A stretch of DNA of 64,000 nt, from positions 1 through 64,000 of the forward strand of contig JAUIKF010000019.1 in the NCBI GenBank assembly GCA_030430575.1. Reading direction: 5' to 3'. The position numbers and the translations under genes were made by a program. The notes below the pieces were generated by a model, which saw only the letters and a program-made list of their open reading frames with translations, was not told the origin of the DNA and did not search any database. Source of the stretch: Bacteroidia bacterium. Its GTDB lineage: Bacteria; Bacteroidota; Bacteroidia; J057. Shown here piece by piece: positions 1-64,000 of this stretch. Numbering within the stretch: the first letter of the stretch is position 1; each line of letters starts with the position of its first letter.

Positions 1-74
1 GTTACCAACTCTAACACAACTTTTGCATCGGGGGAAAGACGTGAAATCAATTCTTGTATTTCAGTGGGTAACAT
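1..74 (-). CDS. N-terminal fragment of an unidentified protein, cut by the window edge
   Basis: An ATG on the minus strand opens a frame of about 24 codons that runs off the left edge without a stop. It begins MLPTEIQELISRLSPDAKV. The short N-terminus with a predicted helix and the phrase LSPDAKVVLEL is reminiscent of the N-termini of some IS66-type transposases. Too little is present to identify it. Its position, 32 bases after the premature stop of a truncated reductase gene on the same strand, makes a mobile-element gene plausible. The identification is only a guess; the open frame is visible. Confidence 0.35.
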   Translation of the reverse strand, partial: MLPTEIQELISRLSPDAKVVLELV

Positions 75-106
75 AAAACAAGTCTAGCTATTTTTGATTT
101 TATTCC

Positions 107-655
107 CTAATCGGCTGAATAGTTACCTTGAGACAAATAATAGACAATCTGTAAGCGTGCAGGAAACTTCAGCAAGAGGTCTTCTAATTGCGCGTGAAAA
201 ATAATGTCTGCTTGGGTACGATTGGCAAAAAGCAGCGTAACAGTGCTTTTGGGTTCGTTGAAGAGGACAGAGCGCAAGATGGAAAAAAGGGGCGTGATGC
301 CACTTCCCGCCCCAAATAGCCATACATGGCGTTCGAATTTTACCGAATTTTCGATAAAAAATTTCCCTGAAGGCATCAGCGCATCAAATTCATCTCCCAC
401 TGCGACACGGTCATTGAGGTAATTGGAGACGAGGCCTCCCTTGACCCGCTTGACGGTGATGGCCAAGGTGTCGTCAAGCCGTGGAGAAGTGCAAATCGAG
501 TAAGTTCGATAATGCCGTTTTCCCTGGATGACCACCACGATGGTGAGGTATTGCCCAGCCTTGTACCAAATCTTGTGGACTTTGGGTTGGGGGAAATGTA
601 TGCTGACAGCATCTGGGGTTTCTTGGACAAGGTGAGATACGGTCAGGCGCAGCAT
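107..655 (-). pseudogene. Truncated FAD/NAD-binding ferredoxin reductase (PaaE/Hmp-like)
   Basis: The 182 residues match the front of ferredoxin-NADP reductase family proteins. A flavin-binding beta-barrel carries the RTYS motif at residues 50-53, and the start of the NAD-binding domain carries GAGSGITP at 115-122, followed by a LLFANRT strand. Family members continue through the rest of the nucleotide-binding domain, and PaaE-type members often add a C-terminal 2Fe-2S ferredoxin, giving about 340 residues. Here the protein stops after YYLSQGNYSAD, inside the NAD domain, and the next gene on the strand begins within 35 bases. The gene is therefore probably broken by an insertion or deletion at its 3' end. 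The start codon follows a leader made of repeated AATTAAGAAT/GGAGAATGG words (read on the plus strand). Confidence 0.75.
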
Positions 656-742
656 GGAGGTAATTAAGAATTAAAAATGGAGAATGGAGAATTAAGAATA
701 GCGCAAAAAGGGGAATAGCCTTCAGCCCATTTCCTGCTATCC

Positions 743-822
743 ACATTTTATCATTTACTCATCTACTCATTTATTCATTCTCCTCCCATTCTATCATCCA
801 CTCATTCTATCATTCATTTCCC
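743..822 (+). repeat. TCATT-type dispersed repeat, copy A
   Basis: An 80-base array of degenerate 7-9-base units such as TCATTTA, TCATCTAC and TCATTCTA, with a fixed internal block TCTCCTCCCATTC. The same order of units recurs at 43663, 44952 and 48262. This copy overlaps the last codons of the esterase gene on the other strand and lies upstream of the reductase. Confidence 0.8.
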
Positions 823-1650
823 CAACCCTTCTATCCACTCAAAGATTCGATGAGTAGCTGTATCCAACCCGTGATACCAGTCCGCTGCCAATCCAAAGTG
901 TGTACCCCCCTGTATGATCTCCGTCTGGGCGAGGCCTTTCTGAATACCGTTGAGTTGATCTCCAAAACTTAGGGCGACATCGAGTGGTACCAACCCATCG
1001 TTTGTCCCGTGAAGGATAAAAACGGGCGTTTCTTCGTCTTTTCGGAGGTAAGTGACAGGATTTGCCTGGGTATAAATCTCTGAACCTTTCTTGCCACAAT
1101 AAGACTCCAGTACAAAGGTATGTGGCATCTCATCCATGTCCAGGGCACCTACCACAGAGAGAAACCCCGCAAAGCGATCTTGCTCCACCCCCAGCCGCCA
1201 GAGCTCCTCTCGGTCATACATCAACAAACCCGCTAAGTTTCCACCAGCAGATTCACCGATCAGCAATATCTTGCGATGTTGGCTGATGGGAAGGCTGAGC
1301 GCTTTCTGGAAGGCCAAGCTGACATCTTCGCGTATATGTTCAAATTGATGCGTCGGCGTCAATCTGTAAGTGGGCGTAATTACGGGATACCCCAATTGGG
1401 TAAAGAAATTGACCAAAGGTCTGCGCCACATGGGATTGCCGACGCGCCACCCGCCGCCGTGGATGAAATAGATCAAAAGGTCCTTCTCAGCACTGCCTTT
1501 TTTCGGTTCGTAGGCAAACAGGTACTGCCGTTTGTGAGGCCCAAAAGGATGATACTTGCCTTTCAGCCCAGTGGTATCACTGGTCAGGATGCGGTAGGCA
1601 AGTGCTGGGACTTGCGTGAATTCGCGAAATGCTGAAAGATAAGCGTCCAT
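814..1650 (-). CDS. Alpha/beta hydrolase, HSL-type esterase/lipase fold
   Basis: A 278-residue cytoplasmic-looking serine hydrolase. The oxyanion motif HGGGW is at about residues 64-68 and the nucleophile elbow GESAGG at 132-137. An Asp in HGTNDG and a His in GGTHFG complete the expected triad. This pattern is that of the hormone-sensitive-lipase/acetyl-esterase branch of alpha/beta hydrolases; the substrate cannot be told. The start at 1650 is preferred over an upstream ATG at 1719, because the extra 23 residues are only a translation of the low-complexity repeat that abuts this ATG. The gene stands alone between the truncated reductase and the Fe-S carrier gene, all on the minus strand. Confidence 0.85.
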   Translation of the reverse strand: MDAYLSAFREFTQVPALAYRILTSDTTGLKGKYHPFGPHKRQYLFAYEPKKGSAEKDLLIYFIHGGGWRVGNPMWRRPLVNFFTQLGYPVITPTYRLTPTHQFEHIREDVSLAFQKALSLPISQHRKILLIGESAGGNLAGLLMYDREELWRLGVEQDRFAGFLSVVGALDMDEMPHTFVLESYCGKKGSEIYTQANPVTYLRKDEETPVFILHGTNDGLVPLDVALSFGDQLNGIQKGLAQTEIIQGGTHFGLAADWYHGLDTATHRIFEWIEGLGK

Positions 1651-1656
1651 GGGGAG

Positions 1657-1746
1657 AAAATGATAAAATGAGTAAATGATAGAATGATAAAATGTAAAGA
1701 GGATAAAATATTTTCTCATTTATTCATTTTATCATCTATTCATTTC
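1657..1746. repeat. TCATT-type repeat arranged as an inverted pair
   Basis: Two arms of the TCATT family face each other: AAAATGATAAAATGAGT-type units at 1657-1694 and TCATTTATTCATTTTATCAT-type units at 1711-1746. Read on the minus strand, one arm sits six or seven bases before the ATG of the esterase gene, with a TCTCCCC spacer. Confidence 0.8.
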
Positions 1747-1753
1747 TTCGTAC

Positions 1754-2098
1754 TCACGTACTAAACGACGTCCCACAACCACACGTACTGGCAGCATTGG
1801 GGTTATTGAAAATAAAGCCTCGGTCGTTGAGGCCAGCTTGGAAGTCCACCTCGATGCCCATGAGGTACATCATCTGGCGTTCGTCCACAATGACCTCTAC
1901 GCCGTGCATGGTATGGATTTCATCTCCTGCTTTTTTCTCATCAAAATCGAGGATATAAGACAGGCCTGAGCAACCTCCCCCTTTCACGCCGACCCGCAGA
2001 TATTGGTCGGAGGGGATGTTTTCACTGACGCGAAGTCGTTGGATTTCTTCAGCTGCCGATAGGGTCAGGCTGAGTAAAGTTGTTTGTGTATGTTCCAT
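1754..2098 (-). CDS. A-type iron-sulfur carrier protein (HesB/IscA/SufA family)
   Basis: A 114-residue protein of the family that receives Fe-S clusters from a scaffold and passes them to target enzymes in the cytoplasm. The three conserved cysteines are present: Cys43 in GGGCSG, and Cys106 and Cys108 in TCGCGTSF near the C-terminus, at the family's usual spacing and length. The start at 2098 (MEHTQ) fits family length. An in-frame ATG at 2125 would add nine residues and cannot be excluded, because no clear ribosome-binding site separates them. No isc or suf genes are adjacent, so it appears to be a stand-alone carrier gene. Confidence 0.93.
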   Translation of the reverse strand: MEHTQTTLLSLTLSAAEEIQRLRVSENIPSDQYLRVGVKGGGCSGLSYILDFDEKKAGDEIHTMHGVEVIVDERQMMYLMGIEVDFQAGLNDRGFIFNNPNAASTCGCGTSFST

Positions 2099-2199
2099 TT
2101 GTATTAAAATCTTCTTTATTGACATCTCTTCCCATTGGTGGTGAATAGATGGGCAAATATACAGATTTTCTAAAAGGACTTTTTAGCGCCAAAATTGTT

Positions 2200-2265
2200 T
2201 GCCGCGGATTTCACGGATTGGCACAGATTAAGAAAAAAACGCGCCAACTCTATCGTTGACGCGTT
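2200..2265 (-). terminator. Word repeat and intrinsic terminator after the DUF2892 gene
   Basis: Read on the minus strand, GGAACGCGTCAAC pairs with GTTGGCGCGTT around a short loop (2238-2265) and is followed by a run of T, which suits a Rho-independent terminator about 50 bases past the stop at 2316. It merges into a CACGGATT-type word array (2200-2232), the same family as at 28456 and 57544. Confidence 0.6.
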
Positions 2266-2315
2266 CCATTATTTGACTAAAAGTAAGACTGAAACTAGTT
2301 TTATATAAGCTAAGG

Positions 2316-2567
2316 TTATGTCTGTGGATTCATTTTGCCACGAGGCGTAGAAACACGCTTTTGGACAGGCTTATTGGCTGCTTTGGCATTGAGCCAGATG
2401 GCTTTGATGGGGCACCAGCCTACGAGGGCGGTAGCAAGGAGATACATGCTGATAACGATAAAGTAAGGTTCATTGAACAGCATAACGGGAATGGCCCCCA
2501 ACATTAATGTTGCAATTCGGGTAAGTACTTCGCCCCAGCCAAGGTTTCTTTGAATATCATTTTTCAT
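2316..2567 (-). CDS. Small inner-membrane protein, DUF2892 (YgaP transmembrane-like)
   Basis: An 83-residue protein with an N-terminal amphipathic stretch and two adjoining hydrophobic helices at about residues 15-50. They are followed by the motif LVGWCPIK, typical of DUF2892 proteins, where GxCPxY/K follows the second helix. The C-terminus is basic and Pro/Lys-rich. DUF2892 domains occur alone or fused to rhodanese domains; function is unknown. No rhodanese is adjacent. The assignment rests on the helix pair and the Cys-Pro motif. Confidence 0.8.
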   Translation of the reverse strand: MKNDIQRNLGWGEVLTRIATLMLGAIPVMLFNEPYFIVISMYLLATALVGWCPIKAIWLNAKAANKPVQKRVSTPRGKMNPQT

Positions 2568-2991
2568 AAGAGATGAAGATTAGTTTGTTTGAGATGACAC
2601 AAAGATAGTTGGGGACATGTCCTGCAAGGATGCCTTGTGTCATGGGAGGGGATGACTTTTGTCACCAATAGGAGGAGCAGTTCAAATTTAAGTACAAGCC
2701 TTACCTTTTTCTGGCGGCTTTGCCGCCGCGCGGGGTGAACCCCCTTTTCGTCAGAGGCTTTGCCTTCGCGTTTATGAACCCACCCTTTCGTTTTATCGCC
2801 CTCCCTTGAAAAGAGAGGGCTAACGAGCCAGTTAGAAATCTATATTTCTAACAAAAGCCCCTCTCTTTGCGCAGGCCACTGGGGCAGGCCAAGAGAGGGG
2901 CAGCGAAGGCTTTGCCTGAGCGGGGTGAGTTTTTCAGGCTGTCGCAATCAGGCAAAATCCCTTAAAAGGAATTTTAGTAATTTGCCCCCAA
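2568..2991. repeat. Gene-free stretch with GGCTTTGCC hairpins
   Basis: About 420 bases without a gene. It contains GGCGGCTTTGCCGCC (near 2714), two further GGCTTTGCC words near 2756 and 2907, and CCCTCTC/GAGAGGG arms around 2800-2900. A clean dyad GTTAGAAAT...ATTTCTAAC lies at 2831-2852. The same words recur at 27060-27250 between the SIR2 and STAND genes. Confidence 0.6.
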
Positions 2992-3061
2992 CCCAAAACC
3001 CAAAACCCAAAACCCAAAACCCAAAACCCAAAACCCAAAACCCAAAACCCAAAACCCAAAA
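2992..3061 (+). repeat. Ten perfect tandem copies of CCCAAAA
   Basis: Seventy bases are exactly ten head-to-tail CCCAAAA heptamers, ending seven bases before the ATG of the bestrophin-like gene with spacer CTTCCCC. The minus strand reads GGGTTTT and could fold into a G-quadruplex. The frame is open through the repeat, which creates a spurious N-terminal extension of the downstream protein. Confidence 0.97.
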
Positions 3062-3068
3062 CTTCCCC

Positions 3069-3980
3069 ATGCTAATTGGCAAAAGAATTCCCATCACCTT
3101 CATCCTCGAAAAAATCTGGCTAGAACTCGTCATCGTAGGTGTTTTCCTCGCGGGTCTATGGATTCTCAAAGAATCTGTGGTGGATGTGACCAAGATCACG
3201 ATTCCCATAGCCGTCCCTTCCGTGTTGGGTACGGCGATCTCGCTGATTCTGGCCTTCCGTACCAATCAGGCCTACGCACGGTGGTGGGAAGCCCGAAAGA
3301 TCTGGGGGGCGATTGTGAATGATTCGCGGACATGGGCGAGACAGATCCTCACGCTTTTGCCAGCGGAGCCATCGTTAAGGGACATGCAACATCGGGTGAT
3401 CCACCGGCAAATCCTTTGGTGTTATGCCTTGGGGAAGGCGTTAAGAGGAGAGTCGCCATTGGCGGGAAGTGAGGGGCTTTTGAGGGAATTGGATAAGGAA
3501 GAAGTTGCGCTTTATAAAAAAGCACAGAATATCCCCAATGCTATGCTCCTGAAGCAAGGAGAGGAGATCATGGCGTTAAAAACGGCTGGCATAATTAACA
3601 GCTATGAACACATGCAGCTAGACGATACCTTGAGTCGACTATGTGATTCGATGGGGAAAAATGAACGGATCAAAAACACCGTGTTCCCTAAAATCTATAG
3701 CACGATTGTTCATGCGTTTCTCTATTTATTTATCCTACTGCTTCCTTTCAGCTTGGTGATGAAATTTGGGCTATTAGAAGTAGCGACGGTGATGGGTATC
3801 ACGGCTGTATTCTTCCTGATAGAGAAATCTGCGATCTATAACCAAGATCCCTTCGAAGGGCGTCCTACGGACACCCCGGTCAGTGCCATCGCGCGGACCA
3901 TCGACATCAACCTGCGGCAGATGCTAAAAGAAAAGGAGTTGCCCACGAAGGCAACTCCCGAAAAATTTTATTTGAGCTAA
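3069..3980 (+). CDS. Bestrophin-like anion channel / UPF0187 membrane protein
   Basis: A 303-residue polytopic membrane protein. The N-terminal region has two close hydrophobic segments (about residues 12-55), then the family signature FRTNQAYARWWEARKIWGAI with the RxNxxxxRWWEAR pattern, a soluble helical middle, and two more hydrophobic segments at about 210-255. It ends with DPFEGRPTDTPVSAIARTID, also typical (NDPF-type motif). Bacterial bestrophins are pentameric channels in the inner membrane. The start at 3069 (MLIGKRIP) is chosen because everything upstream is the CCCAAAA repeat. GGAGTTGCC...GGCAACTCC near 3936-3959, inside the last codons, could form a hairpin at the mRNA 3' end. Confidence 0.88.
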   Translation: MLIGKRIPITFILEKIWLELVIVGVFLAGLWILKESVVDVTKITIPIAVPSVLGTAISLILAFRTNQAYARWWEARKIWGAIVNDSRTWARQILTLLPAEPSLRDMQHRVIHRQILWCYALGKALRGESPLAGSEGLLRELDKEEVALYKKAQNIPNAMLLKQGEEIMALKTAGIINSYEHMQLDDTLSRLCDSMGKNERIKNTVFPKIYSTIVHAFLYLFILLLPFSLVMKFGLLEVATVMGITAVFFLIEKSAIYNQDPFEGRPTDTPVSAIARTIDINLRQMLKEKELPTKATPEKFYLS

Positions 3981-4021
3981 GGAATGAACAGTTAAAAAGA
4001 ATAGAATCATTCAAAATTATC

Positions 4022-5368
4022 TTACTTGTCCAATTCTACAAAGTCACTAGCAGAGATCGTCTCATGCTCGATCGTGATCTGTGATTCGATGACATCAAAA
4101 ATCCGCTCATCGAGCAAGCGATAGTAGTATTGCTGGCCCATTTGCTCATTTTTGAGGACGTAGTCTACATACTGCTTGAGGGTTTCCTCGCCCAATTCTT
4201 CGCCCATGTTTTCCTTCATCTGACTGGTGACATAGGCTTCGAGGTCTTCATTTTCAATTTTTGACTCGGGATAGGCTTTCTGGATTTCATTGACCATCAG
4301 CCCCCATTTAGTGGAGTTCTTAAGGCTCTCGTATTCTTCTTCCACGTTCTCATCGGTGATTTTTTCGCGGGTTTCGACAATCCACTTTTTCAAAAACGCA
4401 TCGGGTAATGGAATTTCGTGATTCCCTTCAACGGCTTCACGGATTTTGTGGCGGCTGTGATATTTGGCACTCTCGGCCAATTCGTCAATTAACTTCTTCC
4501 GCATATCAGCTTTAAAGTCCTCTTCGGTAGTAATCTCAGTTTCTTCTCCGAGGACTTTTTTGATGAATTCTTCATTTATCTCAGCCAAAGTGATTTTGGA
4601 GATACGCTTGACAGTAAATTGCATTTTCTTCTCCTGAATAGCCGCCAACTCATCCTCTGCTATAGTGAAGATTTTTTTCAATTCATCTGCTTCTTTATCT
4701 ACTGTCTCTAGAGAAAATGGCACGACATCATCGATCTTTTTTCCCATATAGGGCGCAAAGAATTTAGGGACTTCCAATCGTTGAGGATTCAGCGCGAGCA
4801 TTTTGGTAAATCCATTTTCTACTACTTCTCCATCGGTATTGATTTCATCTAGCTTACCAAAAATGATGGCATTTTCTTCGACAGTTTCTGGGTAGACTAG
4901 ATCTCCATGGCGGTCGCGGAGATCATCGAGATGCTTGGCTAAGTAAGCATCATCGATTTCTATCTCATAGCGTGTGACCGGCTTATCTAGGGAGAGATTT
5001 AGGGCAATTTCTGGTGCCAATCCTAGCTCAAATTCAAAGTCCAATTCCTTCTCACAGTTTATATCAAAATATTCCTCTCCACGCTTCTCTGCCGGAAGGG
5101 GTTCTCCCAGGATTCTCAGTTCATGGGTATCGATGAAGTCGTTGAGTTCTTCTTGAAGTATTTTGGTAACTGTTTCGATGACCATACCTACGCCAGCCAT
5201 TTTGCGGACCAGGCCGATGGGCACCTTGCCAGGGCGGAAGCCAGGAAGGTTCACTTTCTTGGCATATTCTTTTAATTGGTCCTTGACCTTATCCTTATAA
5301 TCCGCTGGTTGGAGATTGATGGAGACCTTCGTGTTGAGGTCGTCGATTTTGTTTTGCGTAATATCCAC
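4022..5368 (-). CDS. tig: Trigger factor, ribosome-associated chaperone
   Basis: A 448-residue protein, the normal length for trigger factor. The N-terminal ribosome-binding domain carries LPGFRPGKVP at residues 41-50, matching the GFRxGK ribosome-docking loop. A diverged FKBP-like middle domain follows, then a long helical, highly charged C-terminal chaperone domain with repeated EE/EN motifs. It docks beside the peptide exit tunnel and shields nascent chains in the cytosol. The gene stands alone; in many bacteria tig precedes clpP and clpX, which are absent here. It follows the DUF4266 gene on the same strand after about 100 bases that include an AAAG(T/C)CGT dyad at 5398-5420. Confidence 0.95.
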   Translation of the reverse strand: MDITQNKIDDLNTKVSINLQPADYKDKVKDQLKEYAKKVNLPGFRPGKVPIGLVRKMAGVGMVIETVTKILQEELNDFIDTHELRILGEPLPAEKRGEEYFDINCEKELDFEFELGLAPEIALNLSLDKPVTRYEIEIDDAYLAKHLDDLRDRHGDLVYPETVEENAIIFGKLDEINTDGEVVENGFTKMLALNPQRLEVPKFFAPYMGKKIDDVVPFSLETVDKEADELKKIFTIAEDELAAIQEKKMQFTVKRISKITLAEINEEFIKKVLGEETEITTEEDFKADMRKKLIDELAESAKYHSRHKIREAVEGNHEIPLPDAFLKKWIVETREKITDENVEEEYESLKNSTKWGLMVNEIQKAYPESKIENEDLEAYVTSQMKENMGEELGEETLKQYVDYVLKNEQMGQQYYYRLLDERIFDVIESQITIEHETISASDFVELDK

Positions 5369-5465
5369 TTGTGGTGTGATGGTTAAATACTATAAACGAA
5401 AGTCGTGTAGTACGGCTTTTCGGGCCGCAAATTTCAGAAAATTATTTTAGAAAAGTAAATTCCTT

Positions 5466-5702
5466 TCAATTACACCCACACCCACCGCCAACTTTCCCCC
5501 CATTGGCCCCTGCGGCGCCTTCGCGATAGGCTTGCACGCTCTGCTCATATAGCTCGCCCTTCTTGGCCGCCAAGGCCATGTCACGATCGTTGAGGTACAT
5601 CTTTTCGTAGGTAGCGACAGAGACGCAGCTTTGTAGGGAGGATAAGGTGGTGAAGAGAAATACATATATAAAAATTCTAATAATTTGATCAAAAATTCTC
5701 AT
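5466..5702 (-). CDS. Small DUF4266 lipoprotein
   Basis: A 78-residue exported protein. Residues 1-25 form a signal peptide ending in the lipobox LQSC (Cys26). The mature part has the YEKMYLNDRDM region and the strongly conserved tail YREGAAGANGG...GGGCGCN. This Gly/Cys tail and the short length mark DUF4266, a family of unknown function repeatedly found next to ApbE flavin transferases, thioredoxin-like proteins and DUF3570 outer-membrane proteins. Here apbE, an outer-membrane-type protein and a thioredoxin lie upstream on the same strand, but a Uma2 gene on the opposite strand now separates it from them. No DUF3570 gene follows; the next gene is tig. Confidence 0.85.
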   Translation of the reverse strand: MRIFDQIIRIFIYVFLFTTLSSLQSCVSVATYEKMYLNDRDMALAAKKGELYEQSVQAYREGAAGANGGKVGGGCGCN

Positions 5703-5760
5703 TTTTTTGGTGTATATTTATATTTCAAATCGGTTGATAAAGGAAAAAAGGTACGAAGCT

Positions 5761-6519
5761 ATGGCAATTAAAGATAATCTATTGAAAGAAAAGGATAAAG
5801 GCATTTTTTATCCAGAATCAGACGGGAAACTCATGGCAGATAATACCAAGCAATTTAATTGGATCGTCAAGCTGGTTGGCGGCCTGCGTAGTTTATTTCA
5901 AGATCGAGATGATGTGCTTGTTGTAGGAGATCTTTTATGGTATCCAATAGAAGGAGAACCTAAGACTTGTGTGGCACCTGACGTGATGACAGTCTTTGGG
6001 CGTCCCAAAGGAGACCGAGGCTCCTATAAGCAGTGGGAAGAAGATGATATCGCCCCACAAGTAGTATTTGAAGTACTATCTCCTTCCAATAAATCATCAG
6101 AAATGATGCAGAAGCAATTGTTTTATCATCGCTATGGGGTAAAAGAATACTGTGTGATTGACCCTGATGAATCAGCCTTTTTTGTATGGTTGAGGAATAA
6201 TGGAGGGTTAAGTCTTTGGGATGAAAAAGGTTCAGATTGGCAATCGGAACTGTTGGGAATAAAAATGACTTACCTTGAGGATGGTGAGATAGAAGTCTTT
6301 TTTCCCGATGGAAGCCCCTTTTTGCTACCCGAAGAATACAAACAGTTGGCTATAGAAGAAAAGCAAAGGGCAGATCAACAAGAGCAAAGGGCTATTCAAC
6401 AAGAGCAAAGAGCCAAGCATCTGGATAAAGCCTTAGAAGAAGAACGCAAGGCAAATGAAGCCAAACAAGCTGAAATTGAGGCTTTACGTGCTAAACTAGC
6501 CCAATTAGGGGGAGAGTAG
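5761..6519 (+). CDS. Uma2 family PD-(D/E)XK nuclease-fold protein with coiled-coil tail
   Basis: A 252-residue protein. The Uma2 core shows APDVMTVFGRPKG, then VVFEVLSPSNKSS and YHRYGVKEYCVIDPDES, which are the family's PDxxV, hhEVlSPS and GVxEYwxvDP blocks of a restriction-endonuclease-like fold. The last 60 residues are a Gln/Glu-rich coiled coil with repeated QQEQRA units. Uma2 genes are abundant in cyanobacteria and some Bacteroidota and are often scattered as multicopy families; biological role is unknown. The start at 5761 (MAIKDN) is preferred over 5707. The gene lies on the plus strand inside an otherwise minus-strand cluster, only eight bases from the end of apbE, which suggests a later insertion. 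Confidence 0.88.
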   Translation: MAIKDNLLKEKDKGIFYPESDGKLMADNTKQFNWIVKLVGGLRSLFQDRDDVLVVGDLLWYPIEGEPKTCVAPDVMTVFGRPKGDRGSYKQWEEDDIAPQVVFEVLSPSNKSSEMMQKQLFYHRYGVKEYCVIDPDESAFFVWLRNNGGLSLWDEKGSDWQSELLGIKMTYLEDGEIEVFFPDGSPFLLPEEYKQLAIEEKQRADQQEQRAIQQEQRAKHLDKALEEERKANEAKQAEIEALRAKLAQLGGE

Positions 6520-6526
6520 CAAGCTT

Positions 6527-7573
6527 TCAAGGCTTACCCCCAATCTGGAAATCGTGCTGAACGGAGTCTTGAGGAGAAGATTTGGTATAAAAATGAAGCG
6601 GAAGGTTGTCAGAGGCAATTAACTCATCTGTATCTGTGACAAGGAGACATGAGACCCCACGAAGCTGGTTGATCAGCGCCAACCCATCCTCTTTGCCCAT
6701 GACAAAAACAGCCGTAGCCAAGGCATCCGCCAATTCTGCATCTGCACACATGATACTTACGCTTTTTAAGCCTCGAACGGGGTATCCCGTTTGAGGATTG
6801 ATGATATGGCTATAACGGATGCCGTCCAAGATGGTAAAGCGTTCATAATTGCCGGAAGTCACGATGGCCTGGCCAGTAGCCCAAAGCCATGCGATAGCTT
6901 GATCCCGCACCTTAGGATCGGCGATGCCGATCCGCCATTGGCCGCCCTGGGGCGGATGGCCCCAGCAGGTGAGGTCGCCACCCGCGTTCACTAGACCGCT
7001 TTTGATGCCCATCTCCTGCATGACCGCCCGTGCACGGTTCGCCACATACCCCTTCCCGATGGCCCCAAAGCCTATTTTCATGCCTTTCTCTTTCAGGAAA
7101 ATTGTTTGATTGGTCACATCCAACTCGATTTTTTGCCAATCAATCTTTGCCACAGAAGCCCTAACTGCTGCCGAATCAGGGAGGGTTTTCATGCTTCCAT
7201 CAAAGCGCCAGACAGGGTCAATCGCTGCAAATGAAATGTCGAAGGCCCCGCCTGTAAGTTGAGACACTTTTTTACTGCGAAATATCAATTGAAAGAGTTC
7301 TGGGCTTACTTTCACAGGTGAAATCCCTGCATTTCGGTTGATCTCTGAGGTCTCCGACTTTGGGTCCCAGGAAGAAATCATTCGTTCGATCCGCTGAATC
7401 TCGGCGATACCAGCCTCCACTGCATGCCATGCCAGGGTATCATCGGCAGCAACTGCTGTTACCTCAAAGGCAGAGCCCATCAGCGATAGCGCGTGTGTAT
7501 AGGCCCTCGGCTGCTGTGAAATCGCAGCAAATGACAGGCATAGAAGGATGCTTATATGGATGGAGCGGTTCAT
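6527..7573 (-). CDS. apbE: FAD:protein FMN transferase (ApbE)
   Basis: A 348-residue exported enzyme that attaches FMN covalently to Thr/Ser of extracytoplasmic flavoproteins. A signal peptide covers about residues 1-20. The ApbE blocks follow in order: MGSAFEV (32-38), ISSWDPKSETSEINR near 66-80, GFGAIGKGYVANRA (168-181), LVNAGGD (194-200), SHIINPQTGYP (255-265) and the metal-site region ADALATAVFVMG (about 282-293). Length and motifs are normal for an active enzyme. It belongs to a cluster with an upstream thioredoxin and a putative outer-membrane protein; no target protein with an obvious flavinylation motif is seen nearby. TCATT-type words run up to its start codon on the minus strand. 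Confidence 0.94.
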   Translation of the reverse strand: MNRSIHISILLCLSFAAISQQPRAYTHALSLMGSAFEVTAVAADDTLAWHAVEAGIAEIQRIERMISSWDPKSETSEINRNAGISPVKVSPELFQLIFRSKKVSQLTGGAFDISFAAIDPVWRFDGSMKTLPDSAAVRASVAKIDWQKIELDVTNQTIFLKEKGMKIGFGAIGKGYVANRARAVMQEMGIKSGLVNAGGDLTCWGHPPQGGQWRIGIADPKVRDQAIAWLWATGQAIVTSGNYERFTILDGIRYSHIINPQTGYPVRGLKSVSIMCADAELADALATAVFVMGKEDGLALINQLRGVSCLLVTDTDELIASDNLPLHFYTKSSPQDSVQHDFQIGGKP

Positions 7574-7690
7574 AAAAATGAAATGATTAAATGAGTATAT
7601 GAAAAAATGGAGACCGAAATCTTACCATTCTATCATTGTCATTTTCTCATTTTCTCATTTATTCATCTTATCATTTACTCATTTTCCCCA
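7574..7690. repeat. TCATT-type repeat, inverted pair around the apbE leader
   Basis: ATGAAATGATTAAATGAGTATATG-like units (7579-7605, minus-sense, abutting the apbE start) face TCATTTTCTCATTTATTCAT-like units at 7624-7690. The right arm overlaps the last codons of the neighbouring minus-strand gene. Confidence 0.7.
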
Positions 7691-8410
7691 AAGAACCCTG
7701 ACCCCCACGCCGAGGCCAATGCCTATCACCAAGTGTCTCGTGGGATTCTGTGAGGCATTTTTGGGGAAAATGGAAAGACGTGAGTATTGTGGACTGACCA
7801 TCCATTGTAGGTTTTTCCTTGTGTTAAACCAATTTTCAAAGCTCACTTTCCATCCATAGCGAAACCCAAAATTGGGCTGGTCGGGATGTAGGCTGTTGAG
7901 CGAAAAGGTATGAAGCCAGACGGTAGGCATGAGTTGGTAGCCAGATTGGTCGACAATTACCCTGCCCACTTTGAGGCCCAATTGACGGATAGGCACGCCT
8001 TGGCCGTTATTTGCGATGGGAACGCGTCGCCTCGCACCCCGTTGGTCATCCTGGGTGACCATTTCATCATCATCCAGGTAACTACGACCGGCTGTGAGAC
8101 CGAAGCTCCATTTGTTGAGGTGGAGGTCAGCGTGGAGGGCGTAGGGGAAGATGATGGCCAAATGGGTTCTATCCCAGGCTAGGGAAGATGAGAAGTCTGT
8201 GGGGTCGGAAGGGTAGGTGTATACCCACCAGCCTGCTTCTAGGCCTGTGGATACGCCCACGCTGAAGTTAGTTTGGGCATGGGTACTATTGAAAGAGGTC
8301 AGATAAAAGCTTAAGAATAACAAACCATATAAGGCATATAAGTTCATATAAGCCCATTTGTTCTTTTTCTTAAATGCGCTTATATGTCTTATATGGTTCA
8401 AATACGACAT
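7679..8410 (-). CDS. Putative outer-membrane beta-barrel protein of unknown family
   Basis: A 243-residue exported protein with a signal-like segment (YALYGLLFLSFYLTSFNS) and a processing site near THAQ. The mature chain alternates aromatic and polar residues in short strands separated by turns (LEAGWWVYTY, GFRYGWKVSFENWF, LVIGIGLGVGVRVLWGK), as in outer-membrane barrels. It ends in a short hydrophobic strand. I do not recognise a family; DUF3570 is the usual partner of this cluster but is longer and does not obviously match. The ORF begins three bases after the thioredoxin stop. An alternative start is ATG 8347 (MNLYALYG), which lies inside an inverted repeat, so the first 30 or so residues are repeat-encoded. 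Confidence 0.65.
   Translation of the reverse strand: MSYLNHIRHISAFKKKNKWAYMNLYALYGLLFLSFYLTSFNSTHAQTNFSVGVSTGLEAGWWVYTYPSDPTDFSSSLAWDRTHLAIIFPYALHADLHLNKWSFGLTAGRSYLDDDEMVTQDDQRGARRRVPIANNGQGVPIRQLGLKVGRVIVDQSGYQLMPTVWLHTFSLNSLHPDQPNFGFRYGWKVSFENWFNTRKNLQWMVSPQYSRLSIFPKNASQNPTRHLVIGIGLGVGVRVLWGK
8323..8398. repeat. ACCATATAAG inverted repeat, solo copy
   Basis: The 20-base arm AACCATATAAGGCATATAAG (8323-8342) is matched by its inverse at 8379-8398 with one G-to-A difference, separated by 36 bases. It starts about 15 bases after the thioredoxin stop on the minus strand and covers the start region of the next gene. The same arms occur at 16410/16965 and 39883/39958. Confidence 0.9.
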
Positions 8411-8413
8411 TAA

Positions 8414-8878
8414 TCAACCCTCTTTTAAAAAACTCATTATTTTCCCCAAATAAGCTTCCCCGCTTCTCGCTCGATAGCCATTTATTTTCCCTAAAACAAC
8501 GAGGTCCTTGGATAACATAACGGAGAGCGGGAAAGCGCCTTGCGGATTGTATTTTTCTGCTAATTGCGCATTTTTATGGGCTTGTTCTTTGGGGAGTTGG
8601 TGCTTCTTGGCGCGCGGGAAGTCCACTTTGAGGAGGACAAAATGGGCGTTGGAAAGTGCTTTGAAAGTGTCGGTCTCAAAGACTTCTTGCTCCAATTGGA
8701 TGCAAGGACGGCACCAGTCTGAGCCAGAAAAGACCATAAGAATGGCTTTATCCGCTTGCTGAGCCTTTGCAACAGCTTGATCATAATCTGTCATCCAGTT
8801 GGGAGAGGGCGTACTGGCACTTATCAAAAGGCATAAACTGCTAAAGCAGACGATTTTGAGCAGGGAAGGGATTTTCAT
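8414..8878 (-). CDS. Periplasmic thioredoxin-family protein
   Basis: A 154-residue exported thioredoxin-fold protein. It has a signal peptide (about 1-22), then KAILMVFSGSDWCRPCIQLE with the redox pair Cys56-Cys59 (WCRPC), then FVLLKVDFPRAK and the cis-Pro region GAFPLSVML. It resembles the thioredoxin_7/DUF255-like periplasmic reductases that handle a single partner rather than bulk thioredoxin. It is the first gene of the thioredoxin, outer-membrane protein, apbE order, with a three-base gap to the next gene, so it probably serves the same extracytoplasmic redox system. The start at 8878 (MKIPS) is preferred over an upstream in-frame ATG at 8926 because it gives a clean signal peptide. Confidence 0.88.
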   Translation of the reverse strand: MKIPSLLKIVCFSSLCLLISASTPSPNWMTDYDQAVAKAQQADKAILMVFSGSDWCRPCIQLEQEVFETDTFKALSNAHFVLLKVDFPRAKKHQLPKEQAHKNAQLAEKYNPQGAFPLSVMLSKDLVVLGKINGYRARSGEAYLGKIMSFLKEG

Positions 8879-9032
8879 GGGGGTAAATATAAATAAGAAA
8901 ATTACGGACTTATAACGTGGAATCAACTCCTTTTGTGTAGAAAAATATTAAAACCATTCAGTTGTCAGAAAAATCCCCCCCAAAATTAGGAGGAACGCGT
9001 ACTAGGCAATTTTTCGCAGATATGAATGACGG

Positions 9033-9103
9033 GTAACCTAGAACCCAGAACATAAAACCTAGAACCAAAAAAAGCTGCCAGGAAAAATCCTCGCAGCCTT
9101 TTC
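9033..9103 (-). terminator. CTAGAACC word array and terminator of the M49 peptidase gene
   Basis: On the minus strand, GGCTGCGAGGA pairs with TCCTGGCAGC and is followed by seven T, about 20 bases after the stop codon, forming a good Rho-independent terminator (9067-9103). It adjoins ACCTAGAACCCAGAACATAAA-type words (9033-9066), a family also seen near 20800, 40980, 44900 and 48090. Confidence 0.75.
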
Positions 9104-9124
9104 TTATTTAGTGCAACATGCAGC

Positions 9125-11230
9125 TTAGTTCACCATGACTTTCACTTTCGATCCATACCGAAACTCATTCACAGGCAAGAATGAATAGGTACTTCCATAG
9201 TACATCATCTGCTCCGCAAAATTATCTGGGTAGGAAATCTTCACATCTGTGATCTCCTCGCCATCCATGACTGCTTCTAAGACAGGATTGATAAAGCCCG
9301 TATAAGGCGCAATATTGAGCTTCGCATAGCGGTCAAGGACTTGCTTGTGGAGCTCTTGGTCCACCTTTACCCCATATCCTTCTACCAATGCTTTGGCAGC
9401 TTCATAGTCTCCTTGAGACTTGATGCGCTGCACTTCCTTGAGCAATTGGCCAAATAGCTGGCGGAGCTTGTCGTAATCGTTGACCACAAAGAAGACCTTG
9501 CCATCTCGGACCTTTTTCTCAATCACATTTTCTGCTTCCCCCTGTGCATACGCCCAATTGGATACCCAAGCACGGTTGCGCATGTGGGCTTCTTCGATGT
9601 CATCGCCGAGCTTGATGCGGACGAGCTGGGTGAGCATACCGTTGCGGATGTAGTCATCATAAGCCGTTCTCCCTACATCCAGGTTTTCCATCAAGCCCAT
9701 ATCCACTAGCTTCTGGTCCATGATATAATACAAGGCTACGAGGTCTGCACGGCCTTCTTCCATGGTAGAAGAATAATTTCTAAGCGTTTCTTTGGGCTCT
9801 CCAACGCCGTCTTCCAATTGACCTGAAGCGTGGCCGATGACTTCGTGCATATCTGTATGCAGGTTGTCAGAGATGCTTCCATATTTCTTGGCTCGGTCGA
9901 TCTCTTCTTGTGAGAATGCAAATTCGGATAAGGAACCGCCGCCTTGCTTAGATCCTTCGTCGTAGGCGCCTACGATATTGGCGAGGTTGACGGACTTGGA
10001 GCCGTGGGTAGCGCGGATCCAGTTGGCGTTGGGGAGGTTGATCCCAATAGGCGTAGAGGGAGAAGCGTTGCCAGACTCAGCGATGACATTGATCACGCGT
10101 GCAGAGATGCCTTTTACATTTGCTTTTTTGTGCTTATCTGAGATGGGAGAATTGTCTTCAAACCACTGGGCTTCGCCGCCGATCGCCTCGATGCGCTTAG
10201 ACGCTTCGGGGTCGCGAATGGCGACGACAGACTCAAAGGAACCTTTGTAGCCCAGCGGATCGCTGTATACTTCGATAAAGCCATTGATGACATCAATTTT
10301 AGAGTCGACATCGTTGACCCAAGCGATATTGTACGCATCAAAATCAGCGAGGTCGCCGCTGTTGAAGTAAGTGATCAACTTGGAAAGGGCATCAGCCTGT
10401 TTCTCATTTTCGGCAACTTTGACGGCTTTTTCCAACCAAGATACCACTTTGGAAAGGGCTTCAGTATACATGCCCCCTACTTTCCATACCTTTTCCACGA
10501 CTTTGCCATTTTCCTTCACCACCTTCGTGTTGAGGCCATGAGAAACGGGTTCTTTGTCGTCTGGGTCTTTGAGGGATTTGTAATAGGCTTCTACTTCAGC
10601 TTGGGTGACGCCTTCGTAGAAATTGACCGCAGAATTGGCCACTACATCGATGTCAGCACCTTTTTCTACTTTCTTTGCAGCGATTTCAGGACTAAAAATG
10701 ACAGGTCCTAAAATGCTGATGATTCCGCCTTTGTTGTCTAGTTCAGAATTGTTGACCAATTCGGCGAAATACGCTTCATCGAACTCAGGCAATATCTTCT
10801 CATTGCCATAATGGTGGTGGATGCCGTTGGAAAACCAGACACGTTTCGCATACACTTCAAATTTTTGGTAGTCATCGGAAGTTTTGTCTCCAGTATAAGA
10901 ACCCCAAATGCCTTCAATGGTCTTGCGAATGGCGAGGTTGTGCTTATAGTTTTGATCCCAGATAATGTCGCGCCCACAATAGGCAGCTTGGGAGAGGTAG
11001 TACAAAAGCTTTTTCTCCTGCAAACTGAGTTGGTCAAAACCGGGTACCCGGTAGCGGTAGATTTTGAGGTCGGCAAATTCATCTGCTTTGATCTGGAAGT
11101 CATCTCCGTGATCTTCCGCGGCATGATCGTGCCCATCATGATCCCCATGGTCATGATCATGGTCGTGATCACTACATCCCCAGACAAATAGGCTCAGAGA
11201 AATAAGAAATACAATGCGTGATAGTTTCAT
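9125..11230 (-). CDS. Dipeptidyl-peptidase III-like metallopeptidase (family M49), lipoprotein
   Basis: A 701-residue zinc peptidase predicted to remove dipeptides from peptide N-termini. The signature HEVIGHASGQL (HEXXGH zinc motif) is near residue 461 and EEGRADLVALYY (the EExxA(D/E) zinc-ligand motif) near 490, as in M49. The N-terminus is a lipoprotein signal peptide ending in VWGC (Cys19). A remarkable His/Asp run follows (SDHDHDHDHGDHDGHDH), which would bind metal, so the enzyme is membrane-anchored outside the cytoplasm rather than cytosolic like the eukaryotic form. M49 proteins in Bacteroidota are often mislabelled as dihydrofolate reductase. It is a single-gene unit with its own terminator. 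Confidence 0.92.
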   Translation of the reverse strand: MKLSRIVFLISLSLFVWGCSDHDHDHDHGDHDGHDHAAEDHGDDFQIKADEFADLKIYRYRVPGFDQLSLQEKKLLYYLSQAAYCGRDIIWDQNYKHNLAIRKTIEGIWGSYTGDKTSDDYQKFEVYAKRVWFSNGIHHHYGNEKILPEFDEAYFAELVNNSELDNKGGIISILGPVIFSPEIAAKKVEKGADIDVVANSAVNFYEGVTQAEVEAYYKSLKDPDDKEPVSHGLNTKVVKENGKVVEKVWKVGGMYTEALSKVVSWLEKAVKVAENEKQADALSKLITYFNSGDLADFDAYNIAWVNDVDSKIDVINGFIEVYSDPLGYKGSFESVVAIRDPEASKRIEAIGGEAQWFEDNSPISDKHKKANVKGISARVINVIAESGNASPSTPIGINLPNANWIRATHGSKSVNLANIVGAYDEGSKQGGGSLSEFAFSQEEIDRAKKYGSISDNLHTDMHEVIGHASGQLEDGVGEPKETLRNYSSTMEEGRADLVALYYIMDQKLVDMGLMENLDVGRTAYDDYIRNGMLTQLVRIKLGDDIEEAHMRNRAWVSNWAYAQGEAENVIEKKVRDGKVFFVVNDYDKLRQLFGQLLKEVQRIKSQGDYEAAKALVEGYGVKVDQELHKQVLDRYAKLNIAPYTGFINPVLEAVMDGEEITDVKISYPDNFAEQMMYYGSTYSFLPVNEFRYGSKVKVMVN

Positions 11231-11355
11231 AAAGAATAGGTGTGATGTTGAAATTTTATCAAAAATAGCAAAGGGTTTTGTAATTTGCTGAGGTTCATGC
11301 AGCTTTGGCTTCGTTTAGTTACGTTTTTTCGTTTTTTGTTAAAAAACAGTGTCTC

Positions 11356-14300
11356 ATGCTTCGACCTTTTGCGGTTTTTTCCCTTTTCCTCCTGTTCAGC
11401 TTCTCTCTGTATAGTCAGTACCAAATTAATGGTAATGCCACTGCGATAGGCAATAATTGCTATCAATTGACTGCCAATACCACTGGCCAGCGAGGAACGA
11501 TGTTTAATGTGAATCGGCTTGACCTCAGTCAGCCGTTTGATATGTATTTTGACCTCTTTTTTGGGTGTAATAATGGTGGAGCAGATGGGATGGCATTTAT
11601 CCTCTGTCTGGATAGTACCGCCTTAGGCATGCCTGGAGGTAGCCTAGGATATGGGGGTGTCACACCTTCTGTAGCGGTAGAATTTGATACGTATACCAAT
11701 GGAGGTTTCGGTGACCCTACCACGGACCATATGGCCTTGGTGTCAAATGGCAGTACGGTTCACACGGCCCTTACGAATCTCTCTGGCCCTGTGAATGCTA
11801 TAGCTTCGGGCGCAAATATCGAAGATTGTAATTATCACACTGTCCGTTTTACCTGGAATCCCAATACCAATAATTTTCGCGCCTATTTTGACTGCTCGTT
11901 GCGGATCAATTATACAGGGGATATTGTCACCAATATCTTCAGTGGGGGAACTAGCGTGTTTTGGGGCTTTTCTGCCAGTACGGGAGCCCTGACCAATTTT
12001 CACCGCTTTTGCCCTACCTTCCTCTCCTTCTTCGATGCGGTCACAGATACCACGGTCTGCCGAGGAGATACCTTTCAGGTAGATGCAGGTCCTGGCCTGA
12101 GTTATAGCTGGAACCCGTCAGCTGGCCTGAGCAATGATACCATTCGCAATCCTTTTGTTTTTCCCGATACTACTACGCAATATATCGTCACGACCATTGA
12201 TTCTTGTGGACTGCCTCGTGTTGATTCTTTCATCGTGCAGATTGATACGTGCCCCATGATGCCAGTCATCACTACCACCATCACCAACTGCTATGAAGTA
12301 TTCTATCATGTAGACCCAGGAGGTGGGGTAGCCCCCTATACTTTTAATTGGGGAGGAGGAAATGGCCTGACAGGGACCACGGATACGGTTCGGGTAAATT
12401 ATGGGACTGGAGGTATGTATGGGTATTTTGTGACCATTGTGGATGCTCTAGGGGATACCATTGTTCCTGGTGGATTTATTACCCTACAAAACCAAGCCTT
12501 CGCCAATGCTGGCAAAGATACCACCCTCTGTCCCAACCAGGTAGCTACCTTGGGTACACCAGTCCTTCCAGGGCAGACTTACCAATGGCGGGCCCTCAAT
12601 TTCGGTTTTGGCCTGCCTGGCGGTACGGCCAATTCCCAAGCCCAAGTGGGCGTTTCTTTTAATAATTCCACCTTTGCGCCCATTACTTTTTGCTATGAAT
12701 TGACAGCTACCGATACCAACGGCTGCCAGGCCATTGACACGGCCTGTGTGACCTATTCGAATAAACCCATCGCCAATTTCATTGTAGACGACACAGTCTG
12801 CCAAGGCCAATTTGCCAATGTAACCTATACCGGTAGCCTTACCCCTGGCACCCAATACAATTGGGGTTTTGGGACGGGCATGGACCCTGGTGGGAATAAT
12901 ACGGCCACGACTTCAGGGCCTCATTTGGTGGCATGGGCAGCGCCTATCTCTGGCCAACAATTGATTACCTTGACGACAATACTAAACGGTTGCCCATCCG
13001 ACCCTGTGAGCAAGACGGTGCAGGTAAATTCGATTCCATCATCGAGATTCAATGCGATCAGTCCGATCTGCCAAGGGCAGGCAACGGTGCTTACCTACCA
13101 AGGCGGTGCCTCAGCCGCCGCCACCGCCAACTGGTCTCTCAGTGGCGGAACCATCATCACTGGGACTGGGCTAGGACCATTGACAGTAACTTGGAATGAT
13201 ACAGGGACAAAAATAATTACTCTACTAGTCACTGAAGGCGGATGCCCTGGAAATCCCTTTACGGATACGGTGCATGTGCGTCCTATCCCGACGGCTACGA
13301 TGAGCAATCCCGGATCTGCATGTGTCGGGGATTCTGTCCAAATTGTCTATACTGGAAATGCGCTGCCATCGGCGGTTTACACCTGGAACCTAGACGGGGG
13401 AGGCGCCTTCCCCTTTCCGCCAGGGCCTGGCCCCGTCAAGGTAGCCTGGAGTACCCTAGGGACAAAGACCGTTACCCTGAATGTTCAACAAAACGGCTGC
13501 TTCTCTAGTATCGGGCAGATCAGCATATTGATTCATGATAAGCCCTTGGTCCAGGTGAATGGGGTGGCAGATCAGTGTTTTACGGGAAATAGCTTTGATT
13601 TTACGGCCGTAGGTGCACCTGGTAATGCGACCTATAATTGGTTCATGGGGAATAGTGCGACGCCTGCGACAAGCACTGCGGCAAGCCCCACAGGCATCTC
13701 CTATAGTAGCCCAGGCATCAAAACGGTGACCCTTACCGTCTCGGCCAATGGCTGTACCAGTGACCCTGCGATGACTTCATTTGAAGTGATAGAAGAGCCC
13801 TTGGCGGATTTCACGACTCAGGTGCCAGGTGGAACTGTATGTTCGACGGATTCGGTGACTTTTTTGGTGGTAAATCCACCTGTCGGCGCTAGTCAGACCT
13901 ATCAGTGGAGCTTTGGGATAGATGCCATTCCCCAGACTTCCAGTTTGCCTTCGCCTGCTCCTGTGACTTATAGTTCAGGCGGGGTGAAAATCGTGACACT
14001 TACGGTGAGTTATAAAGGTTGCACAGACACTCATGCCACTAATTTCCGTGTGGAATCTTCTCCTACGCTGATCGCAGGACCTGATCGGTCCTATTGTGAA
14101 GGAGACGGAGGGGTGCAGATCGACGCTTCTTCTTCTGGGGGTACGCCGGCTTATGTTTACTCTTGGTGGTGTAATTCGGGTGGGTGCGGTATCAGCAATG
14201 TCGGAGTCGAGGATCCCATGGTCAATCCATTGGCCGTAGCACCTGATACCATCACTTTCTGTGGGCAGATCGTGGATAGTAAAGGCTGTATGAGCCGTGT

Positions 14301-16401
14301 TGACTGTATGGATGTACTGGTACATCCCAAACCCAAAGTAGACGCAGGACCTGACGATACGCTTTGTTCACAAGGCCCAGGGGCAACCCTGATGGGAGGC
14401 TTGGCTGCCAATAATAAAGCCATAGGGCCATTCTCCTGGCAGTGGACAGATGAAGGGAATAATATTCCTCCTCACGGCATGTTGCCGCCCAATGACAAAA
14501 ACCCTTCGGCGTATACGCGTCCTGATACCACGATCATCTATGTCTTGGTCGCCACAGACCTCAGTACAGGATGTAGCAGTAACCCTACAACTGTGAACCC
14601 GCTGAGTACAGCAACTGTGGTTGTACGTGATAATCCCGTGGCCCAACCCGGTCAAGACACAGTTATGTGTCTGGGAGATACGATCCACCTCAATGGCTTC
14701 GCCTCTGGCGCAGCTGGGCCTTATACCTATTCCTGGACGCCTACCAGTACGGGTTATGTCGATGATCCCAATCGACCGGATCCCCGTGTGAGTCCCTTGC
14801 AGACCACGACGTTTACGCTAGTCGCCACAGCCAACGGCTGTGACAGTCGAGGAGAACAGATTACGGTGTTTGTGGAAACGATTCCTACCTTGGAGGCAGG
14901 GGAAAACTTGTCCATGTGCCAAGGGGATACGGTGCTGATGGGGGCGCTGGCAAGTGGTTCGCCCTTTCCTGGACAGACAGCCTATAGCTTTGTCTGGAGT
15001 CCACGAACCAATCTTTCTGATCCTTTTTCTCCTGAACCATTTGCCTACCCTGATACCACCACAAAGTATGTCGTAGTAGCCACCTCTAACCGTGGCTGTG
15101 GCTCCGCTAAAGACTCGATGACGGTGACAGTGAAACCGACGCCGATTGCCCATGTCGTGACCTTAGATACGCTGATATGCATCGGAGAAACCCTTCAGCT
15201 AGTGGGTTCTCATTCTTTTGTAAATACCGATTCTGTGCCACCTAATCAGGTCATCTACCGATGGAGCCCCCGGGCGTCCATTCAGGGGAGTATGTTTGAC
15301 AATCCCGTGACTGTCAAGCCCGATGAAAGCACGGCTTATTTATTGGAAACCAATGTGTTAGGGTGTAAAACCTTTGACCAGGTGATCGTCAATGTGAGCC
15401 AGCAACCGACGGCTGCTATTACGGCTTCAGATACCGTGATATGTGCCGGGGAAGTGGTGCAGTTGATGGGGCAAGGCGGCTTTGGGAGTAGTACATACCT
15501 TTGGTCACCAAGCAGTGGGGTAAGTGATAGTAGTATTGTAGATCCTATAGTAGAGCCAATGGTGACTACCACCTATATGCTCACGATTGAGGAAGGGGCT
15601 TGTACTTCTGATACCAGTATCCGAATCAAGGTATTGCCGTTCCCAGTAGCAGATTATTTCTCTACTCAGACCGATGGGTGCCCAAGGCTTGAAGTGAGTT
15701 TTATCGAAAACGCAACAGATGCCCTCTTCTATTCCTGGAACTTTGGGGATGGTTCACCTACGGACAATACGCCTAATCCGCTCCATGTCTATTCTGAGCC
15801 AGGGATGTATCCAGTGACGTTGATTGTGCAAGCATTTGGAGGCTGTGCGGATACAGTGACCAAGGTAGTTGTCAATATTGGTGACGGCTCCTTTGCAGAC
15901 TTTACCTCAGATCCCCTTCCTGATGTTGAACAAGTACTTCCTGACGCGGTCGTGCGCTTCACTGACCTTTCTCAGCAAGGTGTCAATTGGCTGTGGGATT
16001 TTGGGGATGGAAGCACCTCTGCTGCTCAAAACCCTGACCATATCTATCGCGAGCCGGGCGACTATGAGGTGACGCTGACTGTTACCGATGTCAATGGCTG
16101 CATCTCCACGATTGTCAAAGGCAAGTATGTCGTATTTGCGCCAGACCTCTTTATTCCTAATGTCTTCTCCCCCAATGACGATGGCGTCAATGATGTCTTT
16201 GAAATTGTCTACACAGGCAAAGAAGACTTCGCCTTGGAATTATTTGATCGCTGGGGGCGGGTAGTCTATACCGCTGACCGTGCCATCGATACGTGGAACG
16301 GCATCCGCGATACAGGTGACCAAGCGCCTGAGGGTGTCTATTTCTATAGCCTTACGATTGGTGATCGGACGTATACGGGCAATGTGACACTTTTGAGGTA
16401 G
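11356..16401 (+). CDS. Giant surface protein: L-type lectin, PKD-like repeats, gliding-motility C-terminal domain
   Basis: A 1681-residue secreted protein. The signal peptide (about 1-21, ending SLYSQ) is followed by an L-type (legume-like) lectin domain (about 22-235) with GGADGMAFIL and VAVEFDTYTNGG, the metal- and sugar-binding style of that fold. About a dozen Ig/PKD-like beta domains follow, each with a D(T)xxCxGD-type strand and YxWxPxxGL(S) repeats. Two true PKD domains near 1430-1590 carry WNFGDGSPT and WDFGDGS. The C-terminal module (about 1597-1681) has PNVFSPNDDGVNDVFEI and WDG-like WNGIRD, the gliding-motility-associated domain exported by the type IX system. It is probably a cell-surface or extracellular adhesin. 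The start at 11356 (MLRPF) gives a proper signal peptide. Nine bases after its stop lies the inverted-repeat element. Confidence 0.93.
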   Translation: MLRPFAVFSLFLLFSFSLYSQYQINGNATAIGNNCYQLTANTTGQRGTMFNVNRLDLSQPFDMYFDLFFGCNNGGADGMAFILCLDSTALGMPGGSLGYGGVTPSVAVEFDTYTNGGFGDPTTDHMALVSNGSTVHTALTNLSGPVNAIASGANIEDCNYHTVRFTWNPNTNNFRAYFDCSLRINYTGDIVTNIFSGGTSVFWGFSASTGALTNFHRFCPTFLSFFDAVTDTTVCRGDTFQVDAGPGLSYSWNPSAGLSNDTIRNPFVFPDTTTQYIVTTIDSCGLPRVDSFIVQIDTCPMMPVITTTITNCYEVFYHVDPGGGVAPYTFNWGGGNGLTGTTDTVRVNYGTGGMYGYFVTIVDALGDTIVPGGFITLQNQAFANAGKDTTLCPNQVATLGTPVLPGQTYQWRALNFGFGLPGGTANSQAQVGVSFNNSTFAPITFCYELTATDTNGCQAIDTACVTYSNKPIANFIVDDTVCQGQFANVTYTGSLTPGTQYNWGFGTGMDPGGNNTATTSGPHLVAWAAPISGQQLITLTTILNGCPSDPVSKTVQVNSIPSSRFNAISPICQGQATVLTYQGGASAAATANWSLSGGTIITGTGLGPLTVTWNDTGTKIITLLVTEGGCPGNPFTDTVHVRPIPTATMSNPGSACVGDSVQIVYTGNALPSAVYTWNLDGGGAFPFPPGPGPVKVAWSTLGTKTVTLNVQQNGCFSSIGQISILIHDKPLVQVNGVADQCFTGNSFDFTAVGAPGNATYNWFMGNSATPATSTAASPTGISYSSPGIKTVTLTVSANGCTSDPAMTSFEVIEEPLADFTTQVPGGTVCSTDSVTFLVVNPPVGASQTYQWSFGIDAIPQTSSLPSPAPVTYSSGGVKIVTLTVSYKGCTDTHATNFRVESSPTLIAGPDRSYCEGDGGVQIDASSSGGTPAYVYSWWCNSGGCGISNVGVEDPMVNPLAVAPDTITFCGQIVDSKGCMSRVDCMDVLVHPKPKVDAGPDDTLCSQGPGATLMGGLAANNKAIGPFSWQWTDEGNNIPPHGMLPPNDKNPSAYTRPDTTIIYVLVATDLSTGCSSNPTTVNPLSTATVVVRDNPVAQPGQDTVMCLGDTIHLNGFASGAAGPYTYSWTPTSTGYVDDPNRPDPRVSPLQTTTFTLVATANGCDSRGEQITVFVETIPTLEAGENLSMCQGDTVLMGALASGSPFPGQTAYSFVWSPRTNLSDPFSPEPFAYPDTTTKYVVVATSNRGCGSAKDSMTVTVKPTPIAHVVTLDTLICIGETLQLVGSHSFVNTDSVPPNQVIYRWSPRASIQGSMFDNPVTVKPDESTAYLLETNVLGCKTFDQVIVNVSQQPTAAITASDTVICAGEVVQLMGQGGFGSSTYLWSPSSGVSDSSIVDPIVEPMVTTTYMLTIEEGACTSDTSIRIKVLPFPVADYFSTQTDGCPRLEVSFIENATDALFYSWNFGDGSPTDNTPNPLHVYSEPGMYPVTLIVQAFGGCADTVTKVVVNIGDGSFADFTSDPLPDVEQVLPDAVVRFTDLSQQGVNWLWDFGDGSTSAAQNPDHIYREPGDYEVTLTVTDVNGCISTIVKGKYVVFAPDLFIPNVFSPNDDGVNDVFEIVYTGKEDFALELFDRWGRVVYTADRAIDTWNGIRDTGDQAPEGVYFYSLTIGDRTYTGNVTLLR

Positions 16402-16409
16402 AAGATTTG

Positions 16410-16965
16410 AACCATATAAGGCATATAAGTACATTTAAGGGAAGAATTAGGAAAGATCACTTGCCATTGATTTTTGAGAAAAGAGAAATTGAAGATTACC
16501 AAAACGTATTTAACAGACCTTGTATATCGGGTAAATGGGGCAGCCATAGAAGTAGATAAAGCGCTTGGGCCTGGTTTGTTAGAGAGCGTTTATCACAAAT
16601 GCATGAGACAAGAATTAACCTTGAGGAAGATTCGATTTGAGTCAGAGATGGAGGTTCTTGTATCGTATAAAGGGCTTACAATTGATACTGCTTTGCGATG
16701 TGATTTCTTTATTGAAGATATTCTTGTCGTTGAATTAAAGGCTGTTGAGGCTATTTTGCCAATACATGAGGCCCAGATATTGACTTATATGAAATTGCTG
16801 AATGTACCTGAAGGTTTGTTGATCAATTTCAACGTAGTGAATATCTTTAGCCAAGGGCAAAAAACATTTGTCAACGACTTATATCGAAATCTGCCAGACT
16901 AAGGCCATCTAACTTCTCTTCTCTTCTTTTCTTAACTTCTATGCCCTTAAATGCCTTATATGGTT
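16410..16965 (+). mobile_element. Inverted-repeat-bounded element carrying a GxxExxY gene
   Basis: The left end AACCATATAAGGCATATAAG plus TACATTTAAGGG (16410-16441) and the right end CCCTTAAATGCC plus TTATATGGTT (16944-16965) are inverse copies apart from a 10-base insertion in the left arm. Between them is one gene, 16474-16902. The left end is nine bases past the stop of the giant surface protein; the right end runs into a GNAT gene stump. No target-site duplication is evident. Gene-free versions of the same inverted repeat occur at 8323-8398 and 39883-39958. The mobility is inferred, not shown. Confidence 0.55.
16474..16902 (+). CDS. GxxExxY protein (PDDEXK_3 nuclease-fold family)
   Basis: A 142-residue protein with the family name motif GLLESVY at residues 34-40, preceded by GAAIEVDKALGP. 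A nuclease-like core has RCDFF...VVELKAVE (Asp77, then Glu87-x-Lys89) and HEAQILTYMKLL, and ends with GLLINFNV. This is PDDEXK_3/GxxExxY, a family found in multicopy sets in Bacteroidota, Verrucomicrobia and Planctomycetes; function is not established. There is no ATG before residue 44 and an in-frame TGA lies six bases upstream, so translation must begin at TTG 16474 or a later TTG. The gene is bracketed by inverted repeats and may be the coding part of a small mobile element. Confidence 0.9.
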   Translation: MRKEKLKITKTYLTDLVYRVNGAAIEVDKALGPGLLESVYHKCMRQELTLRKIRFESEMEVLVSYKGLTIDTALRCDFFIEDILVVELKAVEAILPIHEAQILTYMKLLNVPEGLLINFNVVNIFSQGQKTFVNDLYRNLPD

Positions 16966-16990
16966 TATTCTTCTTCCCCGACCCTTCGCC

Positions 16991-17158
16991 CTTGGCGAAT
17001 CAGCGACCTGGAAAGCCCGTCCTTTTGGCCTCAATATCGGCTCTCAGCGTGCTTTTGAGAAAGCGGGATTTATCGTGGAAGGGCGTTTTGAAAAGACCAT
17101 TTTTAAGCAAGGGGAGTTCCTAGATGAATTGGTGTATGCGATGAGAAGAGGTATATAA
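16991..17158 (+). pseudogene. C-terminal stump of a GNAT (RimJ/RimL-type) acetyltransferase
   Basis: Fifty-five codons in one frame end in a stop and read ...RPFGLNIGSQRAFEKAGF, then VEGRFEKTIFKQGEFLDEL and VYAMRRGI. This is the characteristic last third of GNAT acetyltransferases related to RimJ/RimL: the N-x-x-S-x-R-x-x-E-K-A-G-F acetyl-CoA helix, then an EG-hh-hhK-G-hhhDxhhYA strand pair. The N-terminal two thirds are missing, and the sequence immediately upstream is the right inverted repeat of the GxxExxY element. No start codon serves it in a sensible position, so it is a gene remnant. It was probably cut when the element or a deletion replaced its 5' part. Confidence 0.8.
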
Positions 17159-17160
17159 AA

Positions 17161-17246
17161 CTCAAACTCAAACTCAAACTCAAACTCAAACTCAAACGTT
17201 TTTCCTTGAACTTGAACTTGAACTTGAACTTGAACTTGAACTTGAA
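17161..17246. repeat. Two hexamer arrays: CTCAAA x6 and CTTGAA x7
   Basis: Six perfect CTCAAA units (17161-17196) are followed after eight bases by seven perfect CTTGAA units (17205-17246). The two arrays are partly complementary and could form an imperfect stem. The remaining DNA to 17437 shows TCATC-type words (about 17255-17290) and no gene. Confidence 0.95.
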
Positions 17247-17437
17247 CTTCTCTGCTTTCATCCAATCATTCATCTCATCCATCTACGCATTTGCTCCTGC
17301 AAACCACGCATCTAGGGCCATTTTGACGCATCATGACAAGGGAATAAGCGTATAGTTTTAGCATAACTAATCACCTATTCACACAAGCATTATAGATCAA
17401 TAATTAATCAATCTATAATCAACAATTCCCCAACGTC

Positions 17438-18292
17438 ATGAACGCATCACAACACAGATTAATGGCCGTATTTGCTCACCCAGATGATGAATCCCTTGTT
17501 ATGGGCGGTGCCCTTGCCAAGTACGCCAGCGAAGGCATAGACACCCATCTATTGATGGCTACACGAGGCGAACGCGGCCGATATGGCTTGCATCCAGTCT
17601 CTCCAGGAACGGAGATAGTCGGAAAGACCCGCGAGCAAGAATTGTTGGCGGCGGCTGGCCACCTCGGTGTCAAAGAAGTGTCATTTCTGGACTATATGGA
17701 TGGGGATTTGGATAAAGTAGATGCTGAGGAGATTATTACCAAAATCGCCTTGCACATCCGTCGCGTACGACCTCAGGTGATAGCGACCTTCGGCCCAGAT
17801 GGCGCCTACGGCCACCCCGATCACGTCGCGATCTCCCAATTCACAACGGCAGCCATCGTTAAAGCGGCAGACCCTACCTTTCGGACCGCCGCCTTTAGAT
17901 CTTATAGCGTCTCGAAGCTCTATTACCTCGCATGGCCAGAAGAGAAATGGAGCCTCTATCAGGCGACCTTAAAGCGCCTTACCTCCAAAGTGGATGGAAC
18001 CACGAGAGAAGTGACTTTTTACCCTGATTGGTATATCACAACACGCGTCGATGCTACGGCTTATTGGCCAAAGGTGTGGGATGCCATTCGGTGCCATCGG
18101 ACCCAGATGGAAGTCTATGGCCCACTGGCACACGTGTCAGAAGCGGAACACCGTTCGCTCTGGGGAGAGATGTATTTCTACCGTGTATTCAGCCTGGTGA
18201 ATGGAGGGAGACAAAAAGAGACTGATTTATTCGAAGGAGTGGAAATAGAACAAAAAGCAGAACCTGCATTTGTTTACACTAAAGTAGGGTAA
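17438..18292 (+). CDS. PIG-L family N-acetylglucosaminyl deacetylase
   Basis: A 284-residue zinc-dependent deacetylase of the LmbE/PIG-L fold. The zinc and catalytic motif AHPDDE is at residues 13-18, followed by the GG of the first loop, ATRGERGR (41-48), and the second zinc motif GHPDH at 125-129. The family includes MshB and BshB, which deacetylate GlcNAc-inositol or GlcNAc-malate in mycothiol or bacillithiol synthesis, plus antibiotic deacetylases; which substrate applies cannot be read here. There is no signal peptide, so it is cytoplasmic. It is a single gene after a low-complexity region, with its start 5 bases after an AACGTC spacer. Confidence 0.9.
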   Translation: MNASQHRLMAVFAHPDDESLVMGGALAKYASEGIDTHLLMATRGERGRYGLHPVSPGTEIVGKTREQELLAAAGHLGVKEVSFLDYMDGDLDKVDAEEIITKIALHIRRVRPQVIATFGPDGAYGHPDHVAISQFTTAAIVKAADPTFRTAAFRSYSVSKLYYLAWPEEKWSLYQATLKRLTSKVDGTTREVTFYPDWYITTRVDATAYWPKVWDAIRCHRTQMEVYGPLAHVSEAEHRSLWGEMYFYRVFSLVNGGRQKETDLFEGVEIEQKAEPAFVYTKVG

Positions 18293-18335
18293 TCAATGAG
18301 TGAATGATAGGAGGATTGAATGATAGAATGGTTAA

Positions 18336-18385
18336 TTTTGAATGGTTTGTTCTCATTAACCATTGACAATTAACCATTTACCATT
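18336..18385 (+). repeat. TTAACCATT-type word array before the SRAP gene
   Basis: Repeated words GGTTAATTTTGAATGG, CATTAACCATTGACAATTAA and CCATTTACCATTATAAATC run to eight bases before the ATG at 18393. TGAATGATAG-type words (the TCATT family reversed) precede it at 18296-18330. A related TGGTTAATTGTTAATGG sequence follows ffh at 20521. Confidence 0.7.
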
Positions 18386-18392
18386 ATAAATC

Positions 18393-19070
18393 ATGTGTGG
18401 TCGCTACACCCTTACTGAACTGCCTGACGAGTCGAAAATCGTCCCTCCTGCTGGAGAAACTATTACCCTGAAGCCTCGCTATAATATTGCCCCTACGAAC
18501 TTCTGTGCGGTGATCCCCCAAGCGGATCCCGCACGGATTTACTATTATAAATGGGGCTTGGTGCCTCACTGGGCAAAAGACGCCAAGGTCGGCTATAAGA
18601 TGATCAATGCGCGGGCGGAAACCTTGCAAGAGAAGCCTGCCTTTCGCGATCCTTTGAAAGGGCAGCGATGTTTGGTCCTGGCTGACGGATTCTATGAATG
18701 GAAAAATACAGGGCAAGGGAAACAGCCCTACCGTATTACCCTTTCGTCCGAAACTACTTTCACCTTTGCGGGCTTATATGATCGGTGGATAGATGCTAGT
18801 GGAAACCCTATGGACACTTTTACCATTATCACCACTGAACCCAATGAGCTGATGATCGACATTCACGACCGGATGCCGGTGATTTTGGATGAACCTGCGG
18901 GGCAATCCTGGCTCGATCCCAGGATCCCTATTCCAGACGCTTTGGGCCTTTTGGCCCCTTTTGATGCCAGTCTCATGCAGGCATATCCTGTGTCGCCAGC
19001 AGTCGGCAGTGTGCGAAATGATCACGAAAGGCTCATTCGTCCCTATTCCCCACCACCAACCTTATTTTAA
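18393..19070 (+). CDS. SRAP-domain protein (YedK/HMCES type), abasic-site DNA-protein crosslinker
   Basis: A 225-residue protein of the SOS response-associated peptidase family, which forms a covalent thiazolidine with abasic sites in single-stranded DNA through its processed N-terminal cysteine. The invariant Cys2 follows the initiator Met (MCGRYT). Other signatures are PRYNIAPT (Asn31), INARAETLQEKPAFR (about 71-85), ADGFYEW (97-103) and the active-site His in HDRMPVIL (158-165). All expected catalytic residues are visible and the length is typical. The start is fixed because Cys must be residue 2. No SOS box was identified upstream; the leader is word-repeat DNA. Confidence 0.95.
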   Translation: MCGRYTLTELPDESKIVPPAGETITLKPRYNIAPTNFCAVIPQADPARIYYYKWGLVPHWAKDAKVGYKMINARAETLQEKPAFRDPLKGQRCLVLADGFYEWKNTGQGKQPYRITLSSETTFTFAGLYDRWIDASGNPMDTFTIITTEPNELMIDIHDRMPVILDEPAGQSWLDPRIPIPDALGLLAPFDASLMQAYPVSPAVGSVRNDHERLIRPYSPPPTLF

Positions 19071-19152
19071 GGTTTAGAGAGATAGGATAATTTTTCTAAA
19101 TTTGCTGACCTTAAAAAAAGCAAAAATATATTCCATAATTCGCTAGCCAATT

Positions 19153-20520
19153 ATGTTTGAAAATCTGAATCTGAAGATAGAGCAGGCCTTTAGGACATTG
19201 AAAGGGCAGGGCCGGATCACAGAAGTGAACGTGGCCGAGACCATGAAGGAGATCCGCAGGGCGCTGTTGGATGCTGACGTGAACTACAAAGTCGCCAAAG
19301 ACTTTACCAATAGAGTCAAGGAAAAGGCCTTGGGCGAGGAAATTCTCATTGCTGTGAAGCCGGGCCAGATGCTCGTCAAGATCGTGCACGAGGAGTTGAC
19401 AGCCTTGATGGGGAGTACCAATAAAGGCATTACCTATGCCGATCGCCCGCCCACCGTCATCTTGATTGCTGGTCTGCAAGGATCAGGTAAAACGACCTTT
19501 TCAGGAAAATTGGCGCGCCTGCTCAAAAGCCAGGGGAAAAACCCTGTCTTGGCAGCTGGTGACGTGTACCGTCCTGCGGCGATAGATCAGTTGGGCGTCT
19601 TGGGCGAGCAAATAGGCGTGGAAGTCTATAAAGAGCCTGAGAACAAGAACCCGGTTCAGATTGCCCAAAACGCCATCGATTTTGCCCGAAAAAATAATAA
19701 AGACACGGTCATTGTTGATACAGCGGGCCGCTTGGCAGTGGATGAGGAGATGATGAATGAGATCTCCAATATCAAGGATGCGGTCAAGCCTAGTGAGATC
19801 CTGTTCGTGGTGGATGCCATGACTGGTCAAGATGCGGTGAACACGGCCAAGGCCTTTAACGACCGTTTGGACTTTGACGGGGTGGTTCTGAGTAAAATGG
19901 ACGGGGACACCCGTGGGGGAGCCGCGATCTCTATCCGCGAGGTGGTCACCAAGCCGATCAAATTCATCAGTCAGGGGGAAAAATTAGACGCCCTCGACCT
20001 CTTCCACCCAGAGCGGATGGCTTCGCGTATCCTCGGCATGGGAGACGTTGTCACGCTGGTGGACAAAGTGCAGCAACAGTTTGACGATGCGGAAGCGAAG
20101 CGCATCCAAGCCAAGATTCGCAAAAACGAACTCGACTTCAACGACTTCCTGTCTCAGATCACGGCCATCGAGAAAATGGGCAATATCAAGGACCTGATCA
20201 GCATGATCCCTGGCATGGGAAAACTCACGCGCAATATCGACATCGACGATAACGCCTTTAAGCACATCAAGGCCATCATCAAGTCGATGACCATTCAGGA
20301 GCGGGAAAACCCCAAACTCCTCAACGGTTCTCGTAGAAAGCGGATCGCCGACGGTGCAGGCCGCCCTGTCCGCGAGGTGAATGAATTGCTCCGCCACTTC
20401 CAGCAGATGAAGAAAACCATGAGCCAGATGAATAAGATGGGCAAAGCGGGTAAGCTTGCACGAGGTATGGGCAATATGAGCCTTGGCGCTGGCAGAGGGA
20501 GACGGGGAAGAAGGAGATAA
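19153..20520 (+). CDS. ffh: Signal recognition particle protein Ffh (SRP54)
   Basis: A 455-residue GTPase that binds signal sequences of nascent membrane proteins and delivers ribosomes to FtsY. The N domain is at residues 1-85. The G domain has GLQGSGKTT (P-loop, 107-115), a GDVYRPAAIDQL block (about 136), DTAGR (189-193) and SKMDGDTRGGAA (about 247). The methionine-rich M domain carries GMGKLTR and SMTIQERENP, and the basic SRP-RNA-binding stretch near NGSRRKRIADGAG, ending in a Gly/Arg-rich tail. It is complete and normal. It is a single gene followed by a strong terminator at 20579. Confidence 0.97.
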   Translation: MFENLNLKIEQAFRTLKGQGRITEVNVAETMKEIRRALLDADVNYKVAKDFTNRVKEKALGEEILIAVKPGQMLVKIVHEELTALMGSTNKGITYADRPPTVILIAGLQGSGKTTFSGKLARLLKSQGKNPVLAAGDVYRPAAIDQLGVLGEQIGVEVYKEPENKNPVQIAQNAIDFARKNNKDTVIVDTAGRLAVDEEMMNEISNIKDAVKPSEILFVVDAMTGQDAVNTAKAFNDRLDFDGVVLSKMDGDTRGGAAISIREVVTKPIKFISQGEKLDALDLFHPERMASRILGMGDVVTLVDKVQQQFDDAEAKRIQAKIRKNELDFNDFLSQITAIEKMGNIKDLISMIPGMGKLTRNIDIDDNAFKHIKAIIKSMTIQERENPKLLNGSRRKRIADGAGRPVREVNELLRHFQQMKKTMSQMNKMGKAGKLARGMGNMSLGAGRGRRGRRR

Positions 20521-20578
20521 TGGTTAATTGTTAATGGTCAATTGTGAATGAAGCCCGATAGCGGGAGATGATATATTG

Positions 20579-20600
20579 AAGGCGCGATTTATCGCGCCTT
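20579..20600 (+). terminator. Intrinsic terminator after ffh
   Basis: AAGGCGCGAT pairs perfectly with ATCGCGCCTT around a two-base loop and is followed by TACTGTAATTTT. It is 58 bases after the ffh stop. The symmetric stem could also serve the opposite strand. Confidence 0.8.
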
Positions 20601-20660
20601 TACTGTAATTTTGCCTATGCATTGGGCATAGGAGATAAATTTGAATAAAGAATACAGATA

Positions 20661-20803
20661 AGTAAAAATAATTAACAAGAAATAAAAAAGGGAAAAGGAC
20701 AGAAATAATTGAGTGAACACTCCCAATGGTACTTTTGACTTCCTTGTTCCTTGTTTTTTATTTTTACTTAACCCAACAATTCAATCTTGAATCAACACTA
20801 GAA
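20661..20803. repeat. Dispersed 75-base repeat upstream of the asparaginase gene
   Basis: The stretch from about 20728 to 20803 recurs in inverse orientation at 48111-48189, with a 38-base identical core around GACTTCCTTGTTCCTTG. In both places the repeat ends near CACTAGAAC and lies 13-27 bases before a start codon. AGTAAAAATAATTAACAAG at 20661 is also present at 43576. Confidence 0.85.
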
Positions 20804-20816
20804 CATAGAGAATATC

Positions 20817-21842
20817 ATGAAAAACCTCCTTGTTGCCTTCTTGGTTATCCTATTCACCCTATCCTGTAATCCTACAACTACTCAAGAAGATATGACTGCT
20901 ACCGCACCTACTGTCCGTCCAGATTATGTATTGGTGATTCATGGGGGGGCTGGGGCCATGAGCCGCGACAAGATGAGCGCAGAGGACGAAAAAGCCTATC
21001 GGGCAGGCCTTCAGCAGGCCCTAGACGCGGGCAAAGCCATTCTCGCCAATGGCGGCACCAGCATGGACGCCATTGAAGCAACCATTCACATCCTTGAAGA
21101 TTCGCCTCTCTTCAACGCTGGGCGAGGCTCTGTCCTCACCAATGCAGGTACCATCGAGATGGACGCCTCCTTCATGGATGGGGCTACCCTCAATGCAGGG
21201 GCCGTAGCAGGGATCAAGACGATCCGCCACCCTGTCTCCGCCGCGCGGCTGGTCATGACAGAGTCGCCTCACGTCATGTTGAGCGGCCAGGGGGCCGAGG
21301 ACTATGCCGTGGCTAACGGCCTGGAAGTGAAAGATACCAGCTATTTCCATACCGACCGCAGGCTGCGCCAGCTGAATCGGGCCAAAAGCAAAGAAGAAAC
21401 AGCTTCGCTGGATTGGGAAGAGAGCAAATACGGCACCGTAGGCGCGGTCGCCCTCGATAAACACGGCAACCTCGCCGCCGCCACCTCCACCGGCGGCATG
21501 ACCAATAAGCGCTACGGCCGCGTAGGCGACGTGCCCATCATCGGCGCAGGCACCTACGCCAACAATGCCACCTGCGCCGTCTCTTGCACCGGCCACGGCG
21601 AATACTTTATCCGCAATGTGGTGGCACATTCCATCTCCGCCTTGATGGAATACAAGGGCCTCTCCCTCGCCGAAGCCGGCGATGAAATCGTCATGAAAAA
21701 GCTTGTCGCACAAGAAGGCAGCGGCGGCCTCATCGCCGTCGACCACCAAGGCAATATCGCCATGCCTTTCAACTCCGCAGGCATGTTCCGAGGGTTCGTG
21801 AAGTCGGATGGAGAGACGGGGGTGGCGATTTATCGGGATTGA
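20817..21842 (+). CDS. Isoaspartyl peptidase/L-asparaginase, plant type (Ntn-hydrolase), lipoprotein
   Basis: A 341-residue precursor of an N-terminal-nucleophile hydrolase that cleaves itself to expose a threonine and then hydrolyses asparagine or beta-aspartyl dipeptides. The expected autocleavage site is before Thr207 in KYGTVGAVALD, followed by GNLAAATSTGG and the substrate-binding RVGDVPIIGAGTYA and CTGHGEYFIR. The N-terminal half has LVIHGGAGAM and FNAGRGSVLT, as in the family. Residues 1-17 form a lipoprotein signal peptide (LSC at 15-17), so it is anchored outside the cytoplasm. It is a single gene with terminator-like hairpins after it. Confidence 0.93.
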   Translation: MKNLLVAFLVILFTLSCNPTTTQEDMTATAPTVRPDYVLVIHGGAGAMSRDKMSAEDEKAYRAGLQQALDAGKAILANGGTSMDAIEATIHILEDSPLFNAGRGSVLTNAGTIEMDASFMDGATLNAGAVAGIKTIRHPVSAARLVMTESPHVMLSGQGAEDYAVANGLEVKDTSYFHTDRRLRQLNRAKSKEETASLDWEESKYGTVGAVALDKHGNLAAATSTGGMTNKRYGRVGDVPIIGAGTYANNATCAVSCTGHGEYFIRNVVAHSISALMEYKGLSLAEAGDEIVMKKLVAQEGSGGLIAVDHQGNIAMPFNSAGMFRGFVKSDGETGVAIYRD

Positions 21843-21864
21843 TTGATAAATGGGGCTACTCCAG

Positions 21865-21926
21865 AAAGTCAAATTTGACTTTTCTCTTATTGCGACGGAC
21901 TAAAGTCGCGTCGCAATAGTTTTTTG
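21865..21926 (+). terminator. Palindrome and intrinsic terminator after the asparaginase gene
   Basis: An 18-base perfect palindrome (AAAGTCAAA and its inverse, 21865-21882) is followed by TATTGCGAC...GTCGCAATA (21888-21918) with six T directly after it, a convincing terminator. A third dyad, TTGCGACTGGGTT/AACCCGTCGCAA, follows at 21944-21970, reusing the TTGCGAC word. Confidence 0.75.
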
Positions 21927-22001
21927 CCAGCCATTTTCTACTATTGCGACTGGGTTTCAACCCGTCGCAAAAAGGCAAATTCCTTAAAAGGGGTTCAATT
22001 C

Positions 22002-22340
22002 CTAGGCCACGCCATAGGCCGTATGCGGCCGCACAAAGGGGGGCTGCAAGCCTAGCACAATGTCCTGCCGGTCGATGCCTGCGAGGACGAGGTCTTCTGC
22101 GACACTTACGTCTGTATAATTTGCCTGCAACCAAACTTTTTCATTAATGATGTCAAGATGAATCATTGGATTGAAGACATAACTATCACCTTCCCATCCC
22201 ATGCGAAGGAGTTGGTAATGATTTCGTTCTGTGTCGGCGATTAGGTAGTTTTTTATGCTATCGCTATTTTTGCTTTGAACGTCCAACCATTCCTCTAAGA
22301 CTTGAATAATAATTTGTTGGTACTTCTTTACTTTTTCCAT
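22002..22340 (-). CDS. xisI: XisI family protein (partner of XisH)
   Basis: A 112-residue protein matching XisI: an N-terminal helix KVKKYQQIIIQVLEEWL, then LIADTERNHYQLLRMGW, MIHLDIINEKVWLQ and the C-terminal block VAEDLVLAGIDRQDIVLGLQ, ending in PPFVRPHTAYGVA. XisI was named as a factor needed for excision of the fdxN element in Anabaena, but the pair is widespread without that element, and its general role is unknown. The start overlaps the end of xisH by 13 bases, so the two are co-translated. No excision element or recombinase is seen in the window. Confidence 0.92.
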   Translation of the reverse strand: MEKVKKYQQIIIQVLEEWLDVQSKNSDSIKNYLIADTERNHYQLLRMGWEGDSYVFNPMIHLDIINEKVWLQANYTDVSVAEDLVLAGIDRQDIVLGLQPPFVRPHTAYGVA

Positions 22341-22744
22341 TGCTTTATCCTTCTGTCTGTAGGTTGAAAGATAATCAATTTTATGTCAAAATGCTGTACT
22401 GCGCGATTGAAAATCAATAAATCTTCCAGTTCTTCATAAATAAAACTTGGGATAGCAAGATATAACAACCTTGCCTCTTCCACTTCTTGAAGGTTGATTT
22501 TGTAATTCAAATATTGTCCTAATGCAGCGTGAAAATCACTTACTTTCGAATCTCCACGAAAACTTTTTATCTCTACGGCGATCAACTCTTTGTCTTTTTG
22601 AGCTGCAATCAGCTTTTCAGCACCGAGGTCAATAGGTAACCTCTTTTTGCCAATCCTCAAATAGTACGGATCATCTGTAATGGTCCATCCATCTGCAATT
22701 AAAGCATCTCGGACGTGGTCATGGTAAATGTCTTTTGCAGGCAT
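22328..22744 (-). CDS. xisH: XisH family PDDEXK nuclease-fold protein
   Basis: A 138-residue protein matching XisH: MPAKDIYHDHVRDALIADGW at the N-terminus, then RIGKKRLPIDLGAEKLIAA, the core ELIAVEIKSFRGDSKVSDFH and AALGQYLNYK. The D...ExK pattern (Asp of PIDLG, Glu-x-Lys of VEIKS) is that of the PD-(D/E)XK fold, so nuclease activity is possible. Together with XisI it may act as a two-component module, and a toxin-antitoxin-like or DNA-processing role is often suspected but unproven. It lies at the edge of the STAND/SIR2 island, on the same strand. Confidence 0.92.
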   Translation of the reverse strand: MPAKDIYHDHVRDALIADGWTITDDPYYLRIGKKRLPIDLGAEKLIAAQKDKELIAVEIKSFRGDSKVSDFHAALGQYLNYKINLQEVEEARLLYLAIPSFIYEELEDLLIFNRAVQHFDIKLIIFQPTDRRIKQWKK

Positions 22745-22857
22745 ATTGTTGTTGCTTGGGTGTATTCAAAGATAAGCAAATTGTGTATAATTGGCTATAA
22801 TATGCACACAGATTGTAGTGCATTATGCCAATGTTTGGTTGGTGGGATTGAGTGGGA

Positions 22858-25287
22858 TTAGTTTTCAAGCAAAGCGCGGACTTTGGCAAAGTCGGGGTGG
22901 GTGATGCCTTTGGATTCGATGTAGTCGAGGTCTTGGAGGAAGACCTCTTTGGCAAGACGCTTATCTCGGTAGAAGTGCTTGTCTTTCCATTCTTTATAAA
23001 TGGCCTCCGCTTTTTTGAGTTGATTATTAAATAAATAGCCTAAAGCAAGATTGGTATAGACGCCCGTTTGTGTAGAATCAAGCTCCAGAGATTTTTGAGC
23101 AGAGGTGATTGCGTCTTGGTATTTATTCGCAAAAAGTGCATACCAGCTTCGATTAGACCAATTGGAATAACGGCTTGAGTCCATTTTACAAAGGGCTATA
23201 GAAACATTAAAGGCAGCATGATATTCTTTTTCAGCAAATAATGAATTTGCGAGCCTGGAGTTAATATGCCTATTTTTGGGGTCTGAGAGCCAGATGCCTT
23301 GGCAACTGAGGAACAGTTTGATTTTAAGATAAGGATAGGCGGTGATTTTAGGTATATGGCAAATTCCTTCTGGAAACTTAATGATGGGATTTCCTCTTAT
23401 ATCAAGCTCCTGTAATTGCGTCAATTGTCCAATCTGTTCAGGTAGTGTAGTTAATTTATTGCCAGAAAGGTAAAGGGCCTGTAATTGTGTCAATTGTCCA
23501 ATCTGTTCTGGTAGGCTGTTTAGTTGGTTGCCAGAAAGGTAAAGGGCCTGTAATTGCGTCAATTGTCCAATCTGTTCTGGTAGTGTAGTTAATTTATTGT
23601 TACGAAGGTCTAGGCTCTGTAATTGCGTCAATTGTCCAATCTGTTCTGGTAGTGTAGTTAATTTATTGTCAGAAAGGTCAAGGGTCTGTAATTGTGTCAA
23701 TTGTCCAATCTGTTCTGGTAGGCTGTCTATTCGGTTGGAACTAAGGTTAAGGGTGTGTAATTGCGTCAATTGTCCAATCTGTTCTGGTAGGCTGTCTAGT
23801 TGGATGCCAGAAAGGGCAAGGGTCTGTAATTGCGTCAATTGTCCAATCTGTTCTGGTAGGTTGTCTAGTTGGTTGCCAGAAAGGTCAAGGGTCTGTAATT
23901 GCGTCAATTGTCCAATCTGTTCTGGTAGGCTGTCTATTCTGTTGTAAAAAAGGTCAAGGGTCTGTAATTGTGTCAATTGTCCAATCTGTTCAGGTAGGCT
24001 GTCTATTCTGTTGTAAAAAAGGTCAAGGGTCTGTAATTGTGTCAATTGTCCAATCTGTTCTGGTAGGCTGTATAGTTGGTTGTAACTAAGGTCAAGGGTC
24101 TGTAATTGCGTCAATTGTCCAATCTGTTCTGGTAGGCTGTATAGTTGGTTGCCAGAAAGGTAAAGGGTCTGTAATTGCGTCAATTGTCCAATCTGTTCTG
24201 GTAGTGTAGTTAATTTATTGTTACGAAGGTCTAGGCTCTGTAATTGCGTCAATTGTCCAATCTGTTCTGGTAGCGTAGTTAATTTATTGGTAGAAAGGGA
24301 AAGGGTCTGTAATTGCGTCAATTGTCCAATCTGTTCTGGTAGCGTAATTAATTTATTGTAATGAAGGTCAAGGATCTGTAATTGCGTCAATTGTCCAATC
24401 TGTTCTGGTAGGCTGTCTAGTTGGTTGTCAGAAAGGTATAGGTTCCGTAATTGCGTCAATTGTCCAATCTGTTCTGGTAGCGTAGTTAATTTATTTTTAT
24501 AAAGGTTAAGGGTCTGTAATTGCGTCAATTGTCCAATCTGTTCAGGTAGGCTATCTATTCGGTTGCCAGAAAGGGATAGAATCTTTAATTGAGACAATTT
24601 CCCCATACTTTCAAATAGGTTACCCAATTTGACTTTATCTATCCCACCGTCATAAATTAAAATAACTTCTAATTTGGTATAATCACTTAAATTTTGTGGT
24701 AAACTATTTGGCAGAAATTCCTGGAAATTAAGCGCACGCGTTTCTGAGGTTAATTCGTCAGGACCTTCTGCCAACAGATATTTTTTTCCTAAAGTATCAA
24801 GGAGGAATTTTGATCCGCCAATTTTTACTCTAGCAAATCCATCTCTCCTTGAAAATGGCGTTGCCTCCTCATACTCAAAAGGGAGAACTTCTTCTCCCTT
24901 TTTATTGATAAATCCATATTTTAATTCTCGATACTTATTCCGCTTCAGCGTCAACCCAAATTTTCCCTCATAAAAATACATCTGGTCCAGCACCCGATTG
25001 GCTACCTTTAGGGCAGAATCTGCCCTTCGCTTTTCCGCTTCCGCACGCATCCTTTCTGAATCCGCCAGATCCCGCTCCCCCTCGATCAGTGCAAACGTGC
25101 GCTGAATCAGCCCCCCAATCCGCTCCCGCTCCCGTGGGCACTCCTCCTGCAAGAGCAGGAGTCGATCTATCGCAATTTTGTAATTTCGATCCTCGATATC
25201 CTGCTCCGCACGATCAATAAGCTGGTCGCACTGGGCAAACAGGGTGAGTGGTAGAACCAGCGTGATAAGAAAAAGTAGATTTTTCAT
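22858..25287 (-). CDS. Secreted WG-repeat / leucine-rich-repeat / TPR protein
   Basis: An 809-residue exported protein. Signal peptide 1-18 (TLFAQ). A helical, Arg/Glu-rich coiled region follows (about 20-110), then a WG-type repeat ([19 protein letters not shown], about 120-170) and an LRR domain of about 18 units (about 225-635). The C-terminus has TPR-like helices ([51 protein letters not shown]). Seventeen consecutive 23-residue LRR units share an identical [11 protein letters not shown] half, while the other half varies. Its ATG overlaps the STAND gene's TGA (ATGA), so the two are translationally coupled. The domain order resembles the extracytoplasmic half of some Saprospiria STAND proteins, which suggests a sensor or ligand-binding subunit. 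Confidence 0.9.
23390..24590 (-). repeat. Tandem 69-base repeats encoding the LRR array
   Basis: About 17 head-to-tail 69-base units share a near-invariant segment (plus strand TGTAATTGCGTCAATTGTCC, then AATCTGTTCTGGTAG). A changeable segment encodes residues such as NKLTT, NQLYS and NRIDS. Two adjacent units near 23935-24070 are almost identical, and triplets of units are repeated, which points to recent unequal exchange. Confidence 0.95.
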
Positions 25288-27011
25288 GGGTTGATAATAG
25301 CTTGTATAGAGTCAATGATAGAAGTATAGCGAGCTACTTCCGTTTGGGCGCGGTTTACCTGATTCTGAACCTTGCGAATAGCTGCTGTTTGACCTGGAAA
25401 TAGGTCCTTGTATCGTTTTAAGGCTTGTTTACGCCCGCTAAGATTAGCCTCCGCCGCCCGTAATTTCTCGCGGTTTACCTCGATCAAGGCTTCATTTGCA
25501 GTGCGTAGATTTTTCTGGGCTTCTATTTTCAGGGAATCTGCTTTTTGCTGGGCAACTATCGCCTCCTGCGTTTTTGCCTCTGCCTCATTTTTGGCGATTT
25601 CTGCATCACTTCTTAGCCCATTGGTGTAGATCACCAAAAAAATGGAGCCAACCAGGAGCAGGATTACCACCCCCACAATCCCCAACAACCGCCGCACCCG
25701 CTTCGCCGCCTTCGCCCGCTCCTCCGCCGCCAGCCGCTCCGCCTTCGCTTTCTGCACAGGCGCCACCAGCGTATCATGAGATATCTCATAACTAAAGCCT
25801 CCCACCGTATTCGCCTCACGGCGAATCAGGTAAGTCTTCGCCAGCTCGCGAAGCAAGTCATCAGTCAAGCCCTCGGACGCAAATTGGCCGATCAAGGCGC
25901 GGCTGTCCACGCTCATCCGACGGCCTTCGCCCGTCGCAGGGTCTGTTGCCAGGAGGCCATCTTCTAGGACGCGTTGTGCGGCAAGACGCTGGTCTTCAGG
26001 GATTTCTGAAAGCTTGCTACGATAATAGTTTTCGTAGAGGTTGCGGAAGTCGGGCAGGTCGGGGAGGTCTACGTCGGGAAGCCCATTATCGTCGCGGTCA
26101 GGCACGCGCCCTTGCTGAATCGCCCGCTCGATCTCTTCGCAGACGATCTGAAGTTGGAAGGCTTCGATGCCTTTGTTCAGCTCGGAAGTCAATTCTTGGG
26201 TGATAGTATGGAGGGCGGCTTCGGTGTATTCGAAGGGGGGCGTGTGGAAGTCTTTTTCCCATGAGCCATCGTCATGGCCTTTCAGTGCGGGTTGGATGAT
26301 GGCTTCACGGGCTTGAGTTGGGGTTAAGGGTTTCAGCTCGTAACGCTTGTGGAGAATGGCAGGCAAGACGTCTTTCATGCTGTCCAGCAAACTCATGCGG
26401 TCGCTGCGAATGGACAAAACGGCTTTGTTGTTGAGGGGGTGCACGGCAAAGCGAAGTTGCTCGGGGGCGAGGCCCTCTAGTTGATCGCGCACCTGAGCGG
26501 GAATGGTGGCGTACAGCAGCTCGGCAAGCTGACGGCGGAAGACCAGTTGCTGGTCCGAAGGGTAGGAAAATAGCTCCTCGAACTGATCGAAAATCAGGAC
26601 AAATTGATCTCGATCGGCGCTTTGGCGCTGTTTGAGCTGAAGCCAAAGACTAGGTTCTACGTCCATTTCGTCCAGAAATGAGGCTGTGTCTGCCTTCGGA
26701 ATCTTGTCAATGATTCGTTGAGTTGTCTCCAGGGGTGAAAAAGACTGCCCTTCGATATAGGTACCAAAGCGTACTTCGATGGGCGTAAAGCGGAAGGCTT
26801 TGGGTTGGTCCTCATCCGTCAGGCGCGGCACGATGCCCGCGCTCAGCAAGGAGCTTTTGCCATAACCTGATTTCCCAAACAGCACCACGAGCTTCTCCAA
26901 CATCAAGAAGTCATGCAGGTTCTCGATGTCTTCGTCCCGTCCAAAGAAGAGGTGGCGGTCGCTGGTGGTGAATGGCTGTACGCCGAGGTATCGGTTTCTT
27001 TTAGCAGGCAT
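25284..27011 (-). CDS. Membrane-anchored STAND NTPase (nSTAND1-like) with coiled-coil tail
   Basis: A 575-residue protein. [20 protein letters not shown] is the classic nSTAND1 entry, followed by Walker [10 protein letters not shown] (46-54), Walker [12 protein letters not shown] (138-148), and a winged-helix-like region with [20 protein letters not shown] near 400-425, typical of the STAND C-terminal helical domain. One transmembrane helix (about 443-465, [16 protein letters not shown]) is followed by a roughly 100-residue Ala/Glu/Lys coiled coil. STAND proteins are signal-dependent molecular switches used in prokaryotic immunity and conflict. With the NTPase in the cytosol, the coiled coil would lie in the periplasm, where the co-translated secreted LRR protein would also be. 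The SIR2-like gene is 280 bases upstream on the same strand. Confidence 0.9.
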
Positions 27012-27049
27012 GGACAGGGGAGATAATTTGGGTGTCGAAAAAGGTGTTG

Positions 27050-27260
27050 AATAGAAATCTAAAAAGGCTTTGCCTTTGCTCTTTTAAACCCCTCCGCGCT
27101 ACCCCGTTCCCCTTAAAAAGGGAACAACCCGCCATTAATCTCAAAATGGCTTTGCCAATTTCTATAGTCCCCTCTTGAGGCCTGTCCCGAGGTCCCTGAG
27201 CTTGTCGAAGGGGCCGAGGGAGTGACGCCAAAGCCGAAGGCTTTGGCAGGGGTTTAAACG
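27050..27260. repeat. GGCTTTGCC / GAGCTTGTCGAAGG repeat region between SIR2 and STAND genes
   Basis: The 280-base gap holds three GGCTTTGCC/GGCTTTGGC words, CCCTTAAAAAGGG, and CCCTGAGCTTGTCGAAGGGG (a form also echoed at 43600 and near 46550). A GCCAAAGCCGAAGGCTTTGGC hairpin ends near 27249. No gene is seen. It resembles the 2700-2930 region. Confidence 0.6.
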
Positions 27261-27291
27261 AGAAACCAATATGCAACATGCTGATCATCAG

Positions 27292-28362
27292 TTAGTTAAG
27301 CTTTTTCGCCAAATCCATCAAATTCTTCCTCACCTTCGCCAGCATAATCCCCAAATGCTCCTGCGTACTGGTGCCGTCAGTCTTGAGCTGTTCATGTTGA
27401 TGAAATTCGGCTTCCATCATAGAAATCAGCGTCTGATCATCCGCGTCCAATTGATTGGCAAATATCTTCATCATCTGGAAGGCTGCTGGATAGTCCGCTT
27501 TCTCCACCAGTTGCACAATGGTGGTGGCAGTAGGGGAGAGGGTATCGACAAGTTGGCGCAGCTGGTTGGGGTATTTTTGGGAAAACCGCTGGTGCAATTC
27601 ATCAAAAAAACTGGCATCCGCGCCGATGTATTTGACATTAAACTGTTGCAAAAAGAACTGCTGGGCGTCTTCACTGCTAAAGGTAGTCTTGAGGACGTAG
27701 TTGCTGCTGTTGTTGGAGAAGCGGTCCTTATTCATGTTGAGGTAACGCATGAAGAGCTGGGTGTACCAGCGCTCGAAGTGAAATCCCACAAAGATATAGG
27801 TGGTGGTTTTGTGTAGGAGAGTGCGCAAAATATTGGGGACGTGGGTATCCGCCAGCAAGACCTTTAGCATCTGAAACAAGTCATCGTAGTCTAGCAACAA
27901 CGATTCCCTGTCTTCCACGCTCCCACAAAGGTTAAACAGCAAGGGCTTTTCCCGATTGGGTTTGCCTACCTCATAGTCATGTGTTTTGTAGTGACTAGTG
28001 AAGTAATCGAACTGCAAAGGCTGGCGATATTGGGCGAAGGTATCTACCAGTTTTTTGTCAGGATTGGCAGAAACGATGAGAGGGAAAGGCATTTCAGCAA
28101 TTTTTTTCAATATCCCTTCATCCATCTCAAAGCCTTTGTAGAAGCGCGAAGCCTCCTTCTGTGCAATGGTTTTTGCCTCACTATCGGCGAAGAGGTACAG
28201 CCCTTCCCGCTGATACGCACGCAGCAATTTTTCCCCCAATTTCTCCCCCAAATGCGTTGTCAAAGCCCCCTGCGCGCCCTGCAAAAAGCCATGCCCCAGC
28301 AGCAAAACCGCATTTTGCTCCTCAATATCTGCCAACAGATCATCCCAGTCAAAATTCTCCAT
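27292..28362 (-). CDS. SIR2-like domain protein with C-terminal effector-associated helical domain
   Basis: A 356-residue protein. The SIR2/Rossmann pattern is visible as VLLLGHGF (19-26, GAGxS position), LIVSANPDKKL (95-105, matching TTNxDxL), LLFNLCGSVED (141-151, matching KLHGsxxD), a DYDDLFQML helix and TYIFVGFHFERW (188-199, matching hhGxSxxD). SIR2 domains in defence systems usually hydrolyse NAD+. Here Asn100 is kept, but Cys146 stands where the catalytic His of LHG is expected, so activity is uncertain. Residues about 275-356 are an all-helical domain with EAEFHQHEQLKTDGTSTQEH, like effector-associated domains that couple effectors to STAND NTPases. The STAND gene follows on the same strand. 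Confidence 0.82.
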   Translation of the reverse strand: MENFDWDDLLADIEEQNAVLLLGHGFLQGAQGALTTHLGEKLGEKLLRAYQREGLYLFADSEAKTIAQKEASRFYKGFEMDEGILKKIAEMPFPLIVSANPDKKLVDTFAQYRQPLQFDYFTSHYKTHDYEVGKPNREKPLLFNLCGSVEDRESLLLDYDDLFQMLKVLLADTHVPNILRTLLHKTTTYIFVGFHFERWYTQLFMRYLNMNKDRFSNNSSNYVLKTTFSSEDAQQFFLQQFNVKYIGADASFFDELHQRFSQKYPNQLRQLVDTLSPTATTIVQLVEKADYPAAFQMMKIFANQLDADDQTLISMMEAEFHQHEQLKTDGTSTQEHLGIMLAKVRKNLMDLAKKLN

Positions 28363-28412
28363 AGATCAATTCATTCTTTACTCTCAAATTATCAATTAAT
28401 TCGAAGATAATG

Positions 28413-28522
28413 AAATCATCAAAATTGATGATTTTGGGGAAGGAAAGAAGAAAAAACCACAGATTATACAGATTCCCACAGATTTTATTCTTTAATCCGT
28501 GGAAACCTGTATAGTCCGTGGT
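28413..28522. repeat. Palindrome plus 29-base-arm CCACGGATT hairpin upstream of the SIR2-like gene
   Basis: AAATCATCAA and its inverse are separated by two bases at 28413-28434. Then the left arm ACCACAGATTATACAGATTC... (28456-28484) is inverse to 28494-28522 in 24 of 29 positions, and every mismatch is of G-U type. Nine bases form the loop. This could be an operator or leader for the island or a 3' structure of the HYR gene. Confidence 0.75.
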
Positions 28523-28557
28523 GAATATTAGATTAGGCGCAAAGTGATCGTTCGAAA

Positions 28558-31500
28558 TTAGAACTTTCGAACTTTTATCGTTTTCCGCTGAATCCCCGCA
28601 CTTACCTCTAGCAGATAAGTACCTGCTGGCAGGTGCTCCATCGAGATGCGCTGATCGATCGTGCCAGCCGCTGAAGCACCCGTTTCGTATCCGTAAACCC
28701 GCTGTCCCGTCAGGTTTGAGAGGCGAACATGATAGGTCTCCCCTGGTAAGGCATTTTCCACTTCGATGAAAAGGTGTTCACTGAAAGGGTTGGGATAAGC
28801 TTTCAGACTCAACTCTGTGCCCATAGCCTCGACACCTAGTCTAACTGGATTGCCATTGATCGAGATATTGTCAAAGGTCGCCTGACCTGATGGTCCTGCT
28901 GTAGTACTGAAGAGTACTAGGTAGAGGGGACTGCTAAGCAGGTTGGGATAGGAAGTAACCTGTGTCCAATTGACACCATCGGCGGAGACATGACCCGTGA
29001 TTGTACCGCCAGCACGGTAGAGGCGCAGCCAGTATGGCTTGCTTGCGGCTGTGCTTGCTGTGCTTAGTGGGAAGCCTCCTGTGGTAGCCCGGAAAGTCAT
29101 TATGGGAACGCTGGTGCCTGTCAGAAGCATGGTGGCGTGTGTGGAGTTGTTGGTTAAATTTTGGCGCATCATGATGCCAGCCTGATCATAATAGCTGTTG
29201 CCTGCGGGCGTCACCCGAGCGCGGAAGTCAATGATGCTAGTGCTATTGGGAATCGTGACGCCACAGAAATTATCAGTCGCCGTACTGACGTTCCCACCCG
29301 CTGACTGGAGGGTGAGTGTCTGAGTGGTGGAGTTATAATTGGTGTGGCAGCCATTGCCATTACCGACCGTGTTATTGGACCAACCTGTGGGCGTAGGGCT
29401 ACCTTGCTCTACCACAGTGATCTCAAAGGCGCAATGGCCCACATTATTTGCCTTATCGGCGGCAGTCCAGTTAAAGGGGGTTACGCCTACGGCACAGAAG
29501 CTACCACTCAGCGGGAAACCTGAGATGGTGATTTTATTGGGCGAATTGCAATTGTCTGTAGCGGTAAGGGCAGGGAAGGTGAAATAGCTGCCCCCACTAT
29601 ATGCTGGGACGATGATGGTCGAATCATCTGGACAATTGTCGAAGACGGGTGCTTCGCGGTCGCGAATTTTGACATTATAGCTACATACACTACTATTGCC
29701 ATGAACATCTATGGCCGTCCAGGTCACTAGGGTTTTTCCTTTGGGAAAAACGACTCCATCCAAGCTATTGGATTGGGTGTAGTCATTGACGACAGACTGA
29801 AGCTGGCAATTGTCCGAAACTGTAGGGTCGAGGTCTGAACCGACGGCCAAGTGGTCACATACACCGGGATCAGCATTGCGTACAACATTGGAAGTGGGAC
29901 AGGTAAAGGAAGGTGCTTCCGTATCATTCACAGTCACTGTGAATGAGCAGCTCGCTGTGTTACCAGAGGCGTCTGTGACTACATAGGCTTCAGTCGTGCC
30001 CCCGATAGGAAAAGCCCCTCCACTGCCCAAGCCAGCCGTAAGTGTAGTCGTCTGACCAGAACAGTTGTCCGTACCTACAGGAGGAGTATAGGTCACTATT
30101 GCATCACAACTGCCTACGTCATTTGATTGGGTAATATTGGTTGGGCAGCTGATCACTGGTAATTCGGCATCCTGTATAGTTACTGTAAATGAACAACTCA
30201 TAGTATTTCCACTTCCATCAATCACCATATAAGATAGCTCCGTGATTCCTACAGGAAATTCATCCCCAGAAGTCAGGCCTGTAGCATCTGCTTGGGAATG
30301 ACTAGCACTGCAATTATCATCACTGCTAATGGTATAGGTCACGACAGCTCCACACAGGCCCTGTTCATTGTTCTGAGAGATATTATTAGGACAGTTGATT
30401 GTGGGATTCTCATTATCCTTCACAGTTACGGAGGTCGTGCAATTGTCGCTTTCTCCATTGACATCGATGATTGTCAAGGAAACCTGATGCGGCGAAATAG
30501 AGAGGCTTGTACAGTCAAAAGTTGAGGTGCTGATCGCAATGCTTTGTAGCCCACATGCTGCAGTACTGCCATTATCTATATCAGATACAGCGATACTAGC
30601 CAATCCTAATGGATCTAGATATACCTCAAGAGAGGAGTGGCAAGCTGCCTCAGCAGCTTCACAGCATGGGTTGTCATCATCCCTGACAGTGATCGTAGCA
30701 TTACAATTATTAGTATTGCCATTATCATCGTTAACTACCACAGCTACCGTCAGTGTCTGGCCTACCTCATCACAGTCAAAAGAAGAAGGGGAAATAGATT
30801 GTATATTAACTGTCCCACAATTATCAGTAGAGGAAGACAAGAGATCTGCCTCAGTAAGGGTATAAGTCCTATCCAATCCTAATTGAACACTTGTGGTCTT
30901 GCAGGAGATAGTGGGTGGGGTATTGTCTGTGTCAAAGCTCATTTTCCAGGAGATAATAGACGTACAACTATCCATAGGGTCAAATAACTTGGCATATAAG
31001 GTGTGGGTGCCCTGGGCGATTGAGGGATAAAAAGTCTGAGAAGCTGAATCATATACCCCCGCCGAGATCGTCGCTGCGGCATTCGTGAAGATCCCTTTAA
31101 TCTGCCAATCTTGGGTATTGCCAATTTGAAAAGCTGGATTGATATTGGGACAGGTAAATACGGATTTAGCTATCACAATTTCATTATTAGTGATCCCAGA
31201 AACAACTCCGTGTATATCCTCTACGACTCCTTCATTCACAAAATTCCCAAAGTGATGCACTTGATTTTGGGCCAGCTTCGTATGACCTTCATTGGTGATC
31301 GTGCCGAAATTGTCGATGCTGTCTGTGCTAGCAATATGGAGAAAAGAGACACAGCCCAGATTGTGAAATTCTGAGGTATTTTCAATAGCGAGGGCCTTGC
31401 CCGTGATAGCTCCGGAAGCCCCAATTGTTATGCTCCCCGAATTGTTAAAAATAACATTCCTACCAGACACATCAACAATTCGTATAGCATCTGAAGTGGT

Positions 31501-32655
31501 ATTGTCAATGGTGATAAGCCCCCCTTCTCTATTATTAAAATTCCGCTCAAGAAGTAGGCCTTGAGCAGGTCCATTTCCGCCAATATTCAAGGTACCCTCG
31601 TTCGTGAATGTGCTTCCGAACGTATAAATGGCTGGCCCTTGGGTATTGCTAATCGTCACGAGTCCGCCGAGTTTATTAGTGGAGTTCCCTCCAGAGGTGA
31701 GGTAAACCCCTGATTCCTTGATTGTCCCATATTTGCCAATGTGAAATGTTCCCTCATTCTTAACCCCCCCAGACTGCGTGGATACAGCATGTTCGTTGGT
31801 ATTGTCTATCGTCACTTTCCCTCCTAGATAGTTGTTTAAATTGCCCAGGATAATACGGACGCCTAGCTTGACACTCCCATTTCTCCCAATGATTAATTCG
31901 CCATAATTTTCGAACTTGCCACCAGTCGTACATAACAAGGCCCAAAAGTCTGTCTGGACAATCTTAATAACTCCTGTTGAATTATTGGTGATGGTCTTAT
32001 TAGTAATAATACCATAGGCCTTTATCTTCTTGGCCGCTCCGATGGTGATGGTACCATCATTAGAAAAGGTACCACCATTATGTCTTATTCCCATATCTTC
32101 ACAATCATCGATTTCGATAACTCCTGTTACATCATTATGGAATATCCCCTTTTGCATATATATGCCTGCAGGGTCAAAGTTAAACCCACTACCCTTAATA
32201 GGACCATTTTGCCCAATTATAATGGATCCTGAATTTTGAATTTCGCCGCTATTATTGATCCCAATGTAGATATTGTCAACAGTGACTGTGCCCCCATTTT
32301 TAATATCCAATAAACCGTCTGTTTCTATAGCAATTCCGTTGTTAGCACCTTGATTATTGTTACCACTGATCGTAAGGGTTCCGCCATTTTGTACCGTAAG
32401 TGAGGCGTCCGTTTCTATAACAATTCTTTTGGCTAATCCCGTGATATTATTTGCGATGATAGGAGCTCTGGTGACATTGGGGATGGTCAATATAGAATTG
32501 GCTGTAGGAGTGCCTGTGGGATTCCAGTTGTTTGCATTCATAAAGCCTGCATTCGTTCCCCCAGTCCACGTCTGCGCCTGGGCATGTAGGGTGTGTGATA
32601 GAAATAGAGTGATGGAAAATAGGAATAGTACCTTCATACAAAATTGAGATTTCAT
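28558..32655 (-). CDS. HYR-domain surface protein with type IX sorting domain
   Basis: A 1365-residue secreted protein. A signal peptide ends near LHAQAQ. Residues about 25-490 are a right-handed, Asn/Gly-rich repeat region (NSGSIIIGQNG, NEGTLNIGGNG, FENYGELIIGRNG), probably a beta-helix. At least five hyalin-type HYR domains then follow with ISCPTNITQSNDVGSC, TDNCS and SCSFTVTV patterns. Then comes a concanavalin-like region (ATFDNISING) and a C-terminal sorting domain (AYPNPFSEHLFIEVENALPG ... LPAGTYLLEVSAG). It is likely exported by the type IX system and attached to the surface. The start at 32655 (MKSQF) or 32637 (MKVLF) is preferred to 32754. A hybrid sensor gene lies 200 bases upstream on the same strand and may control it. 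Confidence 0.92.
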   Translation of the reverse strand: MKSQFCMKVLFLFSITLFLSHTLHAQAQTWTGGTNAGFMNANNWNPTGTPTANSILTIPNVTRAPIIANNITGLAKRIVIETDASLTVQNGGTLTISGNNNQGANNGIAIETDGLLDIKNGGTVTVDNIYIGINNSGEIQNSGSIIIGQNGPIKGSGFNFDPAGIYMQKGIFHNDVTGVIEIDDCEDMGIRHNGGTFSNDGTITIGAAKKIKAYGIITNKTITNNSTGVIKIVQTDFWALLCTTGGKFENYGELIIGRNGSVKLGVRIILGNLNNYLGGKVTIDNTNEHAVSTQSGGVKNEGTFHIGKYGTIKESGVYLTSGGNSTNKLGGLVTISNTQGPAIYTFGSTFTNEGTLNIGGNGPAQGLLLERNFNNREGGLITIDNTTSDAIRIVDVSGRNVIFNNSGSITIGASGAITGKALAIENTSEFHNLGCVSFLHIASTDSIDNFGTITNEGHTKLAQNQVHHFGNFVNEGVVEDIHGVVSGITNNEIVIAKSVFTCPNINPAFQIGNTQDWQIKGIFTNAAATISAGVYDSASQTFYPSIAQGTHTLYAKLFDPMDSCTSIISWKMSFDTDNTPPTISCKTTSVQLGLDRTYTLTEADLLSSSTDNCGTVNIQSISPSSFDCDEVGQTLTVAVVVNDDNGNTNNCNATITVRDDDNPCCEAAEAACHSSLEVYLDPLGLASIAVSDIDNGSTAACGLQSIAISTSTFDCTSLSISPHQVSLTIIDVNGESDNCTTSVTVKDNENPTINCPNNISQNNEQGLCGAVVTYTISSDDNCSASHSQADATGLTSGDEFPVGITELSYMVIDGSGNTMSCSFTVTIQDAELPVISCPTNITQSNDVGSCDAIVTYTPPVGTDNCSGQTTTLTAGLGSGGAFPIGGTTEAYVVTDASGNTASCSFTVTVNDTEAPSFTCPTSNVVRNADPGVCDHLAVGSDLDPTVSDNCQLQSVVNDYTQSNSLDGVVFPKGKTLVTWTAIDVHGNSSVCSYNVKIRDREAPVFDNCPDDSTIIVPAYSGGSYFTFPALTATDNCNSPNKITISGFPLSGSFCAVGVTPFNWTAADKANNVGHCAFEITVVEQGSPTPTGWSNNTVGNGNGCHTNYNSTTQTLTLQSAGGNVSTATDNFCGVTIPNSTSIIDFRARVTPAGNSYYDQAGIMMRQNLTNNSTHATMLLTGTSVPIMTFRATTGGFPLSTASTAASKPYWLRLYRAGGTITGHVSADGVNWTQVTSYPNLLSSPLYLVLFSTTAGPSGQATFDNISINGNPVRLGVEAMGTELSLKAYPNPFSEHLFIEVENALPGETYHVRLSNLTGQRVYGYETGASAAGTIDQRISMEHLPAGTYLLEVSAGIQRKTIKVRKF

Positions 32656-32853
32656 GGTATTTAGTTTTAGTGATTTATTTGCACAAAGGTCATTTCCCAC
32701 CAATAAAGTGGATGTCACTATTGTCTTAAAAAATGTCCCTATTATCCAACCCATTGATAATCAATAGATTGAGGGGAAATTTTTCGATAAAAAAGCACAC
32801 CGATGAGAAATCTGTATGATGGAGGGAATGCTAGAAAAGGGAAGGTGATGTCC

Positions 32854-35800
32854 TTATTTCCTTACAGATAGGGGAGTAATCCCAAACTCTTTACTGAAAA
32901 CTCTGGAGAAATAACTGGGATTGCTAAAGCCTGTTGTATAGGCAATATCAGCTACCGTCATGTCTGTATTTTTGAGCATTTCTGTTGCTGCTTGCAAGCG
33001 AATAAAGCGAATGAATAACGCAACCGACCTGCCTGTCAGGGCCTTGACTTTGTTGTAAAGCTGGCTGCGGCTAACGCCAAATTCAATGCATAATTCTTTT
33101 GTCCCATAGTCGCCCTCATCGAGATGCATAGTGATGAGTTCACGAAATTTGGTGATAAAAGCATCTTCCTGCTGGATCGCAGGATCATTGGTAGGACTCA
33201 AGGGCGTCCCACTCCCATATCGAGCTTGGAGCTTCTGACGAAGCTCCAATAACTTCCTGAGCCTAACGAACAATTCTGCCTGGTTGAAGGGCTTGGACAG
33301 ATAAGCATCTGCCCCGCGCTCTAAGCCTGCGATGCGGGAATCATCATCTACCCATGCAGTCAATATAACGATAGGAATATGGCTTGTCCGTTCATCTTTT
33401 TTCAATGTATCACATAGCTCAAACCCATCCTTACGTGGCATCATCACATCACTGATGATGATGTCCGGTACCTGGAGAATAGCTATCTCAATCCCTTCTT
33501 GCCCATCGTGTGCTAGGCTCAGGTTGTAATCGTCTTGCAGACAAGCCACCAGGTATTGCATCACGTCGGGGTTGTCCTCGACGATCAGGAGATTGGGTAA
33601 ATCGTCCTCAACCTGGTCTCGAATATCTTCCAGAAAGTCGGGCTTAATGGTATTTCCAGCCAATTTACTAATATCAATCACCTGAGTAGTTTCCTGTGCC
33701 AGTGGTGCTTCTCTCCGCAAAGGAAGGGTAATGCTAAAAGTTGTTCCTTTACCTAAGGTACTGTTCACCTTTATTTCTCCCTCCATTATCTTGACTAATT
33801 CCGCTACAAGGGTCAAGCCTATACCCGTTCCTTCCTTGGCGCGGGTAGGGGAGCTATCCACTTGGTAGAAATGATCAAAAATAAAAGCGAGCTTTTCTTC
33901 CGCAATTCCGATTCCTGTATCCTGAATAGTGATGAGGAGGTTAGCATCTGGCAAAGATCGAACACTCAACTTCACTGTCCCATTTTCTGGCGTAAACTTG
34001 ATGGCGTTTGACAGTAGATTTGAGATGATCCTCAATATCTTTTTTTCGTCATAATCCATCAAAATGGTGGTAGGGTTAGCATCAAATTTCACCAGAATGT
34101 CTTTCTGCTTCGCCAGCGACTCGAAGGATTCAGCAATATATTTGAGGTAGGCAACTATATCTGCCTGTTGTAGATTCAGGGTCAGTTTTCCTGACTCCAG
34201 CTTGCGCAGGTCCAAAATCTGGTTGACGAGATTGAGCAAGTTTTCTGTATTTCTGCGAATGAGTTTTTTCTCATTATTTGTCCCTGGGATAAGGTCTACC
34301 ACCCCAGATATGATAGAAAGCGGTGTCCGAAATTCATGAGAAATACGGGTGAAAAAGCGCGCTTTGTCTCGGTCAAGTGCTTCAAGCTGTTCCTTCTGTG
34401 CTCGGATTTCTTGTGTACGCTCATCGATAATCTCTTCGAGTTCCATGTTTTTTCCCCTCAATCGCTGCAATCGCCATTGAACAAACGCATAGATTCCAGT
34501 ACCTCCCAATAAGATAAAAAATGCATAGGCCCAGAAAGTTTCGTACCAAGGTGGAAGGATTTGAAATTTCCACCCTCTTTTTTGACTCACGCGAAGATGT
34601 GAATCACGTGCTTGAACCCAAAATGTATAGTTCCCAGTCGGCAGATTGGTATAATCTTTTTTCGTTTCATTTGAATATTTAGACCAGTTTTTATCAAACC
34701 CTTCCAATTGATAGCGATAGCGGATTCTTTCGGGTGCATCATATACAGGCAGCGCAAATTCAAAGCGGAACGCTTGTCGTGAGTAGGGGAGTTGAAGGAG
34801 CGTGGCAGATTCTCCTCCTCCTTTGAGGAGGTCCGTTTGGTTGAGAGTTACTTTTCGTAGGCTAGGCGCAAAAGGAACCTTCTTTGGTACCCGTTTATTG
34901 AGGTCATACCTGACAAGGCCTCCATCTGTGGCCATCCATGCGATATCTGGTACCTCTGGATGGGTATATATATTCCATGAATGCCCAAAGTATTCAAGAC
35001 GTCTCAAGGAATTTTGAAGGGGAATGCCATCAGGGGCTTTGTTTATCCCAAAGATACTAAATGCACGCACGGCCTTCTCATAACCATCTACCCAAAAGCG
35101 GTGTTTTGCGTCCTCATGTACACACATGACCTGACGACGACGAGATGGGTCTACAAGAAGACGGGATATAGAGCTATCTTGAATGAATTCACCCTGAACA
35201 TATCGATATAACCCCAGGAAATTGCAAAATAAGGGTTCTTTTGAAGAGAGGAACACACGGCCTTGCATATTGAATTGATCAAAGACATCTATTTTGGCAG
35301 GTATATAGCTGGAATTTTCTACCCCCATGAGGACTCTTTTCCTCAAGGAATCAGCCGAAACCTGGAGCCGGACATAGCCTTCTTCTAACCCTCCCCACAA
35401 TATCCCCTCTGATGTTTCTACCAAGGTATTAATATTGCTATTCTGTTGGGGAATTTGGCCAATGTTGATCCATTGGCCTCTTTTTTCTATATAGAAGCTC
35501 AGCCCATTTCTCTGTCCCAAGATAAGGCAAGGCGGTAATACCTTAGTGGATAAGATAACGCTTCCTTGATCAGGAGCAATTTGCGTAAAAATTCCTTTCT
35601 GAGGGTTTAATTCAAATCCCCCGCTAGTGGAAATAGCAAATAATTTGTCCCCCCCAGATTTGACATGCCAATTGATGGCCCCATTGGTAGGAAATGATCG
35701 GATTTTAGCTGAACGATATTTTCTGCCAGAAAATTGAAAAATACCTGTCTCTCCTGCAGCATATAAATGTCCTTGATGCCAGGCGACATCTGTGATCAGT

Positions 35801-36861
35801 TTTATTCTCTTCTTTTCTCCAAAATAGGTGAAAGGAGAATGGGCCTCAATGTGAGCAATCCCATCAGAAAGGGCACACCAGATGCCACCTTCAGCATCTT
35901 CAAATGCATAGGTTACCAAGGCATCTTTTAATCCTGAAGCGGTGTTAAAAACACGTTGGAGTTTTCCGTCAAGGCCCAGGACCGCGAGCCCTCCAGATAG
36001 ATTGGCAAATAACACATCTCCGTTCCTGGTCTTTCGGGCCGCATATATGGGGAAATTGTCGAAAAACCTAGCGGTCTCCTTATCTAATGGAAAAGGACTC
36101 AAATGCTTGCCATCATATTGATACAGTCCATCCAATGAAGTCCCAATCAGCAAGGCAGGCTTGCCATTTAGCTGATGCTGCGGAAGAGGGATGACCGCAT
36201 GGACGCGCTTGCCTTTAAGCAATTCCGTTCCTGGCAATTTCCTGACGCTATCCCCTTCGAGAATGCAAAACCCTTTCCCCTTCACCTTGAGATAAACCTC
36301 ATTGTCTATAGCGTGCGTTTGTGAGGCATCAATATGAGGAAGGACTACTTCCATTTTCTTTTGTGCTTCCTTCCATTGAAAAAGGTGTTTGGAAGTGCAG
36401 AAATAAACGCCTGATTTATGTTGGAAGATCGAAAAAACAACACCTGGTTTTTCCAAAGAATCAGGGAGAAAGGGAAGGAGAGAATGGTAGCATAATTTTC
36501 CAATAGAATCATATTGAAAATACCCCATTTCTTTTCGGCCACCCATAAATATTCGCCCCATACTATCTAACATAATGGCTCGCCCAAGGTCATTTTCTTT
36601 TGTCTCGTATAGTTGCCAATTTACCCCATCATAGCTTAGCAGCCCCCTGTTATTGGCCACATAAATAATCCCTTCTTTATCCTGAATGACTTGCCAGTTT
36701 TGGGAAAAACCATGATAGTCTTCTGGGGTAAAGTTTTGGATAAAAGGGTCTCCCTGTATTTGGGCATAGGATAAGGCAATATCCTGTGCATTTACCGCAG
36801 GAATCAAGATAGAAAATAGCCCAATCCAAAAAAAATGTTTGCCCACTGCATAAAGATACAT
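32854..36861 (-). CDS. Hybrid two-component system sensor/AraC regulator (HTCS)
   Basis: A 1335-residue one-protein signalling chain. A signal peptide and a periplasmic two-component-propeller region (repeated IYVANNRGLLSYDG, GIWCALSDGIAH-type blades, about 40-690) come first, then a Y_Y_Y domain (RYRYQLEGFDKNWSKYS), a transmembrane helix near 775 and a coiled coil. The cytoplasmic part has HisKA with FTRISHEFRTPLSIISG (His near 840), HATPase (NLLSNAIKFTPENG, DTGIGIAEEKLAFIF, GTGIGLTL), a receiver domain with ISDVMMPRKDG (phospho-Asp near 1137) and a C-terminal AraC HTH (VADIAYTTGFSNPSYFSRVF). HTCS proteins usually sense polysaccharide fragments and control SusC/SusD loci; none is present here, so the downstream HYR protein is the only visible candidate target. 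Confidence 0.95.
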   Translation of the reverse strand: MYLYAVGKHFFWIGLFSILIPAVNAQDIALSYAQIQGDPFIQNFTPEDYHGFSQNWQVIQDKEGIIYVANNRGLLSYDGVNWQLYETKENDLGRAIMLDSMGRIFMGGRKEMGYFQYDSIGKLCYHSLLPFLPDSLEKPGVVFSIFQHKSGVYFCTSKHLFQWKEAQKKMEVVLPHIDASQTHAIDNEVYLKVKGKGFCILEGDSVRKLPGTELLKGKRVHAVIPLPQHQLNGKPALLIGTSLDGLYQYDGKHLSPFPLDKETARFFDNFPIYAARKTRNGDVLFANLSGGLAVLGLDGKLQRVFNTASGLKDALVTYAFEDAEGGIWCALSDGIAHIEAHSPFTYFGEKKRIKLITDVAWHQGHLYAAGETGIFQFSGRKYRSAKIRSFPTNGAINWHVKSGGDKLFAISTSGGFELNPQKGIFTQIAPDQGSVILSTKVLPPCLILGQRNGLSFYIEKRGQWINIGQIPQQNSNINTLVETSEGILWGGLEEGYVRLQVSADSLRKRVLMGVENSSYIPAKIDVFDQFNMQGRVFLSSKEPLFCNFLGLYRYVQGEFIQDSSISRLLVDPSRRRQVMCVHEDAKHRFWVDGYEKAVRAFSIFGINKAPDGIPLQNSLRRLEYFGHSWNIYTHPEVPDIAWMATDGGLVRYDLNKRVPKKVPFAPSLRKVTLNQTDLLKGGGESATLLQLPYSRQAFRFEFALPVYDAPERIRYRYQLEGFDKNWSKYSNETKKDYTNLPTGNYTFWVQARDSHLRVSQKRGWKFQILPPWYETFWAYAFFILLGGTGIYAFVQWRLQRLRGKNMELEEIIDERTQEIRAQKEQLEALDRDKARFFTRISHEFRTPLSIISGVVDLIPGTNNEKKLIRRNTENLLNLVNQILDLRKLESGKLTLNLQQADIVAYLKYIAESFESLAKQKDILVKFDANPTTILMDYDEKKILRIISNLLSNAIKFTPENGTVKLSVRSLPDANLLITIQDTGIGIAEEKLAFIFDHFYQVDSSPTRAKEGTGIGLTLVAELVKIMEGEIKVNSTLGKGTTFSITLPLRREAPLAQETTQVIDISKLAGNTIKPDFLEDIRDQVEDDLPNLLIVEDNPDVMQYLVACLQDDYNLSLAHDGQEGIEIAILQVPDIIISDVMMPRKDGFELCDTLKKDERTSHIPIVILTAWVDDDSRIAGLERGADAYLSKPFNQAELFVRLRKLLELRQKLQARYGSGTPLSPTNDPAIQQEDAFITKFRELITMHLDEGDYGTKELCIEFGVSRSQLYNKVKALTGRSVALFIRFIRLQAATEMLKNTDMTVADIAYTTGFSNPSYFSRVFSKEFGITPLSVRK

Positions 36862-37077
36862 TTCTCTTTAGAGAATTCATTTATCCAGCAAAAAAACTGC
36901 CTGAAGTAGTGAGTGTAGGTATCAAATATAGCAGCAGAGCAAATCAAAAAATGACTCAAAGAATCCCCATTTTTTAAAATTATACCTTCTCCACATAAAA
37001 CCCCAAACCTTCCCCCTTCTTCCTATTGCATCTCACACCCCATTGTTATTACTTTGCAAGCCTAAGCAGAACCCACT

Positions 37078-38382
37078 ATGAGTAGCGAAATATTTCCAGA
37101 GAAGACGAGCATCAATGACAAGGTAGAACCTGCCTTTTTTCCAGATCACCAGACGGCCCTCTACAAGCAGTTAGAGGATAAGCACACGGTGGTGGAAGTG
37201 GAAGACGATCCGTTGGGTACCCGCATGGTGATCAATATGGGCCCTCAACATCCTGCGACACACGGCGTATTGCGTTTGGTTCTGGAAGTAGATGGAGAAA
37301 AAGTGGTGAAATGTGTGCCTGATGTGGGGTACTTACATAGGGGAATTGAGAAAATAGCGGAGAATAAGACTTACCAAGAGTTCATGCCCTATACAGACCG
37401 CATGGACTACCTATCCCCTTATTCCAACAACGTGGCCTACTGTCTGGCTGTGGAAAAATTGGTGGGGATAGAAGCGCCTGAGCGCGCTCAGTACATCCGC
37501 ACCCTAGCCTGTGAGATGGGACGGATTTCTGCCCACCTGGTGTGGATGGGAACCATGGTCATGGATGCCGGAGCCATTTCCATGTTTATGTGGACCTGGC
37601 GCGAAAGGGAATTTCTCTATGACATCTTCGATAGATTCGCGGGCGTTCGCTTCACCGTAAGTCACTGCCGCATTGGCGGTTTGCAGTTTGATGTGGATCA
37701 ATCGGTTTTTGACGAGATTCGTGAGTGGAATAAAAAATTCCGCAAGGAACTGGCGGGCTGGCGCAAGCTCCTCGCCAATAATGGCATTTGGCTCAACCGT
37801 AACCTAGACGTCGCGGTAGTGACCAAGCAAGAAGCCATCGATTTGGGCTTTACTGGCCCTAGCCTTCGGGCCTCTGGCGTTCCCCACGACATCCGTACCT
37901 TCGAACCATACCTGATCTACGATCGCCTCAATTTTGACGTCGCGATCCGCGAAGAAGGCGACTGCCTGGCCCGCTACTACGTGCGATTAGACGAAATGGA
38001 GCAAAGCTCCCGACTGATAGATCAGATCCTCGATCAGATGCCTGGCGGCGACATCCGCGTCGACAATGCGAAACAAACTTACGCCTCCAAAGACGAGGTC
38101 TATTACTCTATGGAAGGCATGATCCATGACTTCATGATGACGGACCTCGGCGTCATGCCGCCTGATGGCGTGGAAGTCTACCACGCCATCGAAGCGCCTA
38201 AAGGTGAATTGGGCTTTCACCTCAAATCTGATGGCACAGGTTCTCCCTGGCGCATGAAGATCAATTCTCCTTCCTTCTCCAATCTGCAATTGCTCTCCAA
38301 GATGCTCGAAGGTGGTATGTTGGCGGATACGGTGGTGGCGATTGGGTCGATAGACCCTGTGATGGGAGAGGCGGATAAGTAG
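37078..38382 (+). CDS. nuoD: NADH-quinone oxidoreductase subunit D (complex I 49-kDa)
   Basis: A 434-residue subunit of the peripheral arm of respiratory complex I, forming part of the quinone site. The signatures NMGPQHPATHGVLR, PDVGYLHRGIEKIAE, YTDRMDYLSPYSNN, GAISMFMWTWREREFLYDIF and RMKINSPSFSNLQ are visible, and it ends SIDPVMGEADK. It is full length and apparently active. The first 45 residues are an acidic lead-in and not a fused NuoC. Unusually, neither neighbour is another nuo gene: an HTCS gene diverges upstream and small exported proteins follow. Confidence 0.96.
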   Translation: MSSEIFPEKTSINDKVEPAFFPDHQTALYKQLEDKHTVVEVEDDPLGTRMVINMGPQHPATHGVLRLVLEVDGEKVVKCVPDVGYLHRGIEKIAENKTYQEFMPYTDRMDYLSPYSNNVAYCLAVEKLVGIEAPERAQYIRTLACEMGRISAHLVWMGTMVMDAGAISMFMWTWREREFLYDIFDRFAGVRFTVSHCRIGGLQFDVDQSVFDEIREWNKKFRKELAGWRKLLANNGIWLNRNLDVAVVTKQEAIDLGFTGPSLRASGVPHDIRTFEPYLIYDRLNFDVAIREEGDCLARYYVRLDEMEQSSRLIDQILDQMPGGDIRVDNAKQTYASKDEVYYSMEGMIHDFMMTDLGVMPPDGVEVYHAIEAPKGELGFHLKSDGTGSPWRMKINSPSFSNLQLLSKMLEGGMLADTVVAIGSIDPVMGEADK

Positions 38383-38483
38383 GGGATTGGGAAAAGTTCA
38401 AATTCAACTGCAAATTCAAACTCAATTATTGGGTGGGGATGGGGTTTTTGAAGAATCAAGATTTTTTTATTTCTTAGGAAATA

Positions 38484-38945
38484 ATGAAGCCCATTTGCCT
38501 CCTTTTTCTATTGTTAAGCGGAATTAGTACAAACATAAAAGCTTGTGTTTGCAAGGATTGGGCATTTATGCCTGCAGTTCAACAGGAACACCTGAATGAA
38601 AATGATTACAAAATAATCACAGGTAAAGTCATTCAAGTTAAGCGGGTTGTTACAAAACATAAGATTTATGTGCAAAAAATGGGCATCCCATACAACTTGG
38701 TCACTGTTCAGGTCATCCAATCCTTTGGACAAAAAAAGATAGCTGAAACCATCGTGATTAGAACTGGAACAAATGCTTTTCATGATTGTGGGTTCCCATT
38801 TCAAGAAGGAGAAAAGTATTTGATAACATTATCTGCCAGAAGAAGGAAAAATGCTTATTTCACTAGCGTTTGTGTCCCTACTAAATCCTTGTCTCAAGCT
38901 GAAGGAGATCTTAAATTTTTAACCCAAAATCCCCCTAATAAATGA
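38484..38945 (+). CDS. Exported NTR/TIMP-like (netrin-fold) protein
   Basis: A 153-residue secreted protein. The signal peptide (1-20, ISTNIKA) is followed directly by CVC, the diagnostic mature N-terminus of tissue-inhibitor-of-metalloproteinase-like proteins. Then come DYKIITGKVIQVKRVV (the first OB-fold strand pair), VTVQVIQSFGQ, TGTNAFHDCGFPFQEGEKYL with the conserved GxxxxxCGxxFxxGxxYL pattern, and a last Cys in SVCVPTKSL. Such proteins are common in Bacteroidota, and their function is not known. The next gene starts in an ATGA overlap with its stop codon, so the pair is translated together. Confidence 0.85.
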   Translation: MKPICLLFLLLSGISTNIKACVCKDWAFMPAVQQEHLNENDYKIITGKVIQVKRVVTKHKIYVQKMGIPYNLVTVQVIQSFGQKKIAETIVIRTGTNAFHDCGFPFQEGEKYLITLSARRRKNAYFTSVCVPTKSLSQAEGDLKFLTQNPPNK

Positions 38946-39328
38946 AATCGCTACTCTCTGTGCTAAGGGCCAATGCCCTGAAATTAATGGTTTACGTCGC
39001 AGTGATCATCACTGCTTGGGCAACTGCTTTGGCATATTCTGTTTTTTTCTCTTTTAGTGGTACTACTTCAAATGAAAAAGCTCAGATCGGACTACATTAC
39101 GGGCCTTTATTTGCTTTCTTTTTGGTCTATCTTTATTTCTTATTTCCATTTAAAGGAAAAACAGATTACACAAACGTCGTCAAGCTAAGTGTACTATTTG
39201 GCGTCTATCAAATGCTTGAACATCAAATTAGTGGAGCAATCATCTTTGGGGTGGCTGTCCTACTGCTGATTCATCTTGAAGGAAAGCTATTCAAGCGACC
39301 TAAAGATACGCCTCCGGAATGGGCGTAG
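38942..39328 (+). CDS. Small integral membrane protein of unknown family
   Basis: A 128-residue protein with four hydrophobic segments: about 12-35 (LMVYVAVIITAWATALAYSV), 50-68 (YGPLFAFFLVYLYFLF), 82-95 and 97-112 (GAIIFGVAVLLLIHL). The tail KLFKRPKDTPPEWA is basic. I do not recognise a family. The start codon overlaps the stop of the NTR-like gene (ATGA), so it is probably a functional partner or at least co-expressed. Its 3' end overlaps the convergent NTF2-like gene by 29 bases. Confidence 0.75.
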   Translation: MKSLLSVLRANALKLMVYVAVIITAWATALAYSVFFSFSGTTSNEKAQIGLHYGPLFAFFLVYLYFLFPFKGKTDYTNVVKLSVLFGVYQMLEHQISGAIIFGVAVLLLIHLEGKLFKRPKDTPPEWA

Positions 39329-39863
39329 CCTCCGACTCACTATCCCACAAGATATTGGCAATCCACCAACGGTCCTGGTCATAGACAAGCTGTAAGCTGT
39401 TGATGCCGCGGGCGTTTGGCGGCCCTTTTTCATCTAAGCGAAACTCGTAAGTACTGAACACCTGGGCGATATGGGCAAATTGGTGGACCTTGCGGCTGAG
39501 TTCTTTTTCGTAGAAGGCTGATTTCTGGAAAAAAGCGGATGAACCCTCAATATACTGTTCGAGGCTTCGCTCGTGATAGGACCATTGTCCATCGCGGTTG
39601 CGGCTGCCGGCATTGAACTGAGCCGATGGCTTGCAGAGCGATCGTAAGCGGTCCCAGTCACGGTCGCCTGCTGGTCCCGAGATGACATCGTAAAGTGCCG
39701 CCATGATCGCGTCTATGGAGTGAACATCCGCTGAGTCTGCGGTTGAAGTGGTTGATGCCGCTTGCGGCTCTGTGACTTCAGACGAATCGGCCTCTTGTTG
39801 GGGGGAGGCGCAGCCAATGAGTAGGAGGATCAGGGCTAAAGGGAAAAGTTTTTGAAGTTGCAT
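39300..39863 (-). CDS. Lipoprotein with NTF2/SnoaL-like domain
   Basis: A 187-residue lipoprotein. The signal peptide ends at the lipobox LIGC (Cys18), followed by a low-complexity Ser/Thr/Glu linker to about residue 48. Then comes a domain with the pattern of the NTF2-like cone: an IDAIMAALYDVISGPAGDRDWDRLRSL helix-turn region with a buried Trp-Asp, PSAQFNAGSRN, YIEGSSAFFQK, VFSTYEFRLDEKGP and the final strands INSLQLVYDQDRWWIANILW. Known relatives are hypothetical extracytoplasmic proteins; some NTF2-like proteins are enzymes, others carriers. Its leader contains the ACCATATAAG inverted repeat. Confidence 0.75.
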   Translation of the reverse strand: MQLQKLFPLALILLLIGCASPQQEADSSEVTEPQAASTTSTADSADVHSIDAIMAALYDVISGPAGDRDWDRLRSLCKPSAQFNAGSRNRDGQWSYHERSLEQYIEGSSAFFQKSAFYEKELSRKVHQFAHIAQVFSTYEFRLDEKGPPNARGINSLQLVYDQDRWWIANILWDSESEATPIPEAYL

Positions 39864-39882
39864 GTTAATGGGCAGATTTTTG

Positions 39883-39958
39883 AACCATATAAGGCATTTA
39901 AGGGCATATAAGTTTGAGTAGAAGAACCCTTAAATGAACTTATATGTCTTATATGGTT
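39883..39958. repeat. ACCATATAAG inverted repeat, second solo copy
   Basis: Left arm 39883-39912 (AACCATATAAGGCATTTAAG...) and right arm 39927-39958 (...CTTATATGTCTTATATGGTT) are inverse copies with small gaps. It begins five bases after the stop of the minus-strand hydrolase gene. It combines the variants seen in the 8323 and 16410 copies. Confidence 0.88.
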
Positions 39959-39963
39959 ATTCT

Positions 39964-40929
39964 TTAATCAGCAGCGAAATTACGCAAAAATCCGCCAACC
40001 ACCGTGTGCCACGTTTGCGGCTCCGCGCAGACAAAACACTGGTGCGCCAATTCCTCAAAGCAATGAAATTGCTTTTCTCCCGAAAGGGCGTCAAAGACTT
40101 CTTGGGCTTGCGGAAGGCGTGCACGGGTGTCTTGCCCGCCATGAAGGACCAAGGTGGGTGTAGAGACTTCAGTCGCATAGTCAACGGAATTGTGGCCAAA
40201 GGCCCAGTAGCCGTGCTGCAAGCCGCCCCAAAACACGAGTGCATCCGCAAAAGGAAAGGAGGGAACTCCCATCAAGTCAAATCGGTTGGCGACGGTCTGC
40301 CGCATCCGCCCAAATGGCGCAGCCATGATCAAGGCATCTGCCAAGCCTTGGGAATCACGAGCAGCCTTTAATATCGTAATGGCCCCCATGGAAAAACCAT
40401 ACAAAACGACCGTTTGAGCCCCCAAAGACTTTTTAGCATATCCAACAGCTGCAATAACATCTTCCGCCTCATGATAGCCCAAGCTCGTTTCACTCCCTTC
40501 TGCTCCGCCGTGCCCAAGCAAATCAATCAGCAAAGACCGATAGCCCATTGCCCGAAAAGCCTTCGCCTGCGGCAATAAGCTGCTCTTTTCTCCCGCATAT
40601 CCATGAACCAAGAGGACGAAACGACCTGTATCAGCAAGGGACGAATCTTTTTTGCTCAGCCAACCTTCCATCTTCAACTGATCTCTGCTAGGAATTTTGA
40701 GGCTAACATAATCAGAAGGAATGGGCAGGTTCTGTGGTTTGGGGATAGACACGCCCGTAAACAAAACGCCTAATCGCTGCCCAAGTGAAAGCTGCTCTGG
40801 TTTGGCTGTTCGTTCACTAGTTTCGCCAAAATGGGTAAAATGGTAGGCGTGATTATACGCAACGATATTGAGCAAGATAAAGCCTCCCAATACGCCCCCT
40901 ATGAACAATCGTTTGAGTTTCCGTTTCAT
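39964..40929 (-). CDS. Membrane-anchored alpha/beta hydrolase
   Basis: A 321-residue hydrolase. An N-terminal hydrophobic helix (about 8-26, FIGGVLGGFILLNIVAYNHA) anchors it in the membrane. The fold shows FVLLVHGYAGEKSSLL (oxyanion loop HG), a nucleophile elbow LYGFSMGAIT (GxSxG), LVLHGGQDTRA with the acid residue, and a C-terminal His in EELAHQCF. It belongs to the Hydrolase_4/BAAT-like group found widely in Bacteroidota; substrate unknown. Gene order is parA, hydrolase, NTF2-like lipoprotein on the minus strand, with hairpin repeats in both gaps. Confidence 0.88.
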   Translation of the reverse strand: MKRKLKRLFIGGVLGGFILLNIVAYNHAYHFTHFGETSERTAKPEQLSLGQRLGVLFTGVSIPKPQNLPIPSDYVSLKIPSRDQLKMEGWLSKKDSSLADTGRFVLLVHGYAGEKSSLLPQAKAFRAMGYRSLLIDLLGHGGAEGSETSLGYHEAEDVIAAVGYAKKSLGAQTVVLYGFSMGAITILKAARDSQGLADALIMAAPFGRMRQTVANRFDLMGVPSFPFADALVFWGGLQHGYWAFGHNSVDYATEVSTPTLVLHGGQDTRARLPQAQEVFDALSGEKQFHCFEELAHQCFVCAEPQTWHTVVGGFLRNFAAD

Positions 40930-40946
40930 AGCTATTAATCGCGAAT

Positions 40947-41012
40947 AGCGCTAACAGGTTGTAAAAAACCTATTAGCGCTACCTAGAACTAAAAACCTAG
41001 AACCTAAAACCT
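40947..41012. repeat. AACAGGTT hairpin and CTAGAACC words after parA
   Basis: AGCGCTAACAGGTT (40947-40960) is inverse to AACCTATTAGCGCT (40967-40980) with one mismatch. It is followed by ACCTAGAACTAAAAACC-type words to 41012. The AACAGGTT/AACCTGTT core is shared with the hairpin at 54570. Confidence 0.8.
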
Positions 41013-41820
41013 AATTATTAGACACCACCCCAAGTCTTGTCAGTGGGAGGTTATTTCGCGTAAGGACTTCCTTGGCGAGGTTCATATAGTTGATGGCACC
41101 CTTGCTGCGCAGGTCATAGGCAATCACAGGCTGCCCATAACTGGGAGCTTCGCTCAGGCGGATGTTGCGGTGAATGACGGTTTCGAAGACCCTGTTAGCG
41201 AAGTGCTGTTTTACATCTGCTACAACATTTTTTGCCAAGCTCAAGCGGCTGTCATACATCGTGAGCAATACCCCTTCGATCTCCAATTCTGGATTGAGGT
41301 TGGCATTGGACTGTACGATGCGGATCGTATTGATAAGCTTGCCTAGTCCTTCCAGGGCAAAGTATTCACACTGGACAGGAATAATGACGGAATCTGAAGC
41401 CGTAAGTGCATTGATCGTCACCAATCCTAGCGATGGGGAGCAATCAATGATGATAAAGTCGTACTCATTGCGCACTTGATCAAGTGCGGCCTTCATCAAA
41501 TGATTTCGCCCCTCCATTTCGATCATGTCTACTTCTGCACCGACTAGATCGATATGCGAAGGCATAAGGTATAGGAATGGAACGTCTGTTTCCTTGACAA
41601 TACTTCTGATGTCGATGTCGTCTTCGATGATGGCATCATAGATGCTTTCATTGATCTCATTGGGATCAAATCCCAAGTGACTCGTAGCATTTGCCTGTGG
41701 ATCTGTATCCACGAGCAGCGTTTTGTATTCTAAGGCTGCCAGGCTGGCGGCCAAGTTGACAGAAGTAGTAGTTTTGCCTACTCCGCCTTTTTGATTAGCT
41801 AAGCTGATGATTTTGCCCAT
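41011..41820 (-). CDS. parA: ParA/Soj chromosome-partitioning ATPase
   Basis: A 269-residue ParA-type ATPase. The deviant Walker A KGGVGKTT is at 11-18, followed by LLVDTDPQANATSHLGF (Walker A') and DFIIIDCSPSLGLVTINAL (Walker B). ATP-dependent DNA binding by ParA positions replication origins together with ParB and parS. Length and start are standard for chromosomal Soj proteins. No parB follows in the window, which is unusual. The gene diverges, across 36 bases, from a lipoprotein gene whose first codons contain a DnaA-box cluster; parA genes often lie near the chromosomal origin. Confidence 0.95.
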   Translation of the reverse strand: MGKIISLANQKGGVGKTTTSVNLAASLAALEYKTLLVDTDPQANATSHLGFDPNEINESIYDAIIEDDIDIRSIVKETDVPFLYLMPSHIDLVGAEVDMIEMEGRNHLMKAALDQVRNEYDFIIIDCSPSLGLVTINALTASDSVIIPVQCEYFALEGLGKLINTIRIVQSNANLNPELEIEGVLLTMYDSRLSLAKNVVADVKQHFANRVFETVIHRNIRLSEAPSYGQPVIAYDLRSKGAINYMNLAKEVLTRNNLPLTRLGVVSNN

Positions 41821-41827
41821 TGTTTAC

Positions 41828-41960
41828 TAGATTTACCGGACAAATATAAATAATAGTTGTTTCACAAAAGGAACATATTCTCCCCCATCCTGTGGATAAG
41901 TCTGTTATCCACATGTATTTTGTGGATAAGCTGTGGAAAAGCTGTGGAAACAGGGGATAA
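41828..41960. other. Candidate replication origin: DnaA-box cluster with AT-rich flank
   Basis: Three perfect DnaA boxes are present within 40 bases: TGTGGATAA at 41891-41899, TTATCCACA at 41905-41913 and TGTGGATAA at 41921-41929. Near-boxes follow: TGTGGAAAA (41932-41940), TGTGGAAAC (41943-41951) and GGGGATAA near 41960. An AT-rich run (ACAAATATAAATAATAG) lies at 41840-41856. A half parS-like TGTTTCAC occurs at 41858. The cluster lies beside parA and inside the signal-peptide codons of the next gene. Direct evidence is the boxes; origin function is inferred. Confidence 0.6.
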
Positions 41961-43590
41961 GGGGCAAGTTTTTCGGATGAATCTCGCCGCGGGCCTGAAG
42001 ACCTTGGACCCTGCTTTTGCAGGGGATAAGCGGGCTGTATGGATGACTGCCCAGCTCTACAATGGGTTGGTAGAGTTGGATGGAGACCTCCATGTACAGC
42101 CCGCCATCGCCAAGCGGTGGGAGATCTCAGAAGATGCTAAAACGTATCGTTTCATCCTGAAAGACAGTGTGTTATATCATTCAGATAAAGTGTTTGAGGA
42201 TTTGGCAGTAGGAAGTAGTAGGCAAAATCAATTCCCTACTCGAAAGGTTATCGCCAGCGATTTTGTTTACAGTTTTACCCGTGTGTGTAATCCTGCTACA
42301 GCCTCTTCTGGCGCGTGGATTTTTAGTGGAAAAATTAAAGGCTTGGAAAGCTTTAAGATTGGGGATAACCCACAGATTTCAGGATTCCAAGCCCCCAATG
42401 ACACTACTTTTGAGGTCCATCTAACAGCCCCATTTCCTCCATTTTTGGGATTACTGGCCATGCCTTATTGTTATGTGGTGCCTAAGGAAGCAGTCGAATT
42501 TTATGGAGATAGGTTTCGATCAAATCCAGTCGGAACAGGCCCTTTCAGGCTATTCCGTTGGGAAGAGGGGCATCATTTGATCTTACACAAACATCCGCTG
42601 TATTTTGAAAAAGATAATGGGGCGCAATTGCCTTATCTTGATGCACTTTCCGTGCGATTTATGCCAAGTAAACTCTCCGCATTCGTCGAATTTTTACAAG
42701 GTAAATTAGACTTTATCAATGGCATCGACGATTCCTATAAGGATGAAATCCTCAACCTCGATGGGTCCATCAAGGACAGCTACGCTTCGCGTTTCCAGTT
42801 TGAGCTAGCGCCACAGCTCAATATCGAGTACCTCGGCATGCTAGTCGATAGTTCCCTTGAAGCAGCCAAAGGCCATCCACTTTCTGATCTGCGCGTCCGT
42901 CAGGCCCTCAATTATGCCATTGACCGCCAAAAGATGGTGCGGTACCTGCTCAATGGCATGGGCTACCCTGCCGAATCGGGATTTGTGCCCAATGGCATGC
43001 CGGGATTCGATGCGACAGCGGTTCCAGGTTATACTTATGACCTGAACAAAGCGCATGCTTTGTTGAAGGAAGCGGGCTATCCCAATGGAGAAGGCCTGCC
43101 TCAATTGACCCTGAACTCTACGGCGCAGTATGCCCATATTTCTGAATATGTACAGAAATCTTTTGAGCAAATAGGCGTTTCGCTCGATGTGCAAAATATG
43201 CAAGGCGGCACGCTTCGCGAAGCTTCAAAAGGGGGGCGTATCAACCTATGGCGTGGCAGTTGGATAGCGGACTATCCAGAGGGGGAGAACTATTTGGCCC
43301 TTTTTTATTCCCCAAATCAAGCACCCAATGGCCCCAATACGACCCGATTTTCACATCCAAACTTTGATGAGCTATATCGTAATTCTCAGGGCATCACCGA
43401 CGACTCATTACGCCAGAGCTACTACCAAGAGATGGATCGCTTGATGCTGGCGCATGCGCCAATTATTCCCCTATACTATGACCGCAGCCTTCGCATCCTG
43501 CAGAAAGGGATCACAGGCCTCGTAGGCAATCCGATGAATCATCTTCAACTCAAGCGAGTGAAGAAAGGGGAGGAAAGTAAAAATAATTAA
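41857..43590 (+). CDS. Lipoprotein peptide-type ABC transporter substrate-binding protein (SBP family 5)
   Basis: A 577-residue extracytoplasmic solute-binding protein of the OppA/DppA class. The Cys of ILWISCGK is a plausible lipidation site. The mature protein has VFRMNLAAGLKTLDPAFAGD, RWEISEDAKTYRFILKDSV, DFVYSFTRV, NPVGTGPFRLFRW and RQALNYAIDRQKMVRYL, all typical SBP_bac_5 blocks. There is no ATG before residue 41, so translation probably begins at TTG 41857 (or a later TTG). The codons for the signal peptide consist of the DnaA-box cluster. No permease or ATPase genes follow, so it must work with transporters encoded elsewhere. Confidence 0.9.
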   Translation: MFHKRNIFSPILWISLLSTCILWISCGKAVETGDKGQVFRMNLAAGLKTLDPAFAGDKRAVWMTAQLYNGLVELDGDLHVQPAIAKRWEISEDAKTYRFILKDSVLYHSDKVFEDLAVGSSRQNQFPTRKVIASDFVYSFTRVCNPATASSGAWIFSGKIKGLESFKIGDNPQISGFQAPNDTTFEVHLTAPFPPFLGLLAMPYCYVVPKEAVEFYGDRFRSNPVGTGPFRLFRWEEGHHLILHKHPLYFEKDNGAQLPYLDALSVRFMPSKLSAFVEFLQGKLDFINGIDDSYKDEILNLDGSIKDSYASRFQFELAPQLNIEYLGMLVDSSLEAAKGHPLSDLRVRQALNYAIDRQKMVRYLLNGMGYPAESGFVPNGMPGFDATAVPGYTYDLNKAHALLKEAGYPNGEGLPQLTLNSTAQYAHISEYVQKSFEQIGVSLDVQNMQGGTLREASKGGRINLWRGSWIADYPEGENYLALFYSPNQAPNGPNTTRFSHPNFDELYRNSQGITDDSLRQSYYQEMDRLMLAHAPIIPLYYDRSLRILQKGITGLVGNPMNHLQLKRVKKGEESKNN

Positions 43591-43662
43591 CAAGGCATGT
43601 CCTGAGCTACGTCGAAGGAAACAAGGAAGTAGAAAGGGAAGAATTGAATAGCCCCAAAACGC

Positions 43663-43761
43663 GCATTTATTCATTTTATCATTTACTCATTTTATCATTT
43701 ATTCATTCTCTCCCCATTCTCTCATTCTATCATTCACTCATTCAATCATTTCTCCCTCCCC
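43663..43761 (+). repeat. TCATT-type dispersed repeat, copy C, abutting a start codon
   Basis: TTTATTCATTTTATCATTT...TCTCATTCTATCATTCACTC units run to the C-rich tail TCTCCCTCCCC immediately before ATG 43762. AGTAAAAATAATTAACAAG (43576) and CATGTCCTGAGCTACGTCGA (43597) words precede it. Confidence 0.85.
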
Positions 43762-44886
43762 ATGCCCAAAATCTTCACCTACATGGAACAACTCGGTGTC
43801 CGCTACCTTCACAGGTTTGCGGGGCGTGATGATAATACCATGGGAGAAGGAAAGGTGCATATTCTGACGGAGGAGGATAGGCGAGCTATGCGGAAGATAG
43901 AGCGGAGGGCTATCTGGCGCGTAGCGATTGCCGGTGCTTTGTCGGCGGGAATAGCAGGTGCTGTGGAGATAATGACACGGCCTGAAGAAACGGACTGGAA
44001 TTGGAAATGGGGGGACCCTGTTTTGACGTATTGGATGATATTAGGGTCGGTGACCCTATTGGTCACGGCGATAGAGATCGCCTATATCTATTATGAATCG
44101 CTGAGAGCGACTTATCGCCTGGCCGAGACAGCAGGCCTTGATCTTTTCCCTGACAGGGAGATAGACCAAGGCATCGCGATGGCCCTGGCGCGTGCCGCTC
44201 TGGAATTACCCAATCCCCCCGACGCGGAGCTTGGGGTCGATCATTTGAAGGAAGCTTCTCGCTTCCAACTATTTGCTGCCGCCGCCATTTACAAGCTCAA
44301 AATCATGGGGACCAATATCCTGGCGAAGGTATTGCTGCGCAAGTTGATGGGACGTGCGGCGACGCGTGTGTGGCTGGAATTTGTGGCGGTGCCGATCACA
44401 GCTGCTTGGAACGCCATCGTCTGCTGGCTGGTCCTGCGCGAGGTGCGGGTTCGTGCTTTGGGGCCTTCTATGAGCATGGAATTCGCAGATATGCTCCTGA
44501 AGGACCGTGCCCAGATTTCTCTCGAAGGCCAAGCAACGATGTTGCAAGCTGTGGGGAGCATCATCGTTCGATCTGCCGATCCGCACCCCAATTTGATCTA
44601 CTTGCTCAAACACCTGTCCGACCGCCTTGAACATGTCGACGAAGTGAGTGATCTAGATGATCCACAAGCCTTTTTAAATAAACTCTCCTCCCTCACGCCT
44701 TTTGAACAGGGATATGTATTGAAAATACTAGAATTGGCCGTAGTTTTGGATGGGCGAATTCGGAAAAAAGAGCGCCACATCCTCGCACTGGCCTTTGCGC
44801 GATGCGAAAAGCCACTGGAACTGGGAGATATCAAAAAACTTCGCAGGGAGTTTATGAAGGGATTATCGATTACCTATCGATTGTGA
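43762..44886 (+). CDS. Membrane protein with TerB-like C-terminus (LBF_2804-like)
   Basis: A 374-residue protein. An N-terminal soluble part with LTEEDRRAMRKIERRAIWR leads to two hydrophobic segments (about 53-70 and 90-112, MILGSVTLLVTAIEIAYIYY), then a helical region and a third hydrophobic stretch near 200-225 (AVPITAAWNAIVCWLVL). The last 70 residues, LTPFEQGYVLKILELAVVLDGRIRKKERHIL, resemble the tellurite-resistance TerB helical fold with its DG-x-hxxxE calcium-like turn. It looks like the conserved unknown family named after Leptospira LBF_2804; I am not certain. Its role is unknown. Nothing suggests an operon; a word repeat precedes its start. Confidence 0.65.
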   Translation: MPKIFTYMEQLGVRYLHRFAGRDDNTMGEGKVHILTEEDRRAMRKIERRAIWRVAIAGALSAGIAGAVEIMTRPEETDWNWKWGDPVLTYWMILGSVTLLVTAIEIAYIYYESLRATYRLAETAGLDLFPDREIDQGIAMALARAALELPNPPDAELGVDHLKEASRFQLFAAAAIYKLKIMGTNILAKVLLRKLMGRAATRVWLEFVAVPITAAWNAIVCWLVLREVRVRALGPSMSMEFADMLLKDRAQISLEGQATMLQAVGSIIVRSADPHPNLIYLLKHLSDRLEHVDEVSDLDDPQAFLNKLSSLTPFEQGYVLKILELAVVLDGRIRKKERHILALAFARCEKPLELGDIKKLRREFMKGLSITYRL

Positions 44887-45049
44887 GAGGAAGAAGGTTT
44901 TAAGTTCTATGTTCTGGGTTCTACGTTCTGACTCCTCGAAGAAAGTTCCTGCCATTTTATCATTTATTCATCTACTCATTTACTCATTCTCCTCCCATTC
45001 CCTCATTCTATCATCCAATCATTCTATCATTCTATCATTTCCCCCCCCC
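44886..45049 (+). repeat. TCTAGGTTC words, TCATT-type repeat copy B, and a C9 tract before a start codon
   Basis: TTTTAAGTTCTATGTTCTGG words (44897-44930) are followed by the TCATT array at 44952-45040, which shares the block TCTCCTCCCATTC with copy A. The array ends in nine C residues (45041-45049) touching ATG 45050. A homopolymer here is prone to slippage. Confidence 0.88.
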
Positions 45050-46459
45050 ATGCGACAATTATTTCTTTTCACCCTATTGACATTCCAGATGGCCACTATG
45101 CTATCTGGCCAGACCCCCTCTATTGTGGATACCTGGAGTGGGGCACTGAATGTTCAAGGACAAAAACTGCGAATCGTTTTCCATATCAACCAGGAAGGCG
45201 ATGAACTAAGTGCTACCATGGATAGCCCTGATCAAGGGACCAAAGGAATTCCAGTAGATGGAGTTCGATTTGAGGAAAATGTGTTGAGCTTAGCGATTAG
45301 ATCCATCGGGTTCTCTTATAAGGGAGAAATGACCAAAGATGGCAATGAGCTTAAAGGAAAAATGGAACAGAGAGGTGCTGTCCTAAAGCTTGACCTCAAG
45401 CGTGGAGGAGGGAGTAAGCTGAAGCGCCCCCAGGAGCCCAAACCTCCCTTTTCCTATATAGAAGAGGCTGTGGAGTTCAAGAATGATAGTGCCAATATTT
45501 CCCTTTCTGGTACCCTAAGTCATCCAAAGGGAAATGGCCCTTTTCCTACCGCGATCCTGATTTCAGGATCAGGGCCACAGAACCGCAATAGCGAAATCAT
45601 GGGCCATAAGCCTTTTCTGGTTATTTCGGATTATTTGGTCAATAACCTTGGGATGGCAGTATTGCGGTATGACGAGCGCGGGGTAGGGGAGTCTGAAGGC
45701 AATTTTGCGACGGCGACCTCTTATGACTTTGCCTCAGATGTAGAGGCAGCCTTTGCTTACCTCAAAAGCCGAAAGGACATCGATGCCAAACATATTGGGC
45801 TGATAGGCCATAGCGAGGGGGGACTTGTGGCTCCTATGGTAGCTGCAGCTCACGAGGATGTCGCATTTCTGATCTTGTTAGCGGCCCCTGGCCTTTCTGG
45901 TGACCTGATCATCGTCCAGCAGACGGAAGACATTGCACGTGCTTCGGGGGTTGCTGGGGAAGCGTTAGAGATGATGCTGAAGCAGCAAAAAGAGCGTATG
46001 GTGATACTGAACGAGCATACTGACCCTGAAAAAGCAGAACAAAAACTTCGCTCACATTTTTACAGAATCGAGGAAAAACTGCCAAGCCGCGAGCGTGAAG
46101 CGAGTATAGAAAGTGATGCTGTCTTGCGCCAAGCCAAAACCATGGCTTCGCCTTGGTATATCAATTTTGTGAACCACGACCCCGCACCTTTTTTGGAAAA
46201 GGTGAAGTGCCCCGTGTTGGCACTGAATGGAGCATTGGACTTGCAAGTCGCCGCCAAAGCCAATATCAACGCCATAGAAACGGCGCTCCAAAAAGGAGGA
46301 AATCAGCACTACAGAAGCCAGATTTTCCCCAACCTTAATCACCTCTTCCAAACGGCCAAAACAGGACTTCCAGCAGAATATCCACAAATAGAGGAGACTT
46401 TCTCTCCAGAAGCTTTGAAAGTGATGTTTGAGTGGCTGATGCGGCAAGTGAGAGGGTAG
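45050..46459 (+). CDS. Exported alpha/beta hydrolase (S33-like)
   Basis: A 469-residue secreted or periplasmic hydrolase. A signal peptide (1-22, MLSGQ) is followed by an N-terminal beta-rich domain (about 25-125) with WSGALNVQGQKLRIVFHI, then the hydrolase domain. The latter has ISGSGPQNRNSEIMGHKPFL (oxyanion loop), RYDERGVGESEG, the nucleophile motif GHSEGG near 250-255, LALNGALDLQV (acid) and the final His in LNHLFQ. This architecture is a common Bacteroidota family of unknown substrate. The start at 45050 (MRQLF) gives the signal peptide; residues upstream are translated repeat. Confidence 0.9.
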   Translation: MRQLFLFTLLTFQMATMLSGQTPSIVDTWSGALNVQGQKLRIVFHINQEGDELSATMDSPDQGTKGIPVDGVRFEENVLSLAIRSIGFSYKGEMTKDGNELKGKMEQRGAVLKLDLKRGGGSKLKRPQEPKPPFSYIEEAVEFKNDSANISLSGTLSHPKGNGPFPTAILISGSGPQNRNSEIMGHKPFLVISDYLVNNLGMAVLRYDERGVGESEGNFATATSYDFASDVEAAFAYLKSRKDIDAKHIGLIGHSEGGLVAPMVAAAHEDVAFLILLAAPGLSGDLIIVQQTEDIARASGVAGEALEMMLKQQKERMVILNEHTDPEKAEQKLRSHFYRIEEKLPSREREASIESDAVLRQAKTMASPWYINFVNHDPAPFLEKVKCPVLALNGALDLQVAAKANINAIETALQKGGNQHYRSQIFPNLNHLFQTAKTGLPAEYPQIEETFSPEALKVMFEWLMRQVRG

Positions 46460-46469
46460 GGGGGAAGAA

Positions 46470-46640
46470 TATTGAAGGGATTGCAGAACAAGGATTGAAG
46501 AACAAGGATTGAAGAAGGACAAAGGCAATTTTCCCTTCGACTTGGACTTCGGCGTGAGCTCAGTCGAACGCTCAGGGCTAGACTTCATCAATCTTCAATC
46601 CCTTCGATTACACTCAGGGCATGCCTTGTTCGATATTCTG
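46470..46640. repeat. AACAAGGATTGAAG words in an intergenic inverted arrangement
   Basis: GAACAAGGATTGAAGAACAA and related words (46480-46515) are faced by CAATCTTCAATCCCTTCG (46586-46606). CCTTCGACTTGGACTTCGGC and CACTCAGGGCATGCCTTGTT lie between and beyond. The region separates two convergent genes and may act as a bidirectional 3' structure. Confidence 0.6.
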
Positions 46641-46651
46641 CAATCAATCTT

Positions 46652-47347
46652 TCAACAGCCCCAATCATTATAGAATGAAATGATTTTCCACTCACCATTG
46701 ATCTTGGCGATGGTCATTTCTTTTGTTAAAGAAAAGGAGGTGAGTTTTTCCGCCATATAGCCCATTTTTCCATTTGGTAATTTTATTTCGATCCATTGTA
46801 TGCCATCATTTTCCTGAAGGGTCGATTCGGTAGCATCTCCTACCCCACATTTGCATGGAAACACCTCAAATGATGCCTGATGGATGACTTTGGCGGAAAG
46901 GCTTGGCTTGACCCTGATATTCACATGTGTCCCTAAAATCAACAATTCCTTTGCCTCATTAATTTTGGGTAAATAAGAAGGACCTTGGAAAACCATTTTG
47001 TCATGGGGGATGATGCGATTGGGGTTTGGGTCAGCAATATGCCTAAAACCGAAACGCAGAATTTGGGCCATTTCACGCCAGGGATTCTCCGGGTGTTCTG
47101 AAGAATAATAGGCTAAAAATTCACTTTTTGAACATCCAGCTCCGCGAGAACTACATTCGTCATGACCTACCCTGATCGTATCCGCTAGGAGTGATTCTAG
47201 TTTTTTAATATCTTTTGATAAGACACATTCCGTCAACTCGGCCTTAAAAGCCCAGAAACTGGCATCTTGGTAGGATTCGTCGTGGATGACCTGCCCCAGA
47301 AGTTGGGTTGTATAGAGGAGGGAAATAAGGATTAGGGTAGGTTTCAT
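46652..47347 (-). CDS. Exported protein with SH3b-like domain
   Basis: A 231-residue exported protein: a signal peptide (1-19, QLLGQ), a DUF4440/NTF2-like stretch (FWAFKAELTECVLSKDIKKLESLLADTIRVG), and a C-terminal bacterial SH3 domain with LGTHVNIRVKPSLSAKVIHQ, DGIQWIEIKLPNGKMGYMAE. SH3b domains often bind cell-wall peptides or short ligands. The start at 47347 (MKPTL) is eight bases after the stop of the upstream gene on the same strand, so the two form an operon. An in-frame ATG at 47386 would overlap the upstream gene. Confidence 0.75.
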   Translation of the reverse strand: MKPTLILISLLYTTQLLGQVIHDESYQDASFWAFKAELTECVLSKDIKKLESLLADTIRVGHDECSSRGAGCSKSEFLAYYSSEHPENPWREMAQILRFGFRHIADPNPNRIIPHDKMVFQGPSYLPKINEAKELLILGTHVNIRVKPSLSAKVIHQASFEVFPCKCGVGDATESTLQENDGIQWIEIKLPNGKMGYMAEKLTSFSLTKEMTIAKINGEWKIISFYNDWGC

Positions 47348-47355
47348 AGGGTTAA

Positions 47356-48084
47356 TTAGTTTTTCATTCGTCTTTTCTTCATCCACCTAACGCCGAAATA
47401 CCCCAATAAGATCAGCACAAACAATATCATAAAGAGAAATACCTCTCCTCTAAACTGCGCCCACGGCTGCTGGGAGTCGTCGATTGCTTGGGCGTCTGGG
47501 GCGAATTGGCGGGTGTGGGGGATGTCTTGCAATAGGGAAAGTGACTGGAGGAAAGTTTTTCCGTTTTGTTGTTTCGCCTCCGAATCGGGCCCCATATACC
47601 AATGATGGAGGACGTAATTGCTGCTGTCGATCAGCAGGAGTAAGGTCTCTCGGAAGTCTACTTGGACCGAAGTGTCGCGCTTGGCAAGCGGCCCAAAAGC
47701 CTGAGCATCAGGCTTATAAGTGTAGCTGTATTTGAGGTACTTAGCTGCGAGCTTCCCAACTGTTATATCATAGGTATCAAGGAGATCAATGGCCTCATGA
47801 TTCACGATGCCGCTGGCCATGCCGTCGTAATATTGATCAAGTTCAAATCGGTCCCTGACAGCGGGGACGCGTGAGATGGGACTTCCCAGGCGAGAAATAA
47901 TAAAGACGGCCGTATCAAGGTTTATAAATATATTGAGATAACCTGTGTTGTCCTCACGACTCGGCGGAGCAGGAAAGGAAGCTTGTACCAATTCATCAAC
48001 GACGACCGCTTGCCAAGCTGAATCAGGGATTTGGCCTTTTGTGAAAAGGGGAAAAGAAACTAATAACAAAAATATCCAACGCAT
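47356..48084 (-). CDS. Exported protein with a C-terminal membrane anchor, unknown family
   Basis: A 242-residue protein. A signal peptide (1-17) is followed by a domain beginning VDELVQASFPAPPSRED and running to about residue 200, with alternating strands and helices, a little like the PsbP/MOG1 fold. One transmembrane helix (about 213-235, LFMILFVLILLGYFGVRW) and a basic tail KKRRMKN follow, so most of the protein faces the periplasm. I do not recognise a family. It is the first gene of a two-gene unit with the SH3b protein. Its leader is the 48111-48189 dispersed repeat. Confidence 0.7.
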   Translation of the reverse strand: MRWIFLLLVSFPLFTKGQIPDSAWQAVVVDELVQASFPAPPSREDNTGYLNIFINLDTAVFIISRLGSPISRVPAVRDRFELDQYYDGMASGIVNHEAIDLLDTYDITVGKLAAKYLKYSYTYKPDAQAFGPLAKRDTSVQVDFRETLLLLIDSSNYVLHHWYMGPDSEAKQQNGKTFLQSLSLLQDIPHTRQFAPDAQAIDDSQQPWAQFRGEVFLFMILFVLILLGYFGVRWMKKRRMKN

Positions 48085-48090
48085 GGGGGG

Positions 48091-48189
48091 AAGAGGGTTC
48101 TAAGTTTTAGGTTCTAGTGGTTATTCAAGATTGAATTGTGGGGGTAAGTAAAAATAAAAAACAAGGAACAAGGAAGTCAAAACTACACC
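48091..48189 (-). repeat. Dispersed 75-base repeat, inverse copy, with CTAGAACC words
   Basis: On the minus strand it matches 20728-20804, including a 38-base identical core. It is followed by CACTAGAACCTAAAACTTAG-type words and CCCCCC directly before the ATG at 48084. Confidence 0.88.
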
Positions 48190-48261
48190 TTTCAAAATTG
48201 AAAGAACACTAGGTTCAGGGTTCAAGTCGTTCAAAGGGTCAAAAAAACTTCATCCGATTTC

Positions 48262-48343
48262 CCCATTTTATCATATACTCATCTAATCATTTTATCATTC
48301 GCCTCCCATTCTCTCCTCCTATCATTCACTCATTGATCTCCTC
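48262..48343 (+). repeat. TCATT-type dispersed repeat, copy D, abutting a start codon
   Basis: CCATTTTATCATATACTCATC ... GCCTCCCATTC ... TATCATTCACTCATT follows the same order of units as copies A-C, and ends with GATCTCCTC touching ATG 48344. Confidence 0.85.
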
Positions 48344-49168
48344 ATGCAAATAAACCTACTTTTCGGAATTATCATACTCGGGGGGCTCGCTTGTCAGCCA
48401 GCAAATGCCGATCCGCAAGGTGCTGAACCTATTTCGTCAACTGTGGCGACCTCGCCAGCGTCATTGGTGGATCCTGCTGGTACCACGATCGCGACGCGAT
48501 TTTTGGCGCCTGAAGGCTTCAGGCGGACTCGGTTGGATAGCCTATCCTTTGGGCATTACCTGAGAACCCTTCCTTTGAAGCCAGCGGGTAGTAGGGTGAA
48601 ATACTTTGATGGAAGAGAAAAGAACAGCGAAGGGGTGTATGTGGGGGTTGTTGATATGGAAATAGGGACACGCGACTTGCAGCAGTGTGCAGATGCGGTG
48701 ATGCGGCTACGAGGGGAGTATTTATTTGCCCAAAAACGTTACCAAGACATCCATTTCAATTTCTTAAGCGATGGCAAACCGAGGTATTATCGAGATAGGG
48801 CGGATGCGAATTATTCTTACAAAAGCTTTCGCAAATACATGGATTATATTTTTTCCTATGCCAATACTGCTTCACTCAAAAAGGAGCTGAAACCTGTCCC
48901 ATTTGATTCGATGCAAATAGGAGATGTATTTATTGTCCAAGGCAATCCCTACGGGCATGCGATCATTGTGGTGGACATGGCTATACATCCTGAAACAAAG
49001 GAACGATTGTTTATGCTGGCGCAGAGCTATATGCCTGCACAGGAAACACAGGTTTTGGTGAATCCGAATGCGCCTTCAATAAGTCCCTGGTATAAAATGG
49101 ATGTTGAAAGTGCCCTTTATACGCCGGAATGGACATTTGAGAAAGGAGACCTTCACCGGTTTGAGTGA
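48344..49168 (+). CDS. DUF4846 lipoprotein
   Basis: A 274-residue lipoprotein (LACQ, Cys17). The DUF4846 signatures are clear: LSFGHYLRTLPLKPAGSRV, VVDMEIGTRDLQQCADAVMR, YQDIHFNFLSDGK, IGDVFIVQGNPYGHAIIVVD, LAQSYMPAQETQVLVNP and a final PWY...TPEWTF. The conserved Cys (QQCADA), His and Asp residues (GHAIIVVDM) give it the look of a papain-like or NlpC-like amidase fold. The enzymatic function is unproven. It stands alone between a repeat and the type IX cargo genes. Confidence 0.9.
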   Translation: MQINLLFGIIILGGLACQPANADPQGAEPISSTVATSPASLVDPAGTTIATRFLAPEGFRRTRLDSLSFGHYLRTLPLKPAGSRVKYFDGREKNSEGVYVGVVDMEIGTRDLQQCADAVMRLRGEYLFAQKRYQDIHFNFLSDGKPRYYRDRADANYSYKSFRKYMDYIFSYANTASLKKELKPVPFDSMQIGDVFIVQGNPYGHAIIVVDMAIHPETKERLFMLAQSYMPAQETQVLVNPNAPSISPWYKMDVESALYTPEWTFEKGDLHRFE

Positions 49169-49301
49169 TTTCATTCGGCCAAAAAAGTGTACGGTTCAGG
49201 CATTAGGATAATTGAGTATGAGAAGATATTTGTAAGTTTGAGGTTCGATGTTGTTCCCATTTTTTTACGCCACACTATATTAAAAACGGATACCCCTGGC
49301 T

Positions 49302-51806
49302 ATGACTTACACACTCCTTGCCTTACGCTTCCAGTGCGTGCTTTTCTCCTGTTTATTCCTCCTCTCAAGTTTCGGATTTCATGATGCCTATTCGCAGTGT
49401 ATCAATACCTTCCCCTATTTCGAAGACTTCGAAAATGGACCAGGTGGATGGACTGATTCCGTCCTTTCTGGGCCTTTTGCCACACCATTCCGATGGACAC
49501 ATGGCTCCCCCGCCAAGTCTCACATCAATGCGAGTGCTTCAGGCACCCATTGCTGGATGACGGGCCCTGATACCTCCAACTATGCCAGTAATTCTAATGC
49601 GTATGTGCAGAGTCCTTGTTTTGACTTTTCTAGCCTCACACAGCCTGTGTTGGCGATGAACATCTACTTTGACATCGAGGACCAGTTTGATGGAGCTGCG
49701 TTTTTTTCTTCGGTAGATACGGGTAAAACCTGGCAACTGGTGGGGGGCTTTGGCACAGGGATTCAGTGGTTCAACTCTTCCAATATGTTTGCCACGCCAG
49801 GGGGTTCTTCCATTGGGTGGTCAGGCAGTACTGCCACTAAATTAGGCACCCAGGGCTGGGTGCGAGCGCAGCAAGACCTCTCGGGGTTGGGAGGGGAATC
49901 ACATGTCCTTTTTAGGGTTGTTTTTTCTTCAGACCTAGTTTCCAATGCCAATGGTTTTGCATTTGATGATATGGTGATCAGAGAAAAACCTAGCCTTTCG
50001 CTAGGGCCTGACAAGACGCTGTGTGGGGGCGCTATTGATTCCTTGAACCTAGGGCAGGGGGGGGCATTTTATATTTGGTCTACCAATGATACCTCCCAGG
50101 TGATTGCTGTTACATCCAGAGGAATGGGGCAGCAGACGTATTGGGGCTGTATAACTGACAGTTTAGGATTTGTATTGTGTGATACCGTGACCTACTCCTT
50201 CTCTCAGACTCAGCTCTCAGCATTGAGGGATACCATAATATGCCCTGGTGCCTCTGTGACCTTCGATGCTAAGAATGCAACTGCTATGCACCAATGGGCG
50301 ACCTGGGATTCCACGTGTAGTTGTTTTTCCCCTGTTTCTACCAATCAACAATTCACTGCGAATACAGACGGAATATATTCTGTGACAATTTCGGATTCTC
50401 TGGGCTGCACCCTCTCAGATACGGTCCAGGTAGTAGTGGATATCCTGCCTCAACTCAACCTGAATGATACCATCATCTGTGCTGGACAAGGCATTCTGGT
50501 AGGAACTCCCCATTCGGGGAGCTCTTTGTGGACCTTAAACGGGTCTCCGCTTGCGAGTACACCGACCATTTTTGCTACGGCGCCTGGAACCTACCGCTTG
50601 GTAGTCACGACCTTAGCTGGCTGTGTGACAAGGGACTCCTTTTTGTTTGATGTCGCCCCTACTCCTTTGATTTATCTGGGGCCTGATTATACCGCTTGCG
50701 ATTCTGTGACGCTCAATGCGCAAAACCCAGGATTTGATTACTTATGGAGTACGGGAGAGACTACCCAGACCATTCGATTTCTCCCGCCCAAGACGGTATC
50801 CGTCAGGGTGTACAATCAGTTTGGCTGCGAATCGAAAGACACTATTTCGATAGGATTGGGGACGCTCCTCAACGTAAACCTCGGCAAAGATCGCATCCTC
50901 TGTCCCAATAAAGGCATTGCCTTAAATGCGGGGGTGCAGCCGCCAGGCACCTCTTTTCAGTGGTCTAATGGCGCCCAGACGCAGACGACTACGGTGGGAC
51001 AACCAGGGCTGTATTTTGTGATCGTAACCAATGCTGACGGTTGTCAAGTGCGGGATTCTGTGACCCTCCGCTTGACGGGCTTGCGGGTGGATTTGGGACC
51101 TGATAAGGTCGTATGTGCAGGTAAATCGGTATTCTTGGATGCGCATTTTCCCGATGCGACCTATCTGTGGAGTACAGGCAGCACCCAGGCTGGAATTTGG
51201 GTGAATACCACAGGTTTCTTCCATGTTTTGGTGACAGATCCTCATGGCTGCGAAGTAGAAGATTCTATTCGGGTGACGGAATTGCCAGCCTACACAGGTG
51301 ATTTTTCCATTGCCCCCAGTTGGACAGTGGGTTTTGGGGATACCATGACCTTTACGGCTACCGCTCCTATGGGAACTATCGCTTATGAGTGGAACTTTGG
51401 AGATGGCCAGAAAAATATAGGAGCTACCGTAAAGCACAAATATGTAATCCTTGATACATTTGATGTCTGTTTGCGGATTTTTGATGGGCAATGTGCCGAC
51501 ACAATTTGTAAACCTGCGGGGGTTTATCGCACGTTTCACGGACTAGCGGATGAACTTTCTAGTAGTTTGGAGATTTACCCCAACCCCTCGGAAGGGTTAT
51601 GCGTGATTTCTTTTGACCAATCTATCCCTCAAGAAGGCAGTCTAGATTTAATCAATATTCAAGGAAAAAATGTCTACCAGACTACCTTTTTGCCTAGAAA
51701 TCAGATAAAAGAATATATGGACCTTCGCCATTTACCCGCTGGAATTTACCTTTTGCGGCTTAAAGTGGCTCAAGAGACGTTATATCGTAAGTTGATCATC
51801 AGATAA
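49302..51806 (+). CDS. Type IX cargo surface protein, paralogue 1 (jelly-roll plus Ig-like repeats)
   Basis: An 834-residue secreted protein. A signal peptide ends near HDAYSQ. A lectin/MAM-like beta-sandwich follows (about 30-225) with FEDFENGPGGWT, HCWMTGPDTSNYASN, FSSVDTGKTWQLVG and FAFDDMVIRE. Then come about six PKD/Ig-like repeats starting LGPDKTLCGG, LNDTIICAGQ, LGPDYTACDS, LGKDRILCPN, LGPDKVVCAG, and a PKD domain with WNFGDG. The C-terminal sorting domain is IYPNPSEGLCVISFDQ ... LPAGIYLLRLKVA. It is the first of three neighbouring paralogues. Probably an extracellular or surface structural protein. Confidence 0.9.
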   Translation: MTYTLLALRFQCVLFSCLFLLSSFGFHDAYSQCINTFPYFEDFENGPGGWTDSVLSGPFATPFRWTHGSPAKSHINASASGTHCWMTGPDTSNYASNSNAYVQSPCFDFSSLTQPVLAMNIYFDIEDQFDGAAFFSSVDTGKTWQLVGGFGTGIQWFNSSNMFATPGGSSIGWSGSTATKLGTQGWVRAQQDLSGLGGESHVLFRVVFSSDLVSNANGFAFDDMVIREKPSLSLGPDKTLCGGAIDSLNLGQGGAFYIWSTNDTSQVIAVTSRGMGQQTYWGCITDSLGFVLCDTVTYSFSQTQLSALRDTIICPGASVTFDAKNATAMHQWATWDSTCSCFSPVSTNQQFTANTDGIYSVTISDSLGCTLSDTVQVVVDILPQLNLNDTIICAGQGILVGTPHSGSSLWTLNGSPLASTPTIFATAPGTYRLVVTTLAGCVTRDSFLFDVAPTPLIYLGPDYTACDSVTLNAQNPGFDYLWSTGETTQTIRFLPPKTVSVRVYNQFGCESKDTISIGLGTLLNVNLGKDRILCPNKGIALNAGVQPPGTSFQWSNGAQTQTTTVGQPGLYFVIVTNADGCQVRDSVTLRLTGLRVDLGPDKVVCAGKSVFLDAHFPDATYLWSTGSTQAGIWVNTTGFFHVLVTDPHGCEVEDSIRVTELPAYTGDFSIAPSWTVGFGDTMTFTATAPMGTIAYEWNFGDGQKNIGATVKHKYVILDTFDVCLRIFDGQCADTICKPAGVYRTFHGLADELSSSLEIYPNPSEGLCVISFDQSIPQEGSLDLINIQGKNVYQTTFLPRNQIKEYMDLRHLPAGIYLLRLKVAQETLYRKLIIR

Positions 51807-51850
51807 TTTTGTTATTTTTCGACCGAATAACTCACTTTACTTTTTTGCAC

Positions 51851-54466
51851 ATGCGTACCAAATTTACCTTTTCTTGTTGGCTAGCCCTTTTTTTTATTGG
51901 CATAATGACACCTACTTTCACCACAGCTCAATGTGGTGACACGATCAGTGGCTTATTCACTGTATCCTCATTTCCCTATAAAGAAACCTTTGAGAGCGGC
52001 CCTAATGGCTGGTGGACAGCCCCTGTAGATTCGCTTTATCCTGCCAATGCGCCTACGGCGATTGCCAACCAGCCTCGCCCCAATACCTGGGCTTTTGGCA
52101 ATCCGAGCAAGCGCCATATCTCTGGCGCTTATTCTGGCGATAGTTGCTGGACAACTGGTGGCCTGGGTACAGGCGCTTATGCGCAATTGGAGCGCTCCTT
52201 TGTAGCAAGTCCTTATTTTGACTTGTCGGGCCTTACAGATCCTTATGTAGGGATGCGGCTCGCTTACTCATCCTTTCCTGGGGAAGATTTTGGCTATTTG
52301 GAGGCCTCAACGGATACAGGGAAAACCTGGTCGCGGGTCGGTGCCATAGGCACTGGGGTAGAGTGGTATAATAGCAGTACCAATTTCTCTATCGTGTGCC
52401 CTAATCCTACACATGGATGGGCGGGAACGGGCCCTAATAGTAGTAGGGGATGGACCTTTGCCTTCCACGATATAGGGTATTTAGTAGGCGCCCCATTGGT
52501 GCAGTTTCGCGTATTCTTTTCCTCCAATGTATTGAACCACAATGAGGACGGAATAGCATTTGACGATTTTGTGATTGGGGAAAAATTTACGGTTAACCTT
52601 GGGGCTGATACTGCCTTATGTTTTGGAAATATTTTGCAGCTAGACCTTGGGAATAAGCCCAAAGGTAGCTATGCATGGCAGCGTAATTTTATCAATGCCC
52701 CGCTGGATACCACTCAGTTTCTGCGAATCACCACCAATCCTCAAGCAACTGCTGGGGTATTTATCGGATGTGCCACGGATTCTCTGGGGTATACAGCTTG
52801 TGATACGATTACGGTTTCCTATTCTCAAACACAGTTGATGCCGTTGCCGCCGGCTACCATCATCTGTCCAGGAGACTCCACGACACTTTTCTCTGGATTT
52901 AACCCTGGTGCAACAGCTACCTGGTATGCTATTGATAGTTCGTGCCTCTGTTATACACAAGTCCTTCAAGGGCCGAATCTCACTACAGATACCACGGCTC
53001 AATATCGAATTGTCCTGACAGATAATTTGGGGTGTGTAGAACGAGATACAGCATCTGTTGTGGTGGAACGGGTGCCTGATGTAGATATAGGGGCAGATGA
53101 TACGATCTGTGTAGGTACTGCAAAAATCCTCTCAGCCCCCTCAGGAGACCCTGGAACCAACTATACCTGGACCCTCAACAACAGTCCTTTTGCCCAAACC
53201 CAGACAATCTTTGGCTCGGCACCTGGAAAGTATAAGGTGGTCCTGACCACCAATGCTGGTTGTCAGGATTCAGATTCCATGAACCTGCTAGTTGTATTGG
53301 CACCTGTGATCAGCCTGGGCGCTGATTATATCACCTGTGATACCGTGTTCATGGATGCTGGGAACCCTGGGAGTACCTATTTGTGGAATAATGGAAGTAC
53401 AGCGCGTTTCCAAAAGCTCTATCCCCCATTTAGCGCTTGGGTCAGTGTGACCAATTCTAGTGGATGTAATGCCCGTGACACAGTTAATGTACAATTGGGA
53501 ACGGCCCCAGTGGTCAATCTAGGAGGTGATAGGATCGTCTGTAACTCTTCCAGCGTGACGTTAGATGCGGGCGCACAGGCACCAGGGGCGGTTTACAACT
53601 GGTCTGATGGCCCACCCAATACGCGTACGCGTACCATCACACAACCAGGCTTCTTCTTCTGCACCGTCATCGATACCAATGACTGTAGAGGCTCAGACTC
53701 TGTGAATATTACCATCTCACAATTGCGAGTTGATTTGGGACCTGATACGGTCGTGTGTGTCGGTAACTCCATTGTCTTGGATGCCACAGCTACGGTGAAC
53801 GCTACCTATAAATGGAATACCAATGCAACCACACCGATGATCAGTGTGAATACTGGAGGGACCTATGGATGTATTTTACAGGATACTTTGGGTTGCACTG
53901 TATCAGATTCGGTTATTGTGGCACAAGGGCCGCTGTTTAATGGAAGTTTTACGGTAGGACCTGATACATTTATTGTATTCAATACAGCTACCAAAACCCA
54001 TACTTTCACTGCTGTCAATTTCCCAGCAGGCACCAATTCCTTTATCTGGGACTTTGGAGATGGGAATACAGCTATGGGCCAGACGGTACAGCATGAATAT
54101 ACTTCGTTGGATACCTTCACCGTCTGTCTGATCCTCTCAGATGGGCAATGTAGCGACACAGTTTGTGGCATCGCGGGGAATTACCTCAAGTTTTTGGATG
54201 GCATCGAAGACGACATGGGACTGACCCTGGATGTCTTCCCCAACCCGAGCAATGGCCAGTTTATGGTAGACATGAAATTCCTTCAACCCACACGTGTACA
54301 TTTGGGCCTTTATGACCTGAAAGGGCGATTGGTGGCTGATAAGCGCCTGCCTCATCTCAGCGCGCAGCGCGAGCGTATAGACCTGTCAGGAGCTTCTAAG
54401 GGGATTTATCTCTTGAAGCTAGAGACAGAGCGAGGAACAGCTTATCGAAAGCTGGTGTTGAAGTAG
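51851..54466 (+). CDS. Type IX cargo surface protein, paralogue 2
   Basis: An 871-residue secreted protein with the same architecture as its neighbours: a signal peptide (ending TTAQ), CGDTISGLFTVSSFPYKETF, a beta-sandwich with GDSCWTTGGLGTGAYAQLE and GIAFDDFVIGEKF, about six Ig-like repeats (VCVGTAKILSAPSG, LGGDRIVCNS, LGPDTVVCVG), a PKD domain with WDFGDGN, and the sorting domain VFPNPSNGQFMVDMKF ... ASKGIYLLKLETE. It is clearly closer to paralogue 3 than to paralogue 1. The start at 51851 (MRTKF) gives a clean signal peptide. The stop is followed by a strong terminator. Confidence 0.9.
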   Translation: MRTKFTFSCWLALFFIGIMTPTFTTAQCGDTISGLFTVSSFPYKETFESGPNGWWTAPVDSLYPANAPTAIANQPRPNTWAFGNPSKRHISGAYSGDSCWTTGGLGTGAYAQLERSFVASPYFDLSGLTDPYVGMRLAYSSFPGEDFGYLEASTDTGKTWSRVGAIGTGVEWYNSSTNFSIVCPNPTHGWAGTGPNSSRGWTFAFHDIGYLVGAPLVQFRVFFSSNVLNHNEDGIAFDDFVIGEKFTVNLGADTALCFGNILQLDLGNKPKGSYAWQRNFINAPLDTTQFLRITTNPQATAGVFIGCATDSLGYTACDTITVSYSQTQLMPLPPATIICPGDSTTLFSGFNPGATATWYAIDSSCLCYTQVLQGPNLTTDTTAQYRIVLTDNLGCVERDTASVVVERVPDVDIGADDTICVGTAKILSAPSGDPGTNYTWTLNNSPFAQTQTIFGSAPGKYKVVLTTNAGCQDSDSMNLLVVLAPVISLGADYITCDTVFMDAGNPGSTYLWNNGSTARFQKLYPPFSAWVSVTNSSGCNARDTVNVQLGTAPVVNLGGDRIVCNSSSVTLDAGAQAPGAVYNWSDGPPNTRTRTITQPGFFFCTVIDTNDCRGSDSVNITISQLRVDLGPDTVVCVGNSIVLDATATVNATYKWNTNATTPMISVNTGGTYGCILQDTLGCTVSDSVIVAQGPLFNGSFTVGPDTFIVFNTATKTHTFTAVNFPAGTNSFIWDFGDGNTAMGQTVQHEYTSLDTFTVCLILSDGQCSDTVCGIAGNYLKFLDGIEDDMGLTLDVFPNPSNGQFMVDMKFLQPTRVHLGLYDLKGRLVADKRLPHLSAQRERIDLSGASKGIYLLKLETERGTAYRKLVLK

Positions 54467-54494
54467 GGAAAATACGATTTTTGATAAATGAAAT

Positions 54495-54530
54495 GGGGTT
54501 AATTGTTTCGGGCAATTAACCCCAATTTTA
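54495..54530 (+). terminator. Intrinsic terminator after paralogue 2
   Basis: GGGGTTAATTG pairs perfectly with CAATTAACCCC around TTTCGGG and is followed by AATTTTATG. It lies 28 bases past the stop codon. Confidence 0.75.
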
Positions 54531-54569
54531 TGTTCTTGGAACAGATGGCCTGGTAACTCGCGTAGCTTG

Positions 54570-54650
54570 AACATCCAACAGGTTGAGGAAAACCTGTTGG
54601 ATGTTGGTGGCCTCCAAGATGTAACAGATTTTCTTCAATCTGTTACATCT
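54570..54650. repeat. Two adjacent perfect hairpins (AACAGGTT family)
   Basis: AACATCCAACAGGTT (54570-54584) is inverse to AACCTGTTGGATGTT (54591-54605). AGATGTAACAGATT (54617-54630) is inverse to AATCTGTTACATCT (54637-54650). Both have six-base loops. The rest of the 420-base gap to 54887 shows no gene. Confidence 0.9.
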
Positions 54651-54887
54651 TTCGCCTACAAAAAGCGATATCAGGGAGAATTTTTTGTTCATAGAAAGGA
54701 ATTAGGGGGGTTGAGAAAATAACCGTCCATCCCCGAAAAGATACCTGTTATGGAGCAAAAACGCCAGTGAAGCGAAGCGATAAGTGCGATAATGGGAATA
54801 TTTAGGTACCTTATTATGGATAAATGAATGAATAATCCAGCCATTTATTCATCATTACCCTTCATTTTTTTCCCTAATCTCATATTT

Positions 54888-57512
54888 ATGTCATACAGGT
54901 ATACACTTTCTTTTTGCCTCGCGTTTTTTGTTGCAGGCCTTTTTTCCCCTATTCACAGTTCTGCCCAATGTGGCGACACCATCAGAGGCCTCTTTGTAGT
55001 GAATACATTCCCCTATAAAGAAGACTTCGAAAATGGCCCTGCGGGCTGGTGGACGGCTCCCGTGGATTCGCTTTTCCCACCGACGGCTCCAACCGTGATT
55101 GCGAATACGCCCCGCCCAAATACTTGGGCATTTGGCGATCCAGCGAAGCGCCAAATAACTGGTGCGGCTTCAGGCGATAGCTGCTGGACTACCGGAGGCC
55201 TTGGAACAGGTCCTTATGGACAATTAGAGCGGTCCTTTGTGGCAAGTCCATATTTCGATATGACGAATATGGTGGATCCCTATGTGGGGATGAGCATAGC
55301 ATGGAGTTCTTCCTCAATGGAGGATGTAGGGTATTTGGAGATGACATTGGACACAGGAAAAACCTGGACACTGATTGGAAATATTGGTTCAGGGTCAAAT
55401 TGGTATAATGAGACCTATTCTGGAGGAATTCCGCTATGTAGACTTCCAGGCGAGGGGTGGGGAGGACTAGGGAGTTCCAGTAGTGGTGGATGGACTTTTG
55501 CTTTCCATGATATTGCCTTCTTGGTAGGTAAACCTTTGGTTCAGTTTCGGATGTTTTTTGCTTCTACCGCCTCAAATAATAACCGGGACGGCATTGCTTT
55601 CGACGATTTTGTGGTAGCGGAAAAATTTGAAGTAGACTTTGGCGCGGATACGACCTTATGCTTTGGAAATGTCCTGCAATTGGATTTAGGGGCAAAGCCA
55701 AAGGCGCGGTACGCGTGGTATGTGAATGGAATTTTATCGCCTTTAAGCACTACCCATACTTTTCGGGTGGCTACAAATCCTATGGCTACCTCGACTACCT
55801 ACATAGGCTGTGTTACTGATTCTCTTGGCTTTACGGCTTGTGATACCATTACGGTCTTTTTCTCCCAAACACAGATTAGTCCACCTATTGCTCCTGCAAC
55901 GAGCATGTGTCCAGGGGATTCTGTGGTGCTATCTACTGGGTTTAATCCGAATTCGATGACTACTTGGCATGCCTTTGACAGTACCTGTCTTTGCTATAAT
56001 TTTCATTCAACTGGTCCCAATCTCACGGTCAAGAATTCAGGCACTTTCCGGGTTGTACTTGCGGATAACCTGGGATGCGTCATCCACGATACAGCCATTG
56101 TGGATGTGGAAGTCCCTCCAATACCCAATATCGGTGGGGACGATACAGTCTGTGTAGGCACCGCCAAATTACTCTCAGCCCCTACTGGGCGCCCAGGAAC
56201 CACCTACCACTGGACGCTTAACAATAACAAATTTGCCGAAACACAGACAATCCTTGCGACTGCGCCTGGCAAGTACAAAGTTGTTGTTTCCACTTCGGCT
56301 GGCTGTTCAGAAGAAGACTCGATGAACCTGCTCGTCGTCCTCGCCCCAGTCGTCCAGCTAGACGATGATTACACCACCTGTGACAGCGTATTGCTCGACG
56401 CCAATAACGCAGGAGCCGATTTCCTTTGGCACAATAACCAAACCACCCAGAGGCAGACCCTTTATCCGCCTTTTACCGCTTGGGTAGAAGTCACCAATGC
56501 CAATGACTGCATAGCACGAGACACCATCAATGTCATTTTGGGCACAAATCCTCCCGTCAATTTAGGGGCAGATCAAGTGATATGCGATGGCGGGAGCGTA
56601 ACCCTGGATGCAGGGCCTCAAGTGCCAAGTGCCGTCTTCAACTGGTCCAATGGGCCGCCTAATACCCAGACGAAGACTGTCTCACAGCCTGGATTCTACT
56701 TCGTGACGGTCATCGATACCAATACCCGAGGGTGCCAAGCAGCGGATTCCATTAATGTCACTGCCTCAAACCTGCGGATAGACCTTGGCCCTGATACAGT
56801 AGTCTGTGCAGGGAGATCCATTGTCCTAGACGCTACGGCCCTTGGGCAAGCGACTTATCAATGGAATACTTCCGCTACCACGCCTACCATCACGGTGACT
56901 TCTGGCGGCACGTATAGCTGTGTGCTGCGGGATACCTTGGGCTGTGTCGTTATGGACGATGTTTTTGTGGCCCAAGGGCCTGTGTTTAACGGGAATTTCT
57001 CCATTTCTCCAGACACCTTTGTCGTATTTAATGCGGTTCCAAAAACCCATACCTTCACCGCCGTGAACTTCCCCACAGGCACGAATTCCTTCCATTGGGA
57101 TTTTGGAGATGGACATACGGCCATGGGCCAAACCGTTCAACACGATTACGCTTCTCTAGATACCTTTACCGTTTGCCTGATTTTGTCTGATGGTCAGTGT
57201 AGCGATACGGTTTGTGGATTAGCGGGTAATTATTTGCGGTTTACTGGGTTGGAAGAAGAAATGGGGATTACCCTTGATATCTTCCCCAACCCAAGTGAGG
57301 GGCAATTTCAAGTTGACATGGAGTTCCAAAGACTTACTTCTGTTTCCCTGATGCTCTATGATCTGAAGGGTAGGGTAGTGGTAGACAAAAAGCTGGGACA
57401 GCTCTCTACACATCGTGAAATGCTAGACCTATCACAGGCCGCCAAAGGCATCTACCTGCTGCGTTTGGAGACGGAGAGGGGGATAGTATATCGGAAGTTG
57501 GTGCTGAGATAG
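54888..57512 (+). CDS. Type IX cargo surface protein, paralogue 3
   Basis: An 874-residue secreted protein, colinear with paralogue 2 from signal peptide to sorting domain: CGDTIRGLFVVNTFPYKEDF, GDSCWTTGGLGTGPYGQLE, GIAFDDFVVAEKFEVDFGAD, VCVGTAKLLSAPTG, LGADQVICDG, LGPDTVVCAG, WDFGDGH and the ending IFPNPSEGQFQVDMEF ... AAKGIYLLRLETE. Blocks of identical residues alternate with diverged ones, as expected after tandem duplication. The start at 54888 (MSYRY) is chosen for its signal peptide (ending HSSAQ). Confidence 0.9.
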   Translation: MSYRYTLSFCLAFFVAGLFSPIHSSAQCGDTIRGLFVVNTFPYKEDFENGPAGWWTAPVDSLFPPTAPTVIANTPRPNTWAFGDPAKRQITGAASGDSCWTTGGLGTGPYGQLERSFVASPYFDMTNMVDPYVGMSIAWSSSSMEDVGYLEMTLDTGKTWTLIGNIGSGSNWYNETYSGGIPLCRLPGEGWGGLGSSSSGGWTFAFHDIAFLVGKPLVQFRMFFASTASNNNRDGIAFDDFVVAEKFEVDFGADTTLCFGNVLQLDLGAKPKARYAWYVNGILSPLSTTHTFRVATNPMATSTTYIGCVTDSLGFTACDTITVFFSQTQISPPIAPATSMCPGDSVVLSTGFNPNSMTTWHAFDSTCLCYNFHSTGPNLTVKNSGTFRVVLADNLGCVIHDTAIVDVEVPPIPNIGGDDTVCVGTAKLLSAPTGRPGTTYHWTLNNNKFAETQTILATAPGKYKVVVSTSAGCSEEDSMNLLVVLAPVVQLDDDYTTCDSVLLDANNAGADFLWHNNQTTQRQTLYPPFTAWVEVTNANDCIARDTINVILGTNPPVNLGADQVICDGGSVTLDAGPQVPSAVFNWSNGPPNTQTKTVSQPGFYFVTVIDTNTRGCQAADSINVTASNLRIDLGPDTVVCAGRSIVLDATALGQATYQWNTSATTPTITVTSGGTYSCVLRDTLGCVVMDDVFVAQGPVFNGNFSISPDTFVVFNAVPKTHTFTAVNFPTGTNSFHWDFGDGHTAMGQTVQHDYASLDTFTVCLILSDGQCSDTVCGLAGNYLRFTGLEEEMGITLDIFPNPSEGQFQVDMEFQRLTSVSLMLYDLKGRVVVDKKLGQLSTHREMLDLSQAAKGIYLLRLETERGIVYRKLVLR

Positions 57513-57543
57513 GTGGGAGGAATATCTTTAGGACTGAAAATTG

Positions 57544-57607
57544 GCCACGGATTCCACGGATTAGCACAGATTGAAAAAAAAACGTGTCAACCTGTGTAAC
57601 CCGTGGC
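57544..57607. repeat. CCACGGATT word array, imperfect hairpin
   Basis: GCCACGGATTCCACGGATTA is faced by CCTGTGTAACCCGTGGC across an A-rich centre containing ACGTGTCAA. It has the same words and layout as 28456-28522 and half of it resembles 2200-2232. Confidence 0.8.
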
Positions 57608-57652
57608 TTATTCTTTCATTTAAACCCTTGAAGAAACACTAGGTTTTTCCCT

Positions 57653-59788
57653 TTATGCCGATCCTACCAACCGAAAAGTGCTCCCTTTCCCCACTTCAGT
57701 TTGATAACTAATCTTGGCATGAATGGCCTTGGCCAATTGTTGGGAAAGGTAAAGTCCTTGGGAACCATCCCTTTCCATGGATGGGGGCTTCTCTGATGAG
57801 AACACATAGGATCGAAGCTCCTCAGCAATCCCAGGCCCCTGGTCTGTCACCTCAATCACAAACTTTCCCTCTTCTCCATCCGCCTTACAATCAACCAGCA
57901 CTTCTTTGCCTTCAGGCGAAAACTTAATGGCATTCTGGATCAGGTTGCCCAGAATATGAGACAAGAATAGCTGATTGCTCTGAATAAAAATGTTTTCAGG
58001 TACCATAGAAAGGCGGATGGCTATCTGCTTTTCCGATGCCAAGGGCTGATATTTTTGGATGACTTCGGAGAGGTGTTCGTGAAGGTCTATGGGGTCTGTT
58101 TCATACAATAGATCCTGCTCTGTACTAGAAACCACCTGAGAGGTCTCACTGATCTCCTTGCTCAGGGTATAGATATGGGTAGCATTTTTGCTTCCATTGT
58201 GAATCAAGTTGAGCAAGTTTTCGGGCAGCTTTTGCAAGCCCAAGAAATACAGGATATTCCTGATATAGCCGAGTGGTGCTTGCAGGTCATGGCTGAGCAG
58301 CCGGATCAGGTGACTTTTGTCTTTTTCCAGAACCAAGAGGGCTTCTTGTTTTTCATGGAGTTTCTGGTGGGCTTCTTCGATCTGCTTTTTTTGGCGATAA
58401 AATTGCCAGAGGGCCAGTAAGATCAAGAGGGTGAGGGTAATCAGTCCTCCAATAACCAATCCTCGCCGCCGCAACTTCAGTTGACTTATTTCATTCTCCT
58501 GAGAGAGCAAGGTGTTTTCTTGTGCCAAGAGTTCATTTTGTTGCGTCTTCAAGGAATCTTGAAAAGTAGCTTCAATAGATTTGATTTGCTCTGCTACTTG
58601 AACCTGATTCAGAGAATCTTGATAATCCGAATAGGTTTTGAAATAAGTATAGGCTTCTTCATAGCGCCCTAGTTTCTGCGCATTCTGAGCCAATAATCGG
58701 GTCACATTTTCATGGGGTAAGCCCCCTTTTTGAGCTATATCATAAGATTTTTTTGCCAAGGCAAAGCTTTTTCTATAATCTCCCAACATATTGTATGCTT
58801 TGGCTTGAGAAGCAAAGATTTGAACTTGTTGATGAAGATTATTCCGCTCAAGCGCATTTTTTTCAGCTAATTTGAAATAGATAAGACTTTCGGCCAACCG
58901 CTCTTGTTTTATCAAGACCTTCCCCAAGTTGATGTAAATGGCAGCAAAATAGGGCTTAAATCTTGGATCCTCGGCTAAGTAAAAAGTCTTTTTGTAGGTT
59001 TCCGTTGCATTATCTAGCATGCCCAATTCTCTATAGGTGGAGCCTAAATTGGCTAAAGAAACAAGGGTGCCATTTTCACTAGAATCTGCTTGAAACTCAG
59101 CCACAGCTTTTTGGAAATAGGTTTTGGCACCCTGAAAGTCCCTTATTTTAAAGAGAATGGTGCCAATGCCCATGGAAAGAGAGCCTTTATCATCATAATT
59201 AGGAATAGTTGAAGCTAAGGCATAAGCTTTCATGGCGTAATCAAGGGCTTTTTGCAGGTCATCTTTTTGCATATAAACAAAACTGATTTCAGAGTGAAAC
59301 CCCACAATTAGATTGGAGTCTACGCATATTTCTAGACTGGACAATGCTTCTTGGAAGTAATAGATAGCACTATCTGCATCAGCGAGCCTGTAATAGCTCT
59401 GGCCAAGATGATCATAACCATCCACCAGAGAAGGACAATGATTGATATTCAACAAGATAGGAAGGCTTTCCAATAAGGTCTCCTTTTTCCCTTCCCAGTC
59501 ATTTAACTGGTCCTGTATATTTACCAATAGTTCATATACCTCCACTTTTTTTTCCTCATCCTTTGTAGGCCTGATGATTTTCAATGCCTCCTGCGCATAG
59601 CTTAAGGCGGAATCGGGAGAAACCTCTTTTGCGATTTCTAATAGGCTGTCTACTGCCAAAAGTTTGTCAGGGGCTTCTGCTACAGCCGTCTCTGAAGACT
59701 GGCAGAATAGCGTAGAAGGAAGTATTGCCAAAAATAATAAGCATGAATAGCCTATTGACCGGAAGGAATAGGTTGGATGATGGGACAT
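57653..59788 (-). CDS. TPR-containing sensor histidine kinase
   Basis: A 711-residue membrane kinase. A signal peptide (1-30, LFCQS) is followed by an extracytoplasmic TPR array (about 45-400; YDHLGQSYYRLADADSAIYY, LANLGSTYRELGMLDNATE, YINLGKVLIKQERLAESLIY), a coiled coil, one transmembrane helix (about 442-462, LVIGGLITLTLLILLALW), and a second coiled coil. The HisKA box LSHDLQAPLGYIRN (His near 498) and a HATPase domain with NLIQNAIKFSPEGK, VTDQGPGIAEE and GLYLSQQLAKAI complete it. It lacks a receiver or output domain, so a separate response regulator is needed; none is adjacent. Confidence 0.93.
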   Translation of the reverse strand: MSHHPTYSFRSIGYSCLLFLAILPSTLFCQSSETAVAEAPDKLLAVDSLLEIAKEVSPDSALSYAQEALKIIRPTKDEEKKVEVYELLVNIQDQLNDWEGKKETLLESLPILLNINHCPSLVDGYDHLGQSYYRLADADSAIYYFQEALSSLEICVDSNLIVGFHSEISFVYMQKDDLQKALDYAMKAYALASTIPNYDDKGSLSMGIGTILFKIRDFQGAKTYFQKAVAEFQADSSENGTLVSLANLGSTYRELGMLDNATETYKKTFYLAEDPRFKPYFAAIYINLGKVLIKQERLAESLIYFKLAEKNALERNNLHQQVQIFASQAKAYNMLGDYRKSFALAKKSYDIAQKGGLPHENVTRLLAQNAQKLGRYEEAYTYFKTYSDYQDSLNQVQVAEQIKSIEATFQDSLKTQQNELLAQENTLLSQENEISQLKLRRRGLVIGGLITLTLLILLALWQFYRQKKQIEEAHQKLHEKQEALLVLEKDKSHLIRLLSHDLQAPLGYIRNILYFLGLQKLPENLLNLIHNGSKNATHIYTLSKEISETSQVVSSTEQDLLYETDPIDLHEHLSEVIQKYQPLASEKQIAIRLSMVPENIFIQSNQLFLSHILGNLIQNAIKFSPEGKEVLVDCKADGEEGKFVIEVTDQGPGIAEELRSYVFSSEKPPSMERDGSQGLYLSQQLAKAIHAKISYQTEVGKGSTFRLVGSA

Positions 59789-60388
59789 AGGCGGGTGTTA
59801 GGTAGTTAATCTGCTTGTAGCCAAATATTGCCTCTCATAATAATAAATGCAAATTTTCCACTCTTACACATACATAGACATCATTTGACATCATTATGTA
59901 TCAGGTAAAATTGAAAAACATCCTGTACTTTTATTCCGTGATGTCAGATTTAGGGGTAAAATGTGACTTTTTGTGGAATAGAAGGCATTTATGATTCCTA
60001 CTTAAATAAGCTCCTATGCTATGATCGCTACACTTTTTGGCCTTTAAGATTCAAAAAGGAAGAAATGAGATCAGCAGTGGTCATTTTGTAGGACAAAGAG
60101 GTAAAATAAATAAATGTAAGTTTTGGTCCCCAAAGTGATATTGTAATACTGGACTAATGCGACTTGTCGGAAATTTCATGTCTATAGCAAAGGATAAATA
60201 CCCCATCTATGTTTTCACTGTAACTGTATTTAGTATGAACTAAACACCTTACCCCTCCCTCCTCACTTATAATCTCAATTTACCTGACTGGTTTGATCAA
60301 ACCAGTCCTGAGATAACTATGGACTTATTCAATTGAGGGTATTTAAAAAATAGTCATTCACAAAATAGTACCTAACACGAATAGCAAT
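59789..60388. other. 600-base gene-free region with a 22-base perfect palindrome
   Basis: No open frame looks coding. The clear element is a perfect dyad at 60286-60307: GACTGGTTTGA followed directly by its reverse complement. It sits about 80 bases before the start of the last gene and has no T run, so an operator is more likely than a terminator. TTTGACATCATTATG-type words occur near 59887-59900. Confidence 0.7.
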
Positions 60389-63300
60389 ATGGAAAAGAAT
60401 TATTCAGCAGTTAAAACCTGGTTAGCACTTATGTTATGTTGCTTACCATTTTTCGCCTTGAGCCAGCAGATCCAATGGGCGACGTTTATTGATGCTTCTG
60501 GCAGGACGAGCGGGCAACTGAGTCATGCAAGAGATTTAAAAACCGGCCCAGATGGGTATCTATATGTCTCAGGATATGGACGTTACTTGACTTTTCCGGG
60601 ACCCCCGACGGCAGATACAGTGATTTATCATGGCATCGGTAATGGAAATGTCTCTATCAGGGATGGATTTGTTCTAAAAATGACGCCTGACGGGAATCAC
60701 ATTATTTGGGCCTGTGTGATAGGAGGTGCTGGAGATGATGATGTAAACTTTATAGAATTTGATGCGAGTGGAAATATTATTTTAATGGGGAATACTGCGG
60801 GTAATGGGTTTCCCATTACAACTGATGCTGATCAACCCGTATATGGAGGGGGGGATATAGACATTTATTTTGCCAAACTTTCCCCAGCTGGCGACCTCTT
60901 ATACGCTTCCTATTTTGGTGGGTCTGATAGTGAATACTTGAATTATGCAATCCAATCGCCTGATGGTTCTATATCAATTAGTGGGTGGGTATCCCCTTCC
61001 CCATGGCCCGGGAATGGCAGCCCCCCATCCTTTCCCGTCAAATTAGGCGCAAATCAGCCGACTGGGGATTTTGCTGATTTTGGGGATGACTATTTTGTTG
61101 CAAGAATGAACGCGGATCTTTCATTTAACCAGTCTACATTTCTATTTCCGAGGGACTCTAGTAATTATCGAGATGGCTTTGTAAATTTTGAATTAAATAA
61201 TGGAGATTTATTGGTTCAGGCTAACAGTAATGTGCCTTCGGATATACCTACTACGCCAGGTGCATTTTTGCAGTCCTCTGATCCACAAGCGGGCTATTCC
61301 TGCATTATGGTGATGAGTAGGGATTTAAGTACCATTAAATATTGCACCTCTTTTCCCCTTGGCGTAAATATTTCAGGTGATTTTCAAAGGAGCAATGGAA
61401 ACATTGTTTGTAGTGGTAGCGTGACCCTTGCAGGAAATGCTAATTTCCCCATTACTGCTAATTCCCCTTATCCCTTAAAAACTGATGGCACCAACTCACC
61501 AGTAGTCGTAGAATTTTCACCAGATTTATCTACTGTGGTAAATGCCATCGTGGTGGGAGAAGACTTTAATTACGTGGGCATCTTCCGTGAAGATATCAAT
61601 GGAAATTACTTAGTTACTAACGGTAGTTCTACCTCAGATGCTTTCATGCCTGATCAGCCACCAGGAAGTACGGTCTATTCCCCAAGTATAGGCGTGATGA
61701 AATCGGATTTTAGTGAAATCTTGTATGCTACCCGCAGACCCAATGGCTATTCCTATTATGATGAGCAAAACTGTAAATGGTACTTTGCTACCAGTACGGG
61801 TTGCGGGACTTTTTTTAGCAGGGTTATCACATCTGATACCGCTTATGATGCCGCTGGAAACCCTTTAACAGGGTATTGGTTAGGAGACAGAACCACGATA
61901 AACGGCTGTAGCGGTCAGCGCGCAGAACCACATCTTACGGCCATCAACTTCCCCTCCATCACAAGTGGCAATATCATTACCGCCCCTGCCAGTAGCTATT
62001 GCATCAATAGTATTCCAGCCGTATTAGATGGGGATGAACCTGTAGTACCCTTACCTTCCCTCAAAATAGGCTATAATGATTTTGAGCAAAACTTTGTATT
62101 ACACTACCAATGGCAAGTCAGTACAGCAGGACCCAGTGGACCTTTTACGGACATCAATTTGGCTACAGGAGAAGATTACGTGCCAGTTGCTACTCTATCA
62201 GCAGGTTCCCGTTGGTATCGTCGTATTGCGATTGCTGGGAATATCGAAGCTTTTCCGAACTGTGTGCAGCCAGATACCAGTAATGTGGTAGAAGTAGTCA
62301 CCACCAGCAACATCAGCCACAGTACCAACCTGGTCGAAGATCCCTACGGGATTTGCCCAGGCAGTCCCATCAATGTATCAACTACCCTCGCAGCCAGCCC
62401 AGATGGTGCTTTTGGCCCTTATACCTGGACCTTATCTGATATCAGTGTCGATACGGTAGTATTGAGTGGAAGTACGGGGGTAGGGAGTTTTTCTACTAAT
62501 GGTGTACCTGCTGCGGGTTTATTCCGCCTGGTTGCAACCGACACCCGAGGGTGCCAAAGTGCTGACACACTCACAGTAGAAAGCATGCAGATAGATGCAG
62601 GCCCAGCTACAGTATTTACCTGTGGAGATGCCAGCGTGGTGATCGGCCCTTCAGGCCCCGCGCCTATGTGGGAAAACTATGCTACGAACAGTTATGCCTG
62701 GTCCCCTAGCACCAACTTGAATAATGCTGCGCTCTTGCGTCCTACGGTATCGCCCGTACTGGCCCTGGGCGATTCGATGACCTATTATTTATCTGTCAAT
62801 GGTTGTTTGTCAGATTCGGTTAAGGTAAAAAATGAAGCGATTACCCCACTGCCTGCCTTGCCCGCAGATACGATATGCCAGGGCGATTCGCTGAATATGG
62901 GGGCAGGAATTACGCCCCAAGCAGGCGTAGTTTATCAGTGGGCACCTGGTTTTAATATTGTGGATGATACCGACCCCAATAGCAAGTTAATCGGTTCCCA
63001 CGCCCCGGCAGGTGTGAATACCACTACCTATTACCTAACCGCTACGGCTGGCAATACGGGCTGTGTGCAAACAACAACCCAGGAAATTGCGGTCTACAAA
63101 CAACCCAATATCCCCTTTGATTCGGATGATCCCTATAGTTGTTTTATTGACTATTATGGGCAGGGACCATCTCTGTCCCTGGGTACAGGTTCTGAATCTG
63201 GGATTTCCTATAGCTGGGATGTACAGGTGATCAATATCAGCGCGACTACGGGGCTTCCTTCTACCGTAGATGCGCTCACCTATCTCAGTAGCACCACAGG

Positions 63301-64000
63301 TTCTAGCGTGATTTTTGCCCTCACAGGCCCAGAAATCCCGTTAGGAGGGATGGCTGATGGAGACTATGACCTTCGATACATTCGGACGAGTGTCAATATG
63401 GCTGAGCCTAGCTGTATGCGCAGGGATACAGCGGTGATCCACTATTCTCCTCCTTGTGATGGTATTCCGGGCTTTTATTGTACGGCTTTGACGCCCCCTA
63501 ATACCTGTGGGACGGAGGGCACCTTGATTGGTGCACAGTCAGTTGCTGGTGGATTGTATTATGAATGGTCTCCTGTAGCAGGTTTGATTGATCCTTATTC
63601 GGGTCTGCCGCTTCCTGCTTCTGGTCCTCACCCTGGGCAGGTTTTTGCCAATCCAGATACGACAACTCATTATCACCTGAGTATCAGTTATCCTGATAGA
63701 TCGGGAGATACCCTCTGTACGATAGATATATTGGTTTTCCCATCCCTCTTTAATACGCCTTCTTTCACTATTCCTCCTGTAGCAGGCGGCTGTGCCAGCA
63801 CCCCTATTCAAATAGGCAGCGCTCCGATCGCTGGCTTGGTATACAGTTGGGAACCTACAGCAGGCCTGAGTGATCCCAATATTTCCAATCCTACGGCTAC
63901 CATCACAGAAAACACGACCTATGTGGTGATGGCTGTAGATACAGCCACGGGTTGTTTTGCCATGGATACGGTCGTCGTGCAGCTCGTTCCGATATTGGTA
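60389..64000 (+). CDS. Large beta-propeller (SBBP-like) and PKD-like surface protein, cut by the right edge
   Basis: An open frame of 1204 codons without a stop up to the window end. It begins MEKNYSAVKTWLALMLCCLP with a signal peptide ending near LSQQ. Residues about 25-470 are propeller-like repeats (FVLKMTPDGNHIIWACVIGG, YFAKLSPAGDLLYASYFGG, VVVEFSPDLSTVVNAIVVG) typical of SBBP proteins. Ig/PKD-like repeats follow (WAPGFNIVDDTDPNSK, YYEWSPVAGLIDPYS, YSWEPTAGLSDPN), each with Cys and a YxW-PxxGL pattern. It probably ends in a gliding-motility-type export domain outside the window. I confirmed the frame codon by codon from about 62290 to the end. The 60286 palindrome may regulate it. Confidence 0.88.
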   Translation, partial: MEKNYSAVKTWLALMLCCLPFFALSQQIQWATFIDASGRTSGQLSHARDLKTGPDGYLYVSGYGRYLTFPGPPTADTVIYHGIGNGNVSIRDGFVLKMTPDGNHIIWACVIGGAGDDDVNFIEFDASGNIILMGNTAGNGFPITTDADQPVYGGGDIDIYFAKLSPAGDLLYASYFGGSDSEYLNYAIQSPDGSISISGWVSPSPWPGNGSPPSFPVKLGANQPTGDFADFGDDYFVARMNADLSFNQSTFLFPRDSSNYRDGFVNFELNNGDLLVQANSNVPSDIPTTPGAFLQSSDPQAGYSCIMVMSRDLSTIKYCTSFPLGVNISGDFQRSNGNIVCSGSVTLAGNANFPITANSPYPLKTDGTNSPVVVEFSPDLSTVVNAIVVGEDFNYVGIFREDINGNYLVTNGSSTSDAFMPDQPPGSTVYSPSIGVMKSDFSEILYATRRPNGYSYYDEQNCKWYFATSTGCGTFFSRVITSDTAYDAAGNPLTGYWLGDRTTINGCSGQRAEPHLTAINFPSITSGNIITAPASSYCINSIPAVLDGDEPVVPLPSLKIGYNDFEQNFVLHYQWQVSTAGPSGPFTDINLATGEDYVPVATLSAGSRWYRRIAIAGNIEAFPNCVQPDTSNVVEVVTTSNISHSTNLVEDPYGICPGSPINVSTTLAASPDGAFGPYTWTLSDISVDTVVLSGSTGVGSFSTNGVPAAGLFRLVATDTRGCQSADTLTVESMQIDAGPATVFTCGDASVVIGPSGPAPMWENYATNSYAWSPSTNLNNAALLRPTVSPVLALGDSMTYYLSVNGCLSDSVKVKNEAITPLPALPADTICQGDSLNMGAGITPQAGVVYQWAPGFNIVDDTDPNSKLIGSHAPAGVNTTTYYLTATAGNTGCVQTTTQEIAVYKQPNIPFDSDDPYSCFIDYYGQGPSLSLGTGSESGISYSWDVQVINISATTGLPSTVDALTYLSSTTGSSVIFALTGPEIPLGGMADGDYDLRYIRTSVNMAEPSCMRRDTAVIHYSPPCDGIPGFYCTALTPPNTCGTEGTLIGAQSVAGGLYYEWSPVAGLIDPYSGLPLPASGPHPGQVFANPDTTTHYHLSISYPDRSGDTLCTIDILVFPSLFNTPSFTIPPVAGGCASTPIQIGSAPIAGLVYSWEPTAGLSDPNISNPTATITENTTYVVMAVDTATGCFAMDTVVVQLVPILV

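Follow-up and report, generated by a model that had tools for sequence, protein, structure and literature searches.

DnaA-controlled promoters are established in several bacteria, those of Bacillus subtilis sda and Escherichia coli uvrB and others among them (PMC6399470, PMC6015884, PMC11317965), and E. coli DnaA in vivo prefers tandem boxes that lie 2-3 bp apart (PMC11317965). DnaA has also been connected to chromosome partitioning: ParA interacts with DnaA in B. subtilis (Soj-DnaA), and DnaA acts at parS in Caulobacter (PMC9945499, PMC6399470). For chromosomal parAB, little is known of transcriptional control except in Streptomyces, and it is stated to be unclear whether ParA levels are cell-cycle regulated in other bacteria (PMC9945499). 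Promoters of Bacteroidota carry a -7 element with the consensus TAnnTTTG at position -12 to -5 (PMC7366714, PMC9723704).

Here we describe a dense cluster of predicted DnaA boxes beside parA in a Bacteroidia bacterium (genome G000; 8.16 Mb in 127 contigs). The window, i.e., the whole stretch of DNA analysed, comprises 64,000 nucleotides (contig C28, positions 1-64000). We propose, with a probability of about 0.8, that these boxes form an operator at the parA promoter, embedded in the codons of a divergent gene, through which DnaA would set parA transcription.

The parA promoter region and its DnaA boxes

The features of the locus are as follows.

41011-41820, minus strand: parA/soj-type partition ATPase gene, 269 aa, with the deviant Walker A motif KGGVGKTT; Pfam AAA_31 (E=2e-67) and CbiA
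41828-41835, plus strand: possible -7 element for the lipoprotein gene, TAGATTTA, which departs from TAnnTTTG at one position and overlaps the parA promoter face to face; weak in this genome
41841-41848, minus strand: predicted -7 element of the parA promoter, TATATTTG, consensus TAnnTTTG
41857-43590, plus strand: SBP_bac_5 lipoprotein gene, 577 aa, TTG start, divergent from parA; Pfam SBP_bac_5 (E=1e-78)
41891-41899, minus strand: predicted DnaA box 1, TTATCCACA, 50 bp from the parA -7 element, centre at about -59; register kept in six genera (49 bp in one)
41905-41913, plus strand: predicted DnaA box 2, TTATCCACA in opposite orientation, centre at about -73; position found in this genome only
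41921-41929, minus strand: predicted DnaA box 3, TTATCCACA, 80 bp from the -7 element, centre at about -89
41932-41940, minus strand: predicted DnaA box 4, TTTTCCACA, 2 bp from box 3 (tandem pair), centre at about -100
41943-41951, minus strand: predicted DnaA box 5, GTTTCCACA with one mismatch, separated from box 4 by 2 bp

The ParA of the window shares ~55-68% identity with the ParA proteins of other Bacteroidota, several of whose parA copies are followed by parB. A second ParA-like protein, ~41-42% identical to that of the window, is encoded less than ~250 kb from the replication origin in two relatives (G003:C1:3541550 and G005:C1:6688970), and G000 has comparable paralogues on C114 and C41. 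The gap downstream of parA (40929-41010) holds short A+T-rich near-repeats resembling TAGGTTCTAGGTTTT. Elsewhere in the window, the ORF at 22858-25287 encodes a long series of leucine-rich repeats that are nearly identical to one another.

Three perfect TTATCCACA boxes lie within 39 bp (41891-41929), in both orientations, and five predicted boxes lie within 61 bp, with boxes 3-5 forming a tandem triple with 2-bp gaps. The clustering reported by the first-pass annotation, three perfect boxes in both orientations plus two more, is real: perfect TTATCCACA occurs 87 times in the genome (vs 73 for the reversed control), no second trio within 40 bp exists, and the parA cluster is the densest there. 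All five boxes fall within the signal-peptide and lipobox codons of the SBP_bac_5 lipoprotein ORF, where the box codons give LWIS, LLST and LWISCGKAVE; the annotation had likewise read the boxes as codons of this gene. Its remark that this gene has no ATG start was correct as to the ATG, which is missing because the gene starts with TTG, at 41857 and directly behind an in-frame TAG; the lipoprotein genes that adjoin parA in relatives likewise open with TTG. The possible -7 element of the lipoprotein gene has counterparts in G003, G005 and G010, where TAnnTTTG is found near the parA start codon. The lipoprotein gene of G012 (L147, C129:2808-4427) contains an in-frame internal TGA, which may mean either that it is a pseudogene or that the assembly is wrong there.

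The parA -7 element was assigned from the consensus, with no clear -33 element established; transcription is predicted to start near 41836, giving a 5' UTR of ~16 nt. CAAAnnTA (TAnnTTTG on the plus strand) is present upstream of parA in 10 of the 11 family members. A box within 300 bp of parA is likewise present in 10/11. The corresponding figures are 3% for a sample of 810 upstream regions, drawn from four of these genomes, and 6 of 80 for loci from lineages outside the family.

The distance between boxes and -7 element is kept across genera. The first box in parA orientation starts 50 bp upstream of the -7 element in G000, G002, G003, G005 and G010, and 49 bp upstream in G008. A second position, at 80 bp, is occupied in G000, G003, G005 and G010; this position of box 3 is shared by G001 too, if counted from its degenerate -7. 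A third position at 102 bp is occupied in G002, G003, G005 (one mismatch) and G008. In genus g9 (G009, G011 and G012), a box or near-box is found at 35-37 bp. The exceptions are G001 with its degenerate -7 element, G007, which has no exact box at 50 bp, and G011, which has one-mismatch boxes only. When eight whole genomes were searched for the composite motif TTWTNCACA-N42-TAnnTTTG, five had one match each, all at parA, while the reversed control gave 2 matches in all. Consensus boxes thus occupy a regulatory position of the predicted parA promoter, as would be expected of promoters under DnaA control. The first-pass annotation had mentioned a DnaA-controlled promoter region in one line as its alternative reading, and both the register and the composite motif point to such control at the parA promoter.

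The DnaA protein of the same genome, encoded on C15, has a normal DNA-binding domain (PF08299, E=5e-27), and the likely origin of this genome carries the same type of boxes as the parA cluster. No boxes were found at dnaA. At parB, three of five loci had none and the other two had isolated boxes. In this family parB lies away from both parA and the origin (G000:C47:58613, G003:C1:1439711, G005:C1:3576865), unlike the side-by-side parA-parB of several other Bacteroidota.

From these sequence features we infer that DnaA binds the boxes and regulates parA. DnaA would bind box 1, whose centre is ~59 bp ahead of the predicted start of parA transcription, and would also assemble on boxes 2-5 farther upstream, including the tandem triple with its 2-bp gaps, so that parA transcription would be set by the amount or the nucleotide state of DnaA. 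Sites near -59 are in the usual place of activators (class I), and the same is true of sites near -45 (class II), where the g9 boxes lie. Because of this resemblance we lean slightly towards activation rather than repression of parA, as a guess from position. By analogy with Soj in Bacillus, ParA might in turn act on DnaA and form a feedback loop.

Boxes, signal-peptide codons and parA

Four genomes in which parA has no lipoprotein neighbour (G002, G008, G009 and G012) still have boxes at parA, and two of these, G002 and G008, belong to the six genera that share the register. Conversely, the lipoprotein gene is found at another locus in G009 and G012, and its signal-peptide region is free of boxes in both. 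The boxes thus go with parA. Part of the similarity among the parA regions of the family may reflect shared descent.

The cluster could instead be a site of DnaA titration, or of inactivation or reactivation in the manner of datA or DARS, that lies near parA by accident. Several DnaA molecules could load on the tandem boxes, and in two relatives the cluster is distant from the origin. However, a titration site would be expected neither to keep an exact register to the parA -7 element nor to be missing from lipoprotein genes away from parA. We consider this explanation unlikely; the proposed parA operator may in addition titrate DnaA as a side effect.

Regulation of the lipoprotein gene itself, for example by a DnaA roadblock in the 5' coding part, with parA being secondary, would fit the position of the boxes within the first codons, downstream of the start of the gene. 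Their absence from lipoprotein genes away from parA and their retention at parA where the gene is lacking make this very unlikely, though the boxes may affect the lipoprotein gene in addition to parA.

Finally, coding constraint and chance might account for the boxes as a by-product of W-I-S-C lipobox codons, since TGG ATA AGT TGT encodes a workable lipobox and a single box can thus arise cheaply. When the first 50 lipoprotein codons were re-drawn synonymously by the codon usage of the genome, the shuffled sequences contained on average 0.04-0.36 boxes, vs 3-4 observed in four genomes (P<5e-5 in G000 and G010, 5e-5 in G003 and 5.5e-4 in G005); the signal was weak in G001 and G007 (P ~0.04). 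In G003 and G005, moreover, the 9-mer occurs in a frame that gives (L/M)WIS and again in a frame that gives VDK. Together, the shuffles show that the predicted boxes exceed the coding constraint of the signal peptide. With boxes in a second frame, the same register in G002 and G008 where no lipoprotein gene adjoins parA, and a composite motif unique to parA, the by-product explanation is highly improbable. The boxes are thus kept with parA beyond both chance and coding constraint, which again is consistent with a DnaA-regulated promoter.

Since the parA promoter and the beginning of the lipoprotein gene overlap, sequence upstream of this promoter falls within the signal peptide; a DnaA operator of parA would therefore lie among the signal-peptide codons, and it would be kept there by synonymous and amino-acid choices that the peptide tolerates. 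This makes the locus a clear case of an unrelated gene whose signal-peptide codons also carry a putative regulatory array.

Location of the replication origin

The first-pass annotation had favoured the cluster as the chromosomal replication origin, because its boxes are dense, occur in both orientations and lie beside parA and an AT-rich run, and had named GC skew as a check. In the genome of the window, cumulative skew, sampled in stretches, instead has its minimum on contig C24, at ~68 kb (the lowest point of that contig), and in G003 at 3.787 Mb. The C24 minimum coincides with eight TTWTNCACA boxes (68.05-68.45 kb) upstream of a thiL-like gene, part of a thiL-exonuclease locus, and the region of ~60.9-68.4 kb (L076, L148 and L156-L163) that holds the minimum and the eight boxes also contains both parS sites of the genome.

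The same arrangement was found in two relatives with near-complete chromosomes. On the 7.54-Mb chromosome of G003, the sampled skew stays below zero between 0.1 and 3.78 Mb and above zero between 3.80 and 7.34 Mb, with small local exceptions. The sign changes at 3.787-3.788 Mb, in an intergenic region that contains six TTWTNCACA boxes and lies upstream of a thiL-like and an exonuclease-III-like gene; parS is at 3.794 Mb, while parA is at 6.51 Mb amid uniformly positive skew. In G005, the skew switches at ~6.6-6.8 Mb, the thiL-like gene is at 6.769 Mb, parS at 6.776 Mb and parA at 0.94 Mb. In both chromosomes parA is 2.3-2.7 Mb from the switch, with equal skew sign on its two sides, and the sampled skew revealed no switch near it. 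The parS sequence, GTTCCACGTGGAAC, occurs exactly twice in each of the three genomes (G000, G003 and G005), always within ~8 kb of the thiL locus (~7 kb in the genome of the window) and never at the parA cluster.

As skew switch and parS sites meet at the thiL-like gene, the origin most likely lies upstream of it, on C24 in the genome of the window, and the parA cluster is something else. An origin at parA is ruled out by the skew, the parS sites and the thiL locus, and we regard the residual chance of it as negligible. The analysis thereby likely places the true oriC and the parS sites of this lineage.

Other Bacteroidota and known systems

Possible diverged boxes outside the family raise the idea that DnaA control of parA is old and widespread in Bacteroidota, as a transcriptional circuit between initiation and segregation that is possibly closed by an action of ParA on DnaA. 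Upstream of outgroup parA genes, TTCCACA occurs 12 times vs 2.1 in shuffles, sometimes at 43-49 bp from a -7 element, and TTATCAACA occurs 13 times vs 0.4 in shuffles (all outgroups). In several Bacteroidales (e.g., L197, L200, L218, L220 and L222), TTATCAACA lies 84-97 bp from the parA start codon. The outgroup signal at an offset of 47 consists of four sequences, two of which look related, and these are too few for a claim. As a candidate DnaA box of other Bacteroidota, TTATCAACA would form clusters near the origin, yet no cluster of it was found within ~20 kb of parS in four genomes, and the phylum-wide ancient circuit is therefore kept as hypothetical; we rate it as possible, with the odds clearly against it. 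If true, the circuit would use TTCCACA at ~43-49 bp from the -7 element and TTATCAACA upstream of many parA genes.

A search of open-access papers found no published parA promoter with DnaA boxes. DnaA-controlled promoters themselves are known; our analysis suggests that what is new is parA as their target, with the operator hidden in coding sequence.

The lineage's own origin, with its thiL-like gene and a parS pair ~7 kb off, shares its DnaA boxes with the parA cluster and differs in being on C24 and in bearing the skew switch and parS, neither of which the parA cluster bears. E. coli datA, where an IHF site is usual, and DARS are likewise clusters of DnaA boxes outside oriC (PMC12371093), whereas the parA boxes are in register with a promoter. 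The cluster also resembles the DnaA-regulated promoters of B. subtilis sda and of E. coli uvrB and other members of the DnaA regulon, in which boxes precede the promoter of a gene for the cell cycle or for DNA functions, and its tandem boxes match the 2-3 bp spacing reported from ChIP-seq in E. coli (PMC11317965). The parA cluster differs from the sda and uvrB promoters in its target, in its Bacteroidota-type TAnnTTTG promoter with a register fixed across genera, and in an operator placed within the signal-peptide codons of a divergent gene. Soj-DnaA in B. subtilis and DnaA at parS in Caulobacter link replication initiation to segregation, as we propose for the parA cluster; those links are made between proteins or by DnaA at parS, whereas the one proposed here would be made at parA transcription. 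Coupling of replication and segregation is known mostly as cross-talk at the protein level, and a putative parA operator in fixed register makes a transcriptional link testable.
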